IMG/VR virus record: IMGVR_UViG_3300008116_000284
Coordinates: 1-39,655 of that record
Reading direction: 5' to 3' (one strand)
Source of the DNA: a virus
DNA: 39,655 nucleotides
Position 1 is the stretch's first letter. Each line of letters opens with the position of its first letter. The notes beneath the pieces were generated by a model. It worked only from the letters and a program-made list of their open reading frames with translations, was not told the DNA's origin and did not search any database. The translations under genes and the position numbers were made by a program. Shown here piece after piece: positions 1 to 39,655 of this stretch.

Positions 1-749
1 GGATACGACCTCTTCATGGTTCACTACACAGGATTCATCACCCTCCCCGAACATGAGACGATTCAGTTCATGGTCGCAGCCGACGACGGCGGCACCATAC
101 AAATCGCAAACACCGAGTTCGGCACATGGAACGTGAAAAGCTGCCAATGGAGCCAGCAGATCACATTGGAGCTTGGCGCCGGCACATATCCGCTAGACGG
201 CTGGTTCTTCGAATTGGGTGGCGGAACCTGCTACATGCTTGCTTGGAACATTGACAACGAAGGCTGGGCCATCGTCCCTGATGACGCGTTTACTCAAACC
301 TCCACCCCACCAACCACCACAACGACGGTGCCTGAGACAACCGTTCCTGAGACGACTGTTCCTGAGACGACGTTGCCAGAGACAACTACGACTGAGCCTG
401 TTACCACGACTACAGAGTTGGTTACGACAACTACCGAACAAACCACCACCACTACGACGACGACTGTTTATGTGCCGCCAGCAACCACCACCACAGAACC
501 CGAACCCGAGCCAGAACCCGAGCCAGAAACTACAACGACTACGGAACCTGTCGAGGAGGAAGAGCCTCCCCTTGACAGCACGCCTCCTCAGCCAGAAGAC
601 GACGAGCCACAGGACTCAACGCCTCAGACTCCTCCGACAACCGAGCCTGAAATGCCTCAACCCGAAACAACGCTAGAAACAGAAACGACACCAGAAGAAA
701 CATTCCCAGAACTGGAAACAGAAGAAGAACCATCACAATCAACCATACC
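1..749. repeat. Divergent terminal repeat, left copy (partner 38928-39655)
   Basis: These bases align with 38928-39655 at high but incomplete identity. The left copy is 21 bases longer through two in-frame linker indels: a Thr run of eight against five codons, and five against three Glu-Pro pairs. Scattered substitutions also occur (for example ELGGG/EWGGG, CQWSQQ/CSWSQQ). The simplest reading is that the contig wraps around a circular or permuted genome with a different allele at each end. Tandem paralogues remain possible. Confidence 0.8.
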
Positions 750-1074
750 CGAGGAGCCGACATCGGAGCAGGCGGTAGCCCTAGCGAGCAGCCCAGAGGT
801 GCTTGCCACGATCAGCAGCGAAGAAGCCGAAGCAATCTTTGAAGCCCTTGACCTCGGCACGTTAGACGAGGCACAGGTGGCTGAACTGGTTGCCGCAGTC
901 CAAGATGCCCCCACCGAAGTCAGAGAAGCGTTCGAGGAGAAGGTGGACATCTTCAAAGAAGGACTGGATGACTATATTCCGACAGGCTCCAACATCCCCG
1001 TCGGAGAACGTCGCGCCCTCATCGCCATCGGCGCAGCCATCACCGCCGCAGGAGCGACTAGGATACGCCGATAA
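1..1074 (+). CDS. PA14-like exported protein with Thr/Glu/Pro-rich linker (5'-truncated)
   Basis: The frame is open from base 1 (GYDLF...) to TAA at 1072-1074, so the N-terminus lies outside the window; the homologous copy at 38703 supplies about 75 residues including a signal peptide. Residues 1-95 form a beta-rich domain resembling PA14 domains (VHYTGFITLP, FMVAADDGGTIQIA, YPLDGWFFE, YMLAWNIDN). A roughly 150-residue linker of TTT, PETT and EPEP repeats follows, then a short acidic helical region and a C-terminal hydrophobic stretch (ALIAIGAAITAAGA) ending in RIRR. PA14 domains typically bind glycans, which I infer here. Because the full gene has a signal peptide, the product is probably exported to the host envelope rather than simply assembled into the tail. 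The stop overlaps the next start by one base (TAATG), tying it to the lysis genes. Function is not established. Confidence 0.8.
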   Translation, partial: GYDLFMVHYTGFITLPEHETIQFMVAADDGGTIQIANTEFGTWNVKSCQWSQQITLELGAGTYPLDGWFFELGGGTCYMLAWNIDNEGWAIVPDDAFTQTSTPPTTTTTVPETTVPETTVPETTLPETTTTEPVTTTTELVTTTTEQTTTTTTTTVYVPPATTTTEPEPEPEPEPETTTTTEPVEEEEPPLDSTPPQPEDDEPQDSTPQTPPTTEPEMPQPETTLETETTPEETFPELETEEEPSQSTIPEEPTSEQAVALASSPEVLATISSEEAEAIFEALDLGTLDEAQVAELVAAVQDAPTEVREAFEEKVDIFKEGLDDYIPTGSNIPVGERRALIAIGAAITAAGATRIRR

Positions 1075-1241
1075 TGAAACGCATACTGGACTACATCACA
1101 GAAAACTCGTGGACCCTCGCCGGCACAGGGCTAGTACTTATTACCCTTTCGGGTCCAACATTGCGTCAAGCTCTCTGGATTACAGGCGTAGCACTGGTGC
1201 TACACTCAGTCCTGACCTTCACAGGGGGGAAAGATGACTGA
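1074..1241 (+). CDS. Small two-segment membrane protein (holin-like)
   Basis: A 55-residue ORF starting at the ATG that overlaps the previous stop (TAATG) and ending TGA at 1239-1241. It starts MKRILDYITENSWTLAG and has two hydrophobic segments, about residues 13-27 (LAGTGLVLITLSG) and 34-50 (LWITGVALVLHSVLTF), joined by a short turn with an arginine. It overlaps the next gene by 8 bases. Size, topology and position just before another membrane protein and an endolysin suggest a holin or antiholin, but no specific family is recognised. Confidence 0.6.
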   Translation: MKRILDYITENSWTLAGTGLVLITLSGPTLRQALWITGVALVLHSVLTFTGGKDD

Positions 1242-1488
1242 CATCATGCTCAAAGCCAACGCAACCGTCGCCAAGTTCCTGGACTTGGGACAACGCCTGT
1301 TCTCCCTATTCCTCGCCAACGCCCTCCCAGCAGTCACCGGTGGCGCAGTGATCGGTGTTTCGGTAGCCAAGTCTGCCTTGCTCGCAGGGTTCATGGCCGT
1401 TGTGCAGGTCATCCAAAAGCTTGCCTCCGCCTCAACTGACGGCGAGTTGACCAGTGAAGAAATCCAAGAGGCGTTCGGGAAGAAGTAA
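1234..1488 (+). CDS. Putative holin
   Basis: 84 residues, starting MTDIMLKANATVAKF. The middle (about residues 27-65) is hydrophobic, with small residues and a break (ALPAVTGGAVIGVSVAKSAL), and could form one long or two short membrane segments. The C-terminus is hydrophilic (STDGELTSEEIQEAFGKK). It lies directly upstream of the M15 peptidase, with stop and start overlapping (TAATG), which is typical of a lysis cassette. Holin function is inferred from topology and context. Confidence 0.6.
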   Translation: MTDIMLKANATVAKFLDLGQRLFSLFLANALPAVTGGAVIGVSVAKSALLAGFMAVVQVIQKLASASTDGELTSEEIQEAFGKK

Positions 1489-2042
1489 TGCCCGACAAAT
1501 ATCCGGTAGTCAAAGTACAACTGTGTTCTCACCTGAAAGGGGTAAAACCTGGTGAACTCGATCCGTCGCTCCTTCGCGGTATTGAAGGCAAAGGCAAACT
1601 CCATCATTGTGCGGCTGACGCATACGAAGCAATGGACGCAGCAGCCAACGCCGAAGGTATCGACCTCTCCCCAACCAGCCAAGCCGACACGTACCGTTCC
1701 CTCGAAACCCAAGAGTACGCGTTCTACCAGCGGTACACCGACACGCCGAACAGGAAGCAAGCCAAAACCAAGCCGCGCATCTTCAAAAACAAAGCGTGGT
1801 ACAAGAAGTCCCCGAAGTTAGCCGACCTTGCGGTGCCGGGTACCTCTCAGCACAATTTTGGTATCGCCGTAGACATTGCGAACGCCAGCGGCAAACGCTT
1901 GGAGTGGCTACTCAAACACGCACAGTCATTCGGCTTCTCCTGGGAAGTCCAGTCCGAGCCATGGCATCTGCGTTATGTCGCCGGTGACAATGCCCCTACA
2001 CGTGTCAAAGAGTGGCTAGCAAACAAGCCTGCTGAGGCATAG
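1488..2042 (+). CDS. Endolysin, peptidase M15 / VanY-like D,D-carboxypeptidase
   Basis: 184 residues. The zinc-peptidase M15 motifs are clear: SQHNFGIAVD at residues 120-129 supplies metal ligands H122 and D129, and SEPWHLRY supplies catalytic E157 and zinc ligand H160. Phage enzymes of this family cut peptide cross-links or stems in peptidoglycan and act as endolysins. There is no obvious signal peptide or separate wall-binding domain, so release through a holin is expected, consistent with the two small membrane proteins immediately upstream. The stop overlaps the next GTG start. Confidence 0.88.
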   Translation: MPDKYPVVKVQLCSHLKGVKPGELDPSLLRGIEGKGKLHHCAADAYEAMDAAANAEGIDLSPTSQADTYRSLETQEYAFYQRYTDTPNRKQAKTKPRIFKNKAWYKKSPKLADLAVPGTSQHNFGIAVDIANASGKRLEWLLKHAQSFGFSWEVQSEPWHLRYVAGDNAPTRVKEWLANKPAEA

Positions 2043-2326
2043 TGGACGGGGGTTGGGCGCTTGTCCTTGCTGCCGTCGTGACGGCGGTCGGCGGGATTAT
2101 CGTCACAGTCCTCCAACAATTCAAGAAGGAAAACCATACCGACCACCAGATCGTTGTCGGCCTGTTGCAGGTGCTACGTAAGTCCCAGATGCGAGTCGAA
2201 GACAAAGTGGACCGAGTTGACGAACGGCTCACCAGCCACCTAGATTCACATGCCTCGGAGGGGATACTTGACAATGGGCGAACAGTTCACCAAAATGGAG
2301 TTGAAGCAACTAGCAAAGTTTCTTAG
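2042..2326 (+). CDS. Single-pass membrane protein with coiled coil (lysis-associated?)
   Basis: 94 residues from a GTG that overlaps the endolysin TAG. An N-terminal membrane segment (about residues 4-24, WALVLAAVVTAVGGIIVTVLQ) is followed by a charged helical region with heptad character (VLRKSQMRVEDKVDRVDERL). This layout recalls small phage proteins such as the DUF2746 group often found near lysis genes in actinophages. It could be a second holin, a spanin-like factor or a lysis regulator; sequence alone does not decide. Confidence 0.6.
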   Translation: MDGGWALVLAAVVTAVGGIIVTVLQQFKKENHTDHQIVVGLLQVLRKSQMRVEDKVDRVDERLTSHLDSHASEGILDNGRTVHQNGVEATSKVS

Positions 2327-2444
2327 GAAGGTTTATCCAGGCGTCGGAGATCAAGACGAGCTGTGGAACCTGATTGAGAAAACCGAACAACTCACAAAGG
2401 GGAAACATGGAACCAGCAACCGCAGGCGCGGAGATCATAAGTGA
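2274..2444 (+). CDS. Small hypothetical protein
   Basis: 56 residues starting MGEQFTKMELKQLAKF. The start at 2274 is preferred over the in-frame ATG at 2250 because a GGAGGGG ribosome-binding sequence sits about 11 bases upstream of it. It overlaps the end of the membrane-protein gene in another frame and its own 3' end overlaps the next gene. The protein is amphipathic and basic at its C-terminus (TSNRRRGDHK). Function unknown. Confidence 0.5.
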   Translation: MGEQFTKMELKQLAKFLRKVYPGVGDQDELWNLIEKTEQLTKGKHGTSNRRRGDHK

Positions 2445-2775
2445 GGCATACAACCTCATCACCGGTCAACGCCAAAACGATTACGACCACCCGCTAGAGG
2501 ACTACTCACGCACGGTAGATATCTTCCGTGCCATCACAGGAATCAACCTGAGCGCAGAAGAAGGCATCATGTTCATGGTGTCAATGAAACTGTCTCGTCT
2601 AGCGAACGAGTTGATAAACGAACTGAACGTCCCCGACAACACACGGGACGCCATCGGCTACCTCGGCTGCCTGAACATGGTGCGCAGAAAGCAGCGCGAA
2701 GAACAGTCAGAGATTGACCGAGTGTTCGACCAGTTACATAAGCACTACAAGACAGGAGATTCAACATGGGGATGA
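2407..2775 (+). CDS. DUF6378-like phage protein
   Basis: 122 residues starting MEPATAGAEIISEAY, with a GGGGAAA ribosome-binding sequence just upstream; an in-frame ATG at 2374 is less likely. The pattern ITGQRQNDYDHPLEDYSR, then FMVSMKLSRLANE, then a charged helix and DAIGYLGCL matches the DUF6378-type family common in phages. These helical proteins recall MazG-like nucleotide pyrophosphohydrolases in their arrangement of charged helices, but an enzymatic role here is only a guess. It overlaps the next gene by 10 bases. Confidence 0.7.
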   Translation: MEPATAGAEIISEAYNLITGQRQNDYDHPLEDYSRTVDIFRAITGINLSAEEGIMFMVSMKLSRLANELINELNVPDNTRDAIGYLGCLNMVRRKQREEQSEIDRVFDQLHKHYKTGDSTWG

Positions 2776-3002
2776 TGGACGAACTGATGGGTGAAATCAA
2801 CACCCCTCGCCGCAACAAGTGGTCAGAAATACAAGAGAAACTTGACAAGAAAGACTTCGACGAGTTCTGCGAAGCGTTACAAGAACCAAAGATCAGTCAA
2901 GCATCGTTGCGTAGGGCGCTCGCCAAACGCGGTGTCCACATCGGCACCGGCACCATCAGCGAACTGCGACGCGACTACCTTCGTCAGTTGGCCAGCCGAT
3001 GA
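2766..3002 (+). CDS. Small helical, probable DNA-binding protein
   Basis: 78 residues (MGMMDELMGEINTPRRNKW). The C-terminal half (KISQASLRRALAKRGVHIG then ISELRRDYLR) reads like a helix-turn-helix, with the basic second helix suited to DNA contact. Similar small proteins precede metallophosphoesterase genes in actinophages. It overlaps the neighbours on both sides (10 bases upstream, 4 downstream). A regulatory role is inferred from the fold pattern only. Confidence 0.6.
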   Translation: MGMMDELMGEINTPRRNKWSEIQEKLDKKDFDEFCEALQEPKISQASLRRALAKRGVHIGTGTISELRRDYLRQLASR

Positions 3003-4060
3003 GTTTCAAAGACGAACTATCCGACGAGAACGAGGCACTAGCAAAAGCTGACCTCATCAAGGCTCGACGTGAACGAGACGTCGCAACGAAAGAGTTGACC
3101 CGCATACGGGAAGAACTTGACGCTGCGAACCGTGCCCTGTCTATCGTGTCCTCCGTTGAGCAGACACGCCTGGAACCACCAAAGTGGATGACCCCAGCAA
3201 AACCCAAACCTTCAGCAGCAACCCTGCTCCTCATGCTCTCAGACACCCACTTTGATGAAGTGGTGAACCCCGATGAGGTGGAAGGGTTGAACGCATACAA
3301 CCGTGAGATAGCGGTCATGCGTCTCCACAAGTGGGCAACCAACACCGTCAACGTTGCACGCCACTACCTTGCCGGTGTGGACTACGACGGGGTGGTACTC
3401 ATGTTGGGTGGCGACATCTTCTCTGGAGACATCCACGAAGAACTAGCGCAAACGAACGAGGACACCATGATCTCCTCAGTCCTGTTCTGGTCTGAGCAGG
3501 TGGCTGCGGCTGTTGATGTGTTGGCGAACGAGTTCGGCAAAGTCCATGTGCCGGTCGTTGTCGGCAACCACGGACGCATGTCTCGTAAGCCGCGCATGAA
3601 ACTTCGAGCCAAAACAAACTTCGATTGGCTGCTCGGCAAAATGGTTGAGAAGCATTTCTCTAAAGATAAACGGGTCACCTTTGATATCCCCGAGGGTACG
3701 GATGCGTTGGTGTCTATCTATGAGTGGAACCATCTGCTATCCCACGGCGACCAGGTATCTGGCGGTGGCGGTATCGGTGGTATCTATCCACCAATCATGC
3801 GGATGCGGGCACGCAAAGCCCAACGGTACCTCACCACCGGACAAGATTTTTCGACACTTTGGATCGGACACTGGCACCAATACCTCCCATCCCCACACCT
3901 TGTCGTCAACGGCAGCTTGAAGGGTTACGATGAGTATGCGTTCATCAACAACTTCCAGTTCGAGCAACCACAGCAGGCGTTGGCAGTCGTGACACCGAAA
4001 CACAACATCACGTTCCACGCACCAATCTTTTCTGCTGACCGCAAAAAGGAACGCTGGTAG
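2999..4060 (+). CDS. Calcineurin-like metallophosphoesterase
   Basis: 353 residues. All metallophosphoesterase motifs are present in order: SDTHFD (81-86), GGDIFSGD (137-144), GNHGR (189-193), SHGD (248-251) and GHWH (290-293), the residues that bind two divalent metals. The N-terminal 60 residues form a charged coiled coil. Family members cleave phosphoesters; phage versions are thought to act on DNA or nucleotides, but the substrate here is unknown. The ATG overlaps the preceding stop (ATGA) and the gene precedes the recombination module, which favours a nucleic-acid role. Confidence 0.9.
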   Translation: MSFKDELSDENEALAKADLIKARRERDVATKELTRIREELDAANRALSIVSSVEQTRLEPPKWMTPAKPKPSAATLLLMLSDTHFDEVVNPDEVEGLNAYNREIAVMRLHKWATNTVNVARHYLAGVDYDGVVLMLGGDIFSGDIHEELAQTNEDTMISSVLFWSEQVAAAVDVLANEFGKVHVPVVVGNHGRMSRKPRMKLRAKTNFDWLLGKMVEKHFSKDKRVTFDIPEGTDALVSIYEWNHLLSHGDQVSGGGGIGGIYPPIMRMRARKAQRYLTTGQDFSTLWIGHWHQYLPSPHLVVNGSLKGYDEYAFINNFQFEQPQQALAVVTPKHNITFHAPIFSADRKKERW

Positions 4061-4062
4061 CC

Positions 4063-4338
4063 ATGTCCTGCCCGTGGTCGCTGGTCGCCGTGCATTGGAT
4101 AGACGCGTTCGATTCCAGCAACGGTTGGATCAACACCAAGGACTACAAACCTAAAACCCAGCACGTCGTATCTGTCGGTTGGCTGTGGCCCGACCTGCTT
4201 GACGGGTATGTGTCAGTCACCTGTTCGTGGTGTCCTGGTGAAGAACCGGAGTTGGATACGGTGGGTATGGTGACGCACATTCCGCAGGGGATGGTGCAGC
4301 GTGTGTCAATCCTTGGTGAGCCTGACTGGAATATTTGA
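4063..4338 (+). CDS. Hypothetical protein
   Basis: 91 residues starting MSCPWSLVAVHWIDAF, two bases after the metallophosphoesterase stop. Rich in tryptophan and beta-type residues (VGWLWPDLLDGYVSVTCSW, MVTHIPQGMVQ). No family recognised. Last gene of this transcription block: a candidate promoter begins at its stop codon. Confidence 0.65.
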   Translation: MSCPWSLVAVHWIDAFDSSNGWINTKDYKPKTQHVVSVGWLWPDLLDGYVSVTCSWCPGEEPELDTVGMVTHIPQGMVQRVSILGEPDWNI

Positions 4339-4340
4339 CT

Positions 4341-4370
4341 TTGTGACACCCCACCTGTATGGTGGATAAT
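4341..4370 (+). promoter_or_regulatory. Candidate sigma70-type promoter for the recombination genes
   Basis: TTGTGA at 4341-4346 and GATAAT at 4365-4370 are 18 bases apart, in the 61-base gap before the YqaJ gene. A TTGACT at 4335-4340 overlaps the previous stop but is too far from the -10. An AAAGGGG ribosome-binding sequence follows about 10 bases before the ATG at 4400. Confidence 0.5.
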
Positions 4371-4399
4371 GTAATCACAACAACCAAAGGGGATAAGCA

Positions 4400-5335
4400 A
4401 TGCTCACTCAGATAAACAAACCTGCACACGGTTCAAACGCGTGGCTCGAAGTCAGATGGCGTAACGATAACGGTGAAGCCCGCATCGCAGCCTCAGCTTG
4501 CGCAGCAGTCCACGGACAACACCCGTTCATCACCGTCGCAGACCTCGCCAACGAACTGCTCTCCGACACGCCACCGCAACCCAAAGAGCAGAACTCTGCG
4601 ATGCTGCGAGGCACCACCCTTGAAGCACCGATCCGTGACTGGGCAGCCCAACTGCTCGGACATCCACTCACCGAACCACAAACCCTCTACTGCTGGGACG
4701 AACCAGGCGTACGCCTGATTGCCACCATCGACTCGATGAGCAAAGACGGCAGAGTGTTTGAGCAGAAGACAACGAACAAGATTTGGCGTGGCGAACTGCC
4801 CGACTACTGGTATTGGCAGGGCGTACAGCAAGCCATCTGCACCGGTGTCTCGGAGATTACGTGGGTTGTGTTTGACTCCACCCTTGACCTGCACTTCCAC
4901 ATTCAGGCGGTGTCAAGCGATGAGAAACAAACCCACATTGAGGCGTGCCGACGATTCCTCGCAGCCATCGACATGGGCATCATGCCCGATGACGCCGTAC
5001 TTGAATACCGTCACGTGCAAGACCGCCACCCAGAAGGAACCGCCAAGAAAGAAGTCGAACTCCCAATGTCAGCACTCGCCACCATCGAGCGACTGCTACT
5101 GGCCAAGGAGCAAATCAAAGCTGCGGAAGCATCAGAGGATGCGTGCAAAGCAGAACTGTGCGCCATCCTGGGCGACGCCGAATACGGCCTCATCCAAGAC
5201 GAACTTGTATGCACATGGAAAACGACGCAACGCGAATCGTTCGACTCCAAGAAGTTTCAGAAGGATCATCCAGCGTTGTGGGAAAAGTATCGCAAGTCGT
5301 CACCGGTACGCACGTTCAGGGTGTCGGGCAAATGA
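4400..5335 (+). CDS. YqaJ-type viral recombinase (lambda-exonuclease-like nuclease)
   Basis: 311 residues. The PD-(D/E)XK nuclease core is visible: GTTLEAPIRDW (71-81, with E75), D111 in IATIDSM, then E121 and K123 in EQKTT, followed by WQGVQQAICTG (about 139-149) typical of YqaJ/RecB-like enzymes. These enzymes resect double-stranded DNA to give a 3' single strand for annealing. The C-terminal third is helical and charged. It is paired with the candidate annealing protein at 5502, separated only by a 57-residue ORF. The start follows a clear ribosome-binding sequence and a candidate promoter. Confidence 0.85.
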   Translation: MLTQINKPAHGSNAWLEVRWRNDNGEARIAASACAAVHGQHPFITVADLANELLSDTPPQPKEQNSAMLRGTTLEAPIRDWAAQLLGHPLTEPQTLYCWDEPGVRLIATIDSMSKDGRVFEQKTTNKIWRGELPDYWYWQGVQQAICTGVSEITWVVFDSTLDLHFHIQAVSSDEKQTHIEACRRFLAAIDMGIMPDDAVLEYRHVQDRHPEGTAKKEVELPMSALATIERLLLAKEQIKAAEASEDACKAELCAILGDAEYGLIQDELVCTWKTTQRESFDSKKFQKDHPALWEKYRKSSPVRTFRVSGK

Positions 5336-5505
5336 CCACCTACAACAAGGCTTACTATGACACACCCGCAGGTAAAGCTAAACAGAAGCGGGCAAACCAG
5401 CGACTCCAGAACAAGCGCAAACTTGCGTGGCTGTGGCTCGCAGAGAATCGTCCAGATGTAATAGAAGAAATCAACAACCAACTGAAGAAGGAGAACAACC
5501 AATGA
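5332..5505 (+). CDS. Small basic hypothetical protein
   Basis: 57 residues starting MTTYNKAYYDTPAGKAK, overlapping the nuclease stop by ATGA and overlapping the next start in the same way. The first half is strongly basic (KQKRANQRLQNKRK), the second helical and acidic (WLAENRPDVIEEINN). Its place between exonuclease and annealing protein suggests co-translation and perhaps nucleic-acid binding; no family is recognised. Confidence 0.65.
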   Translation: MTTYNKAYYDTPAGKAKQKRANQRLQNKRKLAWLWLAENRPDVIEEINNQLKKENNQ

Positions 5506-6356
5506 ACCTGCAAGACATCCTCACCAACTATGGGGTGCCCGACCCGTCTATCGTCGGCAAACTCCCACGAGGCGGCATCACCCTCGACTTCGTAGGACAT
5601 GCTGAGATCACCAAGATTCTGATTGAGGTCGACCCGAACTGGTCATGGGAACCGGTGGCATGGACTACCGATGGGCGTCCCGCTATCAACACGGTGAACG
5701 GTATGGCTGTGATGTGGGGCAAGCTCACAGTGCTAGGTCAAACCAGGTTGGGTGTCGGCTCAGCCCGCCACGACAAACCAGACCTTGACAAGGAACTCAT
5801 CGGAGACTTCCTACGCAACGCAGCCATGCGATTCGGCATCAGCCTCAGCTTGTGGTCGAAGTCGGAGTGGGAGGAGCAGGCGGCTACGCCACGCAAACCT
5901 GCCGAGCCGAAGCCGGTGTCCCAAGATTTCGTTGCGAAGTTCCGTGAAGCTTGCACCAAGAAAGGGATCGACGCTGACCAGGTAGCCAAAGATGCTGGCG
6001 TGAACCTTGACGCAATCACCGACGAGGACGCACCAAAACTGCGCGACGCGTTCAAACAGGCAGAACAGAAACCTGCTGACCCTGTGGAGGCGGTGAAGAA
6101 CGTGTTCGGTGAGCAAGTCAAAGTGATAGCAGAAACCAAACACGAAGGCCCGTACCCGAAGAACCCCAGTGAGCCGGCAACGAAAGCACAGATAGGTAAG
6201 ATTCGTGCGCTGCTCAACGCATCAGGTGTCGCATCCTTTACGGAGAAAACTGAGGTGTGTGCCGATCTCATCAACCGTCCTATCAACAAGATGGAACAGA
6301 TGAATCAGGGTGAGGCGTCGCAAGTGATTGAGATTCTTGATGCGAGGGCATCATGA
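5502..6356 (+). CDS. Single-strand DNA annealing protein (Rad52/Erf-like) candidate
   Basis: 284 residues from the ATG at 5502, preceded by GAAGGAG; an upstream in-frame start at 5427 overlaps the preceding gene and is less likely. The N-terminal core (ITLDFVGHAEITKILIEVDPNW... MAVMWGKLTVLG... LIGDFLRNAAMRFGISL) matches phage Rad52/Erf-like annealing proteins found next to YqaJ exonucleases. A flexible Lys/Pro/Ala linker follows. The last 60 residues (TKAQIGKIRALLNASG... MNQGEASQVIEIL) form a separate small helical module. Together with the exonuclease it would make a Red-like recombination pair. Family assignment is by pattern and context. Confidence 0.72.
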   Translation: MNLQDILTNYGVPDPSIVGKLPRGGITLDFVGHAEITKILIEVDPNWSWEPVAWTTDGRPAINTVNGMAVMWGKLTVLGQTRLGVGSARHDKPDLDKELIGDFLRNAAMRFGISLSLWSKSEWEEQAATPRKPAEPKPVSQDFVAKFREACTKKGIDADQVAKDAGVNLDAITDEDAPKLRDAFKQAEQKPADPVEAVKNVFGEQVKVIAETKHEGPYPKNPSEPATKAQIGKIRALLNASGVASFTEKTEVCADLINRPINKMEQMNQGEASQVIEILDARAS

Positions 6357-6439
6357 CTTGCATGTTTGTACTTACGCTTCTGGCTAGTGCTGCGGTCGGA
6401 GCCGCCATTAGCCGCATCTTGTGGAGAATGGGGATATGA
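6353..6439 (+). CDS. Tiny single-pass membrane peptide
   Basis: 28 residues, MTCMFVLTLLASAAVGAAIS followed by RILWRMGI. It overlaps the stop of the annealing protein (ATGA) and the start of the next gene (ATGA), so it fits exactly into the coupled operon. The sequence is one hydrophobic helix with a basic end. This placement supports translation, but function is unknown. Confidence 0.45.
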   Translation: MTCMFVLTLLASAAVGAAISRILWRMGI

Positions 6440-6882
6440 CCGATGAACGCAAAGGGGAATGTCAAGGCAATAAGGACAGATGTACCTTGGACAACTGCCC
6501 GCTGTTTGGCACTTTGGGAAGACCCGACCGACGTGGCGTACGCCGCGTACGAGGGTGTGCCGATCCTGCCGCTCGCGGTCGTAGAAATCGGACTAAAGGG
6601 GATGCGAAGGCGCGTCGTGCCCGTAAGAAGTTGGGGTTGGGCGGTCACCTTACACGTCACGAGGAGAATTGGGGTGGTGCTTTTCGTACCGAAATCAAAG
6701 CCGGCTTACAGATCGGTCCGATTGCTACCCGTTTCTACGCCGCTAAAGCCCAGTCTGATGCGGCGAAGGCGTTGGGCGACATTCGCCCGTTCGTAATGGT
6801 AGCGATGCCAGATGGGACAACGAAAGGCATTATTCTCATGGATTTGGATGAGTTCAGTGACCTTGTTAGTCTTCTTGCGTGA
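6436..6882 (+). CDS. Candidate PD-(D/E)XK / Holliday-junction-resolvase-type nuclease
   Basis: 148 residues from the ATG at 6436. The N-terminus holds a cysteine cluster (GECQGNKDRCTLDNCPLFG) that could bind zinc, followed by a strongly basic stretch (ARGRRNRTKGDAKARRARKK). The core HEENWGGAFRTEIKAG has the E...E-x-K spacing of PD-(D/E)XK nucleases and is followed by an AAKAQSDAAKALG helix and a VMVAMPDG strand. Similar phage proteins are annotated as resolvases. Position directly after the exonuclease/annealing pair supports a recombination role. Catalysis is inferred. Confidence 0.6.
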   Translation: MTDERKGECQGNKDRCTLDNCPLFGTLGRPDRRGVRRVRGCADPAARGRRNRTKGDAKARRARKKLGLGGHLTRHEENWGGAFRTEIKAGLQIGPIATRFYAAKAQSDAAKALGDIRPFVMVAMPDGTTKGIILMDLDEFSDLVSLLA

Positions 6883-7127
6883 AGCTTTACTTCGGGCGTA
6901 ACCCCGACGACGGAACCGAAATCGAACAACAAGTCCGAAACTTTGAGGCTGCCACCTGCATCATCGGGATGGCTGCCCTCGTTGCTGCTGCTGGCCCCGA
7001 AGGGTTCGAGGAGGACGAGTTGGATGCGGTGATGATTGGTGCGTCTCCGGCTGAGGTGACAAGGATGGTGTTGCAAGCGTTGGGTTCGCTGGTAGAAAGG
7101 TCTTGGCCAGATCACGAGTGGTCGTGA
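6879..7127 (+). CDS. Small acidic hypothetical protein
   Basis: 82 residues from a GTG that overlaps the previous stop (GTGA). Begins MKLYFGRNPDDGTEI; the middle is an Ala-rich helix (CIIGMAALVAAAG) and the rest is acidic and helical (EGFEEDELDAVMIGAS). No family recognised. Likely co-translated with the candidate nuclease. Confidence 0.6.
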   Translation: MKLYFGRNPDDGTEIEQQVRNFEAATCIIGMAALVAAAGPEGFEEDELDAVMIGASPAEVTRMVLQALGSLVERSWPDHEWS

Positions 7128-7148
7128 ACTAAGGTAAAGGGGAAATAG

Positions 7149-7676
7149 ATGGAGTGGATTATCCGCCTGTTCGCAGGCTTGACGGCAACGTTCGCCCTTG
7201 TGGGCTTTTGGGGGGTGTCCGAACCGACCCCTCCTCCACCTACCACCACCCCTGTAACGGCTCTCATAACGCTTCCTATTGCGCCTGAGACGGTACCTAC
7301 CACCACTTTGCCGATACCGGCAGATGCCCTCTGCCCCCAATGGTGGGCCTTGGCTGTCGAGGCAGGCTGGACACCCGACCTCCTCCCCACCCTCGACTAT
7401 GTGATGTGGCGTGAGTCCCGATGCCAGCCCGAGGCACACAACACCACCCTCAACCGAGATGGCTCAGCCGACGTAGGCCTCACCCAAATCAACGACCGAA
7501 GCTGGTGCAAAGGCACACGCTGGTATCCAGGAGGATACTTGCAAACCGTCGGCGCATTATCTACTGTTGGATGCGAACAACTATTCGACCCATACCTCAA
7601 CCTCCTCTCAGCGAAAGCCATCTACGACTATGCGCAAACAACCAACGGAAACGGATGGCAACCGTGGAAACTCTAA
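7149..7676 (+). CDS. Membrane-anchored lytic transglycosylase (SLT/lysozyme-like)
   Basis: 175 residues, preceded by AAAGGGGAAA. Residues 7-23 (LFAGLTATFALVGFWGV) form a signal peptide or signal anchor, followed by a Pro/Thr-rich linker (about 25-58). The C-terminal domain has the hallmarks of SLT-type muramidases: MWRESRC with catalytic E89 and GLTQIN at 110-115, plus NGNGWQPW near the end. Such enzymes cleave the glycan strands of peptidoglycan. Four cysteines could form disulfides outside the membrane. Unusually, it sits among early and regulatory genes beside WhiB, far from the main lysis cassette, so it may act on the wall at another stage or be a second lysin. Confidence 0.8.
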   Translation: MEWIIRLFAGLTATFALVGFWGVSEPTPPPPTTTPVTALITLPIAPETVPTTTLPIPADALCPQWWALAVEAGWTPDLLPTLDYVMWRESRCQPEAHNTTLNRDGSADVGLTQINDRSWCKGTRWYPGGYLQTVGALSTVGCEQLFDPYLNLLSAKAIYDYAQTTNGNGWQPWKL

Positions 7677-7686
7677 GTACACGTAC

Positions 7687-7944
7687 ATGCAACTGCTAAG
7701 CGAATGGGAACTGGCCGACAAACACCAGGACTGGAAAGACGAAGCAGCCTGCTACGGACTCTCAGGCGACCTGTTCTTCCCAGGAGACAACAACCACTAC
7801 AACCCCGAAGCGTTCACGATCTGCAACCGATGTCCGGTACGTGAACGCTGTCTAGCATTTGCAATGAACAACTACATCGCATACGGTATCTGGGGTGGAA
7901 TGACCCCACCGGAACGACAACGATACAGAAGAAGCTTGTGCTAA
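7687..7944 (+). CDS. whiB-like: WhiB-like iron-sulfur transcription regulator
   Basis: 85 residues from the ATG at 7687. Four conserved cysteines are present: C22 in AACYG, the C-x2-C pair in ICNRC, and the last in ERCLAF (C-x5-C spacing), the ligands of the [4Fe-4S] cluster. The signature GIWGG follows, then a basic tail (PPERQRYRR). WhiB proteins are confined to Actinobacteria and their phages and bind the primary sigma factor to redirect transcription; the mycobacteriophage TM4 version is known to interfere with a host WhiB. This one probably alters host or phage transcription. The stop overlaps the next start (TAATG). Confidence 0.92.
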   Translation: MQLLSEWELADKHQDWKDEAACYGLSGDLFFPGDNNHYNPEAFTICNRCPVRERCLAFAMNNYIAYGIWGGMTPPERQRYRRSLC

Positions 7945-8174
7945 TGGCATGGAACGACGAAGTAACCGAGAAACAGTTGCGCATGATTACCGCACTCGAA
8001 CTGCAACTCGGTCGAATACCATCGCACCGAACAGGGTTCAACCGACGCAAAGCTCAAATGCTTATTGACGGATTGCAGGAAGAACTTCGCGCAGTCAACC
8101 AGCAAGAACAACGCTGGTGCTGCCCGAACTGCGGAATAGAACTACAACTACCAAACACTCAGGAGGTATCGTGA
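7944..8174 (+). CDS. Small protein with C-terminal zinc ribbon
   Basis: 76 residues. Starts MAWNDEVTEKQLRMITALE; the first 50 residues are a helical module (TEKQLRMI... RKAQMLIDGLQEEL) resembling the C-terminal module of the annealing protein at 5502. The end carries RWCCPNCGIEL, half of a zinc-ribbon. The start overlaps the WhiB stop (TAATG). Nucleic-acid or protein binding is likely but unproven. Confidence 0.65.
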   Translation: MAWNDEVTEKQLRMITALELQLGRIPSHRTGFNRRKAQMLIDGLQEELRAVNQQEQRWCCPNCGIELQLPNTQEVS

Positions 8175-8347
8175 CCGACAACCAATCCATTTTCTATGAG
8201 GCGTGGATCAGTGATCTGCAACGCGACCTCGACAGTCTGCGAGAAGATAAACGGGAACTGCTACGCAAAGTGGCACAACTTGAACATCTCATCGCGGAAT
8301 ACGGCAATAAACTAACCAACCTCATCCAACAAAGGGGAGATGAATAA
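8171..8347 (+). CDS. Small coiled-coil protein
   Basis: 58 residues from the GTG at 8171, chosen because a perfect AGGAGG lies at 8161-8166 and the GTG overlaps the previous stop (GTGA). The sequence is almost entirely a charged heptad helix (ISDLQRDLDSLREDKREL, VAQLEHLIAEYGNKL), so a coiled-coil dimer is expected. Function unknown. Confidence 0.6.
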   Translation: MTDNQSIFYEAWISDLQRDLDSLREDKRELLRKVAQLEHLIAEYGNKLTNLIQQRGDE

Positions 8348-8568
8348 TGTCAGCATCATGGTACAAACTCAAAGACGAATCGTGGGGCGTCAAAGTACGT
8401 CACGAAGGCCAATCAGGAGAACAGGTCGAAGTCACCAACAAGAAAGGTGAAACCAAAACTGTGTGGCTTGTCGCCCGCATAGCAAAGTTCGATGACGCAC
8501 AACTCTGGTCGGTCAGCAACGACGCACCGCCAGCAGCACCAAAAACGTTGGACGAAGAACCGTTCTAA
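8347..8568 (+). CDS. Small phage protein with SSB-like acidic C-terminal tip
   Basis: 73 residues (MSASWYKLKDESWGVKV...). The body is a small beta-type domain (GEQVEVTNKKGETKTVWL), a pattern common in phage accessory proteins that also contain nucleic-acid factors. The end is TLDEEPF, resembling the acidic DDDIPF tip that single-stranded DNA-binding proteins use to recruit partners. A real OB-fold is not evident. One-base overlaps (TAATG) join it to both neighbours. Confidence 0.6.
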   Translation: MSASWYKLKDESWGVKVRHEGQSGEQVEVTNKKGETKTVWLVARIAKFDDAQLWSVSNDAPPAAPKTLDEEPF

Positions 8569-8849
8569 TGTTCGTCAAACAACACCGCCTCCCGTATCAA
8601 GCGTTGGAACGAATGTTCAACGGCGAGATCACGACAGAAGATTTGGCGGAAGTTGCACAAGTGAACTCCGGAACTATTTGGAACTGGAAAAAACATGGCA
8701 TCCCCGAACCGCAAGCAGACAAAGTTGCAGTCCGAATGGGACTGCACCCAGCCTCCATATGGGGCGACCAATGGTGGGATTTGGCGAACCTGCCTCCACT
8801 GCGGGACGGTCGAGAGAGCACTGACACCACTCCCACAGCAGATACATGA
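8568..8849 (+). CDS. Helix-turn-helix DNA-binding protein
   Basis: 93 residues. Residues 20-60 form a helix-turn-helix (TTEDLAEVAQVNSGTIWNW then KHGIPEPQADKVAVRMG), with the pattern of excisionase/Cro-like binders that read a motif and a position ('HPASIWGDQW'). The C-terminal 25 residues are low-complexity and overlap a different-frame ORF (8695-8943), so the true domain may end near residue 68. No integrase is present, so a transcription role is more likely than excision. Confidence 0.65.
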   Translation: MFVKQHRLPYQALERMFNGEITTEDLAEVAQVNSGTIWNWKKHGIPEPQADKVAVRMGLHPASIWGDQWWDLANLPPLRDGRESTDTTPTADT

Positions 8850-8943
8850 CACTTGCGGCTGCCCCTGCCACGCATACCGTATGGGCAAACTGACCTCAGC
8901 AGACAACAACTGGAAGAAAAAGAAAACCAAAGGGAAACGATGA
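8695..8943 (+). CDS. Cysteine-rich zinc-ribbon-like protein overlapping the HTH gene
   Basis: 82 residues in a frame different from the 8568 gene, overlapping it by about 155 bases. It has cysteines arranged like a zinc site: one in WDCTQPPYG, the CLHC pair, and CGCPCH, then a lysine-rich tail (NNWKKKKTKGKR). Its TGA overlaps the next ATG (ATGA), as in the neighbouring genes, which supports real translation. The start is uncertain because no strong ribosome-binding sequence is seen before 8695. Confidence 0.5.
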   Translation: MASPNRKQTKLQSEWDCTQPPYGATNGGIWRTCLHCGTVERALTPLPQQIHDTCGCPCHAYRMGKLTSADNNWKKKKTKGKR

Positions 8944-9191
8944 TTAGTTGGGACGGATTTGAAGACGCCATCATCGGCACCATCACCCCGTTCAACGGAC
9001 AAGAAACGTTGTGCTACCGATATCGAAGCATGATCGACGTCTTGGTGTCACGTGACGGTATGACCGAAGAAGAAGCCGAGGAGTATGTGGACTACAACAT
9101 CATCGGCGCTTGGGTTGGTGAGACGACACCGTTCGTGTTGTTCGACGCTACCGATACCGCTACCGCTACCGACGCAAGTGCTACCGACTGA
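8940..9191 (+). CDS. Small acidic hypothetical protein
   Basis: 83 residues from the ATG at 8940, preceded by AAAGGG; the in-frame 8853 start is unlikely. Begins MISWDGFEDAIIGTITPFNG; contains VSRDGMTEEEAEEYVDYNI, a pattern seen in small phage proteins. Ends in a short Asp/Ala/Thr repeat (TDTATATDASATD) encoded by GCTACCGAN repeats. Overlaps neighbours by ATGA and TGATG. Function unknown. Confidence 0.65.
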   Translation: MISWDGFEDAIIGTITPFNGQETLCYRYRSMIDVLVSRDGMTEEEAEEYVDYNIIGAWVGETTPFVLFDATDTATATDASATD

Positions 9192-9292
9192 TGCGTCAGA
9201 CGGTGGTGCTTCATGTGCGGCCTTCGACGCCGCCGGTCTGTCGTAATCCGCAGGCGCATGGCTCGACGCCGGTGGTCATGGTGGCGAAGTGA
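9191..9292 (+). CDS. Micro-ORF, hypothetical
   Basis: 33 residues starting MRQTVVLHVRPSTPPVC. The ATG shares a base with the preceding TGA, and its own TGA overlaps the following GTG, keeping the chain of coupled starts. It is followed by a similar micro-ORF. No family is recognised, and translation is inferred only from the packing. Confidence 0.4.
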   Translation: MRQTVVLHVRPSTPPVCRNPQAHGSTPVVMVAK

Positions 9293-9399
9293 GTGACGAT
9301 CCTCGCCAGGTGGAGTTGCCGTTGGAGTGGTGGTCCGATGAGGAGCTGGCCGTGATCGTGGGGGAGTGGCGGCGTGAGTTGGGGCTTGACGAAAAGTAA
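9289..9399 (+). CDS. Micro-ORF, acidic hypothetical
   Basis: 36 residues from GTG at 9289 (GTGA overlap with the previous stop) to TAA at 9397-9399. Sequence starts MSDDPRQVELPLEWWSDEEL and is acidic and probably helical. It closes the operon: a promoter begins 14 bases further on. Similar short acidic ORFs occur in actinophages, but I cannot name a function. Confidence 0.45.
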   Translation: MSDDPRQVELPLEWWSDEELAVIVGEWRRELGLDEK

Positions 9400-9412
9400 A
9401 GCGGCAGGGTAC

Positions 9413-9442
9413 TTGACAACACCCTAGCGATACCCTTATCCT
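9413..9442 (+). promoter_or_regulatory. Promoter, TTGACA N18 TATCCT
   Basis: A perfect TTGACA at 9413-9418 and TATCCT at 9437-9442 separated by 18 bases, inside the 90-base gap before the gene at 9490. A small stem (CCCGT 9452-9456 with ACGGG 9462-9466) lies in the leader, followed by AAGGAG. The -10 shares TTATCCTGAG with 16191-16200. Confidence 0.65.
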
Positions 9443-9489
9443 GAGTGGTAGCCCGTCACGAACGGGAACAACCCAAGGAGAAACAACCC

Positions 9490-10104
9490 ATGAAAGTAAC
9501 AGCAACCCGCGACGTCTACACCTACGACGAGCTACCACCCGACGCACAGAAACGTGCGCTCGAACTGTTGTGTAACGAAGCGTGGGAATCACTCGACGCA
9601 GACATGGTGACCGAGGACCTCGCAGGCTACTTTGCGATGCTCGCCACCGGCAGCGACGGCACCGTACTCAGCCGCCGAGAACTCGCAGACAAGTACGGCG
9701 TACGCATCTATTGGCAGGTCGCATACACCCAAGGAGACTTCGCAGCCGTCGAAGGATTCTTGCGACGATCCGAACTGCCAAACCTGGCGTGGCCCAAAGG
9801 AGTCGAGTACGCCAGGGTAGTCACGACAGGTCATGGCAACCACAGCTACCCCGAATACGTGATGACTGCCGACGAGAACGAAATCTACGGCGACGAACTA
9901 TTCGACGCAACAGCCGAGATGATCCAAGACCTGAACCGCAAACTGTACCGCTACGCCCGCCAACAATGCGAAGCGTACACAAGTGCCGAGTACGTCATCG
10001 AAACATACAACGAGTGCCACGAACTAACCCGCCGGTTCACCGACGAAGGCGAGTTCGCGCCAACACCGTTCTGGACCGACGACAACGGCGAAGGCGGCAA
10101 CTAA
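9490..10104 (+). CDS. Conserved phage protein of unknown function (YDEL-type)
   Basis: 204 residues from the ATG at 9490, with AAGGAGAAA about 8 bases upstream; the longer in-frame start at 9445 lies within the promoter leader. The N-terminal TYDELPPDAQKRALELL and the later YWQVAYTQGDFAAVEGFL match a family widespread in tailed phages (Y-DELS-AQ-A... and QGDGA-F-G signatures). The protein is acidic overall (for example TADENEIYGDELFDATAE). It is first in a promoter-driven accessory operon. Function of the family is not known. Confidence 0.7.
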   Translation: MKVTATRDVYTYDELPPDAQKRALELLCNEAWESLDADMVTEDLAGYFAMLATGSDGTVLSRRELADKYGVRIYWQVAYTQGDFAAVEGFLRRSELPNLAWPKGVEYARVVTTGHGNHSYPEYVMTADENEIYGDELFDATAEMIQDLNRKLYRYARQQCEAYTSAEYVIETYNECHELTRRFTDEGEFAPTPFWTDDNGEGGN

Positions 10105-10307
10105 TGAAAACCGCAACACCGCAACGCACGTTATGGAACGTCACGTTCAGTCACACGTGGGCCTCCATTACCACCACCGTCGCAGCTCTCAACGCCGACG
10201 ACGCAATAGTGCTGGCCGACAACCTCATTACCGACCAATACGACCTCGATGTGTCCTATTGGTGGTCAGACACCGACGACACCACCGAACCCGCAGGAGA
10301 CAACTAA
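10104..10307 (+). CDS. Small acidic hypothetical protein
   Basis: 67 residues, ATG overlapping the previous TAA (TAATG). Begins MKTATPQRTLWNVTFSH and ends in an acidic tail (WWSDTDDTTEPAGDN). The middle (NADDAIVLADNLITD) looks helical. It overlaps the next start in the same way, so it is co-translated with its neighbours. No family recognised. Confidence 0.6.
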   Translation: MKTATPQRTLWNVTFSHTWASITTTVAALNADDAIVLADNLITDQYDLDVSYWWSDTDDTTEPAGDN

Positions 10308-10459
10308 TGGAAACTACCGGCAGAACATACTCCGTGTGGGTAGGTGGCATCGAAGTGAACGACTACCTTCTCTCATGGTCCGACGCGCACACTCTCGCCG
10401 CCGGATACATCGACGAAGGCTACGACGACGTACAGATTACGGGCCGCGATGAACGGTAG
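10307..10459 (+). CDS. Small hypothetical protein
   Basis: 50 residues starting METTGRTYSVWVGGIEV. Pattern VWVGGIEVNDYLLS... AHTLAAGYIDEGYDDVQI resembles small phage ORFs with a beta-beta-alpha-beta layout. It overlaps the preceding stop by one base and the next gene by 11 bases. Function unknown. Confidence 0.6.
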   Translation: METTGRTYSVWVGGIEVNDYLLSWSDAHTLAAGYIDEGYDDVQITGRDER

Positions 10460-10658
10460 AACGACGTTCACCGACGCGTGGGCTACCGCGCTCGCCGCCA
10501 CCCTCATACTCGGTATCACCACCGGTAGCCCTACCGACGGCTACGGAGTGTGGGCCGCAAGGCTCGTTGGCTCACTCGCCGTCAGCTACCTGGCGTGGCA
10601 CCGCTACCACCAGCGACGCCGACTCGCTCGCGGCGCAACCGATACCGACGCCGACTAA
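10449..10658 (+). CDS. Small membrane protein
   Basis: 69 residues (MNGRTTFTDAWATALAATL...). Two hydrophobic segments, about residues 10-24 and 36-49 (LVGSLAVSYLAW), are followed by a basic cluster (HRYHQRRRLAR) and acidic end (TDTDAD). Positive-inside logic puts the C-terminus in the cytoplasm. Membrane-targeted accessory function, possibly exclusion of other phages, is only a guess. Confidence 0.55.
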   Translation: MNGRTTFTDAWATALAATLILGITTGSPTDGYGVWAARLVGSLAVSYLAWHRYHQRRRLARGATDTDAD

Positions 10659-10661
10659 CCC

Positions 10662-10713
10662 GCGTCGAAACGGATCCTCGGGCCGGCGCTCGGAATGTTT
10701 GACACTTCGACGC
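10662..10713. promoter_or_regulatory. Operator-like inverted repeat over a promoter
   Basis: GCGTCGAA at 10662-10669 is the perfect reverse complement of TTCGACGC at 10706-10713. The right arm lies between the -35 (10699-10704) and -10 of the promoter ahead of the gene at 10735, where a repressor would block transcription. The 36-base spacing could mean looping or chance. Confidence 0.35.
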
Positions 10714-10726
10714 ACAACGCGACTCT
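10699..10726 (+). promoter_or_regulatory. Promoter, TTGACA N16 GACTCT
   Basis: TTGACA at 10699-10704 with GACTCT at 10721-10726. The -10 lacks the first T but otherwise matches the TA(C/T)(C/T)CT pattern of the other promoters here. The start codon at 10735 is only 9 bases downstream, so the transcript would have almost no leader. Confidence 0.5.
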
Positions 10727-10734
10727 ATGAAGGT

Positions 10735-10926
10735 ATGAGCTACCTAGTAGAACTACGGACCGCCGCCGGCCCGATGTCATTCGGCCCATTCTCAACGCTT
10801 GACGCGGCTCGCGTATGGGCCGCCGGTCATGGCGTCATCGTCGCACTATTCCCGCCGACGTCATCGGCGCTCGACCTCACCCACGGCACCCGCGCCGACG
10901 TCCTCGCCATGCTTGACGAAAAATAA
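10735..10926 (+). CDS. Small hypothetical protein, probably on a leaderless transcript
   Basis: 63 residues starting MSYLVELRTAAGPMSFG. Contains GPFSTLDAARVWAAGHGVIVALFPP, a compact alpha/beta pattern. The start is about one promoter length from TTGACA at 10699, and GAAGG sits too close to the ATG to serve as a ribosome-binding site, so leaderless translation, common in Actinobacteria, is likely. In-frame upstream codons to 10567 lie inside the membrane-protein gene and are disregarded. Confidence 0.6.
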   Translation: MSYLVELRTAAGPMSFGPFSTLDAARVWAAGHGVIVALFPPTSSALDLTHGTRADVLAMLDEK

Positions 10927-10939
10927 ACGCCGACAACGT

Positions 10940-10968
10940 TTGACAAGTGGCCCCGCTATGATTACCCT
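10940..10968 (+). promoter_or_regulatory. Promoter, TTGACA N17 TACCCT
   Basis: TTGACA at 10940-10945 and TACCCT at 10963-10968 with the ideal 17-base spacer, directly after the previous stop. An AGGAG ribosome-binding sequence at 10993-10997 precedes the ATG at 11007. Confidence 0.65.
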
Positions 10969-11006
10969 CTAACGTTATGAACACCAACCAACAGGAGAAC
11001 AACACC

Positions 11007-11450
11007 ATGAACCTAGACACCCGCACCTACTCCCAGCTCATCGCCGGCGAAGTCCTCGCCGTCGAGACGCTGCTCGAAGGCCGCCCAAAATACTACTTCG
11101 ACGACGAACCAGACGACGAAGTAATCGCTTACCGTGCCGCCCTCAACGAGCTGGAACTACCCCAGGACTACGACCCCGCCGACATTCTCGCGGACTACCT
11201 CAACAACTACGCGCTAGAAGTGACATGGCTCGCCACGAACAGCAGCCGCGATGACTACAAAAAAACCCGCGCCGAAATCTTGCGCACGTGTGGCGGCCCA
11301 CGTTGCGAAATAATCCGCGACAGCACCGACGGCCAAATCATCGAAGTGAACACCTACGACGCCGGCCAACCGGTAGACAGCGTGCGCGTATGGGCCCCAG
11401 CTCTCGCCGCAGCCCTCGACGACCTCGCCGCCGAAATGGGCCCACAATGA
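11007..11450 (+). CDS. Acidic hypothetical protein
   Basis: 147 residues from the ATG at 11007, chosen because AGGAG lies 9 bases upstream; an ATG at 10977 in frame is too close to the predicted transcription start. Very acidic near the N-terminus (YYFDDEPDDEVIAYR... ALNELELPQDYDPADILADYL). No family recognised. It begins an operon of small genes. DNA mimicry is one possibility for such charge, but unsupported beyond composition. Confidence 0.6.
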   Translation: MNLDTRTYSQLIAGEVLAVETLLEGRPKYYFDDEPDDEVIAYRAALNELELPQDYDPADILADYLNNYALEVTWLATNSSRDDYKKTRAEILRTCGGPRCEIIRDSTDGQIIEVNTYDAGQPVDSVRVWAPALAAALDDLAAEMGPQ

Positions 11451-11632
11451 ACCCCGACGTTTACGTGATGAACCTCGCCGGCGTCATCGTCATGTCGGCG
11501 CTCATTATCGCCGCCTACTTCGTCGGCAAAGACGCCGGCATCGACCAAGAACGCCAACGCAACAACCGCCGACGCGCACACAAAATCGCGGCCACCAGGC
11601 CACGAACAACAACCCACAACCCCGAAAGGTAG
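11447..11632 (+). CDS. Small single-pass membrane protein
   Basis: 61 residues from an ATG overlapping the previous stop (ATGA). Residues 8-27 (MNLAGVIVMSALIIAAYFVG) form a membrane helix, followed by a charged, arginine-rich tail (DQERQRNNRRRAHK). Upstream in-frame codons lie inside the previous gene. Probably faces the cytoplasm; function unknown. Confidence 0.6.
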   Translation: MNPDVYVMNLAGVIVMSALIIAAYFVGKDAGIDQERQRNNRRRAHKIAATRPRTTTHNPER

Positions 11633-11634
11633 CC

Positions 11635-11829
11635 ATGAACAGCCAACAGATGAAAAACGTCGTAGCAAAAATGCTCGACGACGCACAAAAACAACTAGAC
11701 ACCACCACCAAACAAGAACAAAACGAAGAGTATTCGAGCTTCGAAACAACCGCAGAACGTCACTACGACCAAGGCTGGCGCGACGCGCTCGCCGCACTAC
11801 TCGAAACAATAACAACCCACAACCAATAG
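11635..11829 (+). CDS. Small hypothetical protein
   Basis: 64 residues (MNSQQMKNVVAKMLDDAQ...), helical, with GWRDALAALLETI near the end, a motif commonly seen at the ends of small actinophage proteins. GAAAGGTAGCC precedes the start. It lies between the membrane protein and the clamp-like gene and is followed by AGGAGAAACAACCC, the leader of the next gene. Function unknown. Confidence 0.6.
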   Translation: MNSQQMKNVVAKMLDDAQKQLDTTTKQEQNEEYSSFETTAERHYDQGWRDALAALLETITTHNQ

Positions 11830-11841
11830 GAGAAACAACCC

Positions 11842-12489
11842 ATGAACACCACCACAACCACCACGACCAGCCTCACGGCACCACCCGAAACCCTGAGAGC
11901 CATTCTCGCGGCCCTCGATGAGTACACGTCACCGGACAAACACCGCGCCGCGCTCACCCTCGCACGCCTGACACCGGTAATCGTCGAGCAAACCGACGCC
12001 GGCACACCAGCACCCACAGCACTACGATTCGAGGCCACCAACAGCACCGAGCTAGTCGAGATCACCGCCGAGATGCCGCACACGATCACCGAGGCCACGT
12101 TGATCGACCCCGCCGCGATACTTGCCGCCATGCCCAAAAAGTCGGAGGCCAAGCACCACGGCGACGCCACGCTCACCCTCACCGCCGAAGCCTGGACACT
12201 CACCACCGGCCAACACACCAACACCGGACCAGCAGCCGGACAACACACATGGCCCAACACCTACGCCCTATGGCAAAACCAACAGCCCAGCCTCGCGCCG
12301 CACCTCATCGGCGCACCCATGCTCGCCCGCCTCGCCAAACTAGCCAAACACCTCAACACCGACCACATCGAAGCCGCAACCATGGCCCACACCGACGACA
12401 AACCAGACCCACGCCGGCCACTTGTGTACACCCTCAACACCGACACACTCACCACCCGCGTACTCATCATGCCACGCAGACGCCACTAG
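11842..12489 (+). CDS. Candidate DNA sliding-clamp-like (DnaN-type) protein
   Basis: 215 residues with AGGAGAAA before the ATG. The pattern recalls actinophage beta-clamp-like proteins: a helix-strand start (LRAILAALDEYTSPDKHRAALT), TALRFEATNSTELVEI, a middle helix (IDPAAILAAMPKK), then PHLIGAPMLARLAKLAKHLN and a C-terminus RVLIMPRRRH, close to the LLMPMR ending of DnaN. The Thr run (TTTTTTT) at the start is low-complexity. About half the length of a bacterial DnaN subunit, so a different oligomer, or a decoy that binds host polymerase, would be needed. Moderate confidence; structure prediction would decide. Confidence 0.5.
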   Translation: MNTTTTTTTSLTAPPETLRAILAALDEYTSPDKHRAALTLARLTPVIVEQTDAGTPAPTALRFEATNSTELVEITAEMPHTITEATLIDPAAILAAMPKKSEAKHHGDATLTLTAEAWTLTTGQHTNTGPAAGQHTWPNTYALWQNQQPSLAPHLIGAPMLARLAKLAKHLNTDHIEAATMAHTDDKPDPRRPLVYTLNTDTLTTRVLIMPRRRH

Positions 12490-12513
12490 CCCACAACACC
12501 CAACCCCCTACGC

Positions 12514-12541
12514 AGGCCACCGGTGGCAACGCCGGTGGCCT
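12514..12541 (+). terminator. Terminator-like hairpin after the clamp-like gene
   Basis: A 10-bp perfect stem (AGGCCACCGG 12514-12523 with CCGGTGGCCT 12532-12541) closes an 8-base loop, 24 bases after the stop at 12489. Only a weak T stretch follows (TTGCCGT), so it may be a bacterial terminator of the GC-stem type or only an RNA-stabilising hairpin. Confidence 0.5.
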
Positions 12542-12719
12542 TGCCGTATCTGGCACCGCCACCAACAGCCCCACACAGTAGGCGACGCCAACAGCCCGCT
12601 ACCCAACTACCGCCGGCACCTACTTGTCGCAGCGCCGGTATCGTGAAGCCCGCTCGCGTCGAGCAATGTCGCCCACGTCGACACCGGCCACACCGAACAC
12701 GGGAGGCCGGCACCATGCC

Positions 12720-12738
12720 CCACCCCACCGAGGGGTGG
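12720..12738. other. G/C hairpin in the non-coding region
   Basis: CCACCCC at 12720-12726 pairs with GGGGTGG at 12732-12738 around a 5-base loop (ACCGA). A G-rich stretch and TTATCTTTT follow. The strand of action, if any, is unclear. Confidence 0.35.
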
Positions 12739-12822
12739 AGGTGGGGGGTGAATGTTATCTTTTGTGCTGCGGTGAGCTGGACCGGTTCGCGTGGTCGAGG
12801 TTGTGTGCAGATAGCAACCGAA

Positions 12823-12867
12823 CGTATGTGAGGGCGCTAGGACAACGAGCGTATGCGAGGCGTCAGG
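12823..12867. repeat. Imperfect direct repeat, iteron-like
   Basis: CGTATGTGAGGGCGCTAGG (12823-12841) and CGTATGCGAGGCGTCAGG (12850-12867) repeat with a 27-base period. Two copies only; resemblance to replication iterons is suggestive, not proof. Confidence 0.35.
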
Positions 12868-12990
12868 CATTTCTTTAGCCCCCCCAAGTTCTGTTTTACG
12901 CCTGAACCCGTCTGTCTTGATACCGAAAGAAGGCGACCACCATCGGTCCCCTTTTCAGGCCACTCATCCCGTGCGATCTAACCATGCTGC

Positions 12991-13013
12991 CCTCACCGAT
13001 AGTTGTGGTGAGG
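12991..13013 (+). promoter_or_regulatory. Hairpin with exposed AGGAGG
   Basis: CCTCACC (12991-12997) pairs with GGTGAGG (13007-13013), loop GATAGTTGT. An AGGAGG overlaps the 3' side at 13011-13016, but is followed after one base by ATG-TAA, so it drives no protein. Possibly part of a structured RNA. Confidence 0.35.
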
Positions 13014-13090
13014 AGGAATGTAATCGTTTAGGGTCCGTATTCTTTGGGTGTTGTGCGCGTCTCTCGACGTGGCGTGTTGAGTGTAGCAGG

Positions 13091-13148
13091 TGCCGGTCGA
13101 CGCCAACAACCCGTCGCACAACCCATATGCGATCAACGCCGACCGGCA
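13091..13148. promoter_or_regulatory. Long inverted repeat upstream of the head operon
   Basis: TGCCGGTCG at 13091-13099 is perfectly complementary to CGACCGGCA at 13140-13148, spacing 40 bases. It lies just ahead of TATGCT (13154-13159), the likely -10 for the gene at 13170, so it could be an operator for late-gene control. No good -35 is seen, which fits a promoter needing an activator. Confidence 0.45.
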
Positions 13149-13169
13149 GCGTGTATGCTAGCAGGCACA

Positions 13170-13439
13170 ATGGCTGCACGGAAACCAAAGAAACCTGTTG
13201 ATGATTCAGGTTGGGGTAATCGCAGTAGTGTTTCTCCGCAGGCTGCGGTGTTTCGTTCTTGGAAACCGAAGAAGGGTTTGAGTTTGCCTGCTGATGAGTG
13301 GGACCGTCGTGTTGGTTGGCGTGATTCTGGGAAGCCGACGTTTCGCGCTAAGCCGTATGGTGGTTCTTTGTCTACGGGTGGGTCTGGTGATGGGTATAGT
13401 GAGGCGCGTAAGTCTTCGAAACGGAAACCGTTGTACTAA
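13170..13439 (+). CDS. Small basic protein, first gene of the head operon
   Basis: 89 residues from the ATG at 13170 (MAARKPKKPVDDSGWGNRS). Basic (MAARKPKKP... EARKSSKRKPLY) and rich in Gly/Ser. TATGCT at 13154-13159 is only 11 bases before the start, so the message is probably leaderless; the in-frame upstream start (13044) is inside the non-coding region. Unknown function; small basic proteins ahead of terminase genes can be DNA-binding, but no terminase small-subunit motif is evident. Confidence 0.6.
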   Translation: MAARKPKKPVDDSGWGNRSSVSPQAAVFRSWKPKKGLSLPADEWDRRVGWRDSGKPTFRAKPYGGSLSTGGSGDGYSEARKSSKRKPLY

Positions 13440-13442
13440 GTA

Positions 13443-14210
13443 ATGGCTCGTCGTCCGAAGAATCCGATAAATGACATTGTGGATACGGTTGGCGGCTGGT
13501 TGGGTGGTCGTGGTCCTGGAACAAATCCGCAGGTGCAAGCTGCGATGGATGCGACGAGGGCTGTGGGGAAGGTGGTGGATACGGCTACTGGCGGGTTTGG
13601 TTCGGCGTTGATTTCTGATGCGCAGAGGATGGCTCAGTCTGGGTCGTCTACGCCGTCGGCGTTGTATAAGACGGCTGCGGTGAATCTTGGTGCTGCTGCT
13701 GCGGGTGTGGGGGCTGCGAAAGTTGTGGGCAAAGCGGCAAGTAAGGTCGTGGAGTCTGGTGTTCCCGCTCGTGTTGCGAATAAGGTGACTGGTCAGCAGG
13801 TGATTGTTCACGGCGGCAAGGTTCGTGGGTTGAGTCAGATTGACCCTCGCATCCCATCTAACTTCCCCGCAGGTAATCGTGCTGTTTATGGGATGAATCC
13901 AGAGTATACGATTCTTGCGCGGGGTATGCCAGAACCAACTCCGTCAAGGCCTTTGAAACTTGCCGAAATAGCCAACGAATACGCAGAGGGCGGTTCGGCT
14001 TATGTTGCAAAAGTTCCCAAAACTTCGATTACCAACCCCGCTTCGGTTGGTTCGAAAGCAAAAGTGGCGGTAATCCAATCCACTTCGCCTGCGAAAGTCG
14101 TAGCCGAGATTCCGCTTTCTGGCACTTCTGCCGCGCAACTCGCCAAACAGCAGCAAGCGATTCTTCGCGCAGCGAAACGCGCTGGGGCAAAGATTCCTAA
14201 ATACAAGTAA
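13443..14210 (+). CDS. Hypothetical protein with ADP-ribosyltransferase-like HG motif (tentative)
   Basis: 255 residues. N-terminal 60 residues are Gly/Ala-rich, followed by a hydrophobic Ala stretch (VNLGAAAAGVGAAKVVG). From about residue 119 the pattern VIVHGGKVRGLSQIDP, then AVYGMNPEYT and AYVAKVPKTSI, resembles the start of small ADP-ribosyltransferase-like folds (an HG pair followed by GL..I.P), known in phage and toxin proteins. I cannot locate a clear catalytic glutamate. Translation overlaps the terminase start (TAATG). Might be an internal virion protein delivered early. Tentative. Confidence 0.5.
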   Translation: MARRPKNPINDIVDTVGGWLGGRGPGTNPQVQAAMDATRAVGKVVDTATGGFGSALISDAQRMAQSGSSTPSALYKTAAVNLGAAAAGVGAAKVVGKAASKVVESGVPARVANKVTGQQVIVHGGKVRGLSQIDPRIPSNFPAGNRAVYGMNPEYTILARGMPEPTPSRPLKLAEIANEYAEGGSAYVAKVPKTSITNPASVGSKAKVAVIQSTSPAKVVAEIPLSGTSAAQLAKQQQAILRAAKRAGAKIPKYK

Positions 14211-16186
14211 TGCCTGCTGGTCGTTCGGGGAGGCGGCAAATCCCGCCACAAGACGTAGCCCGCTACTGGCAATCCAGAGCATCAGGGATGTCTATACAGG
14301 ATGCGGCGAAAATTGCTGGCATCCACCCCAACACTGCGTCACAGTGGGAAGCGAAACGACGTAAAGCTACTGCCGAAATCAAACTTGCTGAAGTAGAAGT
14401 CGGGCAGGTTCGCAAAAAGCAGGGTGGTGTGCAGAATGATGCGTGGAAACATGCGATGGACGTCGCAGATTTGCCGCCTGTTATCCCCTATGAGCGTCTT
14501 AGTCCCGAGGCGCAGCGTGGTTGGGATGATTTTGATTACTTCCGCCGACGATACTTGGGGCGGGTTCCTAGCCCGTGGCAGGTGGATGCTGCGTACAAGA
14601 TTGTGCAAATGTTGGAATCACCGGAGAAAGAGTTCATTTGTATCAACTGTCCCCCAGGAGCAGGCAAGTCGACGCTGTTTCACGACTTTGCGTGTTGGAT
14701 GATTGTACGGAATCGTAAGATTCGTGTGCTGATTGGTTCGGCTACGCAAACGTTGGCGAAGATGTACAGCCGTCGTATCAGGGAAACGTTGGAACGACCG
14801 TTTCCTCTTAGTCCTGATCCGATTCTTGTGGAGAAAGGGTTGGCACTCAACGCCGAAGGCTGCCTTTCTATTGACTATGGGCGTTTCAAACCGTCATCAA
14901 GTGGTGCGTTGTGGCGTGCCGAGGAGTTCATCGTCGAACAAGAAGACTTGTCGGGTTTGGATAACAAGGAACCTACGGTGTCGTCGTATGGTATTGACTC
15001 AGAGTTCATCGGTCATCGTGCCGACCTCTGTTTGTTCGACGACGTGGCAACCCCAGAGAACGCCAAAGAGTCCGTTGCTCGCGACAAACTTTTGGAACGG
15101 TGGGATACCGTCGCTGAGGCACGCGTCGACCCAGGCGGCTTGCTGGCTGTCATCGGGCAGCGTCTCGGGCCAGGTGATCTCTACGCCCACTGTTTGTCCA
15201 AAGTGACTTACGAGGAGGACCCTGACGCGTACGACGGGTCCGACGTCACCGACATTTCCGACGTCAAAGAACCAGAAAAAAAATCCAAGTACACCCACTT
15301 TATTTACAAGGCCTACTACGATGAACTCGACACCGGCAGGGAATCCCGTAAGACTACGGCACCACCATGGCCCAACGGACCGCTCCTCGACCCATACCGC
15401 TTGTCGTGGAAGGACCTCTCGTATCTGAAACATTCGACGCCTGCCAAGTTCCAAGTCATCTATCAGCAAGAAGACATGGCACAAGGCCAATATTTGATTG
15501 AACGCGTCTGGGCAACAGGCGGCATGGGCAACGACGGCGTACTGTACCCAGGGTGCATTGACGGTGACCGCAAAGCCGGCTACATCCCAGGCGGCCTAGA
15601 ACCCCCAATCATCTCAATTGCATCCGTAGACCCCAGCCCAACAAACTTTTGGGCAGTCCAATGGTGGCTATTCCAACCCAACACCAACCTGCGCTACCTG
15701 ATAGACGTTGAACGAACCAAGTTGACTGCTGAGGAGCTACTTGGTTTTGATACGTCCAGCCGACAGTACGGCGGCATAATGGAGGTTTGGCAGAACAGGT
15801 CGTTCGAGATGGGCTACCCGATCTCCCATTGGATTGTGGAAGTCAACGCTGCCCAACGCTTCCTGTTGGCTCACGACTTCGTTCGCAAGTGGCAAGCCCT
15901 CCACGGTGTCATGGTTGTTCCTCATACGACCTCCCGCAACAAACTAGACGAAAACCTAGGTGTCGAAGCACTACTGCCACCCCTGTGGAGAGCAGGGCAG
16001 GTACGGTTGCCGACGATGAGAGAAAACTGGAAGACGCTCGCGTTCATTGAGGAAATGTCCAGTTGGACTCGCAACAAAAAGAACGGAACCGACCTCGTAA
16101 TGGCACACTGGTTCGCAGAACTCCACATGCCTCAACTCGGTCCGGTGAAGCGTCCACCACGCATGTGGCGCCCAACCTGGATATGA
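14210..16186 (+). CDS. terL: Terminase large subunit with N-terminal HTH
   Basis: 658 residues. ATPase motifs: Walker A CPPGAGKST at 147-155, a Walker-B-like LCLFDD at 273-278, and SATQTLAKMYSRRI between them. The C-terminal RNase-H-like nuclease shows VDPSP (D474), HWIVEVNAAQR (E544) and a later NGTDLVMAHW acid. Residues about 26-50 (GMSIQDAAKIAGIHPNTASQW) form a helix-turn-helix normally found in a separate small terminase, and no terS gene is evident nearby. The enzyme packages DNA into the prohead and cuts genome units. Its ATG overlaps the previous stop (TAATG). Confidence 0.92.
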   Translation: MPAGRSGRRQIPPQDVARYWQSRASGMSIQDAAKIAGIHPNTASQWEAKRRKATAEIKLAEVEVGQVRKKQGGVQNDAWKHAMDVADLPPVIPYERLSPEAQRGWDDFDYFRRRYLGRVPSPWQVDAAYKIVQMLESPEKEFICINCPPGAGKSTLFHDFACWMIVRNRKIRVLIGSATQTLAKMYSRRIRETLERPFPLSPDPILVEKGLALNAEGCLSIDYGRFKPSSSGALWRAEEFIVEQEDLSGLDNKEPTVSSYGIDSEFIGHRADLCLFDDVATPENAKESVARDKLLERWDTVAEARVDPGGLLAVIGQRLGPGDLYAHCLSKVTYEEDPDAYDGSDVTDISDVKEPEKKSKYTHFIYKAYYDELDTGRESRKTTAPPWPNGPLLDPYRLSWKDLSYLKHSTPAKFQVIYQQEDMAQGQYLIERVWATGGMGNDGVLYPGCIDGDRKAGYIPGGLEPPIISIASVDPSPTNFWAVQWWLFQPNTNLRYLIDVERTKLTAEELLGFDTSSRQYGGIMEVWQNRSFEMGYPISHWIVEVNAAQRFLLAHDFVRKWQALHGVMVVPHTTSRNKLDENLGVEALLPPLWRAGQVRLPTMRENWKTLAFIEEMSSWTRNKKNGTDLVMAHWFAELHMPQLGPVKRPPRMWRPTWI

Positions 16187-16191
16187 TGTGT

Positions 16192-16197
16192 TATCCT
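16192..16197 (+). promoter_or_regulatory. Candidate -10 element TATCCT before 16208
   Basis: TATCCT in the context TTATCCTGAG, identical to the ten bases at the 9413 promoter, 10 bases before the ATG at 16208. No recognisable -35 lies upstream, so this is a weak candidate. Confidence 0.3.
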
Positions 16198-16207
16198 GAG
16201 AACCACC

Positions 16208-16618
16208 ATGCGTAAAAAAAGCACAACTGGGAAACCCAAGGGTTTGGACGATTATGGTCAGCCAGTTGATTTGAAAAAAAACGCTGCGTATTCATACATG
16301 CGAGCAAAATCGACGGCCTCATCTGTCCGTTCAGAGTTTGAAATGATTCGCAAACCAACAACGGCCGACCGTTACGAATACATGTCGACCATCAAAAGCA
16401 ATGAGCGCAACGCGAGAGACATTCTACGCAATCAGACCACCGTGCGAAGTGGGGCAGGTTTTGGAAGTCGCACCAACAAAATTACTCAACCAATCGCTCT
16501 CCCTGCTGCAAAAAATAATCCCCTTGCTGGTCGCACCGTTGAAGGAGGAACCCGCTCCATGCTTGAAGGCATGAAGTCCTTTATGCGCGGAGGCGGTCTT
16601 CGTCGCGGGAGCATGTAA
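16208..16618 (+). CDS. Hypothetical basic protein between terminase and portal
   Basis: 136 residues, strongly basic (MRKKSTTGKPKGLDDYGQP... MKSFMRGGGLRRGSM). Low hydrophobicity, long disordered N-terminus, then a helical patch (TADRYEYMSTIKSNERNARDIL). Position between terminase and portal is common for small head-assembly or DNA-binding factors in actinophages, but this one has no recognised family. Confidence 0.6.
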   Translation: MRKKSTTGKPKGLDDYGQPVDLKKNAAYSYMRAKSTASSVRSEFEMIRKPTTADRYEYMSTIKSNERNARDILRNQTTVRSGAGFGSRTNKITQPIALPAAKNNPLAGRTVEGGTRSMLEGMKSFMRGGGLRRGSM

Positions 16619-16621
16619 CCC

Positions 16622-18376
16622 TTGCGCTCGCTAGACGAAATCGTTGAACTGTACCACCAGCGCCGACTGGCGGCTGGACCTGTACATGAGCAGATGCGTC
16701 GCGTACGCGACCTCGCCAACGGTGACGTCGTAGTACCACTCAACGAGTTGGACCGCAACGCCAAAACTAACGTCGCCAACCTGCTCGTGCAGGGCTTGGA
16801 TCAGATGTCGATGCGTGTATCGTCAACGATGCCATCACCATTCTTCCCTCCAGTGAAGGAAGGTTCAGAGAACGCCAAGAAGTATGCGCGTATGCGCAAG
16901 AAAGCATTGCTGTCGTTCTGGGATGAGAACAAGATGCAGATGAAACTGCGTCGCCGCGCACGACACCTCCTCGCATACTCATCCTCCCCAGTCTTCATCA
17001 AACCAGACTTCGCCACCCTCACCCCAAAATGGGTCGTACGCAACCCGCTGGACACATTCGCTGCCCCAATGGAAGACGATGACGTCGTACCAGAAAACTG
17101 CATCTTCACTTCACGCGTCACCGCATCATGGCTTCTCAAAAACTATGGGCCACTCGTCTCAGACCAGTTACGTTTCGGTCGCGTTGACTCCGACTCCCGC
17201 TACACACTTCTCGAATACGTATGCGGAGACTCCATGCAACTCATCGTCTTGGGTGCTGAAGACAACCCTGAGCTGTCACAGTCTGAGCGTGCAGGTTTGG
17301 AAGCAATCCTTCTCGAAGCAATCCCGAATCGCACCGGTATGCCACTCGCAGTCGTACCACAACGCATCACTCTCGATAAACCACGCGGCCAATTCGACGG
17401 CGTACTCGGCATGTACTACACGCGTGCCCGTCTCCAAGCGTTGACTGAGATTGCTATTGAGCGTGGCATCTTCCCTGAAGAATATTTGGTTGCACGCCCA
17501 GGAGAAAACCCTGAGATTATGCAACTTGCCGACGGCAAAGCCGGCATCTTGGGTGTTGTCAAAGGTGGCGACATCCAGCAGTTGCAACTAAATCCTGGTT
17601 ACAAAACCGACACAGCCCTCGACCGTTTGGAACGCCAAGAACGTCTTGAAGGCGCGATACCCGCAGAGTTCGGCGGAGAGTCCGCAACCAACATCCGAAC
17701 CGGACGCCGAGGCGAAGCCGTTCTTTCTGCGACCGTGGATTACCGTGTACAAGAAGCACAAGAAACCTTCGCCAACTCGTTACTCCACGAAGATAAAATC
17801 GCCATCGCACTCGAAAAAGCGTATTGGGGTGAACAACCAAAAACATTCTTCTTGAGTGGTCGTACGACACAAGGCCAAGAGTCCTACACGCCGAACAAAG
17901 TGTGGCAAACCGACTTCCACTACGTCGCGTATTCGGCAGCAGGCTCGGACGTGAACTCGCTCATCATCGGACTCGGACAACGTTTGGGTGTCGGTTTGAT
18001 GTCAAAAGAATCTGCTCGTGAAGCAGACCCGCTCATCTCCGATCCAGACCTGGAGCATGATCGCATCATCGCAGAAGGCGTCGAAGCCGCACTCCTGCAA
18101 TCCATCCAACAGCAGGCAGCCAACCCTGAAGGCCCATACCAGCCAGACGACCTCGCCTACCTCACCCGCCTCGTCGTAGAACAAGACGTCCCACTATTCG
18201 ACGCAGTTCGTCGCACCGATGAACGGGCACGTGAACGACAAGCACAAGCGATGCCGGCAGGCTCACCAGAAACCATGCCAGGACTAGCAATGCCAGGTAT
18301 GGGCGCTGAAGCACCCGTAGCCGCACCCGCTGGCCCGCCACCGATCGAGGCACTACTCGCACAACTGGGGGCATAA
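16622..18376 (+). CDS. Portal protein
   Basis: 584 residues from the TTG at 16622. The start is uncertain, as no ribosome-binding sequence is visible, but the N-terminal pattern LDEIVELYHQRR... MRRVRDLANGDVVVPLNELDRNAKTNVANLLVQGLDQ is that of portal proteins (polypeptide, DLxNGD, Q-x-D-Q-M helix). The centre is alpha/beta and the last 60 residues are Pro/Ala/Gly-rich (AQAMPAGSPETMPGLAMPGMG). A 12-subunit ring at the capsid vertex is the known role. Order terminase, portal is as expected; the internal large protein follows. Confidence 0.85.
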   Translation: MRSLDEIVELYHQRRLAAGPVHEQMRRVRDLANGDVVVPLNELDRNAKTNVANLLVQGLDQMSMRVSSTMPSPFFPPVKEGSENAKKYARMRKKALLSFWDENKMQMKLRRRARHLLAYSSSPVFIKPDFATLTPKWVVRNPLDTFAAPMEDDDVVPENCIFTSRVTASWLLKNYGPLVSDQLRFGRVDSDSRYTLLEYVCGDSMQLIVLGAEDNPELSQSERAGLEAILLEAIPNRTGMPLAVVPQRITLDKPRGQFDGVLGMYYTRARLQALTEIAIERGIFPEEYLVARPGENPEIMQLADGKAGILGVVKGGDIQQLQLNPGYKTDTALDRLERQERLEGAIPAEFGGESATNIRTGRRGEAVLSATVDYRVQEAQETFANSLLHEDKIAIALEKAYWGEQPKTFFLSGRTTQGQESYTPNKVWQTDFHYVAYSAAGSDVNSLIIGLGQRLGVGLMSKESAREADPLISDPDLEHDRIIAEGVEAALLQSIQQQAANPEGPYQPDDLAYLTRLVVEQDVPLFDAVRRTDERARERQAQAMPAGSPETMPGLAMPGMGAEAPVAAPAGPPPIEALLAQLGA

Positions 18377-18733
18377 ATGAGCGACACTGCATACAACGAA
18401 GGTCCAGCAATGATGGCTGCCCGAGGCCAAACCTACGGCAAACGCCAAGAACAGATGCAAGCACAACAAGCAGTGCCGATGCGTCGTTCGCCAACAGAAA
18501 CACAACAGTTTGCTCGTCCAATGCCGGCAGGTTCCCTGTTTGCACCAACTGGACGCCCACAAGAACCGATCACTGCTGGCGCACCATTCGGCCCTGGTCC
18601 AGGTCCAGCCGCAGCCGGCATCCCGATGATTACCCCACAACAACAAGCCGTCGACGAACTACGTCAGATTGCTGTCGCATACCAGTTGGATGATTTGTTG
18701 GATGCTGTTGATGCGTATGGAGACGAACTGTGA
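18377..18733 (+). CDS. Hypothetical protein, portal-adjacent
   Basis: 118 residues, starting immediately after the portal stop. Pro/Gly/Gln-rich, disordered (QAQQAVPMRRSPTETQQFARPMPAG, GPGPGPAAAG) with an ending helix (QQQAVDELRQIAVAYQLDDLLDAVDAYG). The end overlaps the next GTG start (GTGA). Possibly a portal accessory or scaffold-like part; no family recognised. Confidence 0.6.
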   Translation: MSDTAYNEGPAMMAARGQTYGKRQEQMQAQQAVPMRRSPTETQQFARPMPAGSLFAPTGRPQEPITAGAPFGPGPGPAAAGIPMITPQQQAVDELRQIAVAYQLDDLLDAVDAYGDEL

Positions 18734-21700
18734 GATGGGAAGCGAACCTCGATCCGCTTTCTAATGACGTCTACCTGAAAAAAAATCAGGGGGCGCAACC
18801 ACAACCAGCGTTGAGTCCTGATGTTGCAACGAATCTGACGCGAGTAAAACAGCGTGCAGGCTGGTTGACACCACAAACCCAGTTGGCGTTAGCGAAAGCA
18901 AACGCAACAGATGAAGTGATTGACGCTGCTGGTCGTTTGCAGGCGAAACAGATTGCTGAGGCGCAGGTTTCGCAGCCGCCTCGTGCTTTGCCGACACAGA
19001 TTTATGACAACATCAAAGCTGTTTCACGTTGGGGTACCGCTGCACTCAACTTTCTGCCCGAATCCGTGCAAGGTGCTGCGGCTCAACTGTTTGACAAAAA
19101 CGATGACATTGACGGCTGGTTTATTCAAACGTCGTTAGGAACGATGATTGAGAACCCCGAGTTGCGCGGCGAAGGATTCTTCCTCTCCGAAGAAGGGATG
19201 AAGAAGCAGGCTGAACGTGCCCGCCGTTATCGAGGCACCATCAACGGATCGGCATGGACAGTTGGACGTGGAGCCGCCAACCTTGTCAACCTACAACCGA
19301 ACACGAAACCGTACAACATTTTGTCTGGCGTCCTTGATGCGATGGTCATGTTGAAAGCCGACCCGACAGGACCATTGACCAAGGCATACAAAGCTTTTAC
19401 CGCGCCAAAATACATGGTGCCATTGTTGACAAAAGGCGCGTTGGCACAAGAAGCCGCAGCGTTGGCAGATGAAGCAGGTGTCGCTACCAACCTTGCCGGT
19501 GTCACCGTTGAAGGCAAAAAGTTCATTCGTTTCTGGAACGAGAACCCTCGCGCCAAACAACTCGTGGACTATCTCACCACCGAAACATCACCAGTCAAAA
19601 TCTTGGAACGATTTGAAGGTCGTCTCGATAACGAAGTGGTCGCAGCGTTGGCTGATGCCCAAACCGGTGACGAAGTTATTGACGCATTGGCTGGCGGCTG
19701 GACAATGGAAGACGGCTCACTATTCCGTGACGTGCGCCGATACCAAAAGTCGGTCATTTCACCGTCACGCAGAATCGGTGAGATCGTGCAACGAATCCCG
19801 TTTGCTGACGGCATCCGCAAATCACGCTGGTTCCAAACGATGCCAGAGAACACCATCGTTATCAACGGCACCGACGAAGACAACCGCAAAGGCGCATTGA
19901 ACATCATCCGTTTCCTGCGAGCTGCTGGAGTTGATGACGCCAAAGTTGAGGCAATCGGCGGCGAAGCAATCCGCAACCTTGCCCAAGGCACCACTGCCGC
20001 AGGCAAGAAACGCGTACTAGACACGTTCAACGGTGCTGTCCGAGCAGCTTTGACCGCGAACGGTATGGATGTTGAACTCGCTGATGACATGATAAAGAAA
20101 GCCAACGGCGGCATTGACAATCTGCGCCAATACATGCTGAACCGTCAAGGCATGAACACCGACAACAAGATGTATTCATTCGTTGCAAACAAGAACCTTG
20201 ACTATTTGCCCACAGAAGAAATTGAATCGTTGATTGAGGCTTTGGGCAACCCGAAGAACTTGCAGATTAGCGGCCCAATGCAACTATCAGAGTTGCTAAA
20301 TCGCGTCCATTTCCTGCCAGATGTACGACAAATCCGTAGAGCAACCAGCAACCCTTGGCTGTCCAGGTTGACGAAAGTACGTGGTGCGTCCAAGACAGCA
20401 CTTCGAGAGTTCACTGTCATCAAACCCGAAATGAAAGACCAGTATGACCAAGCGGTAAGTCGTCTGTCTGCTATTGCTGACCAATATCCGAAGAAGTCCA
20501 CGATGCCGCAAACGGTTGCGGAAGAAGTCGCATCACTACAAAAAACGGTGCAAGATGCTCGCACCGTAGTCCAGCGACGCGTCAACACCGGTGAACAACG
20601 TTTTGCTATTGAAGCGATAGATCGCATACAGAACGAAATATGGAAACCTTTGGCGCTCGCTACTGGTGGCTATGTGGTGCGAAACGGTTTTGATGCACAA
20701 GTACGTATGGCGTTCGCTGGATTGAACTCTGCGCTGACCCACCCATTCCAATATTTGATGCTCGTTTTGGGTCAGGCTGAGCGTCGCACCATTCAAGGCG
20801 CTGTCACCATCAGCTATGCGCAAACTGGTCGCAAAGCCCCTGTGGTCTGGAACCGTATCGTAAACGGCACGTCACGCCTCTTGGGTGGGGACAAACTGGA
20901 GATGATTGCGGAAGCCAACCTGTCAGAAATTGAACAGGCGATGCGCCAAAATCTGCGTTTCGGTATGCGCGAGCAAGGTTTGGATGCTGTCGGTGCAGCC
21001 GACCATTTGCAAAAAACTAATGCTTGGGCGCGAGCCAGCCGAGGTGACGTGAACGGGATGCAGTTCCACACCGATGGAGTGTTGAACAATGTTGCGTTGA
21101 TACATGGCGATGAGTTGCAGCGTTTGGCTGCCGAACATCTTGCCGGTGGCGGAACCGAAGACGGCTTGGTTGCCCGACTGGTTGCCTACGCCAAATCAAA
21201 GAAAGAGATTCTTGACGACATTGAAGACATGTACTACGGCGGTGGTGAAGGTTTCACCGTTGTCAACCCCGATAATGCACAAACAGCCAAGGCGAAAGGT
21301 TTCGTTCCTTTCAACCAGATGCGCACAGACGACCTTGACATTTTCCTTGGTCAACACATGCGCCGCGTCGTACTGGGCAACGTTCAGGTTCAAACAGGCA
21401 ATCTGCCAGACGTGCAGTTCATGGCCGCGTTCAACCAAATACCCCTTACCACCATCAAAAAAGGTGTTCACGTGCGTGTCCCCACGGTTGAACGTGCAGT
21501 TGGTGAACTGACAATTGTTGGTGGCGCAGGCAAAGACGATGGCATCCACCGCATAGGCAGCCTGGTACAGATTGGTGAAGACCGTGTAGGTGTCGTGACA
21601 TCGTTCCGTGACGAAGAAGGTCGCGTCATCGTTGATGCGTTCGGTGACGGCGTTATTGAGTTTGAGGGCAAGAAGTTTGCGACTGTTGTGCCGGTAACTG

Positions 21701-23658
21701 GCGAAGTTGCTGCTGGCGCACAAGGTCAAGGCGTTGATGAGTCACGTCGAATCGTCCAAAGTTTGCCATTGTGGGACGAAACCACCAAGACTGGTTTGCC
21801 TGCGATTGTCAAGCGCGAAATCATGGAACGCAAAGAAGAAAAAAACGGCTTGACTGCAGCGTTTGACAGAAGCATCAACTGGTTCTTCAACGAGATTGCT
21901 GGCAAAGCATCCAACATTCTTGATCGTTCACCAACATTCCGCCAGTATTACGCCCAAATCATCGCTGAACAAGCCGACATGCTCAGCCCCGAAGAAGCAG
22001 AAAAACTCCTGAAGCAAATCAGCGACAACGCCAAAGCGTTAGGTATTGGTGAAGCCCAATATCTTGGTAGCAAAAAAACGTTGGAAGTATTGAAGGCATC
22101 CACGATGACTCGCGGTACTGCAACCGCAGAAGAACTTGACGAATATGCCCGTTTCATGGCGGTCCAACAAACCAAAGAACTTCTTTATGACGCATCCAAC
22201 AAGTCGAACCTTGAAGACGCATTGCGAATCATCATGCCGTTCGCACCTGCTTGGCGTGAAGTATTGGGCACATATCTCGGCTTCCTGAAAGGTAACCCAG
22301 TCAACACTGTTCGTTCGTTCCAGCGCGTGTATTCGGGTGCGTTGGGTGCCGATTACGACAACGATGGTCGCGGATTCTTCTATCGTGACCCGACTACGAA
22401 TCAGATGATGTTTGCGTTCCCTGGTTCTGGCACACTTGCCAAACTGTTGACTGGTATCAACGCGCCGTTGGAAGCTCCGGTGAAGCGTTTGTCGCAAGGT
22501 ATCAACGCGTATCCGTCTCTTGGACCGATGATGCAGGTGGCCGCATCACAGTTGCCTGACGCCCCACAACTTGATGCCGTGAAAGACTTCCTGCTCCCCT
22601 ACGGAGAAAAAGGCGTTGGGAGCGCGTTCAACCCAGTCCCCCAGTGGACCGACAAGTTCATTCAAGCCATACGTGCCGACACCGGCAAACTTGACAACGT
22701 ATTCGGCAACACCTACATCGAAACCTTGCGAGCATTATCGGCATCAGGTGACTATGACTTGGATGACCCGAACTCAACGAACCAGTTGTACAAGGATGCG
22801 AAAGCCAAAGCCCGCATTTTGACGTTGATGCGCGCATCATCACAGTTCTTGGGACCAACCGCAGGAGCCACCGAGTTCGTCATCCCCACCAAAGAAGGTG
22901 ACCAGTTCGTATCGGCACTCGTCAAAGAGTTCTACGATCTGCAAGCCAAAGACTATGACACCGCTGTACCGAAGTTCTTGGAACTGTACGGCGACGAAGT
23001 AACCCTCTACGTGGCATCCAAGACCCGTTCTTTGCAGGAAGGTTTAGAGGCGACCGCGGAGTTCTCCGATTGGGAACGCCAAAACGGTGACCTGTTAGCC
23101 CAATACGAGAACACTGCCGCCTATCTTGCGCCAGCAGGTTCAGAGTTCAACTTCACGGTTTGGCAACGCCAGTTGCAGCAAGGCAAACGTGAACGTCTCA
23201 CCGACCGAGAAGTGGTCGCTATCGCCCAACAGCGCATCGGCTCAGCCAAATACCGTGCCGCACGCCGCCTCGTCGGACCATACCCGAACGAAGAACAGCA
23301 GAACATTCTGCGCACCTACCGCGAATACCTGCACAAACAGTACCCAGGTTTCCCACTAAAAGCCGAGTTCACTGTCGGCAAGTTTGAAAACGACGTTGAG
23401 GAACTACGCAACCTGGTGGCCGATCCTCGTGTTGCGGAGAATCCGACCGCCAAAGCTGTCAGCGAATACTTGGAGTATCTCGATCAGGCTGTGGGAACGT
23501 ATGTGTCGCGTGGCGGTCAGCCGTCAGGTTTTGCTACTGCGAAGTCTGCGGCGCCTCTGAGGAGCGCTATGGCTAGTATTGGTGAAGCGTTGGCGCAACG
23601 GGAGCCTGGGTTCTCCCGCGTGTGGCAACGTTTATTGGCACAACAGGTCGAGGACTAA
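18730..23658 (+). CDS. Giant virion protein (1642 residues), probably internal
   Basis: 1642 residues from a GTG coupled to the previous stop. The largest gene, about 12 percent of the window, directly behind the portal. Two segments recall large internal virion proteins of marine podoviruses: residues about 635-680 (PLALATGGYVVRNGFD... HPFQYLMLVLG), partly hydrophobic, and about 1165-1200 (RIIMPFAPAWREVLGTYLGFLK). Between them are long charged helices and a beta-rich region (VGELTIVGGAGKDDGI). N4-like phages carry a giant virion RNA polymerase in a comparable position, but I could not find polymerase catalytic motifs. Ejection into the host is an inference. Confidence 0.65.
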   Translation: MRWEANLDPLSNDVYLKKNQGAQPQPALSPDVATNLTRVKQRAGWLTPQTQLALAKANATDEVIDAAGRLQAKQIAEAQVSQPPRALPTQIYDNIKAVSRWGTAALNFLPESVQGAAAQLFDKNDDIDGWFIQTSLGTMIENPELRGEGFFLSEEGMKKQAERARRYRGTINGSAWTVGRGAANLVNLQPNTKPYNILSGVLDAMVMLKADPTGPLTKAYKAFTAPKYMVPLLTKGALAQEAAALADEAGVATNLAGVTVEGKKFIRFWNENPRAKQLVDYLTTETSPVKILERFEGRLDNEVVAALADAQTGDEVIDALAGGWTMEDGSLFRDVRRYQKSVISPSRRIGEIVQRIPFADGIRKSRWFQTMPENTIVINGTDEDNRKGALNIIRFLRAAGVDDAKVEAIGGEAIRNLAQGTTAAGKKRVLDTFNGAVRAALTANGMDVELADDMIKKANGGIDNLRQYMLNRQGMNTDNKMYSFVANKNLDYLPTEEIESLIEALGNPKNLQISGPMQLSELLNRVHFLPDVRQIRRATSNPWLSRLTKVRGASKTALREFTVIKPEMKDQYDQAVSRLSAIADQYPKKSTMPQTVAEEVASLQKTVQDARTVVQRRVNTGEQRFAIEAIDRIQNEIWKPLALATGGYVVRNGFDAQVRMAFAGLNSALTHPFQYLMLVLGQAERRTIQGAVTISYAQTGRKAPVVWNRIVNGTSRLLGGDKLEMIAEANLSEIEQAMRQNLRFGMREQGLDAVGAADHLQKTNAWARASRGDVNGMQFHTDGVLNNVALIHGDELQRLAAEHLAGGGTEDGLVARLVAYAKSKKEILDDIEDMYYGGGEGFTVVNPDNAQTAKAKGFVPFNQMRTDDLDIFLGQHMRRVVLGNVQVQTGNLPDVQFMAAFNQIPLTTIKKGVHVRVPTVERAVGELTIVGGAGKDDGIHRIGSLVQIGEDRVGVVTSFRDEEGRVIVDAFGDGVIEFEGKKFATVVPVTGEVAAGAQGQGVDESRRIVQSLPLWDETTKTGLPAIVKREIMERKEEKNGLTAAFDRSINWFFNEIAGKASNILDRSPTFRQYYAQIIAEQADMLSPEEAEKLLKQISDNAKALGIGEAQYLGSKKTLEVLKASTMTRGTATAEELDEYARFMAVQQTKELLYDASNKSNLEDALRIIMPFAPAWREVLGTYLGFLKGNPVNTVRSFQRVYSGALGADYDNDGRGFFYRDPTTNQMMFAFPGSGTLAKLLTGINAPLEAPVKRLSQGINAYPSLGPMMQVAASQLPDAPQLDAVKDFLLPYGEKGVGSAFNPVPQWTDKFIQAIRADTGKLDNVFGNTYIETLRALSASGDYDLDDPNSTNQLYKDAKAKARILTLMRASSQFLGPTAGATEFVIPTKEGDQFVSALVKEFYDLQAKDYDTAVPKFLELYGDEVTLYVASKTRSLQEGLEATAEFSDWERQNGDLLAQYENTAAYLAPAGSEFNFTVWQRQLQQGKRERLTDREVVAIAQQRIGSAKYRAARRLVGPYPNEEQQNILRTYREYLHKQYPGFPLKAEFTVGKFENDVEELRNLVADPRVAENPTAKAVSEYLEYLDQAVGTYVSRGGQPSGFATAKSAAPLRSAMASIGEALAQREPGFSRVWQRLLAQQVED

Positions 23659-24458
23659 TGGCAAACGGAGATAATCAGGACACTCAGCCGATAGATCAGG
23701 ACTTTGCAGCCATGTTGCAGCAGGCTGCTGGTGCCAGCCAAACCAACAAACTACCTCTCGGCGCCAACTATCCTTACGCAACCCGCAAGGTTACTGGTAT
23801 CGCACCAGGGTTGGAACAGATTGCGTTCCCTGACATTCGCCGTAGCGGATCAGTTGACCGCCCGATGCGTTACGGAGGCCATCTTCTCGTTGACCAAAAC
23901 GGCAATATCGCCCGCACCCCATACGACCCAACCAAAGATGCTCGTGTTGAGTTGAGCAAAATTGCTGGTACTGCTGTTGGCGGTGCCGTGTTGAATCTGT
24001 TGGCGTCACGCGGTTTCTATGGCACCAACGGCAAACCTTCCGCAACAGCACTTGCCGGTACCCGTTTTGAGTCGAAAGATTTGCAAGCGATGGAAGACTT
24101 GTTGTATTACGCGAACTCGCGTGGTGTGACGTGGGAGCCGTTGTATGCGGAACTTACGGTGATGCCAGCAACGCAGGGTGTTGGTGGTGGTGCTGGTGTG
24201 CGTGTTACGTCTGCTGAGGATTTGGGTGTGTATTTGCGTGAGGAGTCGTTCCGTCAGTTGGGTCGCAATTTGACGAAGGCAGAGTTGCAGCAGGCTATTG
24301 CTGGTATTCAGAATCAGCAGCGTCAGCGTGCTGCTTCGTCGCAGGATTCTCCTTCGGTGCAGACTGCTGCACAGATGCAGGTTGCTGGTATTGACCCGAA
24401 TCGTAGGGCTGCGATGCGTATTGGTCGGGCGCTTGAACTTCTTGTGGGTGGTGGCTGA
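23658..24458 (+). CDS. Hypothetical virion-associated protein
   Basis: 266 residues starting MANGDNQDTQPIDQDF, ATG overlapping the previous stop (TAATG); the upstream in-frame ATG at 23622 lies inside the giant gene. The region AFPDIRRSGSVDRPMRYGGHL, then a Gly-rich helix (KIAGTAVGGAVLNLLASRG), and an ending helix (AAMRIGRALELLVGGG). Codon use changes from C-ending to G/T-ending around base 24080. Probably part of the internal core with the two following proteins. No known family. Confidence 0.55.
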   Translation: MANGDNQDTQPIDQDFAAMLQQAAGASQTNKLPLGANYPYATRKVTGIAPGLEQIAFPDIRRSGSVDRPMRYGGHLLVDQNGNIARTPYDPTKDARVELSKIAGTAVGGAVLNLLASRGFYGTNGKPSATALAGTRFESKDLQAMEDLLYYANSRGVTWEPLYAELTVMPATQGVGGGAGVRVTSAEDLGVYLREESFRQLGRNLTKAELQQAIAGIQNQQRQRAASSQDSPSVQTAAQMQVAGIDPNRRAAMRIGRALELLVGGG

Positions 24459-25954
24459 TGGCTGCACAGGACGAACTGAAGAAGGCGCAAGATGCGCTCA
24501 ATGATCCAACCGTCAAGTCGTACACGTACAAAGGGAAAACTTATACGTTGACTCAGTTGCGTGACCAACTGATTCCTAGCCTGAAGAAAGAAATCGCGGC
24601 AGAGAAAAAAGCCGAACAGCAAGCTGGCACGATTCTTGCCAATACCCAAAACCAAATCAACCAAGCCAAATCACGGGTTGCAGACCTCAAAGAAATCAGG
24701 GACCGAAACCGGAACGCTTTCGCAAAAGGCAACATCAGTGAAAAAGAACTTGCCGCCTCAGAACAAAACTTGGCGCAAGCACAAGCAACATTGGATTCGT
24801 TGACCGGAACCACCACCCAGCCAACAGTGCTTCCTCCTAGCGGAACTCCTGGTCAGGTTGCTGCGGCTCGTACCCAGTTGCGTGCTGGGGAACGCGCCAC
24901 CGTAGTTTCGGCACCAACGGGTGAAGTGACCACTGAACCTGTAACTGAACCAACTCCTGAACAGACGGGTGACACTGGCGGTGGCGGTGCAACTCCGCCA
25001 ACGACCACAAAGAAAAAGAAGAAAGCGGTAGCTGGCACTGGTCCGATGGGTTTGACCGATGCGGTTCGAGCAGAACTGCGCACCCTATTCCCACAGTTTG
25101 CGGCCAGTTTCGATGGCGGCGAAGGCGAACAACAGTTCGTGGACTTCTTCGGTAGCGATGTCGTTTCTATCGTTGTCAAAGCAGCAACAGAGGATGCGTA
25201 CGGTCAACTAGAAACCGAAGCAGAAGTTGGCGCTTTCCGTGCCGACGTGGAACGCACCGCGTACGGTCAGCGGACCAGCGAAGCCGAACAAGCATTTGAT
25301 TTCAGCCCAGCAAAACAAGCCGAACTGATTCGCGTCAAAAAGAACGAGATAACCAAACAGTACGCCGATCTTCAGTTGGACACCGCACAACTTGATGCTG
25401 TTGCCCGTGACGCAGCCCGCAAAAACTGGTCTGGCGACGACCTCAAGTTCGGGGTCTACAACTACGCGTATGGTGCGAAACCGACTACTGCGATGCAGTC
25501 AGAGATTGCTGACCGTATCCGCAACGCTGGTCGAGCATACGGGTATGTCGTATCTGATGCCGAACTGAAAGCCGCATTGACGAACACCCCATACAACGGG
25601 ATGATGGTTACCGAAGAATCTATTTTGCAGAAAGCGCAACGCACAGCAAAAGGCCAATACAGTCACCTCGCAGACCAGATAGATGCTGGTGTTTCTTTGG
25701 AAGACATCTTCTACAACTACAAGGCTTACGCTGCTCGCACTCTCGGGGTCGACCCGTCTGAGATTGACTGGGTGAATGATCCGAAGTGGGCTGAAGCGTT
25801 CGGCAGCAAGGACCAAGGCCAGTTGTCGTTGAATGACTGGTTGTTCAAAATCAAGTCAGATAAACGGTACGGCTATCAGTTCACGCCGCAGGCTGAGCAA
25901 GAGGTATCTAGCATTGTGTCTACTTTGGAGAAGGCTTTCGGGTTCCGTAAATGA
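24458..25954 (+). CDS. Hypothetical internal virion protein
   Basis: 498 residues, TGATG overlap with the previous gene. N-terminal 125 residues are a long coiled coil (AEKKAEQQAGTILANTQNQI, KSRVADLKEIRDRNRN), followed by a Thr/Pro/Gly linker with a KKKKK basic patch, then a helical domain ending in SIVSTLEKAFGFRK. No known family. Size, coiled coil and location between giant protein and scaffold suggest an internal or neck component. Confidence 0.55.
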   Translation: MAAQDELKKAQDALNDPTVKSYTYKGKTYTLTQLRDQLIPSLKKEIAAEKKAEQQAGTILANTQNQINQAKSRVADLKEIRDRNRNAFAKGNISEKELAASEQNLAQAQATLDSLTGTTTQPTVLPPSGTPGQVAAARTQLRAGERATVVSAPTGEVTTEPVTEPTPEQTGDTGGGGATPPTTTKKKKKAVAGTGPMGLTDAVRAELRTLFPQFAASFDGGEGEQQFVDFFGSDVVSIVVKAATEDAYGQLETEAEVGAFRADVERTAYGQRTSEAEQAFDFSPAKQAELIRVKKNEITKQYADLQLDTAQLDAVARDAARKNWSGDDLKFGVYNYAYGAKPTTAMQSEIADRIRNAGRAYGYVVSDAELKAALTNTPYNGMMVTEESILQKAQRTAKGQYSHLADQIDAGVSLEDIFYNYKAYAARTLGVDPSEIDWVNDPKWAEAFGSKDQGQLSLNDWLFKIKSDKRYGYQFTPQAEQEVSSIVSTLEKAFGFRK

Positions 25955-27039
25955 GCAACGTACCACTTGGTCCTATCGAGCAGCCCGAGTTGCGTCGTTA
26001 TCTTGATGAGGCGTTGGCTAACCAAACCCCAGAGCAGGCTGCTGCACTACGAGCAGCGTTGGGTGTGGAAGCAGAACGACCTGTCGAGCCAACTGCGCCA
26101 CGAGAAACAGAAACGGAACGCATCGCCCGTTTGGACCGTGAACAGCGTGCAGCCGAGTTCGCTGCAACCCAAGCCGCTGAAGCAGCAGCCGCCCAGCAAC
26201 GCCGTACCGACGCTTTCGCCCAACTACAAAAACTGCTCAACAGCTACGGTTTGGGCGCATTGGAAGGCAACGTCCGTGACGCCATTGCTCGCGGCATCAC
26301 CGACGGAGACGCCATCTTGTTCCAGTTGCGTGACACCGAAACGTTCCGCACCCGTTTCAAAGCCAACGAAGCACGCGCCAAAAAGGGACTCCCCGAACTT
26401 GATCCAGCAACCTACATCGGCTTGGAAGAACAGTATCGAGAAACCCTACGCCGGAACCTCGGCCCTGAAATGTTCAGTGCCTACGACGAACCAGACGACT
26501 TCCGCAAACTCATCGAAGGTGACGTCTCCAACGCCGAACTTCAAGAACGAATCAACCAGGGATACCGTCTCGTAGCCGAAGCCGACCCAGAGGTAAAACG
26601 CCAGATGCAAAGCCTCTACAACGTCGGAGAACGCGAACTCGTCGGCTACTTCTTGGACCCAGCCAAAGGCGCCCCAGTCCTCACCCGCCAAGCCCAAGCC
26701 GCCCAAATCGCTGCCCGCGCCCGCGAACAAGCAGGTTTCCAGCTCGGTGTCACCACCGCAGAAGACCTGATTGCTCGCGGCTACACCCCATCCCAAGCCC
26801 AACAAGTGTTCCAACAGGTCGGTGAACTATCCGGCTTGTATAGCGAAATGACCGGCGAACAGATGCTCACCCAAGAACAAAAGGTTGGGGCAGCGTTCGG
26901 CTTCGACATCGCATCCCAACAAGAAATTGAACGCCGTCGCGCTCAACGCGTCGGAGAGTTCGCTGGCGGCGGATCATTCGCACGCACCACAGGAGCCACC
27001 TCCGGCACCGTTGAAACCGGTGCAGGCATGGCCCAATAG
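25951..27039 (+). CDS. Hypothetical virion protein, helical
   Basis: 362 residues, ATG overlapping the previous stop. Ala/Glu-rich helices (EQAAALRAALGVEAER... RDEQRAAEFAATQAAEAAAAQQ) with a later domain (FRKLIEGDVSNAELQERINQGY... AREQAGFQLGVTTAEDLIARGYTPSQ). The repeated GYRL/RGYTP motif suggests a helical repeat. Ends with a Gly/Thr-rich tail. It lies upstream of a promoter and scaffold candidate. No family recognised. Confidence 0.55.
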   Translation: MSNVPLGPIEQPELRRYLDEALANQTPEQAAALRAALGVEAERPVEPTAPRETETERIARLDREQRAAEFAATQAAEAAAAQQRRTDAFAQLQKLLNSYGLGALEGNVRDAIARGITDGDAILFQLRDTETFRTRFKANEARAKKGLPELDPATYIGLEEQYRETLRRNLGPEMFSAYDEPDDFRKLIEGDVSNAELQERINQGYRLVAEADPEVKRQMQSLYNVGERELVGYFLDPAKGAPVLTRQAQAAQIAARAREQAGFQLGVTTAEDLIARGYTPSQAQQVFQQVGELSGLYSEMTGEQMLTQEQKVGAAFGFDIASQQEIERRRAQRVGEFAGGGSFARTTGATSGTVETGAGMAQ

Positions 27040-27046
27040 CACCCCC

Positions 27047-27074
27047 TTGACAAAAGTAGTCATACTGCTACTCT
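27047..27074 (+). promoter_or_regulatory. Promoter, TTGACA N16 TACTCT, for the capsid genes
   Basis: TTGACA at 27047-27052 and TACTCT at 27069-27074, in the 101-base gap after the 25951 gene. The -10 matches the TA(C/T)(C/T)CT pattern of the accessory promoters. A hairpin follows in the leader (27099-27121). Confidence 0.65.
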
Positions 27075-27098
27075 GGTAGTTGTCATATCAGACACAGC

Positions 27099-27121
27099 CA
27101 CCAGGAACCTCCAACCTGGTG
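27099..27121 (+). other. Leader hairpin before the scaffold candidate
   Basis: CACCAGG (27099-27105) pairs with CCTGGTG (27115-27121) around a 9-base loop. No T run follows; AAAGGAG comes next and then the ATG at 27141. It may stabilise the capsid message or shape ribosome access. Confidence 0.45.
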
Positions 27122-27140
27122 TGGGTAAAGGAGTGAGCCA

Positions 27141-27593
27141 ATGTCCAATGTCCACGAGTTCGAAGACGACAATGTTGACGAGGCACCGAAAGACCCCGTG
27201 CGGGCACGGATGCGTCTACTGGAAAAGGAATCCGCAGAGCTGAAGAAACAGCTTGCGGAAGCCGAAGCAGTCAAACGCGAAATGGCTTTCATCAAAGCAG
27301 GAGTTCCAATGGATAATCCTGTTTCGAAGTATTTCGTAAAAGGCTACGACGGTGAAGTAACACCAGAGGCAATCCGGTTAGCAGCGGAGGAAGCAAATCT
27401 CATCGCGAAGGCAGCAGAGACGGCGCAAGCCAAATCTGAGGCTGATGCGTGGAGCCGTATTACGAAGGCTCAACGTGCCGGTGAGTCAAGTGATCCTGTG
27501 GTCGATTGGTCAACCAAAATCAACCAGGCTCGTAACGAGCAAGAGGTCATGCAGATTTTGGCTCAGGCAAGGCAAGAAGCAGAAAACATCTAG
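27141..27593 (+). CDS. Candidate capsid scaffolding protein
   Basis: 150 residues (MSNVHEFEDDNVDEAPKD). Highly charged helical protein: acidic N-terminus, then KESAELKKQLAEAEAVKREMA (coiled coil), a GVPMDNPVSKYFVKGYDG motif typical of phage scaffolds, and helical Ala-rich end. Directly ahead of the major capsid gene behind its own promoter. Composition, length and position match scaffolds; the exact family is not named. Confidence 0.72.
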   Translation: MSNVHEFEDDNVDEAPKDPVRARMRLLEKESAELKKQLAEAEAVKREMAFIKAGVPMDNPVSKYFVKGYDGEVTPEAIRLAAEEANLIAKAAETAQAKSEADAWSRITKAQRAGESSDPVVDWSTKINQARNEQEVMQILAQARQEAENI

Positions 27594-27615
27594 CCCACGG
27601 GCATAAACCTGTGGG
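27594..27615 (+). other. Intergenic hairpin between scaffold and capsid genes
   Basis: CCCACGGG (27594-27601) pairs with CCTGTGGG (27608-27615), one G-U pair, loop CATAAA. No T run. It may protect or process the capsid message, raising capsid over scaffold, as known in other phages. Confidence 0.5.
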
Positions 27616-27632
27616 AGAAAGAACCACAGGAA

Positions 27633-28592
27633 ATGTCCAAGACACAACAGAGCAGCCTGCTCACAGACCAGGTTGCATTTGACAGGATTGCGTACTTCGC
27701 ACTCCGCAGCGAACTTTTGTTCGACGCGGTTGCAGACGTGATGCCAGTCGCACAAGCAATGCCAGGATCATCGGTGAAGTTCACCATTTTCAATGACCTG
27801 AGCGAGAAGACCAGCACCTTGACTGAGGACACCGACGTGACCCCAGTTGTCATGGGTGACAGCCAAGTTGAAGTGACGTTGGATGAGTACGGCAATGCCG
27901 TGAACACCACCGCCAAGTTGCGTGGCACGTCGTTCCTTGACGTGGATGCGGCAGCCGCAAACCTCGTTGGTTACAACGCCGGTATCAGCATCGACGGAGT
28001 TATCCGTGACGTGCTTTCGGCTGGCACCAACGTGATCTACGGCGGTGGCGGAACCACCACCCCAACTGCTCGCAACAACATTGCGGCAGCAGACATCATC
28101 GAGGCAAACGACGTTCGCAAGATTGTCGCCGCCCTCCGCAAGGCCAACGCCGTTTCGTTCAACGGCATGTACATGGGTTACATTCACCCAGACGTGTCCT
28201 ACGACCTTCGCCGTGAAACCGGTGTCGCGTCGTGGCGTGACCCGCACGTGTACAGCGACCCAGCCGGTATCTACAACGGCGAAATCGGAGCCTTCGAAGG
28301 TGTGCGTTTCATTGAGACGCCACGTGCGAAGATTTTCGAGAACGCCTCCAACGGCTCAGGCTCGACGGGCACCATTGACGCGTACTGCACCCACATCTGT
28401 GGACGTCAGGCACTCGCCAAGGCCCACTCGATCGTGGATGGCAACGGCGCGTTCCCACGCGTTGTGCGCGGTCCAGTGGTCGACGTGCTCCAGCGCTTCC
28501 AGCCAGTCGGCTGGTACTGGCTCGGCGGTTACGCACGATTCCGCGAGGCTTCACTGCGTCGCATTGAGTCGGCGTCCTCGCTCGGCGCGTAA
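27633..28592 (+). CDS. Major capsid protein, N4-gp56 family
   Basis: 319 residues (MSKTQQSSLLTDQVAFDRIA). N4-gp56-type MCP signatures: LFDAVADVMPVAQAMPGSSVKF, EDTDVTPVVMGDSQVEVTLDEYG near residues 69-91, MYMGYIHPDVSYDLR, and the end EGVRFIETPRAKIFEN... HK97-fold capsid assembly is established for the family. CACAGGAAATG gives the start. Flanked by a hairpin upstream and a strong terminator downstream, so it has its own transcript end, expected for the most abundant protein. Confidence 0.92.
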   Translation: MSKTQQSSLLTDQVAFDRIAYFALRSELLFDAVADVMPVAQAMPGSSVKFTIFNDLSEKTSTLTEDTDVTPVVMGDSQVEVTLDEYGNAVNTTAKLRGTSFLDVDAAAANLVGYNAGISIDGVIRDVLSAGTNVIYGGGGTTTPTARNNIAAADIIEANDVRKIVAALRKANAVSFNGMYMGYIHPDVSYDLRRETGVASWRDPHVYSDPAGIYNGEIGAFEGVRFIETPRAKIFENASNGSGSTGTIDAYCTHICGRQALAKAHSIVDGNGAFPRVVRGPVVDVLQRFQPVGWYWLGGYARFREASLRRIESASSLGA

Positions 28593-28610
28593 CTGAACTA
28601 ACCAGTTCAG
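28593..28610 (+). other. Perfect hairpin just after the capsid stop
   Basis: CTGAACT (28593-28599), loop AACC, AGTTCAG (28604-28610): a 7-bp perfect stem immediately after the stop. Together with the following terminator it makes a double 3' structure for the capsid message. Confidence 0.55.
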
Positions 28611-28621
28611 TCAACGATTGT

Positions 28622-28670
28622 GAGGGGTGGTTCGACGTTCCCCTGGTCGGCCACCCCTCCTTCGTTTTTT
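28622..28670 (+). terminator. Rho-independent terminator after the capsid gene
   Basis: GAGGGGTGG (28622-28630) pairs perfectly with CCACCCCTC (28651-28659), followed by CTTCG and a six-T run at 28665-28670. A 20-base loop is unusually large but itself can fold. The clearest intrinsic terminator in the window. Confidence 0.8.
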
Positions 28671-28671
28671 C

Positions 28672-28680
28672 TGCTATCAT
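28672..28680 (+). promoter_or_regulatory. Extended -10 promoter for the tail genes
   Basis: TGCTATCAT (TG-N-TATCAT) at 28672-28680, directly after the terminator T run and 18 bases before the ATG at 28698. An extended -10 can work without a -35, and none is visible. GAGGTAA precedes the start. Confidence 0.5.
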
Positions 28681-28697
28681 TTTGCGCGAGGTAACTG

Positions 28698-29060
28698 ATG
28701 TCGATTTCTAACTACGCAGAGAACAAACTGCTCGATACCCTTCGCGCTCAATCGTTCTCGGTGAGCAACGTCTACGTGAAGCTGCACACCGGTGACCCTG
28801 GCGAAGCGGGCACGAGCAACGCAGCCACAGAGACAACCCGTGAGGAAGTCACGTTCTCTGCTGCATCGTCTGGTTCGATGGCGTCGTCTGCGACCGTTGA
28901 GTGGACGAATGTTTCCACCACGGAAACCTATTCGCATTTTTCGCTGTGGGATAACTCCACTGCTGGTAACTGTTTGTGGACTGGCGCGTTGTCGTCGTCT
29001 GCTGCGGTGACTGCTGGTGACACTTTTCAGATCACTTCGCTGACGCTGACATTGGATTGA
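28698..29060 (+). CDS. Gp80-like minor structural protein
   Basis: 120 residues. VYVKLHTGDPGEAGTSNAAT, EEVTFSAASSGSMA, VEWTNVSTTETYSHFSLWD and the GDTFQITSLTLTLD end give the small beta-sandwich pattern of actinophage Gp80-like minor structural proteins (LHTGDP signature). Found near capsid or tail genes and probably decorates the virion. Behind its own extended -10 promoter. Confidence 0.75.
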   Translation: MSISNYAENKLLDTLRAQSFSVSNVYVKLHTGDPGEAGTSNAATETTREEVTFSAASSGSMASSATVEWTNVSTTETYSHFSLWDNSTAGNCLWTGALSSSAAVTAGDTFQITSLTLTLD

Positions 29061-29074
29061 GGTGAGGTAGCCAG

Positions 29075-30157
29075 ATGGCTACTGGAGTCACCGATTTCAG
29101 TTTCGGGTTCACCGACTCTCCTGGGTTTCGAGAGTTTGAGGAAGTACCGAATTACACGTACCGCAAGGTCGTCTATTTCGCTTCTCCTTATAAGACGACG
29201 CAAGGTTTCTATCGCGGTCTAGTCGTCGTTGACCGTACTGCTTCAGCAGCAGGTACAGGGTCGTCAACTGCGCAACGTCTAGTTCTATCGCTGCGTACTG
29301 CGACAGGTTCAGGGTCAGGTGCATCATCGACTACTACGGTGCTGGTTGCCAAGCGCACGGCACTCGCCGCTGGTACGGGTACGCAGACTGCTGAGGGTGA
29401 GCGTGTCGTCCCACGCTCGGCTACTGCGAGTGGTCAAGGAACTACGGGTAGTGGTGCTGTCGGGTTGCATATCGCGCCACGTACAGCCACAGCCGCAGGC
29501 ACAGGGGCTTCTAGCGCGTCTGGCGTGGTCACCCGCGCCTTCACCGCATCTGGCTCAGGTACGGGCACCCAGACCGCCACAGGGCTTCGTATCGTGCCAC
29601 GCACCGCCACAGCCGCAGGCACAGGCACCCAGACGGCTGCAGGTGCGGTTACCCGTGCACGCATGGCAACCGCCTCGGGGACAGGTGCATCGAGCGTCAG
29701 CCAACTGCACATCGCACCACGCACCGCTACAGGCACCGGTGCAGGCGATTCGCTGGTCGCCAAACTCATTACCCGTTTCCGTACCGCCACAGCATCAGGT
29801 ACGGGTGGCAGGGAGATTGTGTCTGCTCGTGTCGCACAACGCACCGCCACAGCTTCAGGCACCAGCAGCCAATCCACCACCACAGTCAAACTGCTGCTGT
29901 TCCGCCCACCCGCAACCACCGAGATTGCGCCAGCGGATCGCCACGACATGTCGATTGCGGGCCGCCTGTTCCGTTACGCCGAACCCACCTATGCCGGTAG
30001 CAACGTCTACAAACTGACTGATGGCTCCTACACGACGGTGGAGCAGAGGGACTATTCGTTGATTGCCAAGATTTATTACGGCGGCTCCCAGAACTTTGTG
30101 ACCGCCGAGGAGAAAGCCGACCTGATTGCGGCAGGCTATGGTGATTACGTCTCGTGA
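29075..30157 (+). CDS. Virion protein with eleven ~20-residue RTATAxGTG repeats
   Basis: 360 residues. Residues 1-47 unique (VTDFSFGFTDSPGFRE). About residues 48-275 form some eleven copies of a roughly 20-residue repeat, consensus x-x-x-x-R-T-A-T-A-x-G-T-G-x-x-x-x-x-x-G, probably a beta-rich fibrous or helical repeat. The C-terminal domain (276-360, FRPPATTEIAP... AGYGDYVS) is paralogous to the whole next gene. Location after the capsid and before tail genes suggests a head decoration or fibre. The GTGA overlap couples it to 30154. Confidence 0.7.
   Translation: MATGVTDFSFGFTDSPGFREFEEVPNYTYRKVVYFASPYKTTQGFYRGLVVVDRTASAAGTGSSTAQRLVLSLRTATGSGSGASSTTTVLVAKRTALAAGTGTQTAEGERVVPRSATASGQGTTGSGAVGLHIAPRTATAAGTGASSASGVVTRAFTASGSGTGTQTATGLRIVPRTATAAGTGTQTAAGAVTRARMATASGTGASSVSQLHIAPRTATGTGAGDSLVAKLITRFRTATASGTGGREIVSARVAQRTATASGTSSQSTTTVKLLLFRPPATTEIAPADRHDMSIAGRLFRYAEPTYAGSNVYKLTDGSYTTVEQRDYSLIAKIYYGGSQNFVTAEEKADLIAAGYGDYVS
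29216..29899 (+). repeat. Coding repeat array, ~60-bp unit
   Basis: About eleven degenerate copies of a 54-66-base unit encode RTATAxGTG repeats. Several share near-identical DNA (CGCACCGCCACAGCCGCAGG type), so recombination between units could change repeat number. Confidence 0.6.
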
Positions 30158-30438
30158 GCATCTTTAGACCACCAACCGACGACTTCCTAGTGTTGGGTAT
30201 CCCACCCAAGGAGTTCGATTCCCAGGAGGTACGACTGGCGTATTCGCTGTTCCGTCACTTTGATGCCGAACCTCGCGGTAGGAATGTGTTCCTACTCACC
30301 AACGGCACCTACACGGAGAACGAACCGAATGAGATTGCGACGATTGCCAAGGTGTATTGGGGTGGGACGGATAACGAAGTGTCGGCTGATGAGGTTGCTA
30401 GTCTTACTGCGGCAGGTTACGGCGCATACATTTCGTAG
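30154..30438 (+). CDS. Paralogue of the repeat protein's C-terminal domain
   Basis: 94 residues from GTG (GTGA overlap). The protein starts FRPPTDDFLV and matches residues 276-360 of the preceding gene: both have a DAEP/YAEP, NVF/VYKLT-GSYT, IAKIYYGG/IAKVYWGG, and AAGYG(D/A)Y(V/I)S ending. So one domain occurs both fused and free, suggesting tandem duplication, or a free subunit that caps the repeat protein. Common in actinophage virions; role unknown. Confidence 0.7.
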   Translation: MSIFRPPTDDFLVLGIPPKEFDSQEVRLAYSLFRHFDAEPRGRNVFLLTNGTYTENEPNEIATIAKVYWGGTDNEVSADEVASLTAAGYGAYIS

Positions 30439-30444
30439 GGGAAA

Positions 30445-30678
30445 ATGAAACACGCAGAAACACACCCAACACTTGACGTTGAAGGCTGTTTTGCTTGCCG
30501 TATCAGCCATGTGCGCATGTCCGGTGTTGCGATGCCGACACGCCACAACGTCCAACATTTGAACACCAAAGAGAAACAGCTTGACAAAGACTTGGATGCC
30601 TACAAACGCATCCGTAAAACGGGTGGGCAACCAACGAAGATTGACGGGTCAGCCAAACTAGAGAAGATCGCGGATTGA
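30445..30678 (+). CDS. Small zinc-motif protein
   Basis: 77 residues after GGGGAAA. Contains GCFACRISHVRMSG, one C-x2-C pair with a nearby His and HNVQHL, that could bind zinc. The second half is basic (KEKQLDKDLDAYKRIRKTGG). Such small proteins commonly sit between structural genes and glycosyltransferases in actinophages. Stop overlaps the next TTG start (TTGA). Function unknown. Confidence 0.6.
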   Translation: MKHAETHPTLDVEGCFACRISHVRMSGVAMPTRHNVQHLNTKEKQLDKDLDAYKRIRKTGGQPTKIDGSAKLEKIAD

Positions 30679-31778
30679 ATCACCAATCTTGGTTGGGGTA
30701 TCCGCACCCGCGTTACGGGTACGGTGCGATGTTCAAAGGGTTCATGGACCATGTGCCCAAGGATGTGACGTTGCACGAACATGCGAGCGTCATGGTGAAC
30801 ATGATGCAGCCATACCAAATCAAAACGTTCTACAAGAACCAGTGGCGAGCCTGTTTTACGATGTGGGAATCCACCCAACTCAACCAACGGTTCATTGACT
30901 GGATGAACGTCTACGACCAAATCATCGTCCCTTGCGACCATAACGTTGAGTTGTTTTCTCGGCATCACAAGAATGTGCATAAGGTTCCGTTGGGTGTGGA
31001 CACGAAGATTTGGAAACCTAAACAGCGACCAGCGAACCCGAGGTTCAGGTTTCATGCTGGCGGGTCACAGTGGTTGCGTAAAGGGTTGGACATCGTGTTG
31101 GAGGCGTTCAAGTTGGCGGACATTGACGCCGAACTCCACCTCAAACCCAACCCTGAAGCACACGGCGTACCTGACCTCAAGTTGCCGAACAACGTCTTTA
31201 TGCACCGAGGCTGGTTCACCGACCAAGAAACCATCGGCTACTTCCATCAAGCCGACTGCTACATCGCCGTCACAAGAGGCGAGGGTTTCGGGTTGATGCC
31301 GTTGCAGGCGATGGCGTGCGGTATCCCAACGATTCTCAATGACTCCTCGGGACAGAAAGGTTTCGCTCATCTCGCCCCATTCGTTCTGGGCCACAAGCCG
31401 TCACCGTCGATCTATGGTGGCGACTGGGATGAAACCGACCCACGAGAGTTGGCGGAGGCGATGCGCGAAATGTACGCCAACCACGACACCCATCTGGCGT
31501 GGGCGAAAGCCAAACTGCCCGAGGTTCGCAAATGGTCCTGGACATCGGCTGCCAGACAGCTCGCAGACACCCTCCCCGCAGGCACCCTGCTCACCGACCC
31601 CACAACCGAAACGGCTACCCTCTGGCATAACGTCACCTTGAAACGCAGCCTCCAATGCGACATCGCCGGCAAGACCTACAGGTTTGTGAGAGGGGAGCCA
31701 TTGCGGGTACCTGAAGGGGTGCTTGACGTGCTGCTCGCATCAGGTTATGTTGATGCATATACAGTGGAGGTACGATGA
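30675..31778 (+). CDS. GT4-like glycosyltransferase with extra C-terminal domain
   Basis: 367 residues from TTG at 30675. GT-B features: VPLGVDTKIWKP (about 104-115), FHAGGSQWLRKGLDIVLEAF (126-145), and the donor-site loop EGFGLMPLQA (203-212). The usual EX7E motif has its second glutamate replaced by glutamine (Q211). After about residue 310 a 50-residue domain (TLWHNVTLKRSLQ... ASGYVDAYTVEVR) is added, unlike ordinary GT4 enzymes. Phage glycosyltransferases modify DNA, virion proteins or host glycans; position among tail genes favours virion decoration. The substrate is unknown. Confidence 0.82.
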   Translation: MNHQSWLGYPHPRYGYGAMFKGFMDHVPKDVTLHEHASVMVNMMQPYQIKTFYKNQWRACFTMWESTQLNQRFIDWMNVYDQIIVPCDHNVELFSRHHKNVHKVPLGVDTKIWKPKQRPANPRFRFHAGGSQWLRKGLDIVLEAFKLADIDAELHLKPNPEAHGVPDLKLPNNVFMHRGWFTDQETIGYFHQADCYIAVTRGEGFGLMPLQAMACGIPTILNDSSGQKGFAHLAPFVLGHKPSPSIYGGDWDETDPRELAEAMREMYANHDTHLAWAKAKLPEVRKWSWTSAARQLADTLPAGTLLTDPTTETATLWHNVTLKRSLQCDIAGKTYRFVRGEPLRVPEGVLDVLLASGYVDAYTVEVR

Positions 31779-31915
31779 AAAAGACCAAGGTACAAAAAGT
31801 TATGGGCGAATATAAGCGTGGAACGCTGAAGTCGTCATCAGGCAAAAAGGTAACCAAGCGCAAGCAGGCTGTTGCCATCGCATTGTCGGAGGCTCGCCGT
31901 GCAAAGAAAAAGTAA
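31775..31915 (+). CDS. DUF6496-like micro-protein, very basic
   Basis: 46 residues (MKKTKVQKVMGEYKRGTLKS...) overlapping the glycosyltransferase stop (ATGA). Fits the small basic DUF6496 pattern (K-V-M-x-E-(F/Y)-K-x-G-x-L...S-G-K-K-V...QA-AIALSEAR). Highly Lys/Arg-rich. First of six tiny overlapping basic genes. Function of the family is unknown; nucleic-acid binding is plausible. Confidence 0.7.
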   Translation: MKKTKVQKVMGEYKRGTLKSSSGKKVTKRKQAVAIALSEARRAKKK

Positions 31916-32060
31916 AAAGGCGTTCTGGGACAAAAAGAACCCGAACAAGAAATCTAAGCCGTTGAGTCCGAAGCAGAAGTCTGCTGCGAAGCGACGTGCC
32001 GCTGATGCGGGTCGCCCGTATCCGAATCTTGTTGACAACGCGTGGGCAAAACGTCAATGA
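31899..32060 (+). CDS. Basic micro-protein
   Basis: 53 residues from GTG at 31899 (CGGAGG at 31887-31892, spacing 6), chosen over the TTG at 31872. Overlaps the previous gene by 17 bases. Sequence MQRKSKKAFWDKKNPNKKSK then SPKQKSAAKRRAADAG and the end PYPNLVDNAWAKRQ, which recurs in other phages. Very basic first half. Unknown role. Confidence 0.6.
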   Translation: MQRKSKKAFWDKKNPNKKSKPLSPKQKSAAKRRAADAGRPYPNLVDNAWAKRQ

Positions 32061-32185
32061 AACGTCTTTCTGCTGCACAGAAGTATGCGCAACTCAAAAA
32101 GCAAACCGAGGGCGCTGGCATGACAGTCCGTGAAAAGGCGGGCAAGATTGTGGTGTCGCGTCGAAAGAAGAAGAAGCGTGGCTAA
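32057..32185 (+). CDS. Basic micro-protein
   Basis: 42 residues, ATGA overlap with the preceding stop. MKRLSAAQKYAQLKKQTEG... VVSRRKKKKRG; 15 of 42 residues are Lys or Arg. No family recognised. The C-terminal KKKK tract points to nucleic-acid or phosphate binding. Confidence 0.6.
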   Translation: MKRLSAAQKYAQLKKQTEGAGMTVREKAGKIVVSRRKKKKRG

Positions 32186-32438
32186 GACTCCGGCGTGGCA
32201 ACGCAAAGAAGGCAAAGACCCGAAGGGTGGTTTGAACGCTAAGGGTCGTGCGTCTGCTAAGCGTCAGGGTATGAATCTGAAGCCGCCTGTGTCGGCTGCT
32301 CAGGCGAAACGGTCACCGAAAGCTGCTGCTCGACGCCGATCCTTTTGTGCCCGCATGGGTGGGATGCCTGGTCCGATGAAGGACAGCAAAGGTCGTCCGA
32401 CGCGTAAGGCTTTGGCTTTGCGTAAATGGGACTGCTAG
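32178..32438 (+). CDS. DUF6321-like basic protein
   Basis: 86 residues from GTG at 32178, overlapping the previous gene by 8 bases. The pattern AWQRKEGKDPKGGLNAKGRAS, RSFCARMGGMPGPM and a KWDC ending matches a small family found in marine phages. Strongly basic, single Cys pair (C63, C86 region) could link subunits or bind metal. Structural role unknown. Confidence 0.7.
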   Translation: MAKTPAWQRKEGKDPKGGLNAKGRASAKRQGMNLKPPVSAAQAKRSPKAAARRRSFCARMGGMPGPMKDSKGRPTRKALALRKWDC

Positions 32439-32460
32439 GATTCCTCGGGAGGTAACACCC

Positions 32461-32577
32461 ATGAGCAAGTACAAGTCCAAGGCCGCCAAGATGCGTCACG
32501 AGAAGTCTGAGTCCAAGAAGGAACAGATGATGGAGTACGGCAAGATGAAGCGCGGCAAGAAGGGCAAGCGTAAGTAA
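32461..32577 (+). CDS. Lysine-rich micro-protein
   Basis: 38 residues (MSKYKSKAAKMRHEKSESKK...), 16 of them Lys or Arg. A strong GGGAGG ribosome-binding sequence precedes the ATG, the only gene of this group with a free leader (22 bases). The TAA overlaps the next ATG (TAATG). Size and charge resemble protamine-like DNA-condensing peptides; this is inference only. Confidence 0.6.
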   Translation: MSKYKSKAAKMRHEKSESKKEQMMEYGKMKRGKKGKRK

Positions 32578-32735
32578 TGCCTCTCCCAAAGAACAAGAAG
32601 TCTTCCGTGAAGGGCGCTCCCGCTAAGGAGTATCGTCCTGCACCGAAAGCGAAGAAGGGTAAGCGTACTCGTAAGTCGTCTGCTAAAGCACAAGCAGGTT
32701 CGTTCCCAGGGTACGGTACCTACGGAGTAAGATGA
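32577..32735 (+). CDS. Basic micro-protein
   Basis: 52 residues (MPLPKNKKSSVKGAPAKEY...). TAATG overlap at the start and ATGA overlap with the adaptor gene at the end. Lys-rich first three quarters (PKAKKGKRTRKSSAK), then GSFPGYGTYGVR. Last of the six-gene basic cluster. Unknown role. Confidence 0.6.
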   Translation: MPLPKNKKSSVKGAPAKEYRPAPKAKKGKRTRKSSAKAQAGSFPGYGTYGVR

Positions 32736-33616
32736 CGACAGTTGCGACGGTCCTGAACAGGGCTTCGCGGCAGATGTTGGCAGGGGTCGTTGAAGAACGC
32801 AACAAGTTGGCTGCAAGTCTCACGAGTGGTGACACGAGTGTTGTCACTTCTTACGATGTTGGCGGCCTTCGTACTGGTTCTGTATTCGAGGTCGGATCAG
32901 AACTTTTCTATGTTTGGGATTCGAACCCTGCGACGAAAACACTTACGGTCGAACGCGGTTATGCAGGCACGACTGCGACATCCCACGCTTCGGGAGCGAT
33001 AGTAACGCTCAGCCCACGGTTCCCTCGGGCACAGATGTTGGATGCGTTGAACGCAGACCTTGATGATTTGTCTTCTACGGCGAACGGTTTGTTTCGTGTG
33101 GTGAGCGTCGATTTGACGTACAACGGTTCGGATCGCCAAATCAACATTACTGGGTCGGGAACGATTTTGGAGTTGTTGGATGTCCGTCTGCGTTATTTGG
33201 CTGACGACCATCCCGTGTTGAGTTACGTGCGTTTGCAGACTGGTTTGCCGACCTCCGATTTTGCGTCAGGGAACACGCTCGTGTTTGATGAGCCGGTGAT
33301 GGCTGGCACGGTACGTGTGCGCTACAAAGCTCCTTTCACTCGTGCCAGTTCAGAGTCGTCGGATTTGACGACTGATTGTTTCTTGCCTGCGACGTGTGAC
33401 GACATTGTGGAGATGGGTGTTGTGATGCGTTTGATGGCTGGCCGTGAAATCAAACGGAACTTTATTGAGTCGCAGGGGGATACTCGTCGCCCTGATGAGG
33501 TGCAGGCTGGTGCGGTTGCGAACTCGATTGCGAACATTCAACGGTTGCGTCGTGAGCGTGTTATCGCTGAGGCTGGGCGTTTGAAGGCGCAGTACCCAAT
33601 CAAGTTTAGGAAGTAG
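32732..33616 (+). CDS. Probable head-tail adaptor protein
   Basis: 294 residues. The N-terminal 90 residues include a small beta domain common in phage tail proteins (GGLRTGSVFEVG, TVERGYAGTTATSHASGAIV). The middle is beta-rich (NGSDRQINITGSG). The C-terminal helices (DIVEMGVVMRLMAGREIKRN, RRPDEVQAGAVANSIANIQR) are typical of connector/adaptor proteins that plug the portal. The next gene looks like a tail nozzle, matching portal, adaptor, nozzle order of short-tailed phages. Assigned by pattern, not a named family. Confidence 0.65.
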   Translation: MTTVATVLNRASRQMLAGVVEERNKLAASLTSGDTSVVTSYDVGGLRTGSVFEVGSELFYVWDSNPATKTLTVERGYAGTTATSHASGAIVTLSPRFPRAQMLDALNADLDDLSSTANGLFRVVSVDLTYNGSDRQINITGSGTILELLDVRLRYLADDHPVLSYVRLQTGLPTSDFASGNTLVFDEPVMAGTVRVRYKAPFTRASSESSDLTTDCFLPATCDDIVEMGVVMRLMAGREIKRNFIESQGDTRRPDEVQAGAVANSIANIQRLRRERVIAEAGRLKAQYPIKFRK

Positions 33617-33619
33617 CCG

Positions 33620-35473
33620 ATGGCTACGCTGACGCGTTTCAAAGACGCTTTCAAACCTGCGTCAAGTTTCTACACCGGTACGGGTGCGACACAGCTCGTT
33701 CCTGATGTGTTCCCTATTGCGATCAACGGTCGCCCGTACATGTTGGATATGAAGGCGAATGAGTTTAGTCGCCAGTTTGATGCGCGTGTTCGTGATTCGG
33801 TTGACCAGTCAACGGAACCTGGCGAGTCGGCGTTGAACCCGCAGGGGTTGTGGCGTCGTTCGCAGTCATCGTGGCATTACGGTGCAGGGCAACAGTATTC
33901 GGATACGGCTGACGCTGAGGCGTACAGGTTCTATACAAGCAAGGGTGTGGACCCGTGGACGAAGGGCAGGCTTAGCCTGTTGAAGGATACGACGAACGTG
34001 TACCCAACTTCGAATACGAATCTGTATGCGGTGACTGCTGATGGTCGCCTCTATGGAACTGACGGACAGACCGTTAGATACACCAGTGATTTCGTGACGG
34101 TCACAACGGTGACAGGTACCCAGGCATCAAACTTGTATTCGATTACGTCTGACGGCTACAACGTGTTCTACTCGTACGCCAACGGCGACATCGACCAGAC
34201 GAACGCTGGCATCTCTACTTCGTCGGCGTACATCACTGGTATTGAGGCTGGCGTGTTGTCGTATGTGCGAGGCCGTCTCATGGTCGCTGGGCAGGGTACC
34301 GATAAGCGCAAGATTTGGAACATCACCACCGCGGCAGGTTCATCAGCGAACAACCCGACTGCGCTCTACACGCATCCGAACACGAACTGGACGTGGGTCG
34401 GTTTTGCTGCTGGACAAACCCACATCTATGCCGCAGGCTACGCAGGCAATACGAGCATTATCTACAAGACGCAAATCCAAGCCGATGGCACAGCACTTGC
34501 CATCCCAACCGCAGCCGCCGAACTGCCCCTTGGAGAAATCGTCCAATCCATCTACGGCTACCTCGGCTACGTCATCATTGGTACGACCACAGGATTCCGT
34601 TTCTGCTCCACAGACACCGACGGCAACCTCACCGTCGGACCACTCGTACAAACAGGTGCAGCAGTCGGAGCGATGGCAGGCATCGGTCAATACGTCTACT
34701 TCTCATGGTCCAACTTTGACTCAACCTCCACAGGCATCGGACGCATGGACATCTCCGTATTCATCTCCCCAAACCAGCCGGCATACGCAACCGATTTGAT
34801 GGCTACCGCACAAGGTACGGTGCAGTCAATCCACGAGTTCCAAAACAAGCCACTCTTCACCGTCTCAGGTGTCGGCGTGTTCACACCCCACGCCACCAAC
34901 CTGGTCGCCTCCGGCTATCTACGATCAGGTATCTACCGTTGGGGTGTACCGGACGCCAAGTTCATCCCCAAACTCGACTTGCGTTGCTTGCCGTTGAAAG
35001 GTTCGGTCACCATGTCGGTGGCATCAGACGGCGGAGACTTCTTTGACTTCGCCACCCTGACTACGGCGAATGTGAAGGAAAAGACGTTTGACGGGTTGGA
35101 AGACAAGGTGTTCGAAGCCGAAATCAAAGTGACCCTCAACCGTGACGCCGTAACCAGCACCGGTCCAACCCTTACCCGTTGGATGGCTCGCGCCTATGCC
35201 GCCCCGCTACGATCCCAAATCTTCTCCGTGCCCCTCATCATGCACCACAAGCTGTCTATCAACGGACGGGAATACTGGCAGGATGTGGACCGTGAACTCG
35301 GCTATTTGCGTGACTTGGTGGAGAACCCTCGGGTGGTGACCTATCAGGAGAACGAAGAGACGTTTGCGGTGGTGGTTGAGAATGTGCAGATGCGGATAGC
35401 CCAGTTGGTGAACGCCCATCGGACGAACGATTTTGAGGGGACGGCTATTGTGGTTATGCGTAGTGTAAGATGA
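33620..35473 (+). CDS. Candidate tail nozzle, beta-propeller-like
   Basis: 617 residues. Starts ATLTRFKDAFKPASSFYTG and contains many beta repeats of the type NLYAVTADGRLYGTDGQTV, NLYSITSDGYNVFYSYANGD, HIYAAGYAGNTSIIYKTQI and GYLGYVIIGTTTGFRFCST, a propeller-like set. The C-terminal part (DFATLTTANVKEKTFDGLED onwards) is a separate beta domain. Short-tailed phage nozzles carry such propellers. No tape measure was seen, supporting a podovirus. The last 200 bases use a different codon style. Function is inferred. Confidence 0.65.
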   Translation: MATLTRFKDAFKPASSFYTGTGATQLVPDVFPIAINGRPYMLDMKANEFSRQFDARVRDSVDQSTEPGESALNPQGLWRRSQSSWHYGAGQQYSDTADAEAYRFYTSKGVDPWTKGRLSLLKDTTNVYPTSNTNLYAVTADGRLYGTDGQTVRYTSDFVTVTTVTGTQASNLYSITSDGYNVFYSYANGDIDQTNAGISTSSAYITGIEAGVLSYVRGRLMVAGQGTDKRKIWNITTAAGSSANNPTALYTHPNTNWTWVGFAAGQTHIYAAGYAGNTSIIYKTQIQADGTALAIPTAAAELPLGEIVQSIYGYLGYVIIGTTTGFRFCSTDTDGNLTVGPLVQTGAAVGAMAGIGQYVYFSWSNFDSTSTGIGRMDISVFISPNQPAYATDLMATAQGTVQSIHEFQNKPLFTVSGVGVFTPHATNLVASGYLRSGIYRWGVPDAKFIPKLDLRCLPLKGSVTMSVASDGGDFFDFATLTTANVKEKTFDGLEDKVFEAEIKVTLNRDAVTSTGPTLTRWMARAYAAPLRSQIFSVPLIMHHKLSINGREYWQDVDRELGYLRDLVENPRVVTYQENEETFAVVVENVQMRIAQLVNAHRTNDFEGTAIVVMRSVR

Positions 35474-35480
35474 TGAGCCG

Positions 35481-36038
35481 ATGGCAGCAGTAACTCGTAG
35501 ACAGTACAAGGGCGCAGCGGCGCAGACGACGATCACGAACGCTTTGGCGTCTGGTGACACGTCGGCTACGTTGGCGGCGACGACTGGTTGGCCTTCAACG
35601 GCTGGTGTTCCGTTCTTTGTTGTTATTAGTCCTGGGACTGCTTCTGAGGAGAAGTGTCGAGCCACGATTTCTGGTTCTGTGTTGACGTTGACTCGCGCAC
35701 AGGACGATACGACTGCTCAGACTCATGCGTCGGGTGCGACAATCTATCCGGTGTTCACGGCGGATGATGCGGATGAGGCGAATCAGTTCACCTCAACGAT
35801 GACGGCTCGTGGTGATTTGTTGACGATGAACTCGTCGGTGGACCCGACGCGTTTGGCTCTTGGCGCCAAGGGTGGCGTGTTGGCGTCGAACGGTTCTGAT
35901 CCTGCGTGGTTGGCTGTTGGTGCGAATAATACTGTGTTGACGGCTGATTCGGCTGAGGTGACTGGGTTGAAGTGGGCGACGGCTCTTTCTTCTGGTGAGG
36001 ATGACCAGATTGTTTTAGCAGTTCAGGTGTATAGTTAG
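35481..36038 (+). CDS. Tail fibre-like protein
   Basis: 185 residues. An N-terminal beta region (TTITNALASGDTSATLAATTGWP, typical tail surface motif) and a C-terminal repeat RGDLLTMNSSVDPTRLALGAKGG, LASNGSDPAWLAVGANNTVLTAD, as seen in phage tail-fibre connectors. This is the first of the distal fibre genes. G/T-ending codons predominate. Receptor binding is likely elsewhere; this may be the linker or base. Confidence 0.65.
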   Translation: MAAVTRRQYKGAAAQTTITNALASGDTSATLAATTGWPSTAGVPFFVVISPGTASEEKCRATISGSVLTLTRAQDDTTAQTHASGATIYPVFTADDADEANQFTSTMTARGDLLTMNSSVDPTRLALGAKGGVLASNGSDPAWLAVGANNTVLTADSAEVTGLKWATALSSGEDDQIVLAVQVYS

Positions 36039-36046
36039 GAGTCATT

Positions 36047-36415
36047 ATGGCAACGTATAGCAAATTGGCTTTGCAGCCTGCAGGTACTACTGGTACTGGA
36101 TTGGGTATCAAGGTTGCTGCGACGAGCGGCACTGGTACTGCGATTCATACTGCGTCGTCTACTGCTGCAACGATTGACGAAATCTGGTTGTATGCGGTGA
36201 ACACTTCTGCTTCGTCGGTGAAGTTGACTGTTCAGTGGGGTGGTACGACTGCTGTTGACAACGAGATCGAGCTGACGGTGTTGCCGGAGGCTGGTCTTGT
36301 GACGGTTGTTCCTGGTTTGTTGTTGCAGGGTAATGCGACTGCTCGTGTTGTGCGTGCGTTTGCTGGTACTGCTGATGTTGTTGTGCTGTACGGTTTTGTG
36401 AACCGTATCGCTTAG
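36047..36415 (+). CDS. Small beta-rich virion protein
   Basis: 122 residues (MATYSKLALQPAGTTGTGLG). Beta-strand pattern and SSTAATIDEIWLYAVNTSASSVKLTVQWGG suggest a small decorating or fibre-linked domain. It lies between the fibre base and the glycine-rich modules. No family recognised; a virion role is inferred from neighbours. Confidence 0.6.
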   Translation: MATYSKLALQPAGTTGTGLGIKVAATSGTGTAIHTASSTAATIDEIWLYAVNTSASSVKLTVQWGGTTAVDNEIELTVLPEAGLVTVVPGLLLQGNATARVVRAFAGTADVVVLYGFVNRIA

Positions 36416-36424
36416 GGGTAGCGG

Positions 36425-36751
36425 ATGGGCACGGCTCGCCGTCAACTTGGGTATGTGTCGTCGCAGTCGTCTCAGGTTGTGCCGACGATGGCTTTCCTGA
36501 GTGTTGAATATTTGCTTGTCGGCGGCGGTGCAGGCGCTGGCACTGGTGCAACGTCAGTTGACGGTGGCGGTGGCGGTGGCGCTGGCGGCTTTGTAACAGG
36601 CACAGGCATCATCGGCAAGACCACCTACACAGTCAAGGTTGGTGCTGGCGGAGCGAGTCAAGGTTGGTGCTGGCGGAGCGTCATACCTTTCAGGCAGTGC
36701 TTCCGCCTTTCTAAATGGCGCCAACGGTGGTGGTGCTGGAGGCAGTCGTGA
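36425..36751 (+). CDS. Glycine-rich fibre gene 1, N-terminal part (frameshifted)
   Basis: 108 residues in the present reading: LGYVSSQSSQVVPTMAFLSVEYLLVGGGAGAG ... TYTVKVGAGGAS, then a nonsense tail (QGWCWRSVIPFRQCF) ending at 36751. The break is caused by a 25-bp tandem duplication (36631-36680). Removing one copy restores a 276-residue gene with the next entry. The intact paralogue at 37513 shows the expected form. Gly_rich_2-type fibre domains (VVGGGGGGGSG, YTVTVGAGG) are known from phage tail tips. Confidence 0.65.
   Translation: MGTARRQLGYVSSQSSQVVPTMAFLSVEYLLVGGGAGAGTGATSVDGGGGGGAGGFVTGTGIIGKTTYTVKVGAGGASQGWCWRSVIPFRQCFRLSKWRQRWWCWRQS
36631..36680 (+). repeat. Perfect 25-bp tandem duplication inside the fibre gene
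   Basis: AGTCAAGGTTGGTGCTGGCG plus GAGCG occurs twice back to back (36631-36655 and 36656-36680). Twenty-five is not a multiple of three, so the second copy shifts the frame. It could be an assembly error, a fixed mutation or an expansion that switches fibre expression. Confidence 0.9.
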
Positions 36752-37280
36752 TGGGGGCGGACAACCGGGTGCTTCTGGCGGCGGTCGTGGTGGAGACAAC
36801 ATCGGCGCAGCGGCTACAGGTATTTCTGGAGAAGGCAATAATGGCGGCCTTTCTACTGGTAACGCAGGCGGCGGCGGTGGCGGTGCTGGCTCTGTCGGCG
36901 GTGATGCCTCTGGTGGCACTGGTGGTGCTGGCGGTAGTGCTTCAAGCAATAGTTACACAGGCAGTGCTATTTCGTACTCTGGCGGTGGCGGCGGAGGAGG
37001 TTCCTCTGCTGGCGGTACAGGCGGAACCAATGCTGGTAACGGTGCTACTGGAGGTACTGCTGGCGGTAATGGAACAGCAAACCGTGGAGGCGGTGGTGGT
37101 GGTACAGCAACAGGTACACCCGGCAATGGCGGTTCTGGTCGCGTCGTCGTGCGTTGGCTCACCGCAACAGCAACAGGACTAGGTCTTACCTTCTCAACGA
37201 CAGGCACGACAACGAACGGAACTGACGGTTCGTACACTTGGTATGCGTGGGATTCCACAGGAACTTTGGTGGTGGCGTAA
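36639..37280 (+). CDS. Glycine-rich fibre gene 1, C-terminal part
   Basis: The frame after the duplication, open to TAA at 37278-37280. From copy 2 onwards the text is VKVGAGGASYLSGSASAFLNG then long Gly/Ser/Asn stretches (PGASGGGRGGDN) and an end domain (RVVVRWLTATATGLGLTFST... WDSTGTLVVA). The listed start (TTG at 36639) lies inside the duplication and is unlikely to be used. Real translation would need ribosomal shifting or loss of a repeat copy. The stop overlaps the next ATG (TAATG). Confidence 0.6.
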   Translation: MVLAERVKVGAGGASYLSGSASAFLNGANGGGAGGSRDGGGQPGASGGGRGGDNIGAAATGISGEGNNGGLSTGNAGGGGGGAGSVGGDASGGTGGAGGSASSNSYTGSAISYSGGGGGGGSSAGGTGGTNAGNGATGGTAGGNGTANRGGGGGGTATGTPGNGGSGRVVVRWLTATATGLGLTFSTTGTTTNGTDGSYTWYAWDSTGTLVVA

Positions 37281-37516
37281 TGGCACATTTCGCAAAAGTA
37301 GAAAACGGTGTCGTTCGAGAAGTTATCGTCGTCGGCAACGGTGACGCCCCAACAGAAGCCGCAGGCAAAGCGTTCATCGCAAGCATCGGTCTTGCTGGCG
37401 AATGGGTGCAAACATCGTACAACGGCAACCCTGTTGAGGGTGCGGACCGTGGGAAGTTTGCTGGTATTGGTGATGTGTGGGATGGGTCTAAGTTTGTTAG
37501 TGAGGTAGCAGAGTGA
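37280..37516 (+). CDS. Small fibre-partner protein 1
   Basis: 78 residues starting MAHFAKVENGVVREV. AHFA(K)V...V IVVGN, AAGKAFIAS and the RGKFAGIGDVWDG end match the FAKLD-type family often placed after glycine-rich fibre genes in phages, probably a fibre tip or assembly partner. Paralogous to 38447-38716. Stop overlaps the next GTG start (GTGA). Confidence 0.7.
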   Translation: MAHFAKVENGVVREVIVVGNGDAPTEAAGKAFIASIGLAGEWVQTSYNGNPVEGADRGKFAGIGDVWDGSKFVSEVAE

Positions 37517-38445
37517 CGCGTTCTTATTTGGGTTATGTCTCATCGCAGACAACTAGCCTCGTTGCAGCGGCAAGTATTCCATCAACTGCCGAATGGCTTG
37601 TTGTTGGTGGTGGTGGTGGCGGTGGTGGCTCGTCCAATTCAACTGGTGCTGGTGGCGGTGGTGGCGCAGGTGGATACAGAAACGGCGTATCGGGTGAGAC
37701 TTCTGGTGGTGGTGCATCTGCTGAATCTGCAATAAGTATCACCAGTAGTGTTGTCTACACAATTACAGTTGGTGCTGGCGGTGCGGCTGGTTCTGCAACC
37801 AATAAAGGAACAGTCGGTTCTAGTAGTTCTATTTCTGGAACGGGTTTGACAACTATCACTTCAACTGGTGGCGGTGCTGGCGGCGGAACTGACTCGGGTG
37901 ATGGTGATGCTGGCGGAAACGGTGGCTCTGGCGGTGGTGGTGGTCCTCAGGGTGGTGCAGCGGGTACTGGCACAGCAAATCAGGGATACGGTGGTGGTGC
38001 AGGGTCGGGTACAAATAGTGGTGGTGGTGGCGGTGCTAGTGCTGTTGGTGTTGGTGGCGGTTCGACGCCAACTGGCGGAAACGGTGTTTCGTCAAGCATA
38101 ACTGGTTCTGCGGTAACTCGTGCAGGTGGAGGTGGTGGTGCGTTGAATGCAACTTCAACCGCTGCTGCTGGGGGGTCGGGTGGCGGTGGCGCAGGCGGTT
38201 CAACATCAACAAGCAATATTGGAACAGCAGGAACCATCAACACAGGTGGTGGTGGTGGTGCTGGAAACAATAACGGTGTGACGTCTCCTGGATTTGCTGG
38301 TGGTGCAGGTGGTTCTGGTGTCGTAATTTTGCGTGTGCCCATTGCATCAAAATTTCCAACCACTCTGACTGGTGGTGGAGCAACGCAAACTTCGACGCAC
38401 TGGATTTTCACGTTTCTAACTTCTGGAACTATCGGATGGTCGTGA
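37513..38445 (+). CDS. Glycine-rich tail fibre 2 (intact paralogue)
   Basis: 310 residues from GTG at 37513. Starts TRSYLGYVSSQTTSLV, sharing LGYVSSQ with fibre 1; then VVGGGGGGGGSSNS, YTITVGAGGAAGS and long GGGG, GGS and GGT repeats; ends RVPIASKFPTTLTGG... The Gly_rich domain builds polyglycine helices at phage tail tips that touch host sugars. Intact frame gives the reference for the damaged copy. Followed by partner 2, completing the second module. Confidence 0.75.
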   Translation: MTRSYLGYVSSQTTSLVAAASIPSTAEWLVVGGGGGGGGSSNSTGAGGGGGAGGYRNGVSGETSGGGASAESAISITSSVVYTITVGAGGAAGSATNKGTVGSSSSISGTGLTTITSTGGGAGGGTDSGDGDAGGNGGSGGGGGPQGGAAGTGTANQGYGGGAGSGTNSGGGGGASAVGVGGGSTPTGGNGVSSSITGSAVTRAGGGGGALNATSTAAAGGSGGGGAGGSTSTSNIGTAGTINTGGGGGAGNNNGVTSPGFAGGAGGSGVVILRVPIASKFPTTLTGGGATQTSTHWIFTFLTSGTIGWS

Positions 38446-38446
38446 C

Positions 38447-38716
38447 ATGGCTTACTTCGCAGAACTAGACAACACCAACACGGTGCTTCGTGTTATCAGC
38501 ATCAGCAACGATGTGTGCGGTGAACCGACACTTGGCTTCCCTGATACGGAGGCGGCTGGTCGTGCGTTCATTGCCAACACGTTGAAACTTGGCGGCACCT
38601 GGAAGCAAACGTCTTTCAACGCAAACTTCCGTGGCAAGTACGCTGGCATCGGTGACCTCTACGACCCAGCACTAGACATCTTCACATCACCACCTGTTGA
38701 GGATGCGCCCGAATAA
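38447..38716 (+). CDS. Small fibre-partner protein 2
   Basis: 89 residues (MAYFAELDNTNTVLRVIS). Paralogue of 37280-37516: MAYFAELD/MAHFAKVE, AAGRAFIANT/AAGKAFIASI, WKQTSFN/WVQTSYN, RGKYAGIGDLYD/RGKFAGIGDVWD. The C-terminus is Pro/Asp-rich and extends across the next start. Likely a fibre tip or assembly factor. The next gene starts inside it at 38703. Confidence 0.72.
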   Translation: MAYFAELDNTNTVLRVISISNDVCGEPTLGFPDTEAAGRAFIANTLKLGGTWKQTSFNANFRGKYAGIGDLYDPALDIFTSPPVEDAPE

Positions 38717-39655
38717 CAGCCTTCGATGGCTGATATTTCTCCCAGCAGCAATCCTCGCGCTCGCTGCCCCAGCCAAAGCCGACGCACAACCAGGACTCAA
38801 CGCCGTTGGCTACACCTACCAGCCGACAGGCATCCCCCTCCGCGTAGACGACCTCTACCCAACCTGCGGGTCAGAAACAGAAAACAACATCAACCGCAAC
38901 TTCAACGGCGAACCATTCCAAAACTGCGGATACGACTTCTTCATGGTTCACTACACAGGATTCATCACCCTCCCCGAACACGACACGATTCAGTTCATGG
39001 TCGCAGCCGACGACGGCGGCACCATCCAAATCGCAAACACCCAGTTCGGCACATGGAACGTCAAAGGCTGCTCATGGAGCCAGCAAGTCAGCCTTGATGT
39101 TGGGGCTGGCACGTATCCGTTAGACGGCTGGTTCTTTGAATGGGGTGGCGGAACCTGCTACATGCTCGCTTGGAACATTGACAACGAGGGCTGGGCCATC
39201 GGCCCCGACGAGGCGTTCACGCAAACCTCCACCCCACCAACCACCACAACCACGGCGCCTGAGACAACCGTACCTGAGACGACTGTTCCCGAGACAACGT
39301 TGCCTGAGACGACTACGACTGAGCCTGTCACCACAACCACAGAGTTGGTTACGACAACCACCGAACAAACCACGACGACGACTGTTTATGTGCCGCCAGC
39401 AACCACCACCACAGAACCCGAACCCGAGCCTGAAACTACAACGACTACGGAACCTGTCGAGGAGGAAGAGCCTCCCCTTGACAGCACGCCTCCTCAGCCA
39501 GAAGACGCCGAGCCACAGGACCCAACCCCTGAGACTCCTCCGACAACCGAGCCTGAAACGCCTCAACCCGAAACAACGCTAGAAACAGAAACGACACCAG
39601 AAGAAACATTCCCAGAACAGGAAACAGAAGAAGAATCATCAGAGTCAACCATACC
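38703..39655 (+). CDS. PA14-like exported protein, N-terminal part (runs off the end)
   Basis: Open frame from the ATG at 38703 to the window end, 317 codons. A signal peptide is clear: basic start (MRPNNSLRW), hydrophobic core (LIFLPAAILALAAPA), cleavage near KADA-QPG. Then YQPTGIPLRVDD and NRNFNGEPFQNCGYDFF, and from 38928 the same PA14-like domain and Thr/Glu/Pro linker as at bases 1-749. It provides the N-terminus missing from the left copy; the complete protein would be about 432 residues. It overlaps the fibre-partner gene by 14 bases. Confidence 0.82.
   Translation, partial: MRPNNSLRWLIFLPAAILALAAPAKADAQPGLNAVGYTYQPTGIPLRVDDLYPTCGSETENNINRNFNGEPFQNCGYDFFMVHYTGFITLPEHDTIQFMVAADDGGTIQIANTQFGTWNVKGCSWSQQVSLDVGAGTYPLDGWFFEWGGGTCYMLAWNIDNEGWAIGPDEAFTQTSTPPTTTTTAPETTVPETTVPETTLPETTTTEPVTTTTELVTTTTEQTTTTTVYVPPATTTTEPEPEPETTTTTEPVEEEEPPLDSTPPQPEDAEPQDPTPETPPTTEPETPQPETTLETETTPEETFPEQETEEESSESTI
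38928..39655. repeat. Divergent terminal repeat, right copy (partner 1-749)
   Basis: See the left copy at 1-749. This copy lacks 21 bases of the linker repeats relative to it and differs at scattered sites. If the molecule is circular, the unique length is about 38927 bases. Confidence 0.8.

Follow-up and report, generated by a model that had tools for sequence, protein, structure and literature searches.

The gene at positions 11842..12489 of the window, by which we mean the whole virus record of 39,655 bases, encodes a half-size homologue of the bacterial beta clamp DnaN that has partly retained the partner-binding pocket of the clamp and has lost the parts that make up its ring interface. 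From its sequence, the protein appears to consist of DnaN domain 2 and the second half of domain 3, three of the six modules of a DnaN subunit. With moderate confidence, we propose that this DnaN-derived, ring-less and pocket-bearing protein binds replisome proteins of the host, either as a recruiter or as a decoy.

The coding sequence lies on the plus strand, begins with ATG and specifies 215 residues, and the AGGAG at 11828..11832 (plus strand), 9 nt ahead of the ATG, reads as a likely ribosome-binding site. The protein ends in TTRVLIMPRRRH; the first-pass annotation had drawn attention to a DnaN-like RVLIMPRR at the C-terminus, and this motif is present, followed by RH at the very end. Close relatives were 90% (L001), 80% (L259) and 78% (L002) identical to the protein, and a partial relative, L003, covered its residues 1–119. 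For five close pairs of the clamp-like gene dN/dS was 0.21–0.28, and for a sixth, the window gene versus L100, it was 0.57, with synonymous change high in that pair. Substitutions between relatives were concentrated at third codon positions. As dN/dS was low and third-position changes were in excess, 11842..12489 is a real, selected gene and not a chance reading frame.

Used as a single query, the window protein found no clamp family in Pfam, PHROGs or NCBIfam and no clamp among PDB sequences, at E up to 10 throughout, and tblastn to E 1 returned nothing from 50,697 phage or 72,556 plasmid records. Its own best scores were 0.018 against a profile of half-size DnaNs and 2.1 against a DnaN profile. 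Nothing useful came from tblastn of the family member L276 in phages to E 0.1, or from searches of genome contigs with the window protein and with the terminase. PF02767 had zero matches in four records of the window group, the window record included, at E up to 10; a Pfam scan of three family members revealed no DnaN domain, none of 16 members matched the Pfam DnaN domains at E 1, and a 16-row family profile had no match among PDB sequences at E up to 10. A three-row profile hit PDB sequences of antibody light chains with E no better than 0.02 among the best 60 of 68 rows, as well as one entry under the name of a cytochrome b2 domain; we took these hits as chance. We also set aside an hhalign match of the three-row alignment to the DnaN set, which put residues 92–152 on domain 1 with E 0.054 and probability 1. 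Against the half-size set the same alignment gave E 0.0022 with a probability of 13 only, and the 16-row family gave E 0.0022 and probability 13 against four half-size sequences, over the last module.

The link to DnaN emerged through relatives of the protein. We used the terminase gene and the capsid gene as queries to gather related viral contigs, keeping 80 of 163 and 80 of 220, and a profile of three close sequences identified the equivalent gene in several of them (for example L100 at 5e-54, L139 at 9e-12). An iterated profile search converged at 20 ORFs, with the window and duplicates included, and loci added later brought this to 47 hits representing 29 distinct proteins; omitting the partial L003 and adjusting the starts of L001 and L002 gave a family alignment of 28 rows. 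When L276, L131 and L121 were withheld from the profile, it recovered them at 9.1e-23, 1.1e-20 and 2.1e-11, respectively, from 28,845 ORFs, the next best of which scored 5.1. L276 in turn matched the DnaN profile, made of ten full-length DnaNs and one MerR-annotated protein (11 sequences), at 1.3e-12, mainly over model positions 124–250 in domain 2 and with a weak second piece at 300–366 (i-E 0.099), and it matched the 31-row half-size DnaN profile at 1.6e-13, spanning 8–187 of 213. L121 scored 7e-7 on the DnaN profile and 9e-8 on the half-size profile, and L100, which is 49% identical to the window protein, scored 3.9e-6 on the latter. In the reverse search, the 28-row family profile found one full-length DnaN, from a Mycobacterium prophage (L014), at 4.8e-4, and hhalign of the 16-row family against the DnaN set placed window residues 16–149 on domain 2 (E 2.6e-5, probability 75, one target). 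Within PHROGs, L121 matched phrog_3007 (8.7e-15) and phrog_947 (1.2e-9), L100 matched phrog_6615 (5.7e-4) and phrog_3007 (0.0022), L153 matched phrog_947 at 0.007 in its domain 2 part, and L134 matched phrog_947 weakly (0.029) in its domain 1 part, while L131, L140 and L160 matched no clamp family there. At E 1, 5 of the 16 members of the smaller alignment matched phrog_947 and 3 of the 16 matched phrog_3007.

These data show, indirectly but strongly, that the protein descends from DnaN. The first-pass proposal of a half-size sliding-clamp relative is upheld by the profile links through L276, L121 and L100 and by the predicted fold described below; the search with DnaN profiles that it had also proposed succeeded for relatives such as L276 and failed for the window protein by itself. 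The lack of a direct hit in curated libraries, the 0 of 16 members in Pfam DnaN domains and a failed three-row fold prediction would suit an alignment artefact in an unrelated alpha/beta protein, an explanation that is largely refuted and in our judgement very improbable, given the transitive HMM links (E 1e-11 to 1e-23, then 1e-12), the confident clamp model and the conserved pocket columns.

Structure prediction from the three-row alignment yielded no usable model (pLDDT 32). AlphaFold2 run on 42 rows, comprising the 28 family rows and 14 of the 31 half-size DnaN rows, predicted a confident clamp fold (mean pLDDT 85.1, pTM 0.84; pLDDT 82.6–85.1 over five models), consistent with the helix-strand patterns of clamp domains that had been noticed earlier in the sequence. 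Since 14 half-size DnaN rows were fed into the prediction, the fold and homology evidence are not independent. In Foldseek, 216 matches to solved structures reached E ≤0.001, and the best of them were to DnaN clamps (lowest E 1.6e-6); over whole chains the fits were loose for the best 50 of the 216 (TMq 0.43–0.66, rmsd 4–12 Å). The top VIA-align match superposed model residues 6–215 on beta clamp residues 131–377 (Z 16.8, 2.6 Å over 185 residues), and residues 133–400 of the Mycobacterium tuberculosis clamp were matched with Z 16.5 and 2.3 Å. Modelled as a monomer, as had been suggested at the outset, the protein is thus predicted to adopt a clamp fold whose best solved matches are DnaN (Z 16–17). 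The 50 VIA-align entries listed comprised 24 DnaN and 26 PCNA-type clamps, the latter at Z 14.3–14.9; 21 of the 24 DnaN entries aligned on domains 2–3 and three on domains 1–2, the latter because clamp domains repeat one another. As the structure fits either domain pair, it is the sequence that assigns the protein to domains 2 and 3b.

Modules are the units of DnaN architecture, and we drew their borders, which are approximate, from a joint alignment together with predicted secondary structure. Module 2a (residues 9–83; 11866..12090, plus strand), with a strand-helix-strands order, corresponds to about E. coli DnaN 125–190; module 2b (residues 84–153; 12091..12300, plus strand) to about 191–254; and module 3b (residues 154–214; 12301..12483, plus strand) to about 313–366. 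At the start of module 2a the aligner set the first 16 residues on E. coli 1–16, and the structural match instead placed residues 6–7 at clamp 131–133. The half-size DnaNs compared here formed an alignment of 31 rows, being 34 representatives minus L276, L018 and L005, with ORFs truncated at contig ends excluded; L019 was excluded from the full-length set in this column comparison. Both the window family and the half-size DnaNs filled E. coli columns of about 132–254 and 312–366. Columns 17–130, which bear on domain 1, were empty in 28/28 family rows and 31/31 half-size rows, as were columns 255–258, while columns 1–16 were occupied by residues of the N-terminal tail as placed by the aligner. 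Few cells were filled in columns 259–311 (22/1484 in the family, 37/1643 in the half-size set), and a complete DnaN domain 3 is absent from the family, whose columns there are well filled only from 312 onward.

The first-pass annotation had counted about two clamp domains and argued from this for a different ring, trimeric in the style of T4, or for a clamp decoy. The alignment gives one domain, domain 2, and the second half of domain 3, and because the chain has three modules and not four, we dropped the trimer inference. PF00712, which represents domain 1, matched 0 of 35 half-clamp records versus 4 of 4 full-DnaN records, and we rejected on this ground a split clamp with domain 1 encoded elsewhere, bearing in mind that the records may be fragments; for the window family this absence is weak, because its domain 2 escapes Pfam too. 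In a tree for which the window family was thinned to 13 rows, the family formed its own branch with support of 100/100. Support was 57/70 for the half-size and 85/86 for the full-length proteins, and each of the three groups can sit on one side of a branch, so that the tree is compatible with a single truncation of DnaN as well as with two.

An excerpt of the review PMC11139829 names the residues of both pocket subsites in E. coli, R152, L155, T172, G174, H175, R176, L177, P242, R246, V247, V360 and M362 for subsite I and H175, N320, Y323, V344, M362, P363, M364 and R365 for subsite II. Placed by the alignment, the corresponding segments of the window protein, all on the plus strand, are R35–L38 (11944..11955; E. 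coli R152–L155), T66–L71 (12037..12054; T172–L177), P138–L143 (12253..12270; P242–V247), G157–M160 (12310..12321; N320–Y323, both named residues altered) and the LIMPRR tail L208–R213 (12463..12480; V360–R365). All 18 named E. coli residues (18/18) fall in kept columns. The window protein has eight of the 18 identical and two conservative, with 6/12 identical and 2 conservative in subsite I and 3/8 identical in subsite II. Across the 28 family rows, L155 is L in 28/28, M362 is M in 28/28, P242 is P in 27 and A in one, and V360 is L in 27 and I in one; G174 is S in 28/28, P363 is P in 23 and T in five, and R176, R246, N320, Y323, V344 and M364 are less kept. Column entropy was lower in the pocket than elsewhere, both in the family (1.04 versus 1.63 bits; 18 versus 142 columns; p 0.0012) and in the half-size DnaNs (1.12 versus 2.56; p 2.5e-7), these p-values being descriptive because columns are not independent.

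The same excerpt of PMC11139829 describes the ring interface of DnaN as I78, F106, I272 and L273 with the better conserved charges R103, E298 and E304. None of these seven positions (78, 103, 106, 272, 273, 298 and 304) had a counterpart in any of the 28/28 family rows, and in the half-size DnaNs they were absent from 31/31 rows save for one aligned residue at 272. Three modules can be chosen from six in 20 ways, and by a simple count we infer that only 2a+2b+3b retains every pocket segment, which is the cut seen in the window family and in the half-size DnaNs. Since the protein is without the parts from which the two faces of the DnaN dimer interface are built, it would not form a normal ring. 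A non-standard ring of its own, for example one in which four three-module subunits supply the usual 12 modules through pairing of two 3b halves, with the protein serving as a phage processivity clamp for the host polymerase, seems unlikely to us: the confident predicted fold, the PCNA-type structural matches (26 of the 50 entries listed) and, by inference, the module arithmetic would all accommodate it, and the seven missing interface residues speak against it. Binding to or insertion into the host's DnaN ring as a mixed oligomer, which would open or block that ring, we consider improbable; it could draw on the descent of the protein from DnaN, on the existence of clamp-binding proteins and on the top solved match, a beta clamp solved with Gp168, which we take to be a phage inhibitor, but domain 1 and module 3a, which contact the neighbouring DnaN subunit, are the very parts that are missing.

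The preferred reading is a ring-less recruiter or decoy, and the anatomy predicts partner binding and no standard ring. The protein would act as a small docking platform through its surviving pocket, mainly hydrophobic subsite I, and its clients would be the short clamp-binding motifs of host replication proteins, for example the alpha subunit of DNA polymerase III or the delta subunit of the clamp loader. We assume the clients to be the host's because clamp-binding motifs are no commoner than expected among the proteins of the phage itself (5 in 36 window ORFs versus 5.1 from shuffles), a count on which phage-encoded partners carrying such motifs were rejected. In this phage, which encodes a RecE-like exonuclease and a single-strand annealing protein and in which no PolA, PolB or PolIII-alpha match was found, a recruiter might draw the host polymerase to phage recombination intermediates; a decoy might keep the host's clamp partners off the host's own clamp. 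In the excerpt of PMC11139829, the Leu73/Phe74 plug of delta is described as docking in subsite I, and delta as binding a monomeric beta variant ~50 times tighter than the dimer. Given this plug site and the tighter binding of the monomer, a clamp that has subsite I but forms no ring would lend itself to trapping the clamp loader; an equally good fit is that the host polymerase is recruited to primers made by recombination. A more specific and more general version is conceivable, though we regard it as rather doubtful: that in phages of at least two distant groups a pocket-only half clamp, a DnaN cut such that all pocket segments are kept and all ring-closing parts are lost, serves as a decoy in monomeric form, capturing delta of the host clamp loader or the replicative polymerase through the LF-binding subsite, halting host replication and redirecting the polymerase to phage recombination intermediates. 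Should half clamps indeed bind partners and form no standard ring, they would provide naturally occurring inhibitors or recruiters of the bacterial replisome with a single pocket, and could guide work on the clamp pocket as a drug target.

The window record encodes a RecE-like exonuclease with a YqaJ domain (4400–5335) and a single-strand annealing protein (5505–6356, with a start that we chose), as well as a further exonuclease (2999–4060). Pfam DNA polymerases A, B and III-alpha and DnaB had no match in the window record or in the record of L001, in agreement with the earlier suggestion that the protein would fit a phage that borrows the host polymerase. The survey was extended to 35 half-clamp records (20 of 78 loci, chosen by eye for long contigs, four annotated phages and 11 window-type records), with the half-size match confirmed in 24/24 of those that are not window-type; there was one PolA match, in a Vibrio phage, and no match to PolB or PolIII-alpha. 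Four phages with full-length DnaN likewise had no PolA, PolB or PolIII-alpha match, so that the absence of a polymerase does not separate half-clamp from full-clamp phages. A phage polymerase as the partner of the half clamp was considered and set aside on these counts of PolA, PolB and PolIII-alpha. The gene tables of Serratia phage Eta, Salmonella phage VB_StyS_BS5 and Pseudomonas phage TC7 list no polymerase besides the half clamp; Eta has exodeoxyribonuclease VIII and Bet, BS5 has exodeoxyribonuclease VIII and a recombinase, and TC7 has only NinG-type recombination proteins.

Among 80 terminase loci, 15 carried the half-clamp gene, 39 with at least 4 kb of upstream sequence were without it and 26 were too short to tell, and the gene is accessory. 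At 12 terminase loci and in the window it lies ~0.8–2.1 kb upstream of the terminase on the same strand, and in L121, L122 and L124 it lies on the opposite strand, ~2.7–3.3 kb from the terminase. The window record also encodes a VanY-type peptidase, a lysozyme-like protein and a WhiB regulator, and its best terminase matches are to Streptomyces phages at ~26% identity; the WhiB gene and the terminase suggest an actinobacterial host. The WhiB-like frame (7567–7944) adjoins the lysozyme-like gene (7149–7676), and since its Pfam match (3.7e-20) spans only ORF residues 56–119, its true start may be later. An ORF of 1642 codons at 18730–23658 matches a PHROG of unknown function weakly (2e-6). The two ends of the record, 1–749 and 38928–39655, agree at 90% across an alignment of 749 columns that extends to both termini; either the genome is circular and two copies of a gene lie side by side, or the assembly has wrapped around between variants of the strain.

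Reuse of the clamp fold outside replication, for example in transcription regulation, was also considered. T4 gp45 acts in late transcription, as stated in an excerpt of PMC2988020. The window protein is divergent and Thr-rich with a partly altered pocket, and a Streptomyces plasmid gene annotated as MerR matches DnaN residues 121–366, all of which would be compatible with such reuse; the best-surviving columns, on the other hand, include the pocket for replication partners, and we give this alternative little credence. The plasmid gene (L019, 274–1341; Streptomyces atratus plasmid NZ_CP108277.1) perhaps carries a MerR-type N-terminus where a clamp has domain 1.

Halved clamps are a known kind of protein, as half-size DnaN genes are already in databases, and they are present in many phage genomes under other labels such as 'RusA-like' or 'beta subunit'. 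A search of phages with E. coli DnaN gave 313 records, 133 of which covered 80% or more of the query at a single place, and 29 of the 60 matches listed span only the middle of DnaN, mostly ~136–288, under labels that include 'DNA polymerase III beta subunit' and 'RusA-like Holliday junction resolvase'. MG065686.1 (Campylobacter phage A18a) matches E. coli DnaN at 100% identity along 366 residues, and the stretch concerned is possibly contaminating bacterial DNA in the assembly. PHROG 3007, which half-size DnaNs match over nearly its whole length, is itself labelled 'RusA-like Holliday junction resolvase', and some GenBank records of half-size DnaNs bear the same label. Four genes of this type were read (L010, 983–1519; L011, 1483–2016; L012, 944–1519; L013, 1064–1735), and at E 1 their proteins gave a weak DnaN domain and no RusA in Pfam. 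Among the matches listed from the open-licence PMC literature, we found no study of the function of half-size clamps.

The half-size DnaNs of PHROG 3007, exemplified by proteins of Serratia phage Eta (179 aa), Salmonella phage VB_StyS_BS5 (178 aa), Vibrio phage 1.237.B (192 aa) and Pseudomonas phage TC7 (224 aa), share with the window protein the combination of domain 2 and module 3b, with no domain 1 or module 3a, and a three-module anatomy that ends in an MPxR-like tail (LIMPRR in the window protein). The window protein is only 11–17% identical to the 14 half-size proteins with which it was aligned, a set that does not contain those of Eta, BS5, 1.237.B and TC7, and in contrast to the half-size DnaNs it has no PHROG hit and a diverged subsite II. 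The window family is a divergent new branch of halved clamps that curated libraries mostly miss. The best match among the predicted viral structures of BFVD was the 266-aa 'DNA polymerase III, beta subunit' of Rhodococcus phage REQ2 (E 4.8e-11, TMq 0.72), and the 238-aa 'DNA polymerase III sliding clamp' of Gordonia phage Horus also matched (E 2.1e-5). Both are longer than the window protein, and both phages presumably have hosts in the Actinomycetota; the next matches included two 202-residue proteins of uncultured phages. With the DnaN of E. coli and M. tuberculosis, the window protein shares the fold of two adjacent clamp domains, 2–3 in most structural rows, and the L155, P242 and M362 core of pocket subsite I, but at 215 residues, versus 366 in E. 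coli, it is without domain 1, module 3a and the seven named interface residues. PCNA-type clamps are similar to it in chain length and match it over ~170 residues, whereas its sequence links go to DnaN and, by alignment and secondary structure, it has three modules rather than the four of the PCNA and T4 gp45 type.
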